Assembly: GCA_022496805.1 (NCBI GenBank)
Contig: CM040086.1
Location: 5,396,501-5,460,500 of the forward strand
DNA length: 64,000 nt
Reading direction: 5' to 3'
Source: Pohlia nutans
Taxonomy: Eukaryota; Streptophyta; Bryopsida; Bryales; Mniaceae
The notes beneath the pieces were generated by a model. That model had not been told where the DNA came from. It saw only the letters and a program-made list of their open reading frames with translations, and searched no databases. Below, in pieces: positions 1-64,000 of the stretch. A program made the translations under genes and the position numbers. How positions within the stretch are numbered: position 1 is the stretch's first letter; the number at the start of each line of letters is the position of its first letter.

Positions 1-245
1 CCACCAGCTAGCTAGTGATATCATGATTTTACGTACTACTCTTGTAGTAACCTGGCCGGATGCATCATTCCAGCTTCTGTAACTTACTCATGTCCACTTT
101 ACATCAACGAACTGCACACCGTTGGGAAACGTGAAAGTCACATGATACACAAATCTCCAATAGAACAATTGGCTCGGGATCGAACTGGACTTCCAGTATA
201 TTTTCCCAATATCATTATTAATTTGTCTCTTTTCCCGAAAAACAG

Positions 246-346
246 GAAACGAACTGTGGAAGTATCTGGACCGTCGGATCGATGGTTTCGATCTCGACTG
301 GCAGAGTGATGATGACGACTTTGATGATGATGACGATGAACAGTAA
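246..346 (+). CDS. C-terminal exon of an unidentified gene (partial)
   Basis: An open frame follows a good acceptor (AAAAACAG at 238-245) and ends at TAA 344-346. It reads NELWKYLDRRIDGFDLDWQ and then about a dozen Asp/Glu residues before the stop. The codons look coding: a Trp/Tyr-rich, charged stretch running into an acidic tail, which many nuclear or chaperone proteins have. The rest of the gene lies left of the window. I do not recognise the family. The antisense frame over the same bases is His-rich and is only the shadow of the GAT/GAC run. Confidence 0.45.
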
Positions 347-1208
347 GCCTAGTTGACAATAAATTCCTTCACGGTAGGCAGCGTAATGATGAAGTGAGTG
401 CGCAATCGTCGCTCGCTCTTCGCACTGGCTGATTGCTTTTCATGCTCGGAAACCTTTTTCCAGTGCGTTTGACATGTATTGAGCATGCAATATGGAGCAC
501 AGGATAGCATGACACGAAGCTCCAGAAGCTCATCATCGCCACACATCTGTTGAATAATAACTTAGTGGCCGCTCCGGAACATTGATCAACAAACTAGCAC
601 CCCTGCACCTCTATCGATCTCCATGAACTCTGAGTATAATAATAATGGCCCTGCTATTTAGGGTGGTCAAGCTCAAAACTCGTATTAATTTAAATCTTGC
701 ACACAATCCATTTCGTGCTAGGAATACAGTCTTCAGTTTCAAACCTAAAAAGACCAGAAAGAAAAGAGTGTGTTATGTACAGTGTTTACAGTAATTAAAT
801 AATATTGGGATGCGGGTGCCTAGTGATGACGAAGTTACTACTCATAGGCACGTAAAAGGGCTGCAGGTGGAATGTCTGGAATTGCCGAGGCGGGTCCTTT
901 TTCTCGTCAACTGATCGGACCAAGATTGTTTGTGGCACATCCATCATGCACCAGGCATGCAAAGGGAGGGCAGGGATTGGTGCGCACTGGAACTTACTAG
1001 TGAGTGGATGCAGATGAAGAGTCTCTTTGGATAGCGCGCTGCAAGCTTGCTTTTCAGTGGCGGTGTTCGTCTGTTGTAATTGTGTTCTAGGACCGCATTC
1101 CCCGGTTGGCGAACACACACAGGCTGCCCAGGCTGCCCGGCTTCAATTCGATTTAACCTTAATTGTCATTAACGTCCCTGCAGAAAGTGGGAACTGGCTT
1201 TGCACTGG
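347..1208. other. Intergenic, 3' flank
   Basis: No convincing coding sequence. Short open frames at 349-546 (minus) and 795-1118 (minus) lack splice context or a recognisable motif. The stretch is probably 3' UTR and spacer of the gene ending at 346. Confidence 0.4.
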
Positions 1209-1211
1209 TAA

Positions 1212-1791
1212 GAGCAAGCCCAGCAGTTTTGATGAATTCATGGGTACAGCCCCATATTAATTGGGGGAACATGAGCATAGGGGGAGGGGTATGCATGCTT
1301 GTCCCAACAACACCGAGTATTATGTTGTAGCCAACACCTTATTCCATGTTGTCAGAGCTCTATCATGTTGTCAGTTAAGTGTTAGTTACTATATCTCTCA
1401 CAACTCTTAATTAAGTTTAGTGCAAGAAAAAAAGCACCTGCCAAGATAGTAGTATTTGACGTGAAGAAATCAAATTTAATGGCGTTGAACATCATTTTGG
1501 GGTTGGCGTTAGAGCATGCCCAGTAGCAGCTATTTCCATGTCAAATACTACTGTCTTGGCGGGTGCTTTTTTTTCTTGCACTAAACTTAATGAAGAGTTG
1601 TGGGGGATCTAGTAGTAGCACTTGACTGACAGCATGATGGAGCTTTGACAACATGGAATAAGGTGTTGGTTACAACATAATATATTGGGTGTTGCTGGGA
1701 CAAGCACGCATACCCCTCTCCCTATGCTCATGTTCCTCCAATTTAATATGGCGTTGTACCCATTAATTCATCAAAACTGTTGGGCTTGCTC
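1212..1791. mobile_element. Long inverted-repeat (foldback) MITE
   Basis: The two ends are inverted copies: GAGCAAGCCCAGCAGTTTTG at the left against the complement of CAAAACTGTTGGGCTTGCTC at the right. The match continues through both arms (for example the GCACCTGCCAAGATAGTAGT region at about 1434-1453 pairs with 1547-1566), leaving a loop of about 80 bases near 1467-1545. Arms are about 250 bp. The left flank is TAA and the right flank TTA. The right TTA is shared with the next element. A transcript would form a long hairpin. Confidence 0.8.
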
Positions 1792-1794
1792 TTA

Positions 1795-2162
1795 GAGCAG
1801 GCCCAACAGCATCCTCTTACCGCTCACCAAAGCTATTTTTGACTGATAAAGTGCCTCTCATAGTTTGGAGTTTGATATTTCTACACCAAATTATATTGTC
1901 CATATGACGGAGGTGGTTTCCACATCAAGTACTTTGTCTTACTCTGTGTTAAAACCATGCTCGCACTTTATGAAGTTAACTTTAGTAAACTTATTCTCCA
2001 TCATTATGATTGTCCCAAGTTGTGACAAAAGTAGTAGTTTAAAATCGATTGATGACCTCTATTCTAAGCATGCTTGGTGTTTGTTGCTGGGGAAGTTTCT
2101 AATTCTCTCACACCATCTTGGATGTGGACTTGGTGCACAATGACGAACTGCTGGGCTTGCTC
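1795..2162. mobile_element. Tourist-like MITE, TTA target duplication
   Basis: Terminal inverted repeats GAGCAGGCCCAACAG and CTGCTGGGCTTGCTC are flanked by TTA at 1792-1794 and 2163-2165. That is the 3-bp duplication expected of PIF/Harbinger-mobilised MITEs. The ends resemble those of the neighbouring foldback, so the two are probably one family. The interior has no conserved protein; the open frame at 1865-2143 lies inside and is not supported. Confidence 0.75.
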
Positions 2163-2980
2163 TTACTGTTGTTGGGGTGAACAAGGGAGCAATAATTGCC
2201 CTTTATCTTGAGGTTGGCTCAAGGAAATTGCTAATGGTGGGCATGCTCTTTAGAAGTTAGTATTTTCTAAAGCCAGACGAAAGCTCACTCCCACTCTCAC
2301 TTGCCTGATGCCCCTCATTTGGGACCCCGGCTGATTATTTTGTTTTCTTCCTTCTTTGCACTTAATCGATTGGTTCCCACTCTTTCAAAGAAAGTGGGAT
2401 CTGGCTCGTCGCTCGATGTTCATGTGCCTCCCTTTGGCAGCAAGCTAGAGAGAGCCAATAAACATTTATTACTTCTGTATCCACAGAAAAAACTAATCTT
2501 AGCAGGGAGCCGCACACAAATCCTCCTCATTCAGCAAGCCTATTTCCAGCTCTACATGATCCCCTGCAGGCTCATGCTTTTGATTACACCACCTAAATTA
2601 AACCTATTTGGTAAATACCACCAGCAAGAGGAGGTAAGGTCATGCAAACCAAGCGATTAGAAGCGCAGCTGTCAGTCAGTGGTGCTGCAACTAATGAATT
2701 ATTATTATATTTAACAATCTGAGTCATTCAACAAGCTAGTGTATGCATGTTCAGAACGTCAGATGTCAATAAAATCAACATATAGTTCGATCTCTAGTTC
2801 CCAATGGTGAATTCTGAGCTATTACGGTTCATGGCTGACGGTGACCTGAAGGCTAAGAAAAAGTTACTCCGTAGAAATTAATCAAAGTTTCACTTCAGTG
2901 TTACCAAGTGCAGAACTACTCTCTCTGTTCATGCCACAGATGCATCAGAGAGTACTCTCTATATACGAACAGACTCCTTC
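2163..2980. other. Intergenic, no supported gene
   Basis: Open frames such as 2301-2660 show no recognisable domain and no splice support. I see no strong repeat structure here. Confidence 0.4.
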
Positions 2981-3175
2981 CACTAGTAGAAAAGGTGGCG
3001 CTCTCTCTCGGACATATATGCCCAGGCAAAACCACTGTGCATGCATGGAATTGGGCACTATCGATATCGGCCTGAGCATCTCCCTCAGCATGCCTAAGCA
3101 AAATCACTGTGCATACGTGGAATTAGGCACTACTGGCTTAGACATCTCCCTCTGCAGTACCACCTTTTCTACTTG
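2981..3175. mobile_element. CACTA-type MITE
   Basis: It starts CACTAGTAGAAAAGGTGG and ends CCACCTTTTCTACTTG, an imperfect terminal inverted repeat with the CACTA signature. The interior holds two copies of a module (GGCACTA plus a CACTGTGCAT-like stretch) and GCATCTCCCTC motifs. The target duplication is not clear. A relative lies at 4729-4856, and a near-perfect family member with different interior at 43453-43614. Confidence 0.65.
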
Positions 3176-3755
3176 AATTCAACGAGGGGAGAAAAAACAT
3201 TCAGGCTTGGACTGCCTTATCATGTGTCCTTTCATTTGTATGTGACTATGTTCGTTTCCCTCACCGACATTTCGTGTAGCCGGGCCTCATTATTCATGCA
3301 CTGGGTCCCGGCAGAGTTGAAAGGCTCACCCAGTTATAATGACGATTCGCTGTCACGAGCAGGCACTGAAATATAATTGCACCGAGCTTTGAACACCTTC
3401 TGGATTGCCTGAGGTCACTATTGTCACATCCAGGGGCTGAAAAATTCTATGTCACACACCAGGGTCTCATATGCGATTCCCTGTGAGATTTTCCTGCGAG
3501 TCTCACTTTTCCCAGTGAGTCTTAAAGCTGCTTATTCACCAGTTTAATGTTGACTCATCTGCTTGTAAAAGGAAAGTTTGACAAGTGTGAACTCTTGAGG
3601 CTCGGTGGGAAAAGTGAGACTAAAAGGGAAACGCACACAGGAAACCATTATGTGATTATGAGCTCCATGTGACAACTATTGTTTTGCAGATTGTTATCAC
3701 TGGAATTCTGGAAACATAAATATATGACGATGTTCTCTTGAGCTAGACCATATAT

Positions 3756-3954
3756 AAGGTACCTTAAACCACCAATACACCTAAAACTACACCCTTTCTT
3801 CATTTTAGGGAGAAAATGTAAGTTGTTGATACATGACTTAACTTTTGAGCAGTTGATGCATAAATCATGTAATGAAAGCTTTACGTTTCCCTCCTGAAAT
3901 GAAAGAGGGGTGTAGAAGTTGGTGGTTTTAGGTGTATTGATGGTTTAAGGTACT
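3756..3954. mobile_element. Palindromic MITE (AAGGTACCTTAAACC ends)
   Basis: The left arm AAGGTACCTTAAACCACC is repeated inverted at 3940-3954, and the arms also pair through ACACCTAAAACTACACCC. A second copy of the same design lies at 62393-62541. Non-coding. Confidence 0.7.
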
Positions 3955-4344
3955 TATTGCAAACCTTGATCGATGTGTTCATTGCATAACCTTCGACAAT
4001 GATTAATGAGGCGGGATCTGGCAAGCTACCTAGCTGTTCCATATTGGATCGGTCCGGACCGGCGTTAATTGGCTTGGTTCACTTTAAGGAATCATTCACC
4101 ACACAAACCACGGATTCCTAGTTTCTCGTCTTGTATCTTTTTACTTTTTTTATTTTTATTTTTATTTTTGGCACAAGCTTTACTTTCGTAGTACTCCGGG
4201 GCTCACATGGAACTTGACCCCGAGCTGAGTACGACATTCTTCGACACAGCGCAGGCTAATTGGTTCCTTTTTAGAGCTGAAAGCCCCACATGCTCCTATT
4301 CGCGTGTTTCAGAGCGCCAAATTGTGACTTTCAAGTGCCCTTGA

Positions 4345-4648
4345 GAGCATCTGCACCCATGCTTGCTAAAGGTGACTCGCTAAAATTATTCATCTACATT
4401 TGTAGAGCCCTTGAAATTACACTCCCCCACCCTTGAAGGCCCCTCAAGTACCAAAAAAGTGCACATCAAATAGTCAATGAACCAATCACAAATAGAATGT
4501 CAGATATAGTCAACTAAACTTAGATTTGAAGGGCCATTTTTTAATACGCTAAGATTGAGGGCTAAGAGGTAATTTTGAAGGGCCCTTAGCATTTTTCATT
4601 TACTTATTGCGTGTATCAAACTCTTAGAGAGCATGGGTGCGGATGCTC
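4345..4648. mobile_element. MITE with GAGCATCTGCACCCATGC ends
   Basis: The terminal repeats GAGCATCTGCACCCATGC and GCATGGGTGCGGATGCTC are inverted copies. The interior (CTCCCCCACCCTTG, CAATGAACCAATCACAA) is shared with elements at 6700-7002 and 59846-60327, so this is a family with at least three copies here. The other copies show TAA duplications; this one is less clean. Confidence 0.7.
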
Positions 4649-4728
4649 TAAGCCCTAGAAACAAACTAGCACTTTCTTGTGCCAAAAGCTCTAAAATCTA
4701 CGACTAGTGTAGATTTGAGGTTTTAGTT

Positions 4729-4856
4729 TACTAGTAGAAAAGATGGCGCTCCCCAAGGAGATGCCCAGGCAAAAATGAAAAATCATTGTGCCTATGTGGA
4801 ATTGGGCACCACATGCTTAGGCAACTCCTTTGGCGATATCACCTTTCCCACTAGTG
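4729..4856. mobile_element. CACTA-type MITE, short copy
   Basis: It begins TACTAGTAGAAAAGATGG and ends ACCTTTCCCACTAGTG. The interior AATCATTGTGCCTATGTGGA matches the modules of the element at 2981-3175. Non-coding. Confidence 0.6.
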
Positions 4857-6120
4857 ATTGGGAAAATATCAATATTGATATTCACTGTGTCCTACGTTTG
4901 TTAGCAACGCCAACATCGTAGGGGAGTAGCAAGTAGGAATTTGGTTTTTTTAAACTAGTCCAAGCTTGAGACTCAATTCTTTAAAGAAGAAAAGTTGCTT
5001 TGGACCATTTGAGTGACAATGTACAAGTTTCATAAACCAAATTCCTAATAGAGTGGGAGGGAGTGACGTAAAAATCAGTTGTAACCGCATTTTTAGGTCC
5101 CACTTTTGGATGTCAAAGTTCTCATCTAATTTTAGATTTTAACACACATTACGTTAAAATTGAACCACATTTCGTTAAAACTGGACTACCAGATTGGAAA
5201 AGTGATGGGAGTGCTACCATTTGCAATAGAAATAGATCCTCAATTTTTACACTGCTCTAAATCCTCTAATTCGTGGAATAAGAGTGTTGTAAAAAAATAA
5301 GAATGAGCTAGATTCCCATATCAACTAAGAGGTTTTTTTCGGTTTTCAACATAAGCCATTTTAGAAAATAGTATGATGGTCTCGTGGCACAAATTGATGG
5401 TTGGAAATTTGCTACTAGTATCGTGTCAGAAGTTACTGCAGAAAATAATTGCACTAAAGAAACAATATTTTTTCAAGCCAAGACCTTCGGCCATCACATA
5501 CTACAGATTCAAGAAACTCTTGTAACACTCTTTTCACATGCAAAACAACCAATCTAAATATATTATAGTTTAGAAGATATGGAGTAATTTTGCCAATTTT
5601 GAAACTTCTTACAGTACTTTCATTTTGAATAAAAGTGGGTCCAGGTCTGATCAGGGTACCCCTTCCCGGACTGTCCAGACTTTAGAAGAATGTCCTTTTG
5701 ATAATGAAAAATTATTGGAAAATTACAAAAATTACATGGTATTATAGATGGCATGTTGGTACACAATAATCATGTGCTATATAGGTCAAATTCAAAAATT
5801 GAATTTTTTCCTAATTTAGCATATTTAGCACCTGGTCACATTATAGTAGCAAAAGGACTATGTATTTAAGGTTTTTTATTAAAATAAATATATATGCACT
5901 TTATTAAGTTTATATTTAAGCATATCATATAGTTTTAAGACAAAGATATTATGAAATCATAGTCTTTTTAGATTGTGTAAAAATATTTGATTTTTGAAAG
6001 TTCTCATAAATAAGGAAATATAGTAAAACATCAAATTAAGAGTTAAAATTAAACATAGATATGACTCAAACGTTGTTTTAGCTAAACTTCTTGTTTATGA
6101 ACTACTTCACTATAAATTGA
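4857..6120. other. AT-rich intergenic
   Basis: No gene or clear repeat boundary was recognised. The stretch is AT-rich, with a low-complexity part at 5700-6060. Confidence 0.35.
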
Positions 6121-6199
6121 TATTCCGGATAGTTCCTTTTGTCTCAAATCCGGAATTGAGACAGTTCCGGATTTGAGACAAAAGGAACGATCCGGAATA
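6121..6199. repeat. Near-perfect short hairpin
   Basis: The left arm ATTCCGGATAGTTCCTTTTG and following TCTCAAATCCGGAA pair with an inverted right arm across a 9-base loop (TTGAGACAG). Arms are about 35 bases with one mismatch. No flanking duplication was resolved. Confidence 0.75.
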
Positions 6200-6699
6200 T
6201 ATAAATTGATCAATTTTTCTTGCTCAATACTATTTTGGATGGAGTATTACAACTTTCTCATGAATCCATCATTAAATTCATGTGAATTGAAAATGTGTAA
6301 TTTCTAGCACACATTAAGTGAATTATAAAATGACAGAGTTTTAGTGAGACAATCCTTTTTGGAACCCATATCAGACCCGGACCCAAGTACTAGAATGCAA
6401 AGTAATTAATGTTCCAAATACTCTTCCAAACACTTGACTATAATGTTTACAAGGTACCCCTCCTCTACTAGAAAAAAATTCTCATTTCAAGAATATTCAC
6501 TTTTACAATCAAAGTTTAATATCTCTAGAAAAATTGTACTTCTTATGTACTTTTTTTGTACCTATAGCATACTTTCACATTATTTGGTAGCATTTGGTAG
6601 TGTTCGTTCACTTTGGATAGACCTCGGATTGAACGGTGCATGAGCATGCGCCCACAATCAACGATTTCGAGGGTTGAAAAGATGCGTTCTACACCCTAA

Positions 6700-7002
6700 G
6701 AGCTTTTCCACCCATGCACACTAGGACTAACTCTCTGAAATTATTCATCTACATTGGAAGGGGCCTTGCATTCACACTCCCCCACCCTTGCACGCCCCTC
6801 ACATATCGAAAGTACGCATCAAATAGTCAATGAACCAATCACAAGTAGAATGTGAGGGTATAGTCAACTAAATAGTGATTTGAAGGCCCAATTTCTAACA
6901 CGCTAGGATCGAGAGTCAAGAGGTATTCTGGAAGGGCCTTTGGCACTATTCATTTACTTATGGAGTGTGAGAGACTCTCTGAGAACATGGGTGGCTTTGC
7001 TC
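6700..7002. mobile_element. MITE, same family as 4345-4648
   Basis: The ends GAGCTTTTCCACCCATGC and GAACATGGGTGGCTTTGCTC are inverted repeats. TAA flanks both sides (6697-6699 and 7003-7005), giving a 3-bp Tourist-type duplication. The interior matches the other two copies. Confidence 0.75.
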
Positions 7003-7005
7003 TAA

Positions 7006-8660
7006 CAAATCAAGAACCAAATGGCTAAAAGTGTTTGTGCAATATTCTTCCACTGTAAATGGTGGCGTGCAAAAAGTATCCCATACACACCTCTGTTGTA
7101 GTAGCTCCGAACATCCTCACCAGAAATCTAAAGCAGCTCTTGTCCCAGAACTGAAGCAACAACAACAGAAGCAGCTCCAGGCCGGGTCCTAATCTGCAGC
7201 CGAATCGGAGTCCACTTTTCTGGGATTGAAGTAGTACTCTTGCCATGGGACAGAAACATATATATAATTGTGATCAGTACTGCAACTCACCAGGACAGAA
7301 TGTGATCAATCAGAAAAAAGCCATTTTACTTATATATTTCTTTGTCTTAAATGGGTTGTCCGCGTCTTAATCCACGGCCGTCCTTTGCAAAGAATGAGTG
7401 AGAACACTGCAACAAAATGGACAAAACAAATAAATAAATAAAAATTATATATATATATATATATATATGTTACACAATATATACTCACTAGCTACTACTC
7501 GTGCCCATTTGCGGGACCCTTTGATATATAAATTGAAATCCCACAGGCCGGGTGTAGCTATGGCGACTGTTATACTAGAACAAGTTTAAAAGCTCAAAAG
7601 GGCCTTTATAAGCTTAGAGCAAGTACAGCTTGCTCCTTCAGACAAACAGAACCTCAGACTGTCTGAGAGAGAGAGAGAAGAACCCACCGTCCCAACATTC
7701 AACATGATCTTTACTTTCTTCGTTGAAATTCAGTCTCTTCTGTACTTGCAAGCCTTGTTCCGGAATCTCTCGCACCGGCCTGTGAAGTGAGACCCAAGCT
7801 TCAATTCATGGCTACAGAGACCACCTCGAATTAATAAAACTAATCCTCCACTCCAGAGCAATCGTCAGTTGCAGGAAACATTCATTAATTTCGTCCATAC
7901 TTTTATTTAATATAGTCCAATCGATATATCTCCCAGTTCTAACTTACTTGAATATATGTAATTGTATATGCTCTAATGAATGAATGAATGAATAAAGAAA
8001 TTATAAGCAAGCCCCTTGGATTGTTTTTCAAACACTCCTGCTGGATGATATACCGTAAGTGGAAGGCACGGTCGGCACTTTCATGTTGAATAATTAATAA
8101 AAACTAAAACAGTGGAGGTCGGCACTTTCAAAAGTAATTATTAAGAAATCGGCTCTTAATAGGTAACATTAATTTTTTTCCGGCCGTTAAAACATTTATT
8201 ATTATTTTTTGTCTACAATTTTCACTGAGTGTTACGTTTTCATCTAGTTTTGAGTGTTATTTTTTTTTAAACTTTTTGTTGACTTTATTTTTGTTGATTT
8301 TGACAAAAACACTTAATACATTTATTTATATTTTCGACATTTTTGGGGAATTATTTTCTGCCCACCCTGCCTTCCACGTACGGTAAGTCACTTGCAGAAA
8401 CAGCGCAACTTGGAATGTTTCGAAGCGTACAAGATCTAGGAAATATCTCAAGCAGTTGTTGATAATGTAATATAATATAATACATATTTCCAGGCAGCAT
8501 GATTGAGAGTGAGTGAGTACTTAAGCATGTTTTGAGCGGTCGTGTCAGTAAATATTTATACAAACGATAACCCTGAATCTGTGTTAACACGTAAGAAGCA
8601 TCATTTTCAAGTGACCCTTGAGGCATGTGACGCAACTCATTTTGTGTGTACCTGCTAGCT
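7006..8660. other. Intergenic with (AT)n run
   Basis: Contains an AT dinucleotide run at about 7446-7468. The minus-strand open frames at 7025-7246 and 8351-8635 have no recognisable domain. No other feature is supported. Confidence 0.35.
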
Positions 8661-8665
8661 AGCTG

Positions 8666-8725
8666 GGTTGTCTCTGTAGCTCAGTGGAGAGGCTTCAGTT
8701 CAAATCTGCACTTTGTGGGAGCATG
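8666..8725 (+). repeat. tRNA-like fragment (SINE head or tRNA relic)
   Basis: GTCTCTGTAGCTCAGTGG matches a pol III A box (TAGCTCAGTGG), and CAGTTCAAATCTG about 20 bases on resembles a B box. The spacing is too short for an anticodon arm, so this is a truncated tRNA-derived sequence and not a functional tRNA. Confidence 0.4.
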
Positions 8726-8991
8726 ATCAACTCAATGATTAGTGGACTCGACATTTGCTTGGAATGAATGAATGATCAGGCCCTGGAGTACTGTAACAAC
8801 GGCCGGCCGGCCGGCGTGGACCGGTGAAAAGTGTGTGGAAATATTGAAGCACGTAGTACTTGTGATGGTGCTTGGAAGGAGAAGAAGAAGTAGGCGATGA
8901 CTCTGCAAGGGAATTTTATTTAATTCTGATCAGTTAAGTTGACAATTAGGGGCAAAACTCTTCCAGGTCAAACATTGCAAAACATGATTAA

Positions 8992-9293
8992 CCCCTAAAC
9001 GCTCTAACCCTTTGAACAGAAGTAGGTGCTAGTAGATATTAGCACGGCTCAGGTGTACATGAGAGGTCCATTGTAAACATGAAATCTACCAATTTTTTTT
9101 GACATACTTGCATTTGGAGGCCTCTACAATATTATCAACATCTCAACATCACAATAGATGTACTTTAATTGGTAGAGAACCTAATAGGCTTGCAAATATG
9201 ACTTGGATGAAAGTCATCCGAGATTGTATGAGAAAGTTAGCATGCTTTGAATCTGTTCGTAATCCAGTTTTTTGACGTTGGGACATTTAGGGG
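8992..9293. mobile_element. TTAA MITE, family A
   Basis: Flanked by TTAA at 8988-8991 and 9294-9297. It starts CCCCTAAACGCTC and ends GACATTTAGGGG. The interior (GAGGCCTCTACAATATTATC, CATCCGAGATTGTATGAG) is shared with copies at 9343-9652, 15301-15622, 33508-33828 and 36494-37800. No coding capacity. Confidence 0.85.
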
Positions 9294-9342
9294 TTAATAA
9301 ATTTTTGCTACCACACCAGCCAGATGGCTTTCAAGAATTTCA

Positions 9343-9652
9343 CCCCTAAACGTTCGAGCGTTCAAAAATTGGATCACAAACAAATTTGAAGCCTTGTAAC
9401 TTTCTCATACAACCTCGGATGATTTTCATCCAAGTCACCTTTGAAAGCCTATTAAATTCTTTACCAATTACAATAAATCTCTTGTGATGAAGAACTGTTG
9501 ATAATATTGGAGAGGCCTTCAACTACAAGTGTGTCAAATTTTTTGGGTAGATTTTATGCTTGCAATGGTCTTCTCATGAACACCTCATGTACATTTGAGC
9601 CATGCTAATATTTACTATCTACTTCTGTGCAAAGGGTTGGTACACTTAGGAG
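9343..9652. mobile_element. TTAA MITE, family A, opposite orientation
   Basis: Flanked by TTCA (a probable mutated TTAA) at 9339-9342 and TTAA at 9653-9656. The sequence is the reverse complement of the 8992-9293 type. The Tourist-like element that follows uses part of its right TTAA as its target duplication. Confidence 0.8.
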
Positions 9653-9656
9653 TTAA

Positions 9657-10007
9657 GGGCTGCTTCACACTATGGCTATTCAAGTCGAGAGGCCGTTGGA
9701 TTGAATGTTCAAACTTTGTTGAGAGTTCAAAGAAATGGGATGAAATTAGGCAAAAAATTATATAATTTTGATTTTTTATGCAAAGAAATCGACAGTCTCT
9801 CGACCATAGTTTGGGTTTCCATTCCCGTCCGACCCAAACTTTCTTTGAGAGTCCATCACCTTGGTCAAAAAAGTGTTGTCATGTAGGCATTTTGGAGGGC
9901 GACGACCTTTAGTGTGAAGGTTCAAGAGACCAAATTCTTGATTTCTTGCAATTTAATTGGTGAGAATCAACGGCCTCTTGACTTTCAGCCATATTGCGAA
10001 GCGGCCC
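9657..10007. mobile_element. Tourist-like MITE, GGGCYGCTTCACACTATGG family
   Basis: The ends GGGCTGCTTCACACTATGG and the complement of CATATTGCGAAGCGGCCC are inverted repeats. TAA flanks both sides (9654-9656 and 10008-10010). Related copies: 29473-30186, 40323-40651 and the enlarged 57316-58693. The internal GTCGAGAGGCCGT motif is shared by all. Confidence 0.8.
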
Positions 10008-10253
10008 TAACAATTGCTTGAACAATGTCAGAATTAAGGTTTAGAACACATGCAGTGAACCTCTTCAGAGATGACTCAGTCTTGACACTGATTTGAGGCA
10101 CAATTTCCATGGGTAAAATTACTTCAAAAATGATCAATCAACAAAGTAACAGAGAAATGTGAAGGTCACATGTTTTTTCAAACCCTACAGCCATGTAAGT
10201 ATGTGACTGCTACTGCATTTCATTTCACCGTATTTGCACTACATTGATCGCTA

Positions 10254-10773
10254 TGTTTGTTAGCAACGTAGGGGAGCAAGTGCACTGCTAGTATTTGGAG
10301 GCGTAGTTTCTCACTTGCGAATCGTACACATCAAGTTCACTGTACACAATTGTCCTACGTGACGAATCGCACTCATGAAGTCTTGAGCGCCTGGGTAGTG
10401 AGTGCGAAGTGGCGCCGTTTGACTCACTGAAGGAGTGAAATGCGACGCCTTCTTGCAGTGGTATAACAATATTGTGGTTCTTTAAACGTTGCTTATCCCT
10501 CAAAAGACCAAGAAGCCCAAATTGTGCTTCATGTGTTTCTTTTAGTAGTTTTGAGTATGTCCTATGTGGAGTTTCTTTTGTTCAAATTTATTTGAGTTTT
10601 TGATCAACACATGCAATGTTCTTCATTGATTGCAGTGATATAAAATTTGGACTCATCTGAATTATATTTTTCATAATCCGAATGATGGAATTTTTCATTT
10701 TAAAAACATGAATTCTTGGTCCCAACAAGTTGTAACGTTGTTTAAGCTACTCCCCTACGTTGCTAACAAACAC
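10254..10773. mobile_element. MITE with GTTTGTTAGCAACGTAGGGG ends
   Basis: GTTTGTTAGCAACGTAGGGG at the left is matched by CCCCTACGTTGCTAACAAAC at the right. A degenerate TTAA-family element (ATCCCTCAAAAGACCAAGAAG to TTCTTGGTCCCAACAAG) appears nested at about 10492-10725. A fragment of the same end (TTTGTTAGCAACGCC) occurs near 4897. Confidence 0.7.
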
Positions 10774-10947
10774 AACACACAATATTTATATGACCTTGAG
10801 TACACCTTGTACTTGAGTGTACATACAACATATTTGAGTACACCATTGTATAATGTTAGTACATTGGAAGGATGGTAAAAGGAAACATATGGTGATCGTA
10901 TATATGGAGCTCAAGGCTGGGAATAGAGATCAATCATGAATAGATCT

Positions 10948-11326
10948 CTTGGGGGGTGCACTCTACATTATGTTTGAGAATCACGTGTGTTCATGACCCC
11001 CCTCTAAAAAACCCCTTGTATACGAGGGGTTATATGTTTTAAAAGCTTTCTGTACAAATTAAATTTGTCCTAAATATATGTTTATTGCAAACTCGGGGGT
11101 GCACACGAGGGATATTAGTTTGAACATTGCCATATTACGTATGCATACAATGAACATATTTACAGCTGAAAATATTGAGGTATACAAACATTAAACATAT
11201 ATTTAGGATGTAATAGATCTGTATACAAAAGTTTTAAATATAAAACCCTTCGTTTACAAGAGGGTTTTCAGAGGGGGTCATGAACACACTTGATTCTCAA
11301 ACATAATGTAGAGTGCATCTCCAAGA
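10948..11326. mobile_element. Foldback element
   Basis: The left arm GGTGCACTCTACATTATG with the following TTTGAGAATCA is repeated inverted at about 11291-11317. The arms also pair through the CCCCCTCT/AGAGGGGG and CGAGGGGTT-like stretches and TAAATATATGTTTA. Arms are about 130 bp. Non-coding. Confidence 0.65.
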
Positions 11327-12438
11327 TTGTAAGTATACATTAATATTTTTAACTCTAAATATGTTCATTATATGTATATGTAATATGGCAATGTTCAAAT
11401 TACCTTTTGTGCACTCACGTATACTTGCACGTATTTAGTACAGTGCACCCCCAGATAGATGATTGATGAGTAGCAAGATTTGTAAAAGAAGACCATGGCA
11501 TGGCTCTAGAGTTTGAATAATAATTATACCAGCAACAACATCATCCTGATTATTATTATTATTATTATTGTGGGCTTGTGGCATGCAACTTCTCTTTCTA
11601 ATGAAGACCTGCTTGACAAGAAAAGGAAATCAATACTGCATCTGGACCATTTTCCAAATGATTGGACTGAAGAGCCAATTGTCAGGAGGTGTTTTTCCAG
11701 ATCAATTTCTGATCAAAAGCGCTGATCATTTGAACTCTCACACAGCCAGATCATAATCTGCTTGTGACCCTTTCTTGTACCATTGCTTGAATCACGATTG
11801 CAACATGAGCTTTTCCGCCCCTTTAATTTGATCAATTGTCCCCTAAACTGCACAGCAATCATGTGACGTGGAGCCAATGACATCAGAGATTAGGTCAAAT
11901 CTACCGCTCGCCCATACAAAGAAAAATTAGTGAACAATTTTTTTTTTATCACTAGCAAATTGCATTGTGGTCTGTACTCTGTACATACCCAAAATCCACA
12001 CCCCGAAATATTAGATGATAGGTACATGATATTGATGATGAGAATCACCGGGGAGGTCATTACGTCATTACCCCGGGTAAATCCTGCAAAGTCATGTACA
12101 CTTACCCTCCCCTTCAGTGATCTCAGAACCACTTTATGACATTTAGCACAGGGTGCTACCTCCCCCATTTAGATACTTTTGCTACCTTGTGAATGTACTA
12201 CTCACGATACCTCTATAATATCCGGCAATACCCTTGATATATTAAGGTGATACCATAATGATATCCGCAGATATCACCTCATGAAGTTGCTACATATTTA
12301 TAACATGATGAGCATTCTCGCTACATTTCAAAAAAAAATCATTTTCTTTCTTTTTATATTTAGCAGCCCCATTTTTGGGTAGAAATCCAACTAATTTTAG
12401 CTAATTTTGAGAACACTGCTCCCCTTTGACATGCTTTT
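11327..12438. other. Intergenic with (ATT)n run
   Basis: ATT repeats at about 11547-11570. Open frames at 11513-11756 and 11890-12168 have no recognisable domain. Confidence 0.35.
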
Positions 12439-12442
12439 TTAC

Positions 12443-12982
12443 CCCTAAACTCTCAAACGACCATTTTCTGGTTGCTGCCCAAAATCAATGGACATCATGG
12501 AACAAAAAGATATGTTTTTCAAATATAAAAATAAAAATAAAAATACTACATTAAGTCTACTTTCCAATGCAATTTGAGTTATGTCAATCTGAGTTAAATT
12601 CCACCGGGGAGAATTTTTCAAAGTGAATCACCTCAACATTGTCTTAGTGTTATAAAATTTTCTATTTGGGGAAATTAATGATGTTCCCTACGTCATTTCT
12701 TTTGCTTTTTAAATTTTACAATAGATAAACCGACTTTAACCAATCATGCTAAATTTCAAACTCTAAAAGTGAAATTTACAATTTATACAAATTTTCAAAG
12801 GTTAATGCTTTAAAACTCATTAAAAAAAGATCTAAAGTTATTTTTGAAAGTTTGACTGTACGGATGATTTGTAGAGATGATGCCTTACATTATTTTTGTT
12901 GAATCAAACTTCATCCAAAATATGGAAGGCACATACTATAACACATTTATGTTTTGTTCAATACCCCTCAGGCTTTTAGAGG
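12443..12982. mobile_element. Degenerate TTAA MITE
   Basis: It starts CCCTAAACTCTCAAACG after TTAC (12439-12442) and ends GGCTTTTAGAGG before TTAA 12983-12986. The ends fit the TTAA family consensus but the left flank is mutated. Confidence 0.5.
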
Positions 12983-13343
12983 TTAATTAATTTTTTTAGA
13001 GGGATCATAGGTGTACATAGCTTTGTTGAATTACCTAAGGGAGTAATGGGCTCACGAACACCCAATGAATGTACTTTACTCCAACTTTTGATTTAATTAA
13101 TATTGGTTCTAGGCTTGGTTCTAAGTTACCTAAAAAAACTTTGAGCCCGTGTAACTTTTGTATACAATATCCAAAAGACACATTCTTTAGTGCATTGGAA
13201 TATTCTTTGACTTTTGAACAAGAAATCAGGAAAATTTGATCATTGTGACAATAGAAATCTATAAGGTTCATGTTAGTTTTTGGTATACAATCCTTGCTGA
13301 CTAAAAACATCTCCACGGTCAACAATTCTAAATTGCACTCTAA

Positions 13344-14548
13344 AAACACGCAATTCGCTATTTACGCACTTGGCCATATAATCATGCACTTGGTCCCCGG
13401 AAGCATTAAAAATATTGTCATAAAAATTTCTCTAAAAAACAACCATTTTTGTCGTTCTACAATTACTTTCATTGTAAACAAACAATTATTTAATTTAATT
13501 TTTATTCTTATCTTTATCTTTTATCTTTATCTTTTATTTTATTTTTTCTTTTATCTTTTCTTTATCTTGTTTCATTTATCTTATTTCTTTCTTGTCTTCA
13601 ATTTATTTTCCTTCTTGTCTTCTTCTTTTTCTTCTATTTTTTTCATTCCTCTTGTGGCAGCCGCAAATCCTTCGCCCGCACCAAAGACAAAAAAAGAAAA
13701 AAAAGAAAAGAAAAGAAAAACCTTTTTTTTTTTTTTTTTTTTTTATTTTTTTTTATTTTTTTTGGAGTTCGTCTTCTTTTTTGTTTGGGGCTCATGAACC
13801 CTGAAAATAGAAATTTAAAAAAATAAAAATTTAGGGTTCAGCCGCCGGCGGCTGAACCCTAAACGGCGGAGGATGCACAAAAAAAAAAAAATAAATAAAT
13901 AATAAAAATAAAAAATAAAAAATCTATTTTTAGTCTGCTGTGGGCTAGACGGTGCGCGGCCGCGCACCCTTTGCCTCATTTTCTCCTCTCCTCCTCTCCT
14001 CCTCTCCCTCTCTCCCTCTCTCCCTCTTCTTCTCTCTCCCTCTTCTTCTCTCTCCCCTATATATATGAGGAGAGGGGAGAGGGGAGAGAGAAGAAGAGGG
14101 AGAGAGGGAGAGAGGGAGAGGAGGAGAGGAGGAGAGGAGAGGTTCATGAGCCCCAAACAAAAAAGAAGACGAACTCCAAAAAAAAAAAAAAAAGTTTTTT
14201 TTTTTTTTCTTTTTTTTTTCTTTTTTTGTCTTTGGTGCGGGCGAAGGATTTGCGGCTGCCACAAGAGGAATGGAAAAAATAGAAGAAAAAGAAGAAGACA
14301 AGAAGGAAGACAAGAAAGAAATAAGATAAATGAAACAAGATAAAGAAAAGATAAAAGAAAAAATTAAATAAAAGATAAAGATAAGAATAAAAATTAAATT
14401 AAATAATTGTTTGTTTACAATGAAAGTAATTGTAGAACGACAAAAATGGTTGTTTTTTAGAGAAATTTTTACACAAAAAATTTTAAGCAAGATTTGCTCA
14501 TGAAATGAACGCACTTGACCAAGTGCATAAATAGCGAATTGCGTGTTT
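13344..14548. mobile_element. Large foldback element LIR-1
   Basis: It begins AAACACGCAATTCGCTATTT and ends with its inverse. Both arms carry ATTGTAAACAAACAATT, a TCTTATCTTTATC run, a CTTCTTGTCTTC run, GCAAATCCTTCGCCCGCACC and long A/T homopolymers; the centre is CTCTCCCC/GGGGAGAG near 14055-14075. The left arm also holds a 28-base palindrome (AGGGTTCAGCCGCC and its inverse) and a CGCGGCCGCG palindrome. The right arm lacks this block, a deletion of roughly 170-200 bp. A related unoccupied site is near 41725. Open frames here are low-complexity Phe/Lys/Ser runs, not genes. Confidence 0.85.
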
Positions 14549-15296
14549 AAAGGTCATTCAAAACTTGCAAGACAAAACCATGAAGTTCCCCACCAACAAC
14601 ACCCAATTAAGTTTTGAAAATAGTAAGGAAGTCATTCACATGTCACCACGCATGGATTTTGCAATCATGATGTGCAATTAAGAAGAGAATATACACTACA
14701 TTGAGTCGTTTTGAGGGTCCTCGATTGAGTTGTTATATTTAGTGTCTTCCTTCAAATAAATGTTGACCAAACCCATCCACATCCATTTTTCGAGGGCCAG
14801 AGAGATGGAACGTTGCACTAGGTTGGTTGGATTTGTAGAATACCGGGATTGTAGGTAGATGTACCGGAATTGTGATGTACTGTTATATACATACTCGTAT
14901 ACATATTATCATGATTATTGATTTTACTTTGTATTGAAAAGTATTTGGTCATTGTTATTTTGATGAAATACCATTGAATACAGAATATACTGTATGGCCG
15001 CAAAGGGCTTTCAGGCAGTTCGAGGGTTAATCATTTTTGGAGTTACAACGTCAAAGCAGTGGTGGATACTCATTATCCCAGATAGCAATCAGATTCCAAT
15101 ATTGCACATCAAGAGTGTCAACGCAGGTAACTCTAATTTACCACGGATTTCAGTCCCCTGCAGTTAGATTGCGTGGGTGACATCATGTAAGAGCGTTTCA
15201 CATGATCTACCATTCGCCTAGATTTACGGTAGTACACAAATATCATCATTCATTTCAATAAGCAGTGCTGGAAGAGAAAGCTTAGACATAACATTC
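14549..15296. repeat. Dispersed repeat shared with 41720-42210
   Basis: GAAAATAGTAAGGAAGTCA, TTGAGTCGTTTTGAGGG and flanking sequence to about 14810 match 41750-42210. The 14687 TTAA is the unoccupied equivalent of the insertion at 41862-42088. Nothing is recognised from 14810 to 15296. Confidence 0.6.
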
Positions 15297-15300
15297 TTAA

Positions 15301-15622
15301 ACCCTAAACGTCCCAACTTCCAGAAAATGGGTCACGAACAGATTCGAAGCCTTGTAACTTTCTCATACAACCTTGGATGATTCTCATCCAAATCACATTT
15401 GAAAGCCTATTAAACTCTTTACTAATTACAATAAATCTCTTGTGATGAGGAGCTGTTGATAATATTGGGGAGGCCTCCAACCACAAGTATGTCTAATATG
15501 TTGGGTATATTTTATGCTTGCAATGGTCTTCTCATGTACATTTCATATACATTTGAGCCATGCTAATATCTACTTTTGAGGCTAAAATCTACTTTTGTTC
15601 AAAGGATTGGTATGTTTAGGGG
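15301..15622. mobile_element. TTAA MITE, family A
   Basis: TTAA at 15297-15300 and 15623-15626. It starts ACCCTAAACGTCCCAACTTC and ends GGTATGTTTAGGGG. The interior is close to 33508-33828 and to the inverted 9343-9652. Confidence 0.85.
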
Positions 15623-15626
15623 TTAA

Positions 15627-16531
15627 GTAGTAAGGTATCACACTGCCTACTCTTTGGTTTGATTTTTATTAATAAACAAAGGTCTGCTAAGGAGTATTCA
15701 GCCCAAATCATGGAAACTGCCAAAAAGGAGGATTATGCAGATCTTTATGGAATCTATCGAGAAGAAAATTTTTACAGACCTTTACGCGGGTGAGTGGATT
15801 AGTGGGAGCGTATTCTGCCCTGCAGTTTGCTTGTGACCTTGCCCTTCCAGGCTCGGACACAAGCTCACTACACAGCAAAATATACCCCACTGGCCTACTC
15901 TCTAGTACAATAACTTTCCTTGGAACATGAAGTGAAAGATGACACTTGTTATTATATGAGGGAATTTAGTAGGAATCAAGCAAGTAAAACATACATAAGA
16001 TATGAAAACAAAGAGCATTCAAGAGCATCAAAAAGACTCTTGGAAACTTTAGTAGGGGTACAAAGTTAGGGCTGAAGAATGTTATGAGTGTAATTGAGAC
16101 ATCACTCGCTTTTATTGAATTAAGGTAAGCCACCTTATTTGTGACACTATTCGGATGTCACCTTAGAGGGTCTCTATTTCTATAGGATAATTTCATCGCA
16201 TTAAAACTTCATCACTACATCCATTATTTTATTTACTCCAATTCAAATTAATAATAAAGACTCGGACTAATTTGTGGAATCAAAATAAGTTGGAGTTGGA
16301 GTAATTGATATAACTCATAATAATTGTTGTAAAGTAGGATTTTGCGTGGCCTATACTAAAAAATATGTCATCCAAATTACTACAAATTTACTGTGTCAAA
16401 TATGGATAAAATGTTTTGACATTACTATTTTAGTTTTAAAAACATATAATATATAATTATGAATTTTTATATATGTATATCACATGCATATTGGTTGCTT
16501 ATGACACAATAATAAAATATCTAATATGCTT
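15627..16531. other. Intergenic, nothing recognised
   Basis: AT-rich; no supported gene. The open frame at 15708-15890 has no recognisable motif. Confidence 0.35.
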
Positions 16532-16535
16532 TTAA

Positions 16536-17287
16536 TCCCTGAGCGTCCCTAGTTTCTCAACTGTACAATCTTGTGATTTACATGTTGTAGATCATGTGCA
16601 TCAATTTTGGGGTCATTTGGCCATATAGATTGCAAGATCATATTGTTTTAATCTTAAAAAAGGGATGCTAAAATTTTCCAAGCAATATAGTTAAAGGTGA
16701 AATTCATTTTCAAAATTACTCAAATGAAAAAACTTTGAACTACAAAGTAGTTCAAAATTATCATATGAACACATTGGTATCATAAAAAACTCATGAAAAA
16801 ATTTAATGTGCTCTAAAATGGCCTTGCAAATGAATGTCAAAAAGTAGCTTGAAAGTGACCAATTTGACTCAAAAAAGCAAAAAGTGTTCAAACTAAACGT
16901 GTGCACTAAAATGACTCCCGAACATGCAAAACAACGTAGATTGACATGAAAGTTTTACCATGATAACTAGACTTCAAGGGGAATCCAACCCAATAAATTT
17001 TTTTATATTGAAAATGGACATGGGATGAATGATATACAAGCCTCCAAAGTTGCAGCCATCAAAATGCACAAACACTGTCCAAAGAAAAGATACCTACTTT
17101 CAAATGATCACCAAAAATTCAATACATCTCGGATTGGTCTAAATTTTTTACCACACATTCCATACATCATGCGGTTTATTTTTCCAAAATTCCATGAAAT
17201 CGAACACGTTTTACAAAAGTTACAGCTCTTCGAAGGTGAATGTACCCCAAAAAAGGTATGAAATATGAATGTTGGGACGGTAAGGGA
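16536..17287. mobile_element. TTAA element, 752 bp
   Basis: TTAA at 16532-16535 and 17288-17291. The ends TCCCTGAGCGTCCC and GGGACGGTAAGGGA are imperfect inverted repeats. Longer than family A and with unrelated interior. Open frames inside (16691-16906, 17025-17261) have no recognisable domain. Confidence 0.75.
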
Positions 17288-17357
17288 TTAAAACCCAAGT
17301 GTATTCACTGAATAGCGAATTTAGTGTCCACACTAAAAACTCCGGTCCTTTTTAAAA

Positions 17358-17382
17358 TGCGGTGAGCGTGGATCGAACACGC

Positions 17383-17425
<43 letters not shown>

Positions 17426-17430
17426 CCCGC
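17358..17430 (-). tRNA. tRNA-Phe (GAA)
   Basis: Read on the minus strand it starts GCGGGGATAGCTCAGTTGGG, has the anticodon stem-loop CAGACTGAAGATCTG with anticodon GAA, the B box GGTTCGATCC-type stretch (GTGTTCGATCCACGC) and ends in CACCGC plus discriminator A: 73 bases, no intron. It matches the plant nuclear tRNA-Phe as I know it. TTTT follows at once on the transcribed strand (17354-17357), a pol III terminator. Only five bases separate it from the upstream split tRNA-Val. Confidence 0.95.
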
Positions 17431-17798
17431 ACACTTGTTTTCGCCCGAGTTCGAACCGGAGACCTTCAGTGTGTTAGACTGATGTGATAACCAACTAAGG
17501 TAGACGACCTGTTTTCGATCACCTTAAGCAATTCAGCACACTTCTGGTGGAGTAACAAATAGGCAAATAATTTTGTAGTGTAGGGAAATAGATTTGAAGA
17601 AGGTCACATATTTTTGAACAAATTTTGGGGCAATATTGAATTTACTACAAATTTTCAAAGTGAAGATTCTCTCCAACCCGTTATCGCAACATAGGCTGAC
17701 CTATTTCCGAGAACTACAAAACTAGATTTGGAGAACACATGATATCATACTAACTCGGTAACAAGTTTCCATTCTTGGTGCCAACCATTCCATATTAA

Positions 17799-18322
17799 CC
17801 CTATAGCGCGCCGGCGTCGAGAATCTGGATGCCGGATGAATTTGAGCAGCTCGACTTCTGTAGGTACCGGATGTTTTTCATCCATTTTTAAATTATTTTC
17901 ATTCTTGTGCTAGTTGAATACCATTTGTACGGTATGGATCTTCCAAATAAGATAATGTGAATTTTTGAAAAATTACAAAAAACACGCAATTCGCTATTTA
18001 TGCACTTAGTCAAGTGCGTTCATTTCATGAGCAAATCTTGCTTAAAATTTTTTGTGTAAAAATTTCTCTAAAAAAGAACGATTTTGTCGTTCTACAATTA
18101 CTTGCATTGTAAACAAACAATTATTTAATTTAATTTTTATTCTTATCTTTATCTTTTATTTAATTTTTTCTTTTATCTTTTCTTTATCTTGTTTCATTTA
18201 TCTTATTTCTTTCTTGTCTTCAATTTATTTTCCTTCTTGTCTTCCTTCTTGTCTTCTTCTTTTTCTTCTATTTTTTTTCATTCCTCTTGTGACAGCCGCA
18301 AATCCTTCGCCCGCACCAAAGA

Positions 18323-18358
<36 letters not shown>

Positions 18359-18944
18359 TTTTTTTGTTTTTTTTTAATTTCGTCTTCTTTTTTGTTTGGG
18401 GCTCATGAACCCTGAAAATAGCAATTTAAAAAAATAAAAATTTAGGGTTCAGCCGCCGGCGGCTGAACCCTAAACGGCGGAGGATGCACAAAAAAAAAAA
18501 AAAAAAAAAAAAGTTTTTTATTTTTTTATTTATTTTTTAGTCTGCTGTGGGCTAGTGGGTGCGCGGCCGCGCACCCACTGCCTCATTTTCTCCTTTCTTC
18601 CTCTCTTCTCTCTCCCTCTCCCTCTTTCCTCTTCTTCTCTCTCCCCTCTCCCCTCTCCTCATATATATAGGGGAGAGAGAAGAAGAGGGAGAGAGGGAGA
18701 GAGGGAGAGGAGGAGAGAAGAAAATGAGGCAGTGGGTGCGCGGCCGCCCACCCACTAGCCCACAGCAGACTGAAAATAGAAAAAAAAAAACTTTTTTTTT
18801 TTTTTTTTTTTTTTTGTGCATCCACCGCCGTTTAGGGTTTAGCCGCATGCGGCTGAACCCTAAATTTTTATTTTTTAAAATTTCTATTTTCAGGGTTCAT
18901 GAGCCCCAAACAAAAAAGAAGACGAAATCAAAAAAAAAAAAAAA

Positions 18945-18992
<48 letters not shown>

Positions 18993-19722
18993 TCTTTGGT
19001 GCGGGCGAAGGATTTGCGGCTGTCACAAGAGGAATGAAAAAAAATAGAAGAAAAAGAAGAAAACAAGAAGGAAGACAAGAAGGAAAATAAATTGAAGACA
19101 AGAAAGAAATGAGATAAATGAAACAAGATAAAGAAAAGATAAAAGAAAAAATAAAATAAAAGATAAAGATAAAAGATAAAGATAAAAGATAAAGATAAGA
19201 ATAAAATTAAATAAAATAATTGTTTGTTTACAATGAAAGTAATTGTAGAACGACAAAAATGGTTGTTTTTTAGACAGTTTTTTAGACAATATTTTTAATG
19301 CTTCCGGGGACCAAGTGCATGATTATATGGCCAAGTGCATAAATAGCGAATTGCGTGTTAAAAGTGATTAATGTCAAGTTTCGATCTTAGTTCAAAAAGA
19401 AAGACCTTAAATATGATTTTCCATAGTAAGTAGAATCAAATAATGGAAACCATACCATCTCGTAGTGCATGTCATTCTAATTTCATTACAGTATTTTTAA
19501 AAAAAATTGTGTTCATTTTGGATTTTTAATTGAATTTCAAGAGAAAACCTTGCAAAATTACTTTTAAAATATTAATAATAAATATGATGAATCCAACCGT
19601 ACGGATGTTATCTACACATTGACATTTGCAACTTTGTTTTATACGTCAACTCCATTTCCGTTTTTCATCAACCATTTTATAACAAATCTTTGAAAACAGT
19701 GTCGAATCGGGACGTTAAAGGG
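17799..19722. mobile_element. TTAA element nested in MITE copy A
   Basis: TTAA at 17795-17798 and 19723-19726. It starts CCCTATAGCGCGCC and ends GGGACGTTAAAGGG. Copy B of the host MITE has the uninterrupted site CATATTAAGAAGAAAC at about 27721-27736, which confirms the boundaries and the 4-bp duplication. About 545 bp is its own sequence; the rest is the foldback at 17981-19359. Confidence 0.9.
17981..19359. mobile_element. Large foldback element LIR-2
   Basis: 1379 bp, starting AACACGCAATTCGCTATTTA and ending in its inverse. The two arms of about 685 bp are nearly symmetric around TATATATA at 18661-18668. Each arm carries the block missing from one side of LIR-1, including the palindrome around GCCGCCGGCGGC (left) or GCCGCATGCGGC (right) and a CGCGGCCGCG-type stretch. 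A/T homopolymers of 20-40 bases lie in both arms. Open frames here are low-complexity artefacts. Confidence 0.88.
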
Positions 19723-19862
19723 TTAAGAAGAAACATGTTTCCATCACCGTTTACAAATGAATTCGAAAATAATGCAGGCTAGTTCACGGAAATAGGTCGC
19801 CCTATACTGCGTGATTGGGGGCCTGATCGGAAACAGGTCGTCTACCTTACACCACAAAAACC

Positions 19863-21049
19863 CACCCCTCCAGAAACAGGAGCGCCCCTCTCTGCCACTC
19901 TTTGGTGAGAATGTTGCAGTTTGTTTGTTAGCAAGAACATAAACATTGTGACACAATTCAACATCCTCATTTGGAACGACGTGGTTTTGACAAGCACATC
20001 TACATCCTCATTTATTATGATAAATACAATACATAAAGAAGAAATGAGTATTTTCATTTTTTTGGGGTCACATTCATGTAAAATTGCCATTGTGTGGTTT
20101 GTGAACAATTTAGGACCTTGATTTGTAGAGTACTTGAGCAAAAACAAGTTAAAAGCGAAATGACTCGAACGGCCCAAAACATGGTCCAAACAACCCAAAG
20201 GCTACTTCTACATTCATCCAAAAAAGCTTTGAAAGTGATCCAAAACCACCCAAAGACAACTTCCACATCCATCCAAAAAAGCTTTCAAAGTGATCCAAAA
20301 CAACCTAAAATAATGATGAAAGATCAAGGTTTGTACTTGGATATGGCATTCTAAATCGTTTGTCAATGGAATATGACAAAAATTTCTAAAAAATTAGTTA
20401 AAGAAATTATTGCTGCAAATTTCACTTTCATTAGGTACCTATAAGTATGACATGTTTCATTTCAATGGGTCCTATGTTCCCAAATGACATAGGGATAAGA
20501 AGAGGCTTTATTCTATGGAGAAAGAACTAAGGTTCAATGTTGCCAATATTGAAAACATTAAAGGGATATTTAAAAGTAAATTGAACATATTTTTAACCTA
20601 GAGTAAAGTCTCTCTGGACTCATGTGTGAAAAATGTCCTAAGTGGTTCTCTCTAATCCAAGTTTCTATCAAGAACTAAATGGAAGTGAACTATTTTCCTT
20701 TCTTTAATTGCATTCATCACCGTCAATTTAAAAAATAATGAGATTTTTGGTCCTTGTCACTAACTATTTAGTGACAATTACTCATTGACCACTCTATGCC
20801 ATATTTAATAGAGGTTTTGTTCCCAATTTTGTTAAACATAGTTCTTCACTTGCAATGAAACGAATCTCTTTCATTTGTGTAAAACAAATATAATAAAAGG
20901 AAAAGAAAAAACATCAATTACAGGAGCAATCACAAATACAAACAATGTACATAATAATACTCTCATAGTCTTGCTTTAATTTCCTACATATATATGCTTT
21001 GGCAACCAAAGGACCCAAACTTGAATATTAAGCTTTAGAGCTACAAACC
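19863..21049. other. Intergenic with a short minisatellite
   Basis: About 20205-20305 holds just over two copies of a 62-base unit (CATCCAAAAAAGCTTT, GTGATCCAAAAC). The open frame at 20094-20354 is a translation of this repeat. No gene is supported. Confidence 0.5.
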
Positions 21050-21500
21050 TGTTGTTTTTCATTCCTCACTTTGCGGGAACAATGAACAGTGGCAGAATAT
21101 TATGCCTATATTTCTATCTTCTTGTGACCAAAACCACTCACCAGCACTCACACAATCCATGTGTCTGGTGCGGTTTCATTCCTATTTGATTTATAGTAAG
21201 TGATAAACGACACATTTCCTACTAGTCATGCTTCTTCAACAAACTAGATATTCACAAGTGGCGCTTGCCAAAATGCCAATAAGACAAAAACTGAGCCCAA
21301 CCACTTTAAATATGAGCCTTGTTCCGGTAGCACAAGGAGATAAACGCAAAATTCCCATATGGGAAAAGTGGACAAATTTCCCACAATTGTAATTTTCCCA
21401 GATCAAAAATACACTGCAATCATCCCAGGAAAATTACAATTATGGGAATATTGTCCCACTTCCCATATGAAATCCCATGTGGGAATGTCGTCATTTCTCC
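21050..21500. repeat. Repeat shared with 28065-28420
   Basis: AACAATGAACAGTG, CTTCTTGTGACCAAAACCAC and AACGACACATTTCCTACTAG recur in order at 28085-28230. Part of the second block, 21340-21500, is a foldback (TTCCCATATGGGAAAAG, TTACAATT) with relatives at 28318-28405 and 57910-58085. Confidence 0.7.
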
Positions 21501-21955
21501 CTGTGTAGGATATAGGGGCCAGAAACCTTGAATCTGACAAATATATCCAAATATTTAATCCATCAACCTCTTCATGTAAAATTCATTGGTGTGGCTTCGC
21601 TAGCTATCACCTTTTGGTCCCTTTCAAATTCTGTCTTTCTTGTTTTGTTCTGTTTGGAAGAGAATGATTTCTGCATCGAAAACCGCACACTCATGTGATT
21701 GCTTTGCTAGCCTGCCGTGCAACAGAAAAAACCAAGAAAAAACCTCTTCATGAATGTCCTTTCCCTCTTGCGAATCTTGCTTACACATCTGGAGCCACAT
21801 CATCCTGCAAGTCTGTAAATTTTATTTTGGTCAGTCTCGTCCTTTTCAGATATCTACACTGATTATGGCTAATACTGTGTGTGGGCAATTAGTGTCACAA
21901 GAAACTAGTGTGTGTGACACTATTTGTAAGCTTTGAAATTAGTTCTTATAATTAA

Positions 21956-22188
21956 CTCTTCAAGGACCATAAGGCCTTAGGGGGCCTCATGGTTTTTTTA
22001 ATAGTTTTGAGTAGGCTTCATGTAGATTTTTTTTTGATTAAATTTTTTTAGTTTTTTATTCAACATGATACATAATGTTCTTTACTAATTCCAATAATAT
22101 GAAATTTGGTCCCATTTAAGCTATTTTTTCACAATATGATAGCTTAAATGTGCTATTTGAAAACTATGAATCCTTGGTCCTTTAGAGG
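21956..22188. mobile_element. TTAA MITE, family B
   Basis: TTAA at 21952-21955 and 22189-22192. It starts CTCTTCAAGGACC and ends TTGGTCCTTTAGAGG. The interior (GGGCCTCATGG, GTTTTGAGTAGG, CACAATATGAT) is shared with 22223-22998 and 35424-35627. Confidence 0.8.
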
Positions 22189-22222
22189 TTAAACACTAGA
22201 GTTTTAGAGATCTAACACTTAA

Positions 22223-22998
22223 CCCCTAAAGGACCAAGGATTCATGGTTTTTAACCCCTAAAGGTCCTCACATCTTTTTGTACAAGTCAAAGCACTATAA
22301 TTTGCATACTTTAAATATCACATTGAATGATTTATAATTTTTCATAGATAATCATCGACATTATGAAGGTAAGACAAAATTTTCAACATGATTGGAAGAT
22401 ATTTTGAATATTTACAAATTTTATGATGTAAACAAGGTAAAAAATAAAAATAAAAATGTTTTTGTCAAATTTAATATCAAAAATTATATTTAAGGTAGAT
22501 AAAAGTTATATTTACATGGAGTAAAAAATTGAAGGTGAAGAAATTAAAAGAGACTTATGATTGAAGCATCTTTAGAAAGCCCTTTGTATTTTGGACACTC
22601 AAAATTCAAAGTTCTCAACAGTGGAAAAGCTTCAAATGAAGTTTATTCTCCAATCCCAACGGTCAAGAGATGTATCATAACTTAACTTAAACATCTAATG
22701 AAAACACCAACTACAATAAAGCTAAGACACTTGTTTTTTGGGGCCTTTGACCAAAAATCAAGCATAATATGGTTGATTGGTCCTTTAGGGGTTAATTGAA
22801 AAATTTGATTGATCATGTTGTGAAAAATATAATTCAGATTAGACCAAATTTTGTATCTCCAGAACTAGTGAAGATCATTACAAGTGTTGGTCAAAAAGGA
22901 AAGAAATTTTAATAAGAAGAAGCCCAAATAGAATCTACCCAAAACTGCTAAAAAAAACATGAGGTCTAGCTAATTTGGACTTCTTGGTCCTTTAGGGA
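22223..22998. mobile_element. TTAA MITE, family B, carrying a nested TTAA element
   Basis: TTAA at 22219-22222 and 22999-23002. It starts CCCCTAAAGGACCAAGG and ends CTTGGTCCTTTAGGGA, inverted relative to 21956-22188. The family sequence is interrupted at TTAA 22251-22254 and resumes after TTAA 22792-22795. Confidence 0.85.
22255..22791. mobile_element. TTAA element nested in a TTAA element
   Basis: Bounded by TTAA on both sides, it starts CCCCTAAAGGTCC and ends GGTCCTTTAGGGG. 537 bp, no coding capacity. The host resumes on the other side, so the insertion is younger than the host. Confidence 0.85.
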
Positions 22999-23002
22999 TT
23001 AA

Positions 23003-23119
23003 AGAATTTGTTGTTTAGATTTCAAGAAGAATTCTCACATACCTATTTGTGTACCAATTGTAGACTTCATAATGTGTGGTGATGAATAAAATTTTCCTTT
23101 ATGTATGATCTCACATGCA

Positions 23120-23161
<42 letters not shown>

Positions 23162-23600
23162 TTTAAATCCTTTCCATTTTCATATTTAACAAACATACTA
23201 AATTTGATATTGACACAAAAAAATTAATGACATGGATTACTCGCAATTAGCGTCACATAGTAAAAATTCTCGCCCCATAAATCCCAAATTATTGAAATTA
23301 GTGTGTCCTCGCAATTAGTGTCATGTGCACAGTAACAGTCATAATCAATGTAGTTCAGAGTGTACCGGTCTTACTGGGGCAACTTTAATTTGCAGGGTAT
23401 CATTTCGTCCTGCTGCCATATGAATCTATCCAGTTGGTTAGTATCACGGTACACAAGACACGGGAGAACGCAGTCCCCTTGAATTGTTCTTCGACAATTT
23501 TTTTAATTTTTTTTTAAAATTATGTTCAGTACACAGATCTATCTGTACTCATCCGGGATTCCGGGTACTCATCCTGTGACCAGGCATGCTTCAGAAACTG
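23003..23600. other. Intergenic with (TA)n run
   Basis: TA repeat at about 23129-23158. No gene recognised. Confidence 0.4.
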
Positions 23601-24009
23601 CTAAGGTAGACGACCTGTTTCCGATCACCTTAAGCAATTCAGCATACTTCCGGTGGAGTAACGAATAGGCAAATAAGGGCATGTTTACACCAAAAAACTT
23701 GGGCTCCAACCCATGAACACAAGTGGTACTTTGTTCAAGGGATGAGACCATTGTAAGTGGGGTACCATGCTTGAAACAAGGGACTTATAAGTAGGTAGTG
23801 GCCCAAACATTTGGTGTAAACCAAGAGAGTTGAGTCATGGCCCATTGTGCACTTGGGCTGAATTTTTAAAGTAGAGTTATCCATAGAAGTTTTTTTTAAT
23901 TTACCCCATACTCATAGAATCTTTTGTAGTCAATGCTGCCCTACATCTTTGAGTGCTGTTTTGTTCAATCTCTCTCAAATTTTGGCCGTTTATGATGATT
24001 TTTGGCATC

Positions 24010-25410
24010 ATGGAAAGAAGAGAACGAGCTCTAGTGGTACTAGCTACGTATTGGTGCTTTTATATGTTGATTCAACATGTTTTGAGCATGCAAGCCCTCA
24101 TTTTGGGCTTTGAATTGCAAAATTCAGCTTTGGTTGTGACTTTGTGTGGCTTGTGGAATAGAAAAGAGAGAGGTGTGTGGAGCATTGATAGGCAAGAGGG
24201 ATTTTGTGACAGACATTTGATGGGCTCTTACACGGAGTTAATGTTTCGGGAAAGAACTAGAGTTTCACATGCTACCTTTCAATATCTTTGTGAGGAATTG
24301 GGTCCTTTTTTGAGGAAACAAGATACAAATTATAGAAATTCTATTACAGTAGAGAGAAGAGTGGCAATGTCATTGGTGAGGCTTGGAAGTGGAAATGGAT
24401 TGCAAATTGTTGGTGATTTATTTGGAGTAGCCAAAAGCACTGTTTCAAAGATAGTAAGGGACTTTTGTAGAATGGTGAGATTACATCTTCAAAAGAAATT
24501 TGTGACGTTTCCAAGTGAATATAAATTTCGGGAATTAGCAAAGGACTTTGAAGCATTACATGGCATTCCATATGTAGTGGGAGCTATAGATGGATCTCAT
24601 ATACCAATTATAGCACCAGTAAATGGGGGTGAAGATTATTATTGTCGGAAATCTTTTCACTCTGCATTGTTGCAAGGCATAGTTGATACAAATTGCATTT
24701 TTTGGGACTATGAGTTTGGATGGGCCGGGAGCATGCATGATTGTACAGTTTTTAAACTTACAAAAGTGGGTAGAAAATGCATTGAGGGAAAATTACTACC
24801 TTACAAGCTAATTGGAGATGCCGCTTATCCTGTAAGACCATGGATTTATTGTCCTTTCAAAGGAGGAGTGGATGTTTCTCTTCCGGCATATAAAGCGCAT
24901 TGGAACTTCATTCAAAGTTCTACTCGTATGTGCGTGGAGCGAGCTTTTGGAATTTTGAAGTGTAGGTGGAGGATCATTATGAAGCGTATGGAATGTCCAT
25001 TGAAATATGTGCCGGACGTGGTTGCTAGTTGTATTATTTTACACAATATTTGCATTATCTCGGCAGATGTGTTTGATCGGGAATGGATCAAAGTTGCTGA
25101 AGAAGATTTGGAAAGAAGAGAAATTGAAGGACAAATAGCAGCTGGACAAGAATTGAGGGGAGAGAGGACTGCAATTGCTGAAGTGAGAAGAAGGATAGGA
25201 ATTGGAAGAAAAGAACCAATTACAATTGCGGAAGAGGATTATGGAGAGGCTGAAAACCTTTTTTTGATCAAAGAAGATGAAGAAGAATCCATTTTACTTC
25301 AAGAAGCAACTGATTCACATGTGTCCATAGCCAAAGCCCTATGGAAATATCACTTGCAAAAAAATTCTACAATTGTTTTTGATGATACGGATAGTGATAT
25401 GAGTATGTAA
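24010..25410 (+). CDS. PIF/Harbinger-type DDE nuclease (transposase)
   Basis: 466 aa from ATG 24010 (MERRERALVV); an in-frame ATG at 23992 and a GTG at 23953 lie upstream, but I prefer 24010 because the peptide before it is hydrophobic and unlike the family. A helix-turn-helix stretch is at about residues 115-158 (ERRVAMSLVRL to VSKIVRDFCR). The DDE_4 nuclease follows: AIDGSHIPI with Asp194, GWAGSMHDCTVF with Asp244, GDAAYP with Asp270 and VERAFGILKCRWR with Glu310. Asp194, Asp270 and Glu310 are the likely metal-binding triad. The C-terminal tail is acidic. The frame is unbroken, at the family's usual length. Confidence 0.95.
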   Translation: MERRERALVVLATYWCFYMLIQHVLSMQALILGFELQNSALVVTLCGLWNRKERGVWSIDRQEGFCDRHLMGSYTELMFRERTRVSHATFQYLCEELGPFLRKQDTNYRNSITVERRVAMSLVRLGSGNGLQIVGDLFGVAKSTVSKIVRDFCRMVRLHLQKKFVTFPSEYKFRELAKDFEALHGIPYVVGAIDGSHIPIIAPVNGGEDYYCRKSFHSALLQGIVDTNCIFWDYEFGWAGSMHDCTVFKLTKVGRKCIEGKLLPYKLIGDAAYPVRPWIYCPFKGGVDVSLPAYKAHWNFIQSSTRMCVERAFGILKCRWRIIMKRMECPLKYVPDVVASCIILHNICIISADVFDREWIKVAEEDLERREIEGQIAAGQELRGERTAIAEVRRRIGIGRKEPITIAEEDYGEAENLFLIKEDEEESILLQEATDSHVSIAKALWKYHLQKNSTIVFDDTDSDMSM

Positions 25411-25415
25411 TAGTC

Positions 25416-26924
25416 TTAGAATTTATTTACTAAAGCTGCCATGTGAGCTTCCATCATACTAAGCAATGTAGAAGTAGATTTGAAGCTCTCAATCATGTCT
25501 GTGCTATTTTTCACTACGGATTCTAGAAATCCTTCTAGTCTATCTGCCTTGGTTTTTTTTTCACCTATTTGAACAGATTTCTCAGGTGTAGGTGACTCTT
25601 GAATACTCTCTTGAGCACTTGCTGGAATTTGGTTACTTACGCTTGCTCTTGTTCCATTCCACAAATCCATTTGTTCAAACCATTTAGAATGCTCATGGCG
25701 GTCATTGCCTGAAACCTCATCATGCCGCTTATCATTCCTGTATTGGGTGAGAATACCTCCGTATTTCTTCTTGCAAGCTATAGCAGTTCGAGAACATCCT
25801 CGAATTGATGCTGCCATACGAGCTTCAACCTTCAACCATGCATTTTGACCTTCAAAATTTACATTCACCACATGTTTAGAATGCTTATTGAATAACACAC
25901 ATACTTCATAAACATTTGAAAGATGAAAAAACAAGAAAAGAACACTCTAAAGGCCTCTAAGTGGCAATGAAATTTACATTCCAGCACATACAACCTCACT
26001 GAAAAATCAAATAAGAATGGAATTATGCATTGATTGTACATTGGGATGTGAGAAGAGTATTGAGTTGGGTGGATGAACCTTGGGTGCCCACTTGGAGGCA
26101 AGAGGTCCCCGGTTCAAACCCGGACGGTGGCTTGCTTTTGCCCAAGCCGCGACTAGTCTAAAGATTTAATGGGGGGGAAAGGGGGGGCCTCATACGGGGC
26201 CCAATTGGCCCTTTTCAGCCCGTCAGGCGAAGGCAAAGGCACCAAAAGGCACCTCGGTTTTGGACAAACATTTTGCACTAAGTAAAAAAATCATCAATAT
26301 TTCTAAATATTGAAGCTGTAATCTATAAATTGAGCACATACCTTGTTTTTTGGCTGCTTTCGAAAATTCTTGGGCCAATTCTCCACGCACAGCAATCAAT
26401 GTCTCTACTTCTTCATCTTTCCAGTGTAAGCTCTCATCATTGTCATCCTTCTTACCTTCTTCAAAACATGCCTTCTCTTCAAATTTCTTGCTCTTCTTTG
26501 CTTCCTTCTCCCCTCCTTTGGACTTTGTTGGACCTCTACCTCGCTTCTTAGGAACAACCTTCGATTCTCCTTCCTTCTTCACTTCTAGCAATACACTCTT
26601 GCCAACATCCCTAAAAACCTTGGGCTGTGAGAAAAATGGTGGCTGCAAAAAATTGGAAGACTGTAAAAATTGTTGATTGTGTGAAGAAATTTGAGATGGA
26701 GGTTGATATCCAACTTCTTGCACCTCATTGTCACTATACGGCAATCTAACATACGGAGATTGAGAGAAACTATTGCCCACATTTTGAAATGCACTTGGAA
26801 CTTTCAATGATGGACCGTGGGTCTGAAATTGAGGAATAGAAGAGGAGCTCATCATCCAAGCTGAATTCTGACTATAAATTTGAGGCTCACTTGACTCAAC
26901 AACTTGAGCATACCCCCCTTCCAT
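25416..26924 (-). CDS. Harbinger Myb/SANT-like DNA-binding protein
   Basis: Two exons: 26342-26924 (ATG at 26924, MEGGYAQVVE) and 25416-25849, joined by a 492-bp GT-AG intron with matching phase; 338 aa. The N-terminus is Gln/Ser/Pro-rich and a basic Lys/Arg stretch (KKRGRGPTKSK) probably targets the nucleus. The trihelix-like Myb/SANT domain runs from HWKDEEVETLIAVRGEL to CKKKYGGILTQY across the intron. In this superfamily such a protein binds element ends and helps bring the transposase to the nucleus. Its stop is 5 bases from that of the transposase. The intron holds a SINE-like insert. Confidence 0.9.
26060..26235 (+). repeat. tRNA-derived SINE-like insert in the Myb gene intron
   Basis: CCCCGGTTCAAACCCGG at about 26108-26124 contains a textbook pol III B box (GGTTCAAACCC). 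GGGTGGATGAACC upstream could be a degenerate A box. The following GC-rich stretch (GGGGGGGCCTCATACGGGGC) differs from the AT-rich transposon around it. Exact ends are not resolved. Confidence 0.5.
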
Positions 26925-27850
26925 TGCACAACTAATTAGAAAAAAAAATGAGAAAAACACAACAACCACAATACACAAGCAATCTAAAGAGGTGAAGAAG
27001 TGAGCAAATGCCTTCTCCTTTTCAATCAACAATTACAAACTCCAAAAAAAAAATTGTATTTTAAGCTCCAAAAGAATGAGACGTTGCACTTCCTACGGTA
27101 ATTTCTACCTATGGTAGTAAACGGTAACTTCCACCTAACGGTAATAGTGCAAACAAAAAAAATCCTCAAAAAAAAATCAGGCCAAAAACATCCTAGAAAC
27201 AATCAATAAACAAATATATATGAATGACCGAAAAAAAATTCCCTGAATTTCCTCTTGGAATTCGGGGTTGGGTACCTCCGAGACCTTCCCAACAAAAACT
27301 ACCCGTAGGTCCAGGAAATCACTATTCATTTCGGCCAACTAGGATTCCAGCAAGGATTTTCATCCACTGAAAAAAATTTGAGCTACAACCCAACTTTGAT
27401 TTGGTGTAAACCCAAAAGCGAGGTACCATGCCTACCTTCCAATCAAAGCCCTCCACCTCTTTGGGCTCCAACCCAAACTTCCTTGGTGTAAACAAGCCCT
27501 AATTTTGCAGTGTAGGGAAATATATTTGAAGAAGGTCACATATTTTTGAACAAATTTTCGGGCAATATTGAATTTACTACGAATTTTCAAAGTGATTCTC
27601 TCCAACCCGTTCTCGCAATATAGGCTGACCTATTTCCAAGAACTGTAAAACTAAATTTCAAGAACACATGATATCATACTAACTCGGTAACAAATTTCTA
27701 TTCTCTACGCCAACCATTCCATATTAAGAAGAAACATGTTTCCGTCACCGTTTACGAATGAATTCGAAAATAATGCAGGCTGCTTCACGGAAATAGGTCG
27801 CCCTATATTGCGTGATTGGGGGCCTGATCGGAAACAGGTCGTCCACCTTA

Positions 27851-28064
27851 AATCTTGACTTGTGGACACCATGCATGCAGGTGCCAGACCAGTTGTAAAA
27901 ACCGCAGACATATATTATATCATGCAATAATGTACATCACCAAAAATAAAATAACTAATTCGTCACACTTATGGATCTGCTGCACTACTGAAACTCCCTG
28001 TAACTTATTAAATTCTCTAGTATCACATTCTGGTATGCATCACTAGTAGCAGAACTGTCATTTT
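27851..28064. other. Spacer, nothing recognised
   Basis: Short stretch with no repeat end or coding motif. Confidence 0.3.
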
Positions 28065-28420
28065 TCATTCCCCACTTTGTGAAAACAATGAACAGTGATG
28101 GAATATTGTGCCTAGATTTTTGTCTTCTTGTGACCAAAACCACTCACCAGCATCGACGTAACCCATGTTCCTGGCTCGTTTTCATTCCTTTTTCATTTAT
28201 GGTAAGTGAAAAACGACACATTTCCTACTAGTGCATGGAATATTTGATGGTTTACATATTGCAGAAAATTCATTTCGACTCTGTCAGGAGTAGGATTATT
28301 GACTTAAGCAATGTAACATTCCCAGATCAAAAATATCCCAAGAAAGTTACAATTGTCCCACTTCCCATATGAAATCCCATGTGGGAATGTCTTATACTCT
28401 CCCTGTGCGTTGTTATAGCA
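28065..28420. repeat. Second copy of the 21050-21500 repeat
   Basis: The 28070-28232 block matches 21056-21230 and the 28318-28405 block matches the right half of the 21340-21500 foldback. The left half of that foldback is missing. Confidence 0.65.
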
Positions 28421-29472
28421 ACGGAGCAATTAATATTCAGTGTATGATCCTAAGAGGCATGTTTACTTCGATATTGATCATTTGAGAACATGCATAATAT
28501 TGGTCTTCCCATTTCTGTATCGCACTAAACTCGGAACTTTTTCACAGACTCGCCATTTATCGAATTGACTCTTGTTTGGTTTCTTGACTTCGATGCAAAC
28601 TACAATAACTGTAAATATGGCTTTTTCCTTAGCATCTAGCAGCTCTGAGGACAGCTAAACGCCGACAATGGAGACAAGATCCTCCATCTTCTCGGCAGAT
28701 GACCACATTTCTATGACGACTGTGGGTTGAATAATTGTAGAAGCTAGCTAATGATAAGCACCAACAGGTTGAATTATCTCAGACAGACTTCTGCCAATGG
28801 TACTCACTGACCGGCGCACCAGCTAGCGACTGCGTGGAAGCTGGCATGGAAACCTGCAGAGACTGATCGATCAGAGGTGGAAAATTACATATATATTGTT
28901 ACTAGCAAATCTCCTGTTGCAATGCAACACAAAACTAAACAAACATGATTAAGAAACATGGACTTCATTGCAAAGAATGTTGATTGAAAGAAATTGGAAA
29001 AATGTATAGATGAAAATAGTCTACAAAACAGACAAATGAATGAAATTGGATGAAAATGATATATGATGAGGTATTGGATGATAATTGATGGATGGAAGAC
29101 TTGGATGGAAGACTTGGATGAAAACATGACAAATTTTGTGACATAGGGGCCGTGACACTCTGCATTTAATATAATAGATTAGATCGAATCAACCTGGCAC
29201 ATTCTGGATCGATCAAGTTCTTGGTTCATTTCAGGAATTTCAGTTGAACTTCAGCTAGTTCAGGTCCTCGGGCCGGCCGGCATTGAATTGTCCGGCCGGA
29301 CGGTCTGGTCGATCAGACGAGTGACAACGTACATCGATCGATCGATGCCATTCGATCGGACTAGGGATCAACTGAGGTCGCTTTGATCTGCAACAATGTA
29401 ATCATCGTCTCTGTTTTTTTTTTTTTTTTTTTTTGGTTTGAACAACTGGACAACTTCCATTGCAAAGAGTAA
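28421..29472. other. Intergenic
   Basis: Contains tandem GGATGGAAGACTT units near 29090-29118, an (ATCG)n run at 29335-29346 and a T run at 29410-29433. Open frames at 28885-29165 are translations of a low-complexity TGAAA/GATGA stretch. No gene supported. Confidence 0.4.
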
Positions 29473-30186
29473 GGGCTGCTTCACACTAAGTATGGTCGAA
29501 GGTTGAGAGGCCATCGATTTCCACCAATCAAATTGTAAGAAATCAAGAATTTGGCCTATCGACCCTTCACACTATAGGTCAAAGTCTAAAGGCCGTCGCC
29601 CTTCAAAGTGCTTAAGGTAAGAGGTACACTTTAAGCATTTCAACCTATATTGAGCACTCATTTTCAATGATAATTAATTGCATAACATAAAACTTTGGGT
29701 TTAATAATCAAGCTCAATTTTTAATAAATTTTTTCACAATGTATGATTTTTTTATAAATTTTCAAACTTAATATGCATAGACCACTGTTGATGTTAGTAG
29801 GTGTACTAGTAACTTTCTTTCATTTCTAATCCAATTAAATTGCTAACTTGGTATTCATAATTAATGCTTGTGATAACCAGATTGGGAACTCCTGAAGTCA
29901 AAACAAGTGCTTTTATAGGTGACCACAATTGGTAACTAACAGTTTCTGATGCTTCTACCTTACATGGTAACACTTTTTGATCAAGGTTGACGGACTCTCA
30001 AAGGAAGTATGGGTCAAACGGGAACTGGAACCCAAACTATGGCTGAGAGGCCGTTGATTTTTTTCCATAGAAAATCAAAACTATATTTTATTGCCTATTT
30101 TCAACCCATTTCTTTGGACTCTCAACAAAGTTTGGCCACTCAATCCCACGGCCTCTCGACTTGAACGCCATAGTGTGAAGCGTCCC
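29473..30186. mobile_element. Tourist-like MITE, enlarged copy
   Basis: The ends GGGCTGCTTCACACTA and the complement of CCATAGTGTGAAGCGTCCC are inverted. TAA is on the left (29470-29472); TGA on the right looks like a mutated copy. At 714 bp it is about twice the 9657-10007 copy, so it probably carries an internal insertion at about 29630-29990. Confidence 0.7.
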
Positions 30187-30375
30187 TGACATACATCGGC
30201 CAAGGCGCATAATCATGTCACTTCAGGGCTTCCTCGTTCGTTCTTGTTCTGCAATGTGTCAGCTCAAATCAATAATAATTAAACATTCTTCACTCTGCCA
30301 CTCTTCCTTCTATTAGTGTGGGCCACACTATTTTGACCTTAATAGTTAGGTACCAATCATCCACCATTCACATTT

Positions 30376-30500
30376 ACTCCCTCCATCCCATACTAATTGG
30401 TTCTTTTGGATTATATATTTTTGTCCAAAATCCAGGTCAGCGACTCTCATATTTTATATAAGGGACAGGGTTCTCATATTGGGCGGATTTGAATCATAGA
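30376..30500 (+). repeat. Possible Stowaway-like MITE fragment
   Basis: ACTCCCTCCATCCCATACTA resembles the Stowaway terminal repeat and is preceded by TA-containing sequence. I could not find the inverted right end, so this is a truncated or chance match. Confidence 0.35.
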
Positions 30501-31657
30501 ATAGAGTTATCCACAAAGTACCCTGAACCTTGGGTTTTTTACCTTCTAAATTGAAAAGCACAGGGTCGTTGATGGCACTGGCAAGGTTCACTGTAGATTA
30601 GAAATAACACTCATGAAAGACTCAATTCAGCTGTCAAAAAATCCTAAACATCATTTCACTAGTTTAGGCATCCCACAAGGTTGGTTGAGAAGATCGGTTA
30701 TAGATATTAACAAGAGTTTGTTGTTTGTATTGTTATTGTTATTTTTATTATTATTATAGACATACACAAGGACAATGAATTTTCTAAACATCAATCACTT
30801 TTAGTTTCCTACACTATCTAAAACTTCATTTGTAAGACATCAATTTTCATGGTGAAAATTTCTTATTAGATTCCTTTAACTTAGTTTAGATGTTTTATAA
30901 CATTCAGTAGCCTTCAAAGAGATTGCCTTTTAGTTTCATCCACCTTTCTATATATATGGAGTGACCGGTGATTTCTAATTGAATGAATTATTGAATCAAA
31001 TAAAGAATTACAAAACAATGTTAAACTGTGTTTGAATCAAATAAATAATTACAAAACACTATAATTGTCTGAGTTGTGATTGAATGAGTGCTTTCGATTA
31101 CTGTTCACCATGGTTCATTTATCTTGCTTAATGCCACGTGCCCCCATAGCTACTGATGTGATGTGGAATATCCCGCATCATTTTATTGGGGGATGAAATG
31201 ATGTGGGATATTCCACATCATTTTCTTGGAGGGAGGCAGCAGTGACATAGGCTACTGAAAGTTATGTTTTGTTGAAATAAGTGTTGGACTAGTATGGCAT
31301 TTTTCTACACTAAGACTTTGGACAATAATTCATTCTACATACATGTTTGAGGTTCACTACTTCTCATAATGACTCTAATTCATTCATTTCACTTAGAACC
31401 ATGTCATACTGTCAGTACAACGCTGATCGAAACCTGCTTGCTGCTCCACCTTTTGCTCATACTTTTTCTAACTTACTCATTGCAGGTGCACAGCAATGCC
31501 AGTTGCTTACACAAAGACATTGTGCTGAAGACACAGTACATGCGTATGTTGCATTGATTAGCTCACAGATGTCAACCTTTTGCAATGGATAGTACACACT
31601 CCTGGTCAGGGGCTGGTGTGAACCCCCTTTTTGCAATGAAATCTTCTTTTCGTTTGC
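30501..31657. other. Intergenic
   Basis: A small inverted pair (GGAATATCCCGCATCATTTT, about 31162-31228) is the only structure. The open frame at 31347-31592 is unsupported. Confidence 0.35.
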
Positions 31658-31661
31658 TTAA

Positions 31662-32463
31662 CCCTTTAGTGCCTAGGGTACTGTAGCTCAGAGCCCTGGA
31701 TTTCAGTAGATTTTTTCACTGTGGTTGAGACTACCCAAAATAGAATGGGTTAAATTAGAAAGTAACCGTAAAATTCTATTCTCAACTCGAGAGCACACAT
31801 TTTATCAAAATTTGAGAATCATCCGATGGTGGGATCGGAAGATTATAGTATGTATTTGAACTGTATAATGCACGCTCAAAAACAAGATTTTGGGGGGTGT
31901 GTGACTTCAAAGTTAGATATAATTTGAGGTAAATTTTCAAAAATAAAAGCAAAGAAGTTCAGCTATGCCCTATGTCAACACCTCTCCGTTGCAATCTTTC
32001 ATATCAAAAATAGACTCACACATAATTATTGTGAGATTTATAAGTGAAAGTGACTTGTCCATGTACGGTTTAGGACAAAATTTTATACGTTGAAAATTGA
32101 CAGGAGTGGGTACATTGGTCAAGATCGGATTACACACACTAATGGAAGATGAAGAAGAGAACACAATCCAAAAAAATAAAACAAGATAACAAACTTCCAA
32201 ACACAAGAAATACTACACAATACAAATGTTGTATTTGTAAGTATTTACTGTATTTTCAAGTATTTGCAGTATTTTCGTGTTCTGTTGATAGGTATTTGAT
32301 AGTTGTACAATTCCAAATTGAAAATTTCTTTTTCTGGAAGGTGCGTAATGTATGTGGGCAAATCTGAACTTCAAAACTGAAGTTCCAATTCTTCACGGAT
32401 TCTCTGCTATTTGCATTTCGGACGTTGTAGTGACCATAATGTGGTCAGCTAGGCACTAAAGGG
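31662..32463. mobile_element. TTAA element, chain member 1
   Basis: TTAA at 31658-31661 and 32464-32467. It starts CCCTTTAGTGCCTAGGG and ends CAGCTAGGCACTAAAGGG, an inverted pair. 802 bp, non-coding. Confidence 0.85.
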
Positions 32464-32467
32464 TTAA

Positions 32468-33274
32468 CCCCAAAAAGGACCGAGGTTTTTTTTTAGCTTA
32501 GCTCTTGTTTTCTTTAGCTTAGCTCTTGTTTTCTTTAGCTTAGCTCTTGTTTTCTTGACTAGCTCTTATAACAAGCTCATTGGTGTGGGTTAATTTTGAC
32601 AATCGGCACCGTTGAAATCAAAGAAGACTTACATAGCTTTTGTATGAAAAAAGAATCAACAAAATCGCACTATTTTTGAGAAAATGCCACCGTTGAGAAG
32701 ATTGATGGAACTTGTTCAGGGTATTTTGGACATATGCTAAAATCGGATTAATCAAAAGTGCTCCAAAAAATTTGAATTTTCTACCATGCATAATGATCAT
32801 CATTTTGAACATGTGCAAAAGATTTCAACTAATTTGGAGGTGTGAAGAGAAAGATATGAAGGTCTCAAGTGACGCCCAAATAACCTCCTTGCAGCTCAAA
32901 AAAATCACCAAAAATCGTTCATTTCATGAAATTTTGATCAAGAAGTACTCATGGATTCAACTCTCAAAAAGAACTAGGGAACTAGGGGAACATGTGGCTT
33001 TAGTGGCTAGCTAGGTAGTAGCATAGTGTGTCACTATAGTGTTCATCCTCGAAAGGGGAGAGTAGTATTGTCCCAATTTCCCCTTGTCCGGTGGACATCG
33101 GATCATTGGCATGACGAACGAACACTTCATTCACGCCGGCCCCTTGCTAAAAAGGGACCGGAGTTTCTATTTATCTATCTATCTTGCTCACTTTACAATT
33201 CACGATCCAACAACTCGAAATTCCTCACTTTCTAGTTTTAGAAACCACATAGTGGCCTTGTGGTCCTTTAGGGG
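32468..33274. mobile_element. TTAA element, chain member 2
   Basis: Shares TTAA 32464-32467 with member 1 and ends at TTAA 33275-33278. It starts CCCCAAAAAGGACCGAGG and ends TTGTGGTCCTTTAGGGG. It contains a 23-base tandem repeat (TTAGCTTAGCTCTTGTTTTC unit, three to four copies, about 32495-32570) and a truncated SINE at 32997-33190. Confidence 0.8.
32997..33190 (+). repeat. 5'-truncated SINE (TATC tail)
   Basis: GTGGCTAGCTAGGTAGTAGC through CGGAGTTTCTATTTATCTATC matches the 3' half of the element at 61706-62050, including the CTAT tail. It lacks the tRNA-like head. Confidence 0.75.
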
Positions 33275-33278
33275 TTAA

Positions 33279-33503
33279 CTCTTAAAGGTCTAGAGAGCGC
33301 TTTCCAACCAGTATTATATAATAATATTCCATTGTATTTGACATGGTTCCACACTTCCTATGAGTTTAAGATCAAAAGCGAAATTAAAATTCACTTAGGC
33401 CTAATTTTAATGAACTATTAGAATCTCAATTTGGAACTTTTTATTTACAACAAATATCAAATGTATGCCAACGTATCTACTATCCCCATCAACCCTATAA
33501 GGA
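33279..33503. mobile_element. TTAA MITE, family C, chain member 3
   Basis: TTAA at 33275-33278 and 33504-33507. It starts CTCTTAAAGGTCTAGAG and ends AACCCTATAAGGA. 225 bp, closely related to 41862-42088 (shared AATATTCCATTGTATTTG, GGAACTTT, TTTACAACA, CAACGTATCTACTATCC). Confidence 0.8.
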
Positions 33504-33507
33504 TTAA

Positions 33508-33828
33508 TCCCTAAATGTCTTAGCGTTCAAAAACCGGATCATGAACGAATTCAAAGCCTTGTAACTTTCTCATACAATCTCGGATGACTTTCATACAAGT
33601 CACCATTGCGAGCCTATTAAATTCTTTATCAATTAAAGTAAATATTTTGTAATGAAGAGATGTTGATAATATTAAAGAAGCCTCTAAATGCAAGTATGGC
33701 AAATTTGTTGGGTAGATTTTATGATTGGAATGGTCCTATCATGTACACTTCATATACATTTGAGCCATGCTAATATTTACTTTGAGGCTAGCATCTACTT
33801 GTGTTCAAAGGATTGGTATGTTTAGGGG
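33508..33828. mobile_element. TTAA MITE, family A, chain member 4
   Basis: TTAA at 33504-33507 and 33829-33832. It starts TCCCTAAATGTCTTAGCG and ends GGTATGTTTAGGGG. 321 bp, close to 15301-15622. Confidence 0.85.
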
Positions 33829-33832
33829 TTAA

Positions 33833-34391
33833 CCCCTAAACGTCCAACCGTTCAAAAAGTGAATGATGTACATAATCAAACACATATTTCTCATCCGTCA
33901 TTGATTTTTTGCAATGTGGATATTTTACTATATATTTATAGGAAGTTAGCTTCATGCATGTATGATCTACTTAGAAAGGGGATGATTTGTGAAAAAGTTA
34001 TGCCTCATTTCATGTTGTAGTGATTCGCCCAAAATTTAAAAGATTTCAATGTAAAAGTGCTATTAAAAAGTCAGTCTCATAAAATTAAGCAACCAAAAAA
34101 TCTCCAAAAAACAATACACTTAGAGAATTACATTTCAACCAATCACAACAAATTTCACGTACAGATTTTCAATATCTTATTCTTAATCAAATTACAAAAG
34201 AATTTTTAGTATTAAATTTCAAATTTTGTACACAAAAATTGGTGACAACAATCATAGATCTAACCATATCGATAGAATCATAATGTGCAAACTTTTATTC
34301 ATATATCAAGTGAAAATTATCCCTCTGAGTAACATTTTATAAGACATCTTTGAAATTCTTCAAATCTAAAGAGGATGAGGACGTTTAGGAG
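33833..34391. mobile_element. TTAA element, chain member 5
   Basis: TTAA at 33829-33832 and 34392-34395. It starts CCCCTAAACGTCC and ends GGACGTTTAGGA, a good inverted repeat. 559 bp, non-coding. Confidence 0.85.
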
Positions 34392-34395
34392 TTAA

Positions 34396-35041
34396 ACAAA
34401 ACTAAGCTCACACAATCAAGTTCACAATAAAATTAAATGTATTTGGCAATTTGGCAAATGGTTTGCACCTCCTTCATGTGCAGTATTGTTTTCAACATGT
34501 CAAATTATTTTCCTACTTATCGAATTTGGTATACAAGTAACTAACATTGTGTGAATTTGGTATACAAGTAACTAACATTGTGTAGATTGTGAAAGTGAAG
34601 AGCAACAAGTCTCTGTAATGGAACATTTTCAAAATAACATTCTGGAACATAGAATGAAAAGTAATGGATGCATGGCCTTCAAATGAATGACACCCGGATC
34701 TTTTCACTAAGATCCGAATTCCAACAAACAGCCCAATGCAATTCAACGTGGCTCAATCTCGCTCTAGATCCGAATTCCAACAAACAGCCCAATGTAATTC
34801 AACGTGGCTCAATCTCGCTCTAGATGTTCTTGTTGCAAGTAAAAACTGATTGTAACTCAAGGTCTCCCAAAAAAAATTCAAGCTCTCCTCTTTTCAATTC
34901 TAGCAAAATTCAAGATCCTCAACTCTGCAAGTCCTTCTCTTGTCTTTCAGAGTAATTGCCTTTCAACTACCTGTTTACCTTGATTGTTACCTACTAGACG
35001 TCCCTCGTTACTCTTGCATGATCACTTAGCAAACGATTCAA
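34396..35041. repeat. Intergenic with tandem duplications, 3' flank of KAPA synthase
   Basis: GAATTTGGTATACAAGTAAC occurs twice (period about 31, 34522-34583). A 59-base unit (ATCCGAATTCCAACAAACAG) is repeated about 34711-34825. No gene here. Confidence 0.65.
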
Positions 35042-38000
35042 CTACAATTTTGGTCTCAAACGGACTCGCCTGTCTTGCACTTTACCATGCTTGTCGGGCA
35101 CCAATTTCTGTGTTGCAACATTCTCCAGTGAGGAAGGAAACCAGGAGAGAGGGGTAGGAAGAAAATTGAGTGAAGGCCCTCTTGTCTTGGCCCAAGCAGG
35201 TAGTACCTTGACAAGAGCCTCCACATCCGCGGCCGTGTGTCCAGCTGAGAATGTTATTCGAAGCCTGAACAAAATCACAACACTTAGTTTCATATCACCA
35301 GAGTTCATGCAGGACGATATTCCAAGGAAAAAAAGCCCACAACAGTTGGCAGACAACACGGTCTGAATAAAAATCTCTGAATAGTTTACTAAGCTTAGCC
35401 ATTTTTTAGATGTGCGCTCGTATCCCCTAAAGGAACAAGAAGTCCAAATTGGGCCTCATGATTTTAATACCATTTTTGAGGTCCTAAGTGGAGTTCCTTT
35501 TGTTCCAGTTTATTTGTTTTTTGACCAACACATGCAATGTTCTTCACTGACTCCGGTGAATTATATTCTTCACAATATGATCAATTGAATGTCATTTTAA
35601 AACCATGAATCCTTGGTCCTTTAGGGGTTACACGTGCACAAAGCTTCAAGACAAAGGGGATCATGCTCACCGAGAAGAACCAACAGGAACAGTTGGAGGC
35701 CTAATTGCAGGCACGTGAAATCCCATTGTAAGTAACTTCCTGCAAAACACAATATCAGCTTATTGAACTCCGTAGTTCGAGAAATTGATACCAAATGGTA
35801 ACTGCTGAAAGTTTCAAGATCAGGTAGGGAATGTAGTTGTATGGTTAGGTACATCTTTGGATGTGCCACTAAAACCTAAAGAGCAGGTTACAAGACAATG
35901 CTCTATGAACCCTCAGCAGTAGTGCTCGTCATGTACCTGCTGGCTTCCAAGGCAACATCAGCATCTCCAAACAATATAGGAGCAATAGGACTGGTAAAAA
36001 GTAAGCCCGTGGCCTCTGAAAACTGTCGAACCAGTGCCCATACATTATGCTGCCGCCATCTCTCCTTTCTGGCCACCATTATTGCAGCTGCACACCATAC
36101 CAAGCGGTAAGAACCTGCAAGTCTGATGCAACCATTGATAAAACTAAACATCCTATCATCTTCCTCCTGTTTCAATTTGAAACGAAAGAGTATCCAATTT
36201 CAGTTACTTGTGCACAAGCCTACAAAAGTAGTAACACATCGCTGTATAGAATTTCGCAAGCAGCAGTGGTTTATTGCAGAAACTGTGCGCAAGTTACCGT
36301 ACGCTGCAGCAACAACAGGAACTGGAAGAGCTGTCGAGAAGATGAAAGAGCGACCTCTGGATTGAATCCACTGCTTCCACTTACGGCTGCACCATCACAG
36401 AGCAGCCAAAATGCACATGAAAACGAGGCATGATTACATATGATATAGAAATCTCGAGAAGCAATTGAGCTTCTGAATATAATCGACCTTTAACCCCTAA
36501 ATGTACCAACCCTTTGAACAAAAGTAGATTTACTAACCTCAAAAGTAAATATCAGCATGGCTCAGATGTACAGTGGGGTGACACCGAAATTGGCCCCTTG
36601 TGCAATTCCAGGGAAAGTGCCCACACTGCTGCCAACTTTGACACCCTCCCGAGCGCTGGAAAATTGTTATTTATACATGAAATTTTAGGCACAAAATCAT
36701 TGTTATGTTGACAACATGTGTACCAAATTTCAAAGCTAGAACATTGATACAAAAAACGATATTCAAGATTTACTAACAAGGGGTAGTTGTAAGAAATGTT
36801 TCACAGCTGCCAACTTTGACACCCTCCCAAGGATTGAAGAAAAAAAAATTTCACATGGGATTTATGGAATAGGAACATCTTTATAATTTTTACACATGTG
36901 AAAATAATTCAAGTCCAAAAGACCCACAAAAAAAAAAATATGCCAAATCTACCAACAGGTGTAGTTGTGAGAAACAAAGTTGCTTCACAACTTCGTTGGT
37001 AGATATAAAATAACTATTTTTGTGTGTATGTTTTGGTCTTGAAAATTGTTTTACATGTGATCAACATCATAAAGATCATGTGACAAAAATTTCATATTGA
37101 AATAACAGATTCTCAGCCCTAGGGAGGCTGTCAAAGTTGGAAGTTGTGAAGCGACTTTGTTTCTCACAACTACACCTGTTGGTAGATTTGGAATATCATT
37201 TTTTTGTGGGTCTTTTGGACTTGAATTTTTTCACATGTGTAAACAACATAAAGATGTTCCTACTCCAAAAATTCCATGTGAAAAAAAAAATTCTCCAATC
37301 CTTGGGAGGGTGTCAAAGTTGGCAGCTGTGAAACATTTCTTACAGCTACCCCTTGTTAGTAAATCTTGAATATCTTTTTTTGTATCAATCTTCTAGCTTT
37401 GAAATTTTATACACATGTTGTCAACATAACAATGATTTTGTGCCTAAAAATTTCATGTATAAATAACAATTTTTCAGCGCTCGGAAGGGTGTCAAAGTTG
37501 GCAGCAGTGTGGGCACTTTCCCTGGAATTGCACAAGGGGCCAATTTCGGTGTCACCCCACTGTACATGAGAAGACCATTGCAAGCATAAAATCTACCCAA
37601 AAAATTTGACATGCTTGTAGTTGGAGGCCTTTCCAATATTATCAACAGCTCCCCATCCCAAGAGATTTATTGTAATTGATAGAGAATTTAATAGACTTTC
37701 AAAGGTGACTTGGATGAAAACCATCCGAGTTTGTCTGAGAAAGTTACAAGGCTTCAAATCTGTTCGTGATCCAGTTTCTGGACGCTGGGACGTTTAGGGG
37801 TTAAAGTATCTCGTAAAAAAAAACTACTTGGCACTTAATTGCACTGTGTAATCAAATCGTGCATCATGTAGATGCTTGACACATTGAAAGGATCTGATAG
37901 AAATACCTGGACGCAATGAAACCGCCATGGCAGCCTATAGCCTTGCTCAAAGTTCCAACATGAATGTCAATATGTTCTTGTACTCCAAATGCCTCTGCTA

Positions 38001-39970
38001 CTCCTCCGCCGTTCTCTCCACACACTAACGTCCCATGGGCCTGCAAGAGATGGACTTAATACGATCGTCCTGTGTTCAGATCCAGTAAAAATGCGGGCTT
38101 CTTCTACAATAAAATCTAACGCACTGTTGTGTGTCTCAGACCAAGCATATGTTGTACCTCGTCAATGATCAATAGAAAACCATGTTTCTTTCGTAAAGCA
38201 GCCAACTCTTTTAAGGGTGCGAAATCCCCATCCATGCTGAAGAGACTGCACCAGATCATAATATCAGAAAGTTTAGAACACTGTGTGTTCCAAAAGATGC
38301 TTCCGAAACTATTCAAAAGCTATCATCAAAACATGAATAACCACAATCCCGTCCGCTAGGACAGGTAGCAAGAGTAGAAGAGTGACAAACCTATCTGTGA
38401 CTACTACCTTCCGCTCCCGTTCGCAGTTGGTCCTGGTTTGCAGATACCACGAGCGTTAGAAATAGAGTCCAACAAGAAATCAAAAGTATCCCCCAAAGTC
38501 AAAGCGAAGACGCCTATTCTCGTGTAGCAAGAGTTTTCCTGCGGATTGTCTATGATGACATGCTAAGGATTTTTACTTAGAATTTAAACCCACACAAGAC
38601 AGCAAGGCTAAAATTCTGGGGATCGCCAACAAAAATCTATCATTTCGCGCCTTCCATAGGAGAAAAGTACCTTAGTAATAAAGAGTTTCCCGCATTTAGT
38701 GGGGTTTTTTTATCCTTCCATTAGTAGGAGGGGCCAAATCAACCCCACGGTAGTACGTATCCTATAAAAGCTGTTGTAATCATTAAAAGTAAAATGACAA
38801 CTCCAAGACACCAAACTAATTCCCTAGGACTCGAATAACTTCCATAATATAAACCACGAAAAATATGAACAAGTGAAACAGGGTGCTTACAGCAGCTGGT
38901 GCAGATGCATCATATCATTATGCCTGTACACATAAACCTCTGCGTTGCTTTGCCGCTGCGCGACGCGCACCCCGTCCACAATGGATGCATGATTCAAGGC
39001 ATCAGAGAAGATGGCCACTGGGCTTTCCGTTCTACCAGGAGCTACACTTGTGACTGCTGTAAGAACTGCCATATTTGCAGAAAATCCAGTAGGACATAGC
39101 AGACATTCCTGACACAAAGGCCACAAATCTCAGCATGCTTGTTAATTGTACCGACCCGATGACGCAACAATGCAGCTTCTAAATAATCTCTTTAACCCTA
39201 ATTACCAAATCGAAGAGTGAAGCCAATAAGGAGAAACATCCCAGGATTAGTGTCTAGAAGCTACATCGTTTTTCTTAATCATACTCTCGCCCTAATTCGA
39301 AGGCTGCAATGAGAGTTCGATGAATTTCTGTGTGTACCTCGGTTTCCTTCAGCTCGGCCAGAGCAGATTCAAGCCGGCGATGATGAGACGTGTACCCACA
39401 CACCAATGGCGACGCCCTCGGCCCCATCCCAAACTCCACTGCAGCCTAACGAAACAGCCAAACTCAGAGAAACTCACACCACAAGCTTCTGGTCCATGAT
39501 TCTCTAAAACCTAAGCAGATCATGCGCAAGAGGTTCAGCAGACTGCACCTGGGCGGCGGCTTGCCGAACCGCTGGATGGACTGACAGTCCAAGGTAATCA
39601 TTCCCCGAGAACAGCAACAACTGATGCAAGTCCTCTTCCGCATTGTCACTCGAATGGCGATGAATCTCCTCCCCTGTTTCAAAGAAATGGGTCATCGACC
39701 AAGAAATGGTGGGAGGAAAGTGAACGGTGGGAACAATATTCACTCACCAGTGCTGGTGGAAGCCCGGAGCCAGGCGTCGACGGTGGCCTGCGACACTTCC
39801 ACGGCCACACCCGCGCGGTCCCATGGCCCCAGCGCTTGGAATGTGGGCAATGCGGGGGACGCGGTGGCCTGCGGCTCGGGCAAGACGAGCGGGCGCAGCG
39901 ATCGTAGAAGATTGGAGGCCTCCAAGGACTGCAAAGCGTCGTCCAGCCACGCATCCCAAGACCCTGCCAT
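35042..39970 (-). CDS. BIOF: KAPA synthase (8-amino-7-oxononanoate synthase), 11 exons
   Basis: PLP enzyme of biotin synthesis: pimeloyl-CoA plus L-alanine gives KAPA, CoA and CO2. Exons (minus): 39748-39970, 39549-39673, 39338-39445, 38891-39108, 38391-38432, 38158-38245, 37907-38040, 36298-36386, 35937-36087, 35671-35739, 35042-35264. All introns are GT-AG and phases agree, giving 489 aa (Arabidopsis protein about 476). The start [18 protein letters not shown] aligns with the plant start. Landmarks: [46 protein letters not shown], Asp267 and His270 in IIDEAHGT, PLP lysine Lys301 in [12 protein letters not shown], and IRPPTVP. The C-terminal PKL resembles a minor peroxisomal PTS1, in line with peroxisomal biotin steps in plants. 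No break was found. Confidence 0.96.
35424..35627. mobile_element. TTAA MITE, family B, in KAPA synthase intron 10
   Basis: It starts CCCCTAAAGGAACAAGAAG and ends CTTGGTCCTTTAGGGG. The flanks are TAT and TTAC, so the duplication is mutated. It lies wholly within intron 10 (35265-35670). Confidence 0.7.
36494..37800. mobile_element. TTAA MITE, family A, in KAPA synthase intron 7
   Basis: TTAA at 36490-36493 and 37801-37804. The outer parts match 8992-9293 (CCCCTAAATGTACC at the left, GGGACGTTTAGGGG at the right). It is interrupted by the foldback at 36571-37562. Intron 7 spans 36387-37906, so the whole insert is spliced out. Confidence 0.88.
36571..37562. mobile_element. Foldback element LIR-3 with Tc1-like ends, nested in intron 7
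   Basis: 992 bp. It starts CAGTGGGGTGACACC and ends with the inverse; TA flanks both sides (36569-36570, 37563-37564). The unoccupied host sequence GGTGTACATGAG is seen at 9053-9064. The arms are about 490 bp and nearly symmetric. Each contains repeated GCCAACTTTGACACCCTCC modules (about 36630, 36810 and their inverses near 37130, 37310, 37490). A TA duplication plus CAGTG end recalls Tc1/mariner elements. Non-coding. Confidence 0.88.
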
Positions 39971-40322
39971 GTTGGTTGTGACGGAGCTGAAATCTAAGTT
40001 GTGAGGCGACGGAGAACAGAAAAAGAGAGTTGCCTGTCAGTGTGTGGAATGGAAGGAGGAGAAGAGCTTTTTCGGTCAAATTGCGGAGAAGTCGAGGCCG
40101 TCAGTTGCGGTTTTTTCCGATTCTAGGCAAAGAAAGCGATGATTCTTGAGTGTTGGTCGCAATTCTAGTGCGGCATGGTGATCGGCCTCCTGCTCGGGTG
40201 CGCATCATTCTCATGTTGGGCGGGCTGTTGCTCGCGGTTTTTGGGCCCTCTCACACTCGGTCATCGGAACGCGTCTCATTCGGTGATAGGGTGCCCTTCC
40301 AAACTCCGTTGTCTAACCTTTC
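39971..40322. promoter_or_regulatory. 5' flank and likely promoter of KAPA synthase
   Basis: About 350 bp between the start codon and the next transposon. It is GC-richer than the surroundings. No TATA box was recognised with confidence, and transcription start is not determinable. Confidence 0.4.
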
Positions 40323-40651
40323 GGCCGCTTCACACTATGGCCGAAGGTTGAGAGGCCGTCGAATTCCACCAATCAAATTGCAACTAACCATGGATTCGGC
40401 CAAAGTCCAATGTCCGTCACTCTCTAAAATGCCTACTTGGCAATATTTTATAACTAAAGTGACGGCCTCTCGATGGGTCGGACGGGAATGGAAACTCAAA
40501 CTATGGTCGAGAGGCCGTCGATTTCTTTCCAGAAAAAATGAAAACTATATTTTATTGCTTATTTTCAATAGATTTTTTTGGACTCTGAACAAAATTTGAA
40601 CTCTTAATGCCACGGCCTCTCGACTTGGACGGCCATAGTGTGAAGCGACCC
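40323..40651. mobile_element. Tourist-like MITE upstream of KAPA synthase
   Basis: It starts GGCCGCTTCACACTATGGCC and ends GGCCATAGTGTGAAGCGACC-C. The right flank is TTA (40652-40654); the left flank is degenerate. Its inner GTCGAGAGGCCGTCGATTTC is shared with 9657-10007. Confidence 0.75.
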
Positions 40652-40671
40652 TTAATTAGCCATGGGTTTAA

Positions 40672-41397
40672 CCCCTAAAGGTTGGGCCTATGATCATGGA
40701 ATCATGTTTTGTCTGTCACATTCAATTTTGCTACTAAAAATAATACAAGAATTCAACTTTATATTTTTAGTAGATGAAGTCACATGTCTACTACAAATCA
40801 TGATTTTTTAATAAATTTTGGTGAAAATTTGAAATTGCTATGGTTTTATGAAGTGATTGTAAAGAAAATCTATATCAATCACAAAATGTACTTGAAAATT
40901 TTGATGTTTTTACCTAAGGTGTAAATTACAATGAAGAAAAGTTTAGTTGATGAAAATCATCCGTGTATTTAAATTTATAAATTTTGCTACTCCTTAGTGA
41001 TACCTACCAAACTTGTAACTACAATAAAACACTCAATTTTCAAAAAAAATTGAAAATTCAAAGTGGAATAGAAACTAGACTTTGAAAGCTTTATTTTATT
41101 AGTGAAGCTCATATGCAATCGAACTCATTTTCATGGCTTAAATTTAGTTTAAGTAGAACAAGCAAAAAAATTCAAAATACACTACACGGTGAATCGTTTT
41201 TACGACTCTTTTTGTAGTTGAGATCCCATGTAAAATCTAAAAATATCTTGAATGATTTGAATTTAACTAGAAGAGGTGCCATCACCAAGCAAAGCCCTTC
41301 ACATAAAGAATTGGATGGAAATCATCCACGCAACAGTTAGAATTGAACAGTAGACTTCAGTCATAAGCTATTTTTTGGTCTTGCCGGCAGTTAGGGG
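40672..41397. mobile_element. TTAA element, 726 bp
   Basis: TTAA at 40668-40671 and 41398-41401. It starts CCCCTAAAGGTTGG and ends GCCGGCAGTTAGGGG. Non-coding. Confidence 0.8.
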
Positions 41398-41401
41398 TTA
41401 A

Positions 41402-41857
41402 GAAGTTGCCCATGGAAGTAGAAAACTCGGGGGAAAAGTGGACTTGGGTTTGTTTCATACCCAGTCATAAAATAGTGCACACTTCATGGACTTGCATAAG
41501 GTGAAACTTGAACAAATTTGATTCGTTAGAGAGAAGTTATCATGAAGTCTTAGGCTTTAGAACCCCCTATACTTCATGACAACTTCTCTACTGTTTTTTT
41601 TCAAAAGCCCACTTGAAATGTGGAATTTAGTCCTCCAAAGTTTCTAAAAAATTTATATTTTAGTGAGATACGTCACTCATGGAACTTGGCTCTTAGAGCA
41701 TCTCCACCATCCACTGTGAATTGCATTTTGAAGGTCATCCAAAAATAACAAGGCATATTATGTAGTTCTCCACGAACATCATTCAATTAGACTTTGAAAA
41801 TAGTAAGTAAGTCACTCATAAGTCACTACATAGGGATTGTGCAATCCTAATGTGGAA
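41402..41857. repeat. Dispersed repeat, left part
   Basis: From about 41720 the sequence matches the right flank of LIR-1 (14549 on). Before that nothing is recognised. Confidence 0.5.
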
Positions 41858-41861
41858 TTAA

Positions 41862-42088
41862 CTTTTAAATGTCCAAAGATCATATTCCAACCAATATTAT
41901 ATATCAATATTCCATTGTATTTGGAATAGAAATACACCTCATGTAGGTTTAAGATTAAAAAAATGAAGGTAAAATTCATGCCCGCATGGTTTTAATGAGC
42001 TAATGAAGTCTAAATTTGGAACTTTCTATTTACAACAATTGTCAAATATATGTCAACGTATCTACTATCCTCAAGAGACCTTTAAGGA
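41862..42088. mobile_element. TTAA MITE, family C
   Basis: TTAA at 41858-41861 and 42089-42092. It starts CTTTTAAATGTCC and ends GACCTTTAAGGA. The flanks join to give the uninterrupted sequence at 14680-14705 (CAATTAAGAAGAGAATATAC), so this insertion has an empty site in the same window. Confidence 0.9.
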
Positions 42089-42092
42089 TTAA

Positions 42093-43449
42093 AAAGAGAA
42101 GATATACTAGCTTGAGTCGTTTTGAGGGCCCTGCATTGGATTGTTGTATTTTTTGTCTCTAAATAAATAATAGAACAACCCATATACATCCATTTTCCCA
42201 AAGCAAGAGAGAGAGCTATTCAAATGGCGATTCTCTTAGACCCTTTTTACACTAGTGACAAGAAGCCATAGAGAGAAAATTTTCAGCCAATAAAAGTTTC
42301 AAAAACTGAGAAGACCATGTTATGTCATGTCATGTCATTTGTACTTTGACATTTTCAACCAAAGGGACAACAAGAAGTGGGAATGACGTGAAGTGCATTT
42401 TTGTTCTTAGTTATAACAACGTGGGCAACAAAAGTGCACAAATTTTTAATGCCCAAAATTTTCATATAATTAGCAAAAGAAACGAGTCTGACGCAAATTA
42501 AAGAGACGAATTTTTTTAGATATTTATATTTAATTTTAATTTTTAATATTTAATTTTTTTTAAGAACACTCAACTTACGAGTTGCCTACTTGAGAAAATG
42601 TATTAAAATTGTTAGTAGAGCAAAAGCCATAGGCCTTGAAAGGTTTTTTCCATAGCCTCTCAATTCAAATGTAATTAAATTTTTTTAAGAACACTCAACT
42701 TACGAGTTGCCTACTTGAGAAAGTGTATTAAAAACTAAAGGGACCCGTGCCGTTGGGCACATTGACGTTAGTTCAATGTTAAGAACTTTTAGACTTCAAA
42801 TATGTTGATTCAAGAAATAAATAATATATATGAATGTTATTTATTTAACAATAAAATATACATTGAAGGCCTCAAACATAAACTCCATTTTTGTTGTATA
42901 TAAAATTCATTTTTGTTATTCATCAAACATTTTATGACAAATCTTTGAAAATAGTATTAAACATGTCACTACGTTAAAGGATTAAAGATAGAATTTGTAG
43001 TAGACATAGAATGAGTTACATATAAGTCACATACTGAGACACGTCTCATTGGTACCCATATCACACCATCAAAGTAAATGTCTTAGCTAACTTAATCCAG
43101 AAATTCCTGCCAACAAATTCAAATGAAAATAAAAAATTAGATCCAAATCACACTACTAAAATTTCAAAGACAAATTATTTTCATCCCTTTTCAGAGCTAA
43201 AATTCCATTCCGTTCTATTTTTCAAATAATCTCCCCTTGCTCCAAAATAAAAATCACGTGACAAAACTCATTTTTTCACTCACCACAATGAACATATTGA
43301 TGATATCAAATGTAATGAAAAGTCTGTAATATAGTCGCTTGCGGTCGTCCAAAGGTTTAAAATCCTTTGGTCAACCCAACAACATCCGCACAACCCACTC
43401 CCGATACCATCCAAAAGCTCAAATGCAATAAAGCACGAGTCTTAAAGAC
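42093..43449. other. AT-rich intergenic
   Basis: A direct repeat of TTTTTTAAGAACACTCAACT through TACTTGAGAAA occurs at about 42555-42600 and 42675-42725. No gene supported. Confidence 0.45.
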
Positions 43450-43452
43450 TAA

Positions 43453-43614
43453 CACTAGTAGAAATCTTGTCTTATGTGACAAGTCTTTAATGACTCAATG
43501 TCCGGAAAGACAAGTCCATATTGACACAAAGTGGTCTTTGCGTCATTATGGACTAGTCTTTCCGGACATTTAGTCACTAAAGACTTGTCACATAAGACAA
43601 GATTTCTACTAGTG
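43453..43614. mobile_element. CACTA-type MITE, near-perfect palindrome
   Basis: 162 bp of two arms of about 75 bp starting CACTAGTAGAAATCTTGTC, with TAA on both sides (43450-43452, 43615-43617). The arms are nearly identical, so the insertion is probably young. The 43367-43573 and 43455-43736 open frames simply cross it. Confidence 0.88.
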
Positions 43615-43617
43615 TAA

Positions 43618-45275
43618 CTAGAAGTGGATTTTAGTAACAAATCAATAAATGGATTCCAATTAATCCAACCCAACCGACCGCACGCCAATTGATACAACAA
43701 CTCTACAAATGTTTGCAATGTACGGCAAAATAACAATGATCAATGAATTAAGATTTCTTCAAAAACACTATTCTTTCATTCAGTTCTATTAACTATCATG
43801 TTGTCAAATAGGAATATAATGAATCCTTCCATCATATGCATGTTGAAGTTTTTCAGTCTCTACTTTTCGTTTATGAAATGAGTTTTGTGATACATAGAAT
43901 ACATATTTTTAATTATAAAGGAAGGAAACAAACTTGTTGATAGTGTAGGGCCTCCACATACGTTTAATCTCTAAGGGACCAAAAAATCTAAATATTCAAA
44001 TTCAAATATTAAATTCAGATATTTTGTAGTAGTTTTGAGTAGATTGTTTGTAGACTTTTATTTATTTATTTAAATTATTTTCTTACCAATTTTAGCAATG
44101 TTCTTCATTGATTCTGATGATATAAAATTTGATCCAACTTGTACTATATTAATTTACAATATGATCAATTCAAGTCATCATTTTAAAACCATATAAAATG
44201 ATTTCAACTAACTTCAAAGTCACTCAACTATCATGCAACTAATTTCAGAATACCTCAAATATCATTCACTAACTGTTTCAAACCCGCTTTCATGAATCCT
44301 CACTAACCTTTTGAAAGTAAAACTCTAAAAGAAATCGTTGTCTTCCTCCAAACAAACTCCAATCCAAACTGTAATCCTCAACTCAATCTGCACAGCTCCT
44401 CCAAGACGCCGAGGTTACTCAAAAAACGCCCAATATGGCAATCTGTATCACTGAACTTTCCAAATAATGGCTTTTATATTGTTTTTTTATTGCTATACAT
44501 TGTTTTAAAGGTCATGTTCTACATTAAACGATCAATTAAAAGATTAAATTACCGTATTAAACTACCATGGAACTAAGTCATGCAACATACTATCATTCAA
44601 CTAATTTCAAAGTCACTCACTTTGACTAACCTTTTGAAAGTAGAACCCTAAAACCGAGATGTATCGTCTTGCTGCAAACAAACTCCACTCCAAATTAAAC
44701 CGTAATCTTCAAGTCAATTTGCACACGTTCTCTACAACGCCAACCAGTTTTAGTCAAAACAAAATGCAAGGTGACTCAAAAAATGACTATATGCATCATT
44801 GCAAAATCAAGTTGAACGCTAAATCCTAAAATCCTAAATCCCTAAATCAAGATCAAGTTGAAGTCATTTTCACACAAACAGATGATTTGCAGCATAGGTC
44901 CAATCATGACAACAATGCAAGGACTAAATAGAGAACCGAATCGATGCAACGGAAGACTCAGAAGCTTACGTATAAACCAATTATGGGAAGGAACTCATGA
45001 ATACGAAACACCCTTGAACTTAAGAAATTGAACAAAAGATAGCAAATGCAAGTTGCTGTAATATTCAGTCCCCAAGATACCTGATCATGACCTGGAAGAA
45101 ATTGAGGAACACTGTCTCTGACTAAGATTTCGATAGAAAACGAGGAGAGTTCTTCATTCCCGGTGTATTGGTACATACAGCTCGAGCACAAGAATGGCAC
45201 CAACACCATAATTGGCCTGGTTCAAAACCTTTCTATGGCATAAAGGTATGCAGGTCCATGAACGTCGAATCAAGC
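43618..45275. other. Intergenic
   Basis: A degenerate family B-like stretch (CTAAGGGACCAAAAAATC) is near 43972. The 44200-44390 and 44560-44750 blocks share CAACTAATTTC, CTTTTGAAAGTA and AACTCCA motifs and may be diverged duplicates. The minus open frame at 44958-45209 is unsupported. Confidence 0.4.
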
Positions 45276-45895
45276 TCAAGCAGTCAGAACAACTGCTCCT
45301 CCAGCCTCCTTAATCTTCTTCTCAGCTAGCTTAGAAAAGAATTTTATTAGCCTTAACTACCATGGGTTGCGTTGGGAGATCACCTTTTCCAAGCACCTGA
45401 AACAAGAAAAGAGGATGCCACTATTAGAACTTTATACCCTAAAAACGGAATTCAAGACTATAAACCCTAAAAAAATGCACACCCTCCAAGAGGAAACAGA
45501 AACATGCCAAGGCTGAATTTTAATCTCTAAACCCTAAAATCACATGCACGCTCTGAGAGAACTAACAAATATGTGCAAAGACAAAACTGAAAGCAATAAA
45601 CCCTAAAATGACATGCACGCTCTATGAGAGGTTACAAACATGTCCGAAGACAGAATCGAGATTTACAAAACCGAAAGTGACATGCACACTCCTTTTTGAA
45701 AATGCAAAGTGCTCTAATGAAGGCGAAAATCACCTTGAAAAAACCGTGTTGCGTCACGTCCAAGAGCGGGGCCGACTTCTCCTCGTCGCTCTTCTCCTTC
45801 ATGGCCTCCAGCAGCGACCACAACCACTTGTTTTTGAGCTTCGGTTGTCTCCTCGACGGATTCCAACGCGGAACAATTGAGTGAGACAAACCAAG
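45276..45895 (-). pseudogene. RPL27a (uL15) pseudogene, 5'-truncated, intron retained
   Basis: Exon 45734-45895 reads WLWSLL, then EEKSAPLLDVTQHGFFK, and ends at a GT donor. After a 337-bp intron, exon 45276-45396 reads VLGKGDLPTQPMVVKA, then loses frame (KILF-stop) and resumes in another frame as SKLAEKKIKEAGGAVVLTA plus TGA. These are the C-terminal motifs of cytosolic ribosomal protein L27a, with an intron between GFFK and VLGKG. The N-terminal half is missing. The frame break and truncation make it a pseudogene. Because the intron is kept it arose from genomic DNA and not from mRNA. The intron holds about four degenerate tandem units around AAACCCTAAAA and GACATGCACGCTCT. Confidence 0.85.
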
Positions 45896-46494
45896 TTGTA
45901 TTGTATTGTAGATGTTAGTAGAACAAAAGCCATACGCCTTGAAAGGTTTTCTCCATAGCCTCTCAATTCAAATGTAAAGAAGGCATTAATTGTCAATAGC
46001 CTAGGGGAAGTCACTTCCAAATATTCTATAATGGCATGTGAACAAATAGAGGGTCCAAATAAATCATTGAAAGTAATTTTATGAATGAATTACATTAATA
46101 TTAGATGCTCAAAATTGATTACAAGAATAAAAATGAGAATATTTTTTAATATTTCTAATTATAGTAATAATTGCTTTTATTTTGGGGTGCTGTTAAATAC
46201 CCTATTATTATAGGTGGTACCTAAAAATACATAGACAATGATTTCACCAAATCAACAGCCAAAAACATTCAAGATTACTAAGTGCTTAAATGAAAAAAAA
46301 AATTGTTCATTTTTCATATCTTAATTGAAGGTAAAGGGCAAGGTTAGTGGAAAAAAAATTGGTACATAGTAGAGTTAACCAAAAAGAGTGTCTCAAAGTG
46401 GAAAGAATCTCAAATTCACCTTAGACTCGTTTTGAGTTCAAAAAGACTGCAAAACTAGTCTATTATAGTGAATTGAAGAATAATTTAAAACAAG

Positions 46495-46600
46495 GCCTTG
46501 CGCCATTGTGGGGCGTGGAACTCATGACCTCCCCTATGCTCGCCCCTATGCCAGAGGAGAGTTCCCACAAGTTTCCAAGTCTAAGGGTCTATTCATAAAG
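46495..46600 (-). repeat. tRNA-derived SINE fragment (family 2)
   Basis: On the minus strand it reads GGGAACTCTCCTCT and then AGGTCATGAGTTCCACGCC, where GTCATGAGTTC occupies the place of a B box. The same order of motifs is found on the plus strand at 62810-62920. Confidence 0.5.
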
Positions 46601-47117
46601 GGACCAAGTGACTATTCATGAACAATAGTTGTTAGAAATTGATTATATTGGTATACTAACACACCATCGAAGTTTGAAAATTCCTCTTTTCTTTTTGGAT
46701 AACTCTACTGTGTCACAAAATTAGCTTTGCAATTAATTAATTCAAGGCACAAACATGATCTAAGGCATCATATTGGTGAAAATTACCTCTTATAAGTAAT
46801 TTATGAGAATAGAAAAAATCTATAATATATAGTTATGACAAAGAAACGAATTTGCACACACATATCCTTGAACATATCTCAGTGCAAATAGATAATTCAA
46901 ATAATATATATATGATTTATTATGAATAATGGAAAAAATGTCTCTTTAATAAATCAATATATTAAGTCACTACTAAATTGAGCCTCTAACAAAGCCAAAA
47001 ATGAGGAGCTTTTTCAATCCCTCTGCCTTTTAGAATATTAAATTTTGAATTTATAGTCTTTTGTAAAAATAAATAGCCTATCTATCATTTATATAGAACT
47101 GCACAAATGCCTTCATA
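46601..47117. other. 3' flank of the kinase locus
   Basis: AT-rich, no coding or repeat motif recognised; probably contains the 3' UTR of the kinase locus. Confidence 0.4.
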
Positions 47118-47449
47118 TCAATAGAGATAAGATTGATTATCATCCGTTAGATGTTGATTAGATTCCCTCTCCATATTTAACATCACCATAGTATCCCATT
47201 CTGCCCAACGCTCATCAGGGTTGTCTCTTTCAAGTATACTCACTATTTCACTGCTTTCTATCCAAAATTTATTACAGCTATTTCTTTCTAGCATATTCAC
47301 TACTTCACTCATTTTAGGCTTGGGTGATGGAGAGCGTTGCGTACATAATAAAGCCACCTGTTCATTCCAAATGATTCATTTGAGTATAACAGTGAAAAAG
47401 AAGTTCAACTCTCTAACAATTATATTGACATTTAACCTAACTATTTAAC

Positions 47450-47492
<43 letters not shown>

Positions 47493-49828
47493 CATATATG
47501 AATTAATAGCCTTCAATCATTAAACAAAACATATATAAAAAATAGAATGAATAAACACAAGACAAAAGTTAGAGCATTGCTTCATTCAAAAATTATAAAA
47601 AAGAGCTAATGGCAATTGCAAATTAGTTTTGTAGTGCATCATGCAACTTTCATCCTTATATAATACAGGAGGTTTATGTATTACTTTGCGTTCAAATACA
47701 ATAAACTACCTACCAACCATCATCAACAAAAACAAAATTATATGTTTAAACATGCAACTGTACAATTATATGCATCACTTTAAAAAAAACCATGCCCTTT
47801 ATACAAAGTGTTTAACAAATACAAGTTTAGACTTTTACCCACCTGAAGTAAGGCATCAATATCCATCATGCTGTATTCATTGAGATTAGGATCTACCATC
47901 AACTCCACTTTGTCCTCATTCACCAATTGTTTTACCTGAAATTGAAAAAACTTCAATAATGAACTTTAAACATTTACATCTCTATGAAGTTTTATAAAGT
48001 ACTAAATAAACTTTCATATATTATCTAGAAAATGCAACAAATATTTCAATTGCAGTTTGTATTAATCTAATCATTTGATGCTAACTTAAATTAAATTATA
48101 TAAATATTCACTAATAGCACTATTACAACATTCAAATATACAGCATATTGATTTGTATCTTCTTTGTGGGTTTTGGTTAGTCTTCTGTTTATACAACTAA
48201 AGTTTAAATACATGTAGTAATTACTTTATACAAAGTTGGATGACTCACCAAATCCAACAACATCATATCTTTGTTGTTGACAAGGTGAGATAAGCTTATA
48301 GCTCCCTGTCCAGTGATTAGCTGTAGCAATGTAATTCCATAACCATACACATCATTTTTCACTGAATTCTCTCCATTATACAAATACTCTGGCGCAATGT
48401 GGCCACTAGTCCCTTGAACCACTTGTGCCTCAAACTGATCTAAAAAAGTGTTTGGAAACTTGACCAAACCAAAATCTGCAACCAAAGGCTCAAATTCATC
48501 ATCCAGAAGAATGTTGTCAACTTTGACATCACGGTGAATGATCTTTGGGCTACATTCTTCATGCAAGTATGCTAGTCCTTTTGCTACTCCCAAAGCAATG
48601 CGTTTTCGCATTTTGAGGCTTAGGGCAGGCGATCCATAGTCAAGTTCTGCATACAAATTACGTGTAGGATCAAACTACAATAAAAATTAAAGCTTGAAAC
48701 TTGAGTGTGCAATGAAAGTATATTATTCCAATGCAATTATGGATCTCAGAAAAGAACATAATCTTTATATATATATTGTGTATATATATATATATATATA
48801 TATCTCTCTCTATATATATATATCTATATATATATATAAAGTCAAGAGTTGCTATAAATACAATTCTAAGATATTTTTCTTGAAATACACAATTCTAAGA
48901 AAAATAATGAACATTTAACTAAAAGATTATAACATTCTTGTATATCAAATCCTTCTCAAACCATCTATTTTAGAACATTCATCACTTGCATTTCTAAGTG
49001 TGTTCTTTTGCAGCAATACATACTTTTTAATTGCATAGATACACTTCCATTTGACATGTATGGATAAACAAGAAAACGCTCAGTTGGAGTTGAGCAAAAG
49101 CCATATAATCGTAATAAGTTTCGATGTGTTCGTACGTTGAATGATTGAACCTAACACACCTCACAACAAATTCCAAAATGTTAATTTAAAACTAAAACAC
49201 AACCTTTGATTTGATTTCTAAAACTACATACTCTTTATAATAATATAATAAACAACACAGTAGTAAATTCTAGTGTTAAATGAAGTAGTAAGCAACCATG
49301 CATCAATTTAGGATTGCATCATTTTATCAACTAAAGAGCTTTCAATAAATAGAATTAATTTGCCACTTAGAATTAATTAGCCATTTTGTATTTAGAACAT
49401 ATAACTATTGGTATCATGAACTAATTATAAGCTCAAAAGTCTTAAACTATATTTGGCTAAATGAAATTTACCTCTGCTTGAAATTGTTGCTCACAAAATG
49501 GATTGAGGTTTAAATTTCCGTGCTTAACAGCTAGTAGTGTTCCATCAGAAAGTTGGGCCTTAAAAACTTTGCCAAACCCACCGCTTCCTATTTCATATTT
49601 GAAAAATTCTGTTGCAATTTGCAACTCGTAAACAGAATAGTGCACCAATTGTATCGGATGTGTTTCCATCTCAATTGCAGCTTTAAGCTCTCCGACAATG
49701 GTGCACATATTTGGTCGATGTTTGCTTTGGGGTTCTACACATCGCATAGCCAACTCTGCCACCTTCCACATGACATCTAAATTGTATTGGCCATTTAGAC
49801 TTGGATCCACGATCTCCTCTATTTTATC
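47118..49828 (-). CDS. Tandem-kinase locus, part 3: SERK-like kinase domain
   Basis: Exons (minus): 49472-49828 (shared with kinase 2), 49024-49150, 48249-48646, 47843-47935, 47118-47357, all with GT-AG introns and matching phase. The domain begins after [18 protein letters not shown]. It has the glycine loop GSGGFGKVF, Lys in AVKH, Glu in FQAEV, then [20 protein letters not shown], the catalytic loop [15 protein letters not shown], metal-binding [15 protein letters not shown], and ends [20 protein letters not shown] near TGA 47118-47120. All catalytic residues are present. The order and motifs are those of SERK/NIK-type receptor-like kinases, but without leucine-rich repeats or a membrane segment. 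The first exon also carries the end of the preceding kinase, so this is a fusion. Confidence 0.85.
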
Positions 49829-52630
49829 CTCCATTTAACAAGTCCTCACATGGTACGTTCATGTAACAAGTAAAAGAATTGCGTTTGTGAGTATTGATAT
49901 AATTATTTAATGATACTATAAAAGAAATTGAAAGACGTAAACACAAACTTCAAAAAAAGAGGCCTTTTGAACAAACCGATTGAATCAATTGTAATCCACG
50001 TGGAGGTTGTGCACAAATTAGTTCGAGTAATACAATGCCAAATGCATAAACGTCACTCATATTTGTGAGATTGTTGGATATATAATACCTGCAGTATACA
50101 AAGATGCACTAAATTAAGTTACGAATTCCTACAATTGATTGGCAAAAATGAATAATACAATGTCATTGGTCTTTGGCATAAAAAAAATCAAATTTAAAAT
50201 GAAAAGTCTAAGCTAGTTCACATTATTGCTAATCGTCTACCAAAAATTGAGTTTTGGGGGATTAGATGAATTAGTAAAATCACTTACTCAGGGTCAAGAT
50301 AACTAATATTTTCATAATCAGTAATAGTATTCCAATATTTCGTAAGCTTGAACCAATTTGGAAGTCCAAAATTAGCCACTTTAGCTATCAAATTTCCATT
50401 GAGCAAAATTTTATTGCTCCTGAAATTCAAATGAAGTATCATTGGATTGCACTCCTCGTGTAGATACTCCAATCCTGATAAAAGAAGTTTCTAAAATTAA
50501 AAAATATCAAGATTCTAAAAACATATACAATTGATCAAAAGCCATTGCATAAAAATAAAACATGTCACTTTAATTAAAAAGGCTAAAAGATTAAACATGA
50601 GAGTAATCAAATAATTTTACAATTAAGTAATTTTCATACTTGCCTTTAGCAGAGTTGAGTGCAATATGCAACCGAGTTTTCCAATCCAAAAACAACTCTT
50701 TCTTTTCTTCACCTCCTACAAGTACCACATTCACTTGCAAATCATTCATTTATCTACTTAGTACAGTAAGACATCTTAATCAAAGATTTTTAGGTAAGAA
50801 CCAAGTTTCAAACTATACATTTGTTGTTACATTTGAAAAAGCCCAAACATGAAATAAATGGAAAAGAACTTAATTTACCATATAGATGTGCTTGCACTGA
50901 GCCCAATGGCATGTACTTGTACAACAAGATTAGTTCATCATCCTCGTTGCAATAGCCCACCAAAGACACAAGATTTTCATGATGGATCTTTTGAAATATC
51001 TCAACCTGAAAAGAAAAAATGATTTAAAATGAAAGTCGTATAGTATCTTAAAATTTGAAGAACTATTTATGATATCCATTAACAATTTTAAAATAACACT
51101 CGCATTGACCAAATATATAATACCTCATTTTATAAATTTTCTGAAACCTTGTATAATGTGAGCCATTATTTGTACATGTAATTTAAAATTAAGATTAAAT
51201 TTTTATAGAAATAAGTGTAAATTTTAATTTTTTTAAAAAACTTGATTTACTTCATAAATTAGTTACTTGATTGAAATCCATAACACGTTTTATTTTAAAT
51301 AGAAATTTTGAAAACAACCATGCATTGTAGGGAGGTATATAAAAACTTCAAGGCAAGAAGAAAGACTCTAAAAGAATACTTAAAAGAATGTGAATATATT
51401 CATTAATTAACATGAATACATTTTAAACAAATTCCTTGTAGATGACCGCATTGTTGAACGATCTATATTAATAAAATTTTGAGGAATTGCTTAGAAGAGT
51501 TTATTACATTGGTATTAGCCCCTAACCGTTGTGTGGTTAATATTTTGGACATTTTTTGTGTTGCTTTTATTTTTAAAGAGCTGTTGCTTTTGCATCTAGT
51601 GTTTGGTTTCAATAAAATTTTCCAAAAACGTGTGTACACTAGTCTAGTTTGTGTGTTAAAAATTTCAAACCAATCTAAGATGTAATGAATTTTGGGAAAT
51701 CATTTTAGTACACAGGTCTTAATTTTAGTTCACCAAAGTGCATTTTGATGGCTATGACTTTAGGGGCTTGTTACTCCTTCATCCAATGTCCATTTTGAAT
51801 TTTTAAAAATTGTTAGGTTAGATTTTCCTTGAAATTTAGTTGTTATGATTAAAAATTATGTCAATCCAAGCTATTCTGAATGTTTGGAAATCATTTTAGT
51901 GTTTAGGTCTATTTTCGGCACATTTTACTTTTTGAGTCTGATAAATCACTTTTTGGGTTTCTTTTTGATATTTCAAAGACATCAAAGATATATCATTCAA
52001 AAAACACTTGTACTAATGTGTTTTTATGATGATTTTGAATCACTTTATAATTTAAAGTGTTTTCATTTGAGTAGGTTTAGAAATCAAATTCACCTCTAAC
52101 GTGTTGCTAGAAAATTTCAGCATCCATTTTTGATATTAAAATATTATGTTCTTACAAGCTATGTGACCAAATGACTCCAAGGTTGATCCACATTGTTTAC
52201 AACATGAATACTGCAGGATTGTACGGTTGAGATTTTAATACCTCATTTACATTTAAACCTCACTTACATTTGAACACTTAAAAAGAAATGGAGTTTTAAG
52301 CCCAAAAAAGTTAGGGACGCTTAGGGGTTAGAATAAGATTAAATCAAATATGCAATACCTTCATAAATTCTTTAAGACTTTTTTTGAAATCTTTGATTGC
52401 AACCTTCACGGCTACCTCTTGTCCATTGGCCAACTTGCCATAATATATAACACCAAAGCGTCTTTTACCCAATATTTTTGCAAAATCATTGGTAATAGCC
52501 AAGACTTGTGCCAAATTGTATTTGACTTGTCCCAAATTGTAATTGGCTTGTTCCGATACAGGTGTCACTTGTTTTGTAAGACTTGAAATGATATACAACA
52601 CTTCTACTATATTAAAATTTCTATCCAATA
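49472..52630 (-). CDS. Tandem-kinase locus, part 2: pseudokinase domain
   Basis: Exons (minus): 52359-52630, 50879-51005, 50644-50715, 50288-50474, 49977-50088, then 49472-49828 shared with kinase 3. It resembles plant receptor-like kinases (YNLAQVLAITNDFAKILG, then YYGKLANGQEVAVKV, then IHHENLVSLVGYC, then YLDPEYYISNNLT and SDVYAFGIVLLELI). Key residues are lost: glycine loop GKRRFG, HRD changed to HLN in ILHLNFRSNKILL, DFG changed to NFG. Lys in AVKV remains. The exon at 50644 ends in a GC donor (AAAG|GCAAGT). The junction 49977/49828 is the weakest: no strong acceptor, and TAA lies just upstream in frame; [13 protein letters not shown] follows in phase. Confidence 0.8.
51519..52327. mobile_element. 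TTAA-family element with TTAG flanks, in kinase-locus intron
   Basis: It starts CCCCTAACCGTTGTG and ends GGGACGCTTAGGGG. Both flanks are TTAG (51515-51518 and 52328-52331), so the 4-bp duplication is kept but the target differs by one base from TTAA. It lies in the intron 51006-52358. Open frames inside have no recognisable domain. Confidence 0.7.
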
Positions 52631-52893
52631 CTTGAAAGCAAAAGAAATTCAAATATTAATCTAAACAATTTTTGGAAACGTATAAGATTACTTATCTCCA
52701 ATTACTTAAAGTTGCATTTCCTTCTTAACTAAATATCAATCCCAATTAATTCATTCTATTTGATCAGTTTATTATATGTTTACTAATGCTAAACAAAATT
52801 TCATTTATTCATCTTATTTCTAATCTCTTATTTTCAAGTCATCTCCTACAAAAGAATATATTCACAAGCAACATAATTATATGAAAAACTTAC

Positions 52894-54394
52894 ATGACAT
52901 TAGAAATAAACATTTGAGATGTCGTAATTCCCTACAAATTTCACCAAAACAAGGGCGTGTGCTTGCATCTGAACTCCAACATCTCACAATCAAACACCTC
53001 AGTCTTGGATGACATCGAGTGGGCAACTTAGGACGATCACCGTTCAATACTTTTAACTTCACTTTAGATAGGCTACGCTCTTCAAAATAAGGTGTTTCTC
53101 TTGTCAAGATCTCATAACAAACCATAGCAAAGTTGTATACATCACTATTGAAAGGATACTTTTCAACTATGGCATCAACATTTGAGATTTTAACTTGACT
53201 CTCATCGGTAGATAATTTAATCATTTCTGGAGCCATCCATCTTGGGAGAACCCTTGTTGGGAGTTTGATTGCTATATATCAAGCTTTCTTCTTTTGTTTT
53301 TGACAATCCAAAATCGGCCACTTTTGCCAACACATAATGCATCCTTGAACTTATCGTCTTCACATGTTTAATAAGAATATTCATTGATTTTAAATCTCGA
53401 TGGATAATCCTCATCTCGCGCAGATACTCCATGCCTCCTCCAATTTGAAGCATCATATCAATTGCTTCAAATATATCGAACAGATAACCGCGCTCCTTGT
53501 ATTCTTTCATCCTTCTTTGAATTAGAGTAAAAAGGTCTTCATCCATTAGCTCCATGATAATGGAACACTCCCGATCACCTTTTGCATAACCAAGCAAGGA
53601 AGTAATGTTTGGATGACATAAACGTTGTAAAATAGACACTTCATTTACAAAATCCGGAGAACCTCTAACATAAAAAGTCTTCTTAGCAACTTCAACTCCT
53701 AACCACAATGCTTTGTATACAGTAGTAAAGGCACCTTTTCCCAATTTCGTTATTTCTTTTAAAATTTCTTCATCTATTTGAAATGATTCCGGTAAACTAG
53801 TTTCAAAGGGCATTTGATCCATTGGTTGTTGCAGTCTTTCAAATAAAATAGTTGCTAGCTGGTACTCTCTAATAGTTGACTTTTTTGTTTGAAGCAATGT
53901 ACTCACGTCCTCCAACAAGACTTTCCTATCAATGGATGCCTTCTCCTTCACAATTTCAACTTCCGTTTCATAAATACTATCAACTCTGTAGAAAAGAAAC
54001 TATCGAAGGAAGGATTGCGTCAATACTTCCAAACTGAAACCCAATGATGAAATGTGTTCGGACACATTATTCAACAGCATGACAACTTGAATCCATGCAT
54101 CTTGGCAACAACTTCGAATGAAATCTTCTACAATAATAGCTAAATCATGTAGGAGCTTGAAAACTTTGAGGCAATTTGCAAAATCTTCTGGTGATGGAGA
54201 CCCTTTGTTGAATAGAATTAAGAATGATTGTGCACAATCCACAGCCACTCTTAGCTTATCAGCTAGATATTTGCATTGTTCATAGTGGAAGTATGGAGTT
54301 GAAATCCCACTTGGCACAACCCATTTGCGCTTGTCCAATTGCACTACCTCCATACATTTTTTGGTGAGTATCAAGAATTGCTCAGGTGTGTTAT
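52894..54394 (-). pseudogene. Tandem-kinase locus, part 1: N-terminal domain plus TKL-type kinase, with two breaks
   Basis: A single large exon between an AG acceptor (54395-54396) and a GTAAGT donor (52888-52893). The first 130 codons (KKCMEVVQLDKRKWVVPSG on) look helical; I do not recognise the fold, though plant MLKL-like kinases also have an N-terminal helical domain. The kinase has LGKGAFTTVYKA, Lys in VAKKTF, HPNITSLLGYAKGDRECSI, IIHRDLKSMNILI, VADFGLSK, WMAPEMI, CWSSDASTRPCF. Two breaks: TAG at 54000-54002 with the same frame open on both sides, and one extra base in a CCC run at 53244-53246 just before WMAPE. Its donor phase fits the exon at 52359-52630. Confidence 0.82.
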
Positions 54395-55589
54395 CTGCAT
54401 AAATATTCCAATCAAGACATCATTTTGTGCAACACATCAATCTTAATTCATAAAATCTTATAAAGCAGAAAATGTGAAAGCCTAGAGCAACAATGCTTTA
54501 TTAGAATTGAGGATGATTTGCATGCATGACTATGCAAGCCCTATTAAGGAGTGGTTCTCTATCATACATTTATATGTATTTCTAAAACCATTTATTATAC
54601 ATAGCAAAATTCATACATACTATCAAAAGAGAATACCTTCATTCCATGTGTGCAATGTATATGAATGCTTACAAAAGATTGTCACCTTAAATATGAATTG
54701 AGAGTTGTGGAATTCAATTGAAAACACAAAACACACTTCAAATTAACCTTTACAACACATGAAAAAATTGTTATTAAAATAACCACCCAAACTATAATGG
54801 CCAAGCCAATTGCTAACATACACAATGTCGTTTTTAATTGAACGCGCCATTCAATGTAAGAGTAAGAGGTGTACCATGAACAATAACTTTTGATTTGAAC
54901 AACCTAGACAATGACATCTTGGAAGTGCCAAATCCTCACCGACAGCTCCAACTAGCATTCACATATCATTTCAACGATGATGTGAACATTCAACACATCA
55001 CTTGGATTGTACATGTTCAATTATCATCCCTTCCACCAAGCTAGGAAATGCCATTTCAACGTTGATTTGAGTCCATATGTGCTTGATTGAACTGCACATG
55101 CACCCAAGACAAACACTCATTAAGCAACTCCTTGAGCTCTTCACAAAGATCATAAACATGGATTGATTTTCCGACAAGAGGTTGAATTGTCAAGTGACAC
55201 ATTGACACCACTATTTTTGAATCGGTTGAATTTACAAAGACCTAGAATCAAGAATCCTCACACATGAAAATCTTCATTTTTATCTACATTCTCACCTAGA
55301 CAAAAACATACAGAAAAAACAACCACAACATGTTCAACTTTGGAACAAACACGAACTATACGGTCCATAATTGATTTAATCTTTTGTTCTTTCCCTCCTA
55401 GTGTCAATATTTCTAGTGATTCCCACAACCTCCAACCTACAATGTACTAAGTAGCGATCAACACTATTTGACATTGCTATTTGTCAACAGTTTCTAGCAT
55501 CCAAAGTTGTCATCCATAGTTTTCATAAATGAATAACAAACGGACAAATGGATGTCAAGTCCATCACAGATGTCACATAGTGTTTTATG
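54395..55589. other. Likely intron or 5' flank of the kinase locus
   Basis: The exon at 52894-54394 starts at a splice acceptor, so at least one exon lies upstream. I could not identify it in this AT-rich stretch. Confidence 0.4.
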
Positions 55590-56070
55590 TCTCTAAAAAT
55601 ATTTTTAGAATATTCTAAATATACATGAAACACTAAAAAAAATTCCTACATATCCAATTGAGTTATCCATAAATTCCATCAAGTTTTGAAGAAGATACCA
55701 TGAATTTTGCTTTATTATACTCTTATCTCTTCACTCCAAATAATTAAAAGGTGTGGAAGATCTTGGTGGTTTATCATTATTAGGTGTGTAAGAGCTTGGT
55801 GGTCTTTAAAAGTTTTCAAAAGTTTTTTAGCTCCTTTCTTGGTGCTAAGAAACTTTTGAAAACTTTTGAAGACCACCAAGCTCTTACACACCTAATAATG
55901 ATAGACCACCAAAATCTTCCACACCTTTTAACTATTTAGAGTGAACAAATAAGAGTATAATAAAGAAAAATTCTTTGTTGATTCTTCAAATCCCACGTGA
56001 CTTTTCGGATAACTCCAATACTCTTATAAAATTCTAAAATATTCTATGCATAAAATATTTAGAATCTTTC
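55590..56070. repeat. Long imperfect foldback
   Basis: The core arms TTTATTATACTCTTAT (about 55710) and ATAAGAGTATAATAAAG (about 55950) pair over about 120 bases each side (AGACCACCAAGCTCTTACAC is at 55870-55889 and inverted at 55786-55804), with a short loop at about 55829-55845. Weaker pairing extends outwards through GAGTTATCC/GGATAACTC and AATATTCTAAA/TTTAGAATC. Confidence 0.75.
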
Positions 56071-56239
56071 AAACACATTTCTAAGGTTTAGTCATATGGG
56101 ACATGTCACATAACAAAGTGACCTGAATTTACCTATGTCCATCATTTTAGAGAACCCTGTTAGCATCGGTTTTCACCATGAAATCATCTATGCCAAACTT
56201 GAGAAATCAATAATGTACAGGCATATTAAGGGCATGCCT

Positions 56240-56580
56240 TAGAGAATCAGTGCATCATGGCATGAGCCAAAGTACCCAACAGCCCACTCAAGCTTCGTCC
56301 ACTCATCAATTCCTTCACCAAGTCTTGAAGCATACTCACCACTATGTGGGCAACTTTCGATAAAGCAATTGGATGAAGAGCAGCCGCAGATGATCAATGA
56401 CTTCAATATACTTTTCCCCAAACTCGAAGAACTGCTCTCAACTGAATTGTCCCTATAGCACAGGATTCGTTGGAATTGAACGAAAGGACCGACCAGGAAA
56501 AGGATTCACATCAAAAACAAGGAGTAGATCGAAGAGTAGAAAGAGGAGTAGATCAAGGGTTTGAATTGTCGGCACCCGTT
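56240..56580 (-). repeat. Duplicated segment, copy 1 (candidate 5' exon of the kinase locus)
   Basis: CAAGTCTTGAAGCATACTCACC and, further right, AGAAAGAGGAGTAGATCAAGGGTTTG recur in the same order at 59590-59830. On the minus strand a frame reads EFGEKYIEVIDHLRLL before TAG, comparable to LREKYSHVSTSLIF in copy 2. It might be a first exon and 5' leader, but I found no clear start codon. Confidence 0.45.
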
Positions 56581-57312
56581 GACTCAGCAGAGAACGAATA
56601 TGACATTGTGGGGTGTCAGAGTACGAGCTTTTGAGGCAAGACTCTGCGACGTGGTTCCTACATGTTGGTGTCCTACAGCCACAACAGAGAGTTTTTTTTT
56701 CCTAGCAAATTGAAATTGCAAGGTTTTGCCACCGCCCTTCAAGGAGACATGGAAGGGGCAGTACTCCCACTGAATGAGTTATGATTAACTGGCATTCAAC
56801 ACACCCATAATGTAAACACTGTTGCTACAGAGCAACACATTCATTGTATGCCAGCTTCAGCATTTTGCGCCACTCCTACATCTCCTAGGCCTACAACCAA
56901 GAGATTAACACACATTTTGATCAGGATTCCAATCACAGACAATTGTGAATTCAATACCATGTACCAAACTTGACTCTATTGCAAAGTCTTATAGTTTTCA
57001 ATAGATTGCCCTCACCACAAGTGGGGATCCTGGCTATGCCAAATTGCCAATTGCTCAACCATTCTACTAAGTGCATATACACTGAGTATGGCTGCAACCA
57101 ACCTGGCTTCAGCAAGTGGAAAATAGCAAATTATACAATCTCCCAAAGAGCTCCACTAAGTACAAATATCTTTTTTCTAATTGGGAATGATTCATGGTCA
57201 TAGGGGTTTGTCTGATGATTGGAGCTAGAGCTAATTGTTGTCCTTTGAATGTTCTCTGTTATTTATTGTCCAAGTTTAGATCTCTTAAAACAGGAACATC
57301 CACTACACCATG
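56581..57312. other. Intergenic, nothing recognised
   Basis: No supported gene or repeat. The open frame at 56970-57203 has no recognisable domain. Confidence 0.3.
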
Positions 57313-57909
57313 TTAGGGCCGCTTCACACTATGGCCCAAGGTCAAGAGTCCGTCAAATTCCATCAATCAAATTGCAAATGGATGGGTTACTTGCAATTCG
57401 ATTGGTAGAATTCGGTGGACTCTTGACCTTCAGCCACACAAGGCACCTCGGGGTTATTCCCAGGGAAAAGGGGTTGTTTTCCTTGTAAGAAAGCATTGAT
57501 TTTACATTTTACAGGAACAGTTTCGAAGTGAGAAAATTTGGAAGGTCCCTGCTGCATTTTACATTTTTCTGAGAATATAATTTTATTATTATTATTATTA
57601 TTATTATATTATTATTCATCAAATAAAAATTTAATATATATGCATTAAAATATTTTAAAATATCCAAATTTTATAAATTATTCCATAAAGGAACCATTTT
57701 CTGAAAAGCTGAGGGATAAAAGTTGAAAACCCAAGTGGTGGAGGAGTTGTATATGCAGACAAACGATTACAGTGTGTTGAAAAATGATATGCGACAACTA
57801 AAATGGTGGGAAAATGCAAGCTATCCTATGAGAGGAGAGATTTTCCCTATGCAAGAGGAAAAAAAAGGATAGTATCCCTTCTACAAATGGGAAGTCCCTC
57901 ATTTAGAGA

Positions 57910-58085
57910 GTTCCACAGGGAGATAAATACAAGATTCCCATATGGGAAACGCGGAAAAGTTCCCTACAATTGTAATTTTCCCAGATCTAAAATACACTAT
58001 AATCATTCCAAGAAAGTTACAATTGTAGGAATTTTGTCCCACTTCCCATATGAAATCCCATGTAGAAATGTCTTTATTTCTCACA
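57910..58085. repeat. Foldback, TTCCCATATGGGAA family
   Basis: GATTCCCATATGGGAA, TACAATTGTAATTTTCCCAG and TTGTCCCACTTCCCATATGA occur in the same order at 21350-21470, and the right half at 28318-28390. Confidence 0.7.
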
Positions 58086-58093
58086 AGAAGTTT

Positions 58094-58344
58094 AAAGTGG
58101 ATTCCCTGTGACGTTTTCCCTACATACACAAGGAATTTGCAAAGAGTTCACAAGAAAGAACAAAGACACATAGGGAAAACTGACACACACGGGGAAAACT
58201 CAGACACATGTAACACTCAATTTTCCCTGTGTGTCTCAATATTCCCTGTGTGTCTTTGTTCTTTCCTGTGGGCTCTTTACAAATTCCCTGTGTGAATTTC
58301 ATTACACAAGGAATACACACGGAAACACATAGGGAATCCACTTT
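58094..58344. repeat. Foldback of TTCCCTGTGTG units
   Basis: AAAGTGGATTCCCTGTG at the left pairs with AGGGAATCCACTTT at the right. GGAATTTGCAAAGAG, GAACAAAGACACA and similar stretches pair internally. Arms are about 115 bp. The open frames at 57899-58423 arise from it. Confidence 0.75.
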
Positions 58345-58346
58345 AA

Positions 58347-58571
58347 CCCCTAAACGTCCCATGGGGATAGTTTATACGCTGTCGTATAATTGGGATTTGC
58401 TACTGACAAGAAACTCTAAATGAAGATCTCAGTAGCTCATTAGAACCACATCGATTTAAATTTCAACTTCTTTTTTGAACTCAAACTCATTGAAGGTGTG
58501 AATTCATTTCAAATACAACCAAAATACGGCGTATTCTACTGGCCGCAAAGGCACGTTCAGACCTTTAGGGG
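58347..58571. mobile_element. TTAA MITE nested in the enlarged Tourist element
   Basis: TTAA at 58343-58346 and 58572-58575. It starts CCCCTAAACGTCCC and ends GTTCAGACCTTTAGGGG. 225 bp, non-coding. Confidence 0.85.
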
Positions 58572-58696
58572 TTAAGCTCCTAGTGTCTCCCTGTGTTCAC
58601 AGTGGCAATTTCTATGGGAAAAGAGCCTCTTTTACTGTGTCCCCCACAGAGAAAGGCCGCAGGGCTCTCTGTACCATAGAGTGAAGCGGCCCCTTA

Positions 58697-59519
58697 CTCA
58701 CTAGCAAACTGTTCATGTCAACCTTGAGAATTCAAAGACCTCCAAAGGCTTTAAGGGCGGGGGCTTTGGAGCAGTATGAGCCAATTAACCCACAAATTCA
58801 TAAAGCATAACCGACAGTCCAACAAACAGACTTGTGATGTCGTTTCAGAAGAGAATCTCGTTTGTAGCATCACAACCTCAACGTAACAGTCTGAAGATAC
58901 GGTTACAAAGCGAGCGTCATCACCCAAGGCTCTCACTCATCACACTTACATTCATAAATTCTTCCACTGGGTCTTGAAACATACTCACCGTCTCACCGAC
59001 AAAATCTGCAACTGTCGGTAAAGTAGGCAGAAGCACACTTGAAGCGAAGATCCCTCTTGCCTTTCGTGTTGTGCCTACAACCAGTTAAGCATCACCTATT
59101 AGTCATTAGTACATGTATCAAACTTGTACAGTCCTGTTATTGCAAATAGGATGCCAGATCGCCAGTGGGAATTCGTGGCTATGAAAATTTCCATAGCCAT
59201 TCGTTCACTATGGTCGGCAAATAGCAAAGTTATGTTTGTCGCTAGAAGCTGATAACCAGAAGAACTCACAAATATTCTGAGGACGCTTCCAAGTTCACAT
59301 GAGAATCAAGTTAAGCTCAGTGCATACTCTGATCGAACTGCTACCAGTATTCAGAAACTCTTTTGTGAATGACAGAAGGAGAAGTGCATGATCTTCAGGA
59401 ACTAAAATGAAAAACCAGTACTCGGGCATGCAAGCACAAACCAGAGACGTACATCAACCAGTACCGACAAACTGATCGATTTCTGCCTTTGTTATCAACT
59501 TCCGGCCAAGTCATAACCC
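58697..59519. repeat. Intergenic with a third, degenerate copy of the duplicated motif
   Basis: GTCTTGAAACATACTCACC followed by CTGTCGGTAAAGTAGG at 58970-59028 matches the core of the 56240 and 59520 segments. The rest is unassigned. Confidence 0.5.
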
Positions 59520-59845
59520 TCATCTACTACAAAAATGTGAAGATAATAAGGTTTTTCGTCGCTCAGTTAACATGCATGCATGCATCCACAAGTCTTGAAA
59601 CATACTCACCGACTTACTGGATCTGCGATTGTCGGTAAAGTGGGAAAGGCCGGAGAAGATCAGCGACGTCGATACGTGCGAGTACTTTTCTCTGAGTTTG
59701 AAGAATGGCGCCCACAAGATCTCACCCTGCAGTGCAAGAGTCGTTGCAGAGTGGATCGAACCCGCAAAGGTACGTAGGAGGAGAGGATTCAAAGACAAAG
59801 AGAAAGAGGAATAGAACAAGGGTTTGCTGTGGGCCTCCGACTTAA
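59520..59845 (-). repeat. Duplicated segment, copy 2 (candidate 5' exon)
   Basis: On the minus strand a 99-codon frame contains EILWAPFFKLREKYSHVSTS, then SLIFSGLSHFTDNRRSSK, with GTAAGT directly after RSS as a possible donor. CAAACCCTTGTTCTATTCC lies at the 5' side, as in copy 1. Possible leader and first exon of a kinase-locus relative; the function is unknown. Confidence 0.4.
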
Positions 59846-60327
59846 GAGCAGCTCCACCGCAGCCCTCCTAGAGCCCCTTGCACTCCAGAAGTAAATGAAC
59901 TGAGTGCCAAGGGCCCTTCCAAAATGCCTCTTGAGAGTAGCTCTACTGCAGCCCTCCTAGAGCCCCTTGCACTCCAGAAGTAAAATGAAAAGTGCTAAGG
60001 GCCCTTCCAAATGCCTCTTGAGAGCAGCTCTACCGCAGCCCTCCTAGAGCCCCTTGCACTTTAAAAGTAAATGAAAAGTGCCAAGGGCCCTTCCAAAAAG
60101 CCTCTTGACTTGGATCCTAGCTAGTGTGTCAAGAAATGGCCCTTCAAATCACTATTTAGTTGACTAAATCTCCACATTCTACTTGTGATTGGTCCATTGA
60201 CTATTTAATGTGTACTTTTGGTGTGTGAGGGGCCTCCAAGGGTGGGGGAGTGTAAGTGCAAGGGCTCTTCAAACATAAATGAATAATTTGAACGAGTCAT
60301 CTCTAGCGTGTAGGAGTGGGGATGCTC
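59846..60327. mobile_element. MITE with triplicated left end
   Basis: TAA at 59843-59845 and 60328-60330. The left terminal module of 87-89 bp (GAGCAGCTCCACCGCAGCCC and variants) occurs three times, starting at 59846, 59935 and 60022. The right part, with CAATGGACC-type sequence and GGGGATGCTC, matches the family at 4345-4648 and 6700-7002. Confidence 0.8.
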
Positions 60328-60330
60328 TAA

Positions 60331-60582
60331 CCCTTCTCATCGGTGTTAGCCGACTGAACAGGGCATGTACTCTACATTGGCCCGCCCCACACCAATGTCA
60401 CAGGAGAATCGGCATTTTAGTTACAGTTGAAATTTAGAGTTGCCTCATTTTGTTCAAAATGTTAAGACAAAAATTGATCATTTAAGGGAGAAATTAAAGG
60501 GTATCCTCTATTTTCTTAAAGCTTAACCAAGAGATTGTTGCGAAAATTTGGTTGGTCCAAGGAAATGTAGAATCTTAGGTCA
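60331..60582. other. Spacer, nothing recognised
   Basis: No motif found. Confidence 0.3.
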
Positions 60583-60586
60583 TTGA

Positions 60587-61168
60587 CCCCTAAACGTCCT
60601 AGCGTCCACTTTCTAGACAATGACAAATTCCAACTCACACTACACTCACACTACTTCATGAATGAAACTCATTTAATTTTTTGAAAATACTTTATGAAGT
60701 TATGGTCCTATCTAATGGTTGGATTTGGTGTTACTAGCGTACATATATATTTTTAGATTACAAATGTGGATTGTGGAAGTATGTCAAATAGTTGACCAAG
60801 CCAAAATTGCATTGACTTTAGTTCAAAAGTGAGCTTGCTAAAATGATGTCATAAATTAAGTAACACAAAATTTTCAAAAAATCACCATTTCAAGAGTCTC
60901 ATTTCAAATCCATTTCAAAAAAATTCACTCAAAAATTATCAATATTTTGTTTGTAATCGAATTTAGAAAGAAATTATAATTATAACTTTGAAATTTTATA
61001 ATAAAATATCAGTGATGGCATTGGTAAATCTAATTGTACATATGGAACTTAAAATTCAATGTCTACAACTTTCATTTGTATGAAAATTTCAAAATATTCT
61101 TCTAAATAGCATTTAATAATGATTTTTCTCAAACCGTCAATTTTGGGATACCCTTGGACGTTAAGGGG
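60587..61168. mobile_element. TTAA element, 582 bp
   Basis: TTGA (probably mutated TTAA) at 60583-60586 and TTAA at 61169-61172. It starts CCCCTAAACGTCCTAGCG and ends TTGGACGTTAAGGGG. Non-coding. Confidence 0.78.
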
Positions 61169-61172
61169 TTAA

Positions 61173-61705
61173 GCTTAAATATCTACTGGGTTGTCCTCCA
61201 CACATACATTTGCATTTTAAACTGGACTCACTTGTTAGAGTACCTTTCCTATTTGGAATGTATATAACGTAGTTCATTATTCAGTTGTACCGAAAGATAA
61301 ACAGACCATGATTTAATAATAAAAACAATTGTAACATTGGCTTAAGAACCATCGTAAACAAGTGGTTAGTCGTGTAATCTTTGCCTTAGTATTTATCTTA
61401 AATTTACTTTTACACCTTATTTATATTGTTCAACCATGTAACTCCTTGAAAACGAAACATTTTTGTAGTCTCTCCCCTTGTGGGACAGAGACAATAAAAA
61501 GCCCTTTGGAGGTAGTTCATCTATCTATACCTCAAGAAAACATGAGTAGGAAGGTGTACTACCATGTCCTATCATATCAATCCAATAATGATTTTGAAGT
61601 TAACTCAAATTTGGGGTTTACAAAATGCATGTTCCTATTAAGTACAAGGTGAAGACTGACTGTAGATATTGCCACAATGCATAGACTGAGTCAAACCAAT
61701 AACTT
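61173..61705. other. Intergenic, nothing recognised
   Basis: The open frame at 61362-61652 has no recognisable domain or splice context. Confidence 0.3.
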
Positions 61706-62050
61706 AGGGCTCATGGCCCCCAATGAGGAGGTTGTGGGTTCCATTCCCCATGCCGGCGTGGTGCTCACCACAATAGTCGAGCCAACTATGATGGGGGGTC
61801 CTTTGACCTTGTTGTATGGGTACCTCAAAGCCCTTTGGGGGGATACTATGTTCGGTATCTTCAAGGCACTAGTGGCTAGCTAGGTAGTAGCATAGTCTGT
61901 CACTATAGTATCCATTCTCAAAAGGAGAGAGTAGTATTGTCCCAATGTCCCCTTGTCCGGTGGGCATCGGGTCATTGACATTACGAACGGATACTTCATT
62001 CACGTCGGCCCCTTGCTAAAAAGGGACAGGAGTTTCTATCTATCTATCTA
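61706..62050 (+). repeat. tRNA-derived SINE, apparently full length, (CTAT)n tail
   Basis: The head GGCTCATGGCCCCCAATGAG and GTGGGTTCCATTCCCC fit pol III A and B boxes at tRNA-like spacing. The body continues for about 270 bp, and the element ends in CTATCTATCTATC. A 5'-truncated copy with the same tail is at 32997-33190. The small open frame at 61677-61883 crosses it. Confidence 0.7.
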
Positions 62051-62392
62051 AACCTCATAGGTCCCAACTAGAAACCACACCACCTTGTTCCATCATTGTG
62101 GTTGGTTCATGATCACCTAGTTCATGTTTTGGTTTGAATTTTTGTATCAAGCCTTACATTTACAATTGACTTGAAGACAAAACTCAATCATAATTTAATC
62201 CGGTTGAATTAAGTTGTATGCAAGTCCCATGCTTTAATTATAGGTCTTAATACAAGTTAACCACAAGTTGAGTTAGAATGACACATTTGAATTAAGCCAT
62301 GAAGTAAAATGATGATTGAAAGACCGCTATTGCTCATTATTTGGTCTGGTTGAGTTTTGAAACTCAACTCTGTCATACACGTATATAAGGTA
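62051..62392. other. Spacer, nothing recognised
   Basis: No motif found. Confidence 0.3.
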
Positions 62393-62541
62393 GAGGTATC
62401 TTAAACCACCATGGCACCTAAAACCACCAACTTCTACACCTTTTTCATTTTTCATTTTTACATTTTCTTCCTAAAATGAAAGAAGGGTGTAGAAGTTGGT
62501 GGTTTTAGGTTCGTGGTGGTTTTAGGTACCTCTACCTTATA
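62393..62541. mobile_element. Palindromic MITE, second copy
   Basis: It starts TATAAGGTAGAGGTATC and ends GGTACCTCTACCTTATA. The arms also pair through ACCTAAAACCACCAACTTCT. Related to 3756-3954. Confidence 0.75.
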
Positions 62542-62809
62542 CTAGGTTCAATTTGCAAATCAATTGGATTATCCAACTCAATTGTATGCGTGGAGCGGAC
62601 CGGACACAAACAAGTCTAATATCAAAGTTATTATAGAATGACTTTTCATTAAAGTACCTCGAATTCATTTCACATGTGACAAAAATAATGTTAAAATAGA
62701 GTTGAGGTAGATAAGTCCACTAGAGTTATCCAAAACCAGAAGTGATTCATGAGGGGAGTTCAAATGGAGATTGTTTACTAGAACAATTTCTGACAATTTT
62801 GTACATGAG
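62542..62809. other. Spacer, nothing recognised
   Basis: No motif found. Confidence 0.3.
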
Positions 62810-62920
62810 TAGTCCCCATGGTTGCGTCTCATGATTTGGGGTAACTCTCCTCTCAAATTGGGAAGGTCATGAGTTCTATACCCCATGGTAGAGTAGGGCC
62901 TCGCTTTAGATTATTCCCCA
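62810..62920 (+). repeat. tRNA-derived SINE fragment (family 2)
   Basis: GGGGTAACTCTCCTCT followed by GGAAGGTCATGAGTTC matches, in order, the minus strand of 46495-46600. Confidence 0.5.
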
Positions 62921-63929
62921 ACACACCAAAGACTAGTTTTGCAGTCTAGCAAGGTCACACTTTGCGAACAAATATTAATTTTTTTTTTTGAAGACTAAGT
63001 TCTCTCCTCAAAAAATGAATTTCTTGATTTTTGTTTTTAAGAAAAAAACAATTAAAAATAGTCTAAAATAGCTTAGAAATAGAAAATTATAGCTTAAAAT
63101 AATTTATTCTATTTTCGTTCTTTTGTCCTCATGATTTCCGATCTTTTTCGTTGCTATGGTACTACGGTATCGTTGTCTAGATATCTAATTGCAATCCACA
63201 CTGCCACTCGCATTGCGGTTCCTTTGCATTCTAATGACCAACTGTCTGCTGCACATAGCTATTGAACAAAACACGCCACACAAACAAAGCTCCACAATGA
63301 GAACTCTCTTGTTGCCCTTCTGTTTCCTGCATAACTGTCATTGCCAAACCCCACAACTCAAGTGAATTCCTCAATCAGTCCAGAACTTCCACTCAGAACA
63401 ATAGACTTGAGATTTGAAAAGAGACGAGCGGCTTGCAAAGGGCTCTCCTATATAGGACTCAGCGAATCAGTAAAAATCCGCCCGGTGATTGCCACTCAAT
63501 TCACATTCACTTAACCTGTGTGCCACTGACACGGAGCCCAATAAACCTCTTCATAGTGAAGTTGACTTCGGTTACAGTCAAGCAAAACAAGCACATTCAT
63601 TTTTACATTCAAACTGTTCAGAGTGTATCCTCTGCGAAGCTCAGGAACTGCAGATGACTATTTACGTTCAAATAGAAAGCTTCCACTTCCACATAGCTCT
63701 GCAAGACATCGCACATCACAGTCGAAGACCAGGTGGAATTAACGGGTCTACATAAGATTAAAGTAGAGATAAACCTCCGCACGAAGCTTAGCAACATGCG
63801 GACGACCAAGGAATGAACCTACTGAATCAACAGATGAATCAATCCAGAAAATCAGCCTAAACCCTCTCTAAAATATCGGTGCCTCTTTATACAAATCCAA
63901 CAAGACGGTTGAAACTGCTCCTCCTCGCT
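62921..63929. other. Intergenic
   Basis: Open frames at 63433-63809 have no recognisable domain. From about 63300 the base composition rises towards the presumed gene at the right edge. Confidence 0.3.
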
Positions 63930-64000
63930 CTAGGGTTGCAGTGGCTTCATCTGCACACTGTCGGCTTCCAACGTGTCCCGGGATATGGGGTCATAAGCAG
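63930..64000 (-). CDS. Possible C-terminal exon of an unidentified gene (partial)
   Basis: On the minus strand a frame open to the window edge reads AYDPISRDTLEADSVQMKPL, QP and then TAG at 63930-63932. Composition and codon use look coding, but the stretch is too short to identify. The rest would lie right of the window. Confidence 0.35.
   Translation of the reverse strand, partial: AYDPISRDTLEADSVQMKPLQP

Follow-up and report, generated by a model that had tools for sequence, protein, structure and literature searches.

A putative MLKL-like leader, a receptor-like pseudokinase and a SERK-type kinase at one locus of the moss Pohlia nutans

Results and Discussion

Three kinase-like domains lie in one orientation on the minus strand of the Pohlia nutans window analysed here (64,000 nucleotides of contig CM040086.1), running from 54394 to 47118. 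Kinases 2 and 3 form a single open frame, and kinase 1, which we call the leader, resembles the plant MLKL proteins and is interrupted by a stop codon and a frameshift. Our main reading, to which we give a probability of roughly 45%, is that the locus descends from one gene encoding an MLKL-like leader, a receptor-like kinase (RLK) pseudokinase and a SERK kinase, that the leader has been broken in this copy, and that the product would have acted in bait-sensing cell death or defence. A homeologous locus on contig C1 retains the first two domains in open frames and a remnant of the third.

Kinases 2 and 3 share one open frame

The kinase 2-3 model comprises 660 codons in 10 exons (52630-47118, minus strand), with eight GT-AG introns and one GC-AG intron, and none of 2000 base shuffles of the model was open. 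Kinase 2 occupies exons 52359..52630, 50879..51005, 50644..50715 (whose GC donor is also present in C1), 50288..50474 and 49977..50088. It is degenerate in its motifs, reading GKRRFG in the glycine loop and, in the fourth of these exons, HLN for HRD and NFG for DFG. The following exon, 49472..49828, passes in one frame from the C-lobe of kinase 2 into the N-lobe of kinase 3, which starts at about 49642, with neither leucine-rich repeats (LRRs) nor a membrane helix between them. Kinase 3 continues through 49024..49150, 48249..48646 (Pfam match; HRD, DFG and APE kept) and 47843..47935 to the last exon, 47118..47357, which carries the stop codon and a SERK-like ERWAEW tail comparable with those of P0027 and P0034. 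Its motifs are complete (GSGGFG, AVK, HRD, DFG and APE). Two kinase folds are thus predicted in one protein, with a pseudokinase beside a kinase that keeps its catalytic residues, which supports the assignment of a tandem-kinase gene containing one pseudokinase. A preliminary description, made from the letters and their reading frames, had proposed three co-oriented kinase domains, the fusion of kinases 2 and 3 within one exon and the pseudokinase nature of kinase 2; the first is now backed by Pfam profile matches, the second by the single frame of the exon and the third by the lost catalytic motifs.

The same description had called kinase 3 SERK-like, in agreement with the kinase tree, where it groups with P0027 and the Physcomitrium protein P0034, named BAK1, with a support of 99/100 and on a long branch. 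The bootstrap of this tree is not fully settled, both window kinases sit on long branches and the other moss SERKs are unresolved. Kinase 3 is 65% identical to P0027 over 299 columns. It has the SERK-type kinase domain without the architecture of a SERK receptor, since kinase 2 runs directly into it within exon 49828-49472 and no LRR ectodomain with a transmembrane helix precedes it. Angiosperm SERK tandem kinases were considered as orthologues and found to be unsupported as such: kinase 3 falls outside their SERK domains in the tree, and the SERK fusion described here is therefore likely to be independent of theirs.

The leader is an MLKL-like module

The leader consists of an N-terminal helical domain (54003..54394, minus strand, with a phase-1 acceptor before 54394) followed by a brace region and a TKL kinase (52894..53999, minus strand; HRDLK, DFG and APE kept), whose last exon base, 52894, precedes a GTAAGT donor. 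An unsystematic look for a first exon 5' of this region did not find one. A four-helix bundle with a brace is predicted ahead of the kinase fold, and kinship in sequence extends along the whole module. The two best PDB sequence matches of the leader are chains of AtMLKL2 and AtMLKL3. Entry 6ka4 aligns over 30-508 of the 516 profile positions (E 1.1e-66), and 6lba reaches E 1e-70 over the brace and the kinase, with only 4.0 bits for its N-terminal piece. Fold searches with the whole leader returned lists full of ordinary kinases, with the MLKL structure 4btf at Foldseek rank 28 and a poor rmsd of 19.3, and for that reason a separate search was made with the N-terminal domain by itself, in which the AtMLKL2 and AtMLKL3 chains ranked first and third of 990 by fold. 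Foldseek gave nothing at E ≤ 0.001 for this domain, and a phmmer search of the PDB with the N-terminal piece from the window gave nothing meaningful (best E 0.93). The earlier label of kinase 1 as TKL-type was right as to class and understated the module, given the MLKL-like helical bundle that precedes the kinase.

In the window, the leader frame opened at 54394 stops at an in-frame TAG (54000..54002) and resumes in the same frame from 53999, and kinase 1 then shifts frame by one base between 53250 and 53245, with each of the two frame pieces matching a Pfam kinase profile. Neither site interrupts the homeolog, which has a sense codon at the place of the TAG, and comparison with it identifies the frame change as one extra base next to a CCC run. 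As assembled, then, the window copy does not code for a complete protein of three kinases. The intact triple-kinase product of the preliminary description is rejected because the leader carries both lesions, which also leave the three domains without a single reading frame. Could the lesions be assembly errors, or be spliced out, so that the plant still makes the full protein? They are only two, and one is a single extra base beside a homopolymer; yet they differ in kind, both sit in the leader some 750 bases from one another with none in the 660 codons downstream, and fall where the homeologous exon is uninterrupted. We consider an intact protein very improbable.

The junction between kinases 1 and 2

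The splice joining kinase 1 to kinase 2 is deduced from sequence, with the donor better supported than the acceptor. The junction 52894/52630 proposed in the preliminary description is in phase in the window, as had been claimed. In the alignment of the two copies, acceptor 52630 creates a stop (T|AA) in the homeolog. Another in-frame acceptor lies 30 bases downstream, and its exon, starting at 52600, reads open in both. Twelve leader loci were fetched, the window and C1 among them, and 11 could be read at the donor (L016 could not). Ten of these 11, including the window and C1, carry a phase-1 GTAAGT following kinase 1, placed 16 or 19 bases downstream of the ELRxLK motif. The remaining one, L018, lacks the exact GTAAGT, and Pfam searches of the segments downstream of its kinase did not confirm a likeness to DA1 seen by eye. 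Left unspliced, GTAAGT would read Cys-Lys, and coding could explain part of the donor conservation. Three loci on C19 and C21 were extended, and in each a different RLK-type kinase comes after the leader; the C19 second kinase entered in the motif table is degenerate.

These observations bear on whether the locus was ever one gene. It might instead hold two neighbours, a stand-alone MLKL-like kinase gene that has since become a pseudogene and, apart from it, a pseudokinase-SERK gene that begins at a start of its own upstream. Many leader relatives of about 490-600 aa among the matches listed do end after the kinase, the leader frame continues beyond the donor (for 5 residues in the window and 17 or so in C1), and kinase 2 of C1 has an in-frame ATG at or before its glycine loop. 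In the window, however, the kinase 2 exon has no in-frame ATG until after the catalytic lysine, so an upstream exon is likely to be needed there. The recurrence of the phase-1 donor and the annotation of leader plus RLK-kinase proteins in two other mosses also argue against two genes, and we judge that arrangement improbable.

The homeologous locus and the probable history of the copies

The assembly (698 Mb, 332 contigs) contains paired contigs: three locus pairs (C1/C2, C11/C12) align at 88-96% identity, apart from one 83-base piece at 81%. Positions 34.5-40.3 kb and 56.4-64 kb of the window match C1:4193001-4243000 in inverted order, in pieces mostly of 84-96% identity, and the kinase part is 79-84% identical. 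On C1, the leader with kinase 1 forms one uninterrupted open frame of 526 codons, and kinase 2 is open and present exon by exon in the same order as in the window. A second copy of the leader, containing stops, lies 20 kb away on C1. Homology to the window ends inside the fusion exon, just past LQIATE, with which kinase 3 begins. Window positions 46367-46462 were considered as a colinear right flank of the deletion and discarded as a dispersed repeat with 40 scored genome matches, so that the LQIATE remnant is the evidence for the loss of kinase 3 on C1. An open leader and pseudokinase followed by this remnant make a three-domain ancestor likely, the order being older than both copies; C1 would then have lost kinase 3 and the window copy its leader.

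Synonymous divergence between the copies is 0.23-0.38 across the leader and kinase 2. The dN/dS values are 0.54 for the N-terminal domain, 0.48 and 0.37 for the front and back of kinase 1, and 0.51 for kinase 2, which suggests weak constraint on both parts between the copies. In a substitution-only simulation, none of 1000 kinase 2-3 frames was open at 0.10 neutral changes per site, and 105 of 1000 were still open at 0.03. The last figure leaves room for the whole window copy to be a young pseudogene, in which the leader was broken not long ago and kinases 2 and 3 have not yet had time to close. The TAG and frameshift fit such a course, as do the similar dN/dS values of leader and kinase 2 (0.37-0.54 against 0.51), which look like late inactivation. 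On the other hand, 660 codons are still open, and an in-frame ATG inside the C-lobe of kinase 1 could serve a shortened product. We regard a dead copy as a serious but unlikely alternative. On the reading that we prefer, the C1 homeolog would retain the leader and pseudokinase, and the window copy would make at most a product running from inside the C-lobe of kinase 1 through kinases 2 and 3, or may itself be on the way to becoming a pseudogene.

A moss family of leader proteins with varied partners

Each of three protein searches covered the best 120 of the 7,983-7,985 scored candidates sharing most words, a scope in which distant relatives may be missed. The organism-named leader matches listed are nearly all from Ceratodon or Physcomitrium, the exceptions being Sphagnum P0185 and Vitis P0174. 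Among the 339 proteins listed, 119 match the N-terminal domain of the window, 51 of them exceeding 700 aa in length, and 14 of the 119 have a further match, outside the leader, to kinase 2 or 3; none of the leader proteins in this set matches kinase 3 at 45% or more. The preliminary description had suggested searching for the same three-domain order, and the exact succession of leader, RLK pseudokinase and SERK kinase occurs in none of the 339.

A leader followed by an RLK-type kinase is annotated in the moss proteins P0123, P0132, P0125, P0152, P0154, P0156 and P0164, and the join of leader and RLK-type pseudokinase is annotated in both Physcomitrium and Ceratodon. The Physcomitrium protein P0123 matches the C1 query at 45%, over 96% of that query. 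In P0121 (Ceratodon) and P0122, three kinases are found in each protein, all of the leader type. The second kinase has altered motifs in all ten cases compared (the window, C1, one C19 locus and the seven annotated proteins), with HRD kept in four of them (P0132, P0152, P0156 and P0164); P0132 lacks the N-lobe, perhaps through a gap in its annotation.

Precomputed Pfam assignments on leader proteins among the matches listed include HSP70 (six), NB-ARC, TIR, WRKY, phytochrome domains, legume lectin (two) and an IIGP-type GTPase (two), the names having been confirmed on one protein each and the HSP70 match being weak and partial. Further accessions on these proteins are presumably those of EF-hand, SH3, F-box, ARM and MBOAT domains. 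In the proteins scanned, the partner is C-terminal to the leader for NB-ARC (as in Ceratodon P0199), HSP70 and the GTPase, and N-terminal for TIR, WRKY, phytochrome and lectin. The fusion proteins are mostly gene predictions from two Ceratodon isolates, in which read-through errors are possible. The best reading of this material is a moss lineage of tandem kinases and kinase fusions whose MLKL-like leader is joined to interchangeable partners resembling baits.

Proposed function and significance

We infer a single ancestral transcript, a bait role for kinases 2 and 3 and a cell-death or defence output of the leader. The ancestral gene would have encoded the helical bundle and TKL kinase, then the RLK pseudokinase and finally the SERK/BAK1-type kinase. 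BAK1 is described as a target of the effectors HopB1, AvrPtoB and HopF2 (PMC8150971), and the pseudokinase and SERK kinase might be bound or modified by effectors that attack BAK1-like kinases. Engagement of this bait could free the leader or activate it, and cell death or defence would then follow from its kinase and helical bundle. An immune role of the locus is inferred. The immune setting finds indirect support in the leader and NB-ARC domain of P0199, in the moss PK-NBS-LRR (PNL) class, and in the Pkn-NLR kinase of P. patens, for which a modest and variable response in N. benthamiana is reported (PMC11218826).

More broadly, mosses may possess one-chain immune receptors in which an MLKL-like executor is linked across a conserved intron to exchangeable baits, among them pseudokinases, a SERK kinase, HSP70-like domains and a GTPase, with a SERK/BAK1-bait receptor being split between homeologs in P. 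nutans; this generalization is speculative and, for the present, doubtful. In cereals, angiosperm tandem kinases provide resistance, and the way in which they set off cell death is under active study. If our reading is true, a moss lineage would put sensor and executor in one chain, as an MLKL-like module with a pseudokinase and a SERK kinase, and an MLKL with integrated decoys would be an analogue of NLR integrated domains without the NLR. Plant MLKL would moreover reach into the mosses, in a form that retains its catalytic residues, and a testable system would be at hand, mosses being genetically easy. Among the records listed by our searches of openly accessible literature, no paper dealt with moss MLKL-led tandem kinases.

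Comparison with known systems

Plant MLKL proteins, described as a family across seed plants (PMC9950082), share with the moss leader the N-terminal helical bundle, the brace and the C-terminal kinase fold (PMC9950082, PMC10951266). In the alignment, the kinase folds of AtMLKL2 and AtMLKL3 have HGD or HGE at the HRD position, whereas the moss leader has HRD and DFG; descriptions of wheat Pm13 likewise present its kinase residues as kept. The moss leader further differs from AtMLKL2 and AtMLKL3 in the domains that follow its kinase.

The tandem kinase proteins WTK1/Yr15 and RPG1 resemble the locus in uniting kinase and pseudokinase in one chain without a receptor ectodomain. Such proteins are reported to arise also by fusion of kinases from different subfamilies, and a set of 92 analysed proteins included one from P. 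patens (PMC6170490). Unlike them, the moss locus has an MLKL-like leader, an RLK pseudokinase and a third, SERK-type kinase, with the leader broken in the window.

Angiosperm proteins such as P0013 (Lonicera), P0018 (Escallonia) and P0024 (Taraxacum) also place an RLK kinase before a SERK kinase, but the degenerate domain differs: it is the RLK domain in the moss locus and the SERK domain in seven of the nine angiosperm RLK-SERK proteins compared, departing in the glycine loop, HRD or DFG. P0001 from Malus, with three SERK domains, offers a likeness in its repeated SERKs. Three or more kinases per protein are thus annotated elsewhere, in P0001 and probably in the long Asteraceae matches.

The moss PNL (Pkn-NLR) proteins are similar in that Ceratodon P0199 has the same leader before its NB-ARC domain and in that a conserved intron separates kinase and NBS. 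At the moss locus, kinase 1 is followed by kinase 2 in place of NB-ARC, there is no NBS or LRR, and the donor is in phase 1, where the PNL intron is described as phase 0 (PMC3352924, PMC11218826). Finally, the fusions Lr9 (WTK6-vWA) and Sr43 join a kinase to further domains hypothesized to be decoys, these being kinase 2 and the vWA domain in the authors' proposal for Lr9 (PMC10260399). In the moss locus, the bait would instead be the pseudokinase together with the SERK kinase, and the leader resembles a cell-death executor.

A probable transposon frame, a second open frame and repeats

The window contains an open frame of 485 codons on the forward strand (23953-25410), which matches the DDE_Tnp_4 transposase profile (E 1.1e-24) and additionally Plant_tran, and which we take to be a PIF/Harbinger-type element. 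For a second open frame, of 269 codons on the reverse strand (26223-27032), no Pfam match was found. Two mutually related groups of inverted repeats are located at 13406-14486 and 18044-19186, with arms of 154-249 nt and 76-96% complementarity, and a tRNA gene lies on the reverse strand at 17358-17430. The sequence at 46340-46480 is a dispersed repeat with 40 scored matches, its own copy included, the other copies being 85-94% identical to it.

Candidate partner domains of the leader and of SERK kinases

On contig C1, an additional leader copy, interrupted by stops, lies about 20 kb from the open leader (L024:7851-9490); no kinase 2 match was found 3' of it in the pieces covered, L024 and L025. 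At the C7 locus, the MLKL-like leader is followed on its 3' side by two open frames (L018:2876-3568, forward strand) that, judged by eye, presumably resemble the LIM region of a DA1/DAR protein; neither gave a Pfam match. Arabidopsis CHS3 carries DA1 as an integrated domain.

In annotated flowering-plant proteins, an RLK kinase is paired with a SERK domain (P0012, P0014, P0020, P0021, P0024, P0028 and P0035 are of this kind), and SERK is the degenerate partner in seven of the nine proteins inspected. SERK seems to have been integrated recurrently into tandem kinases.
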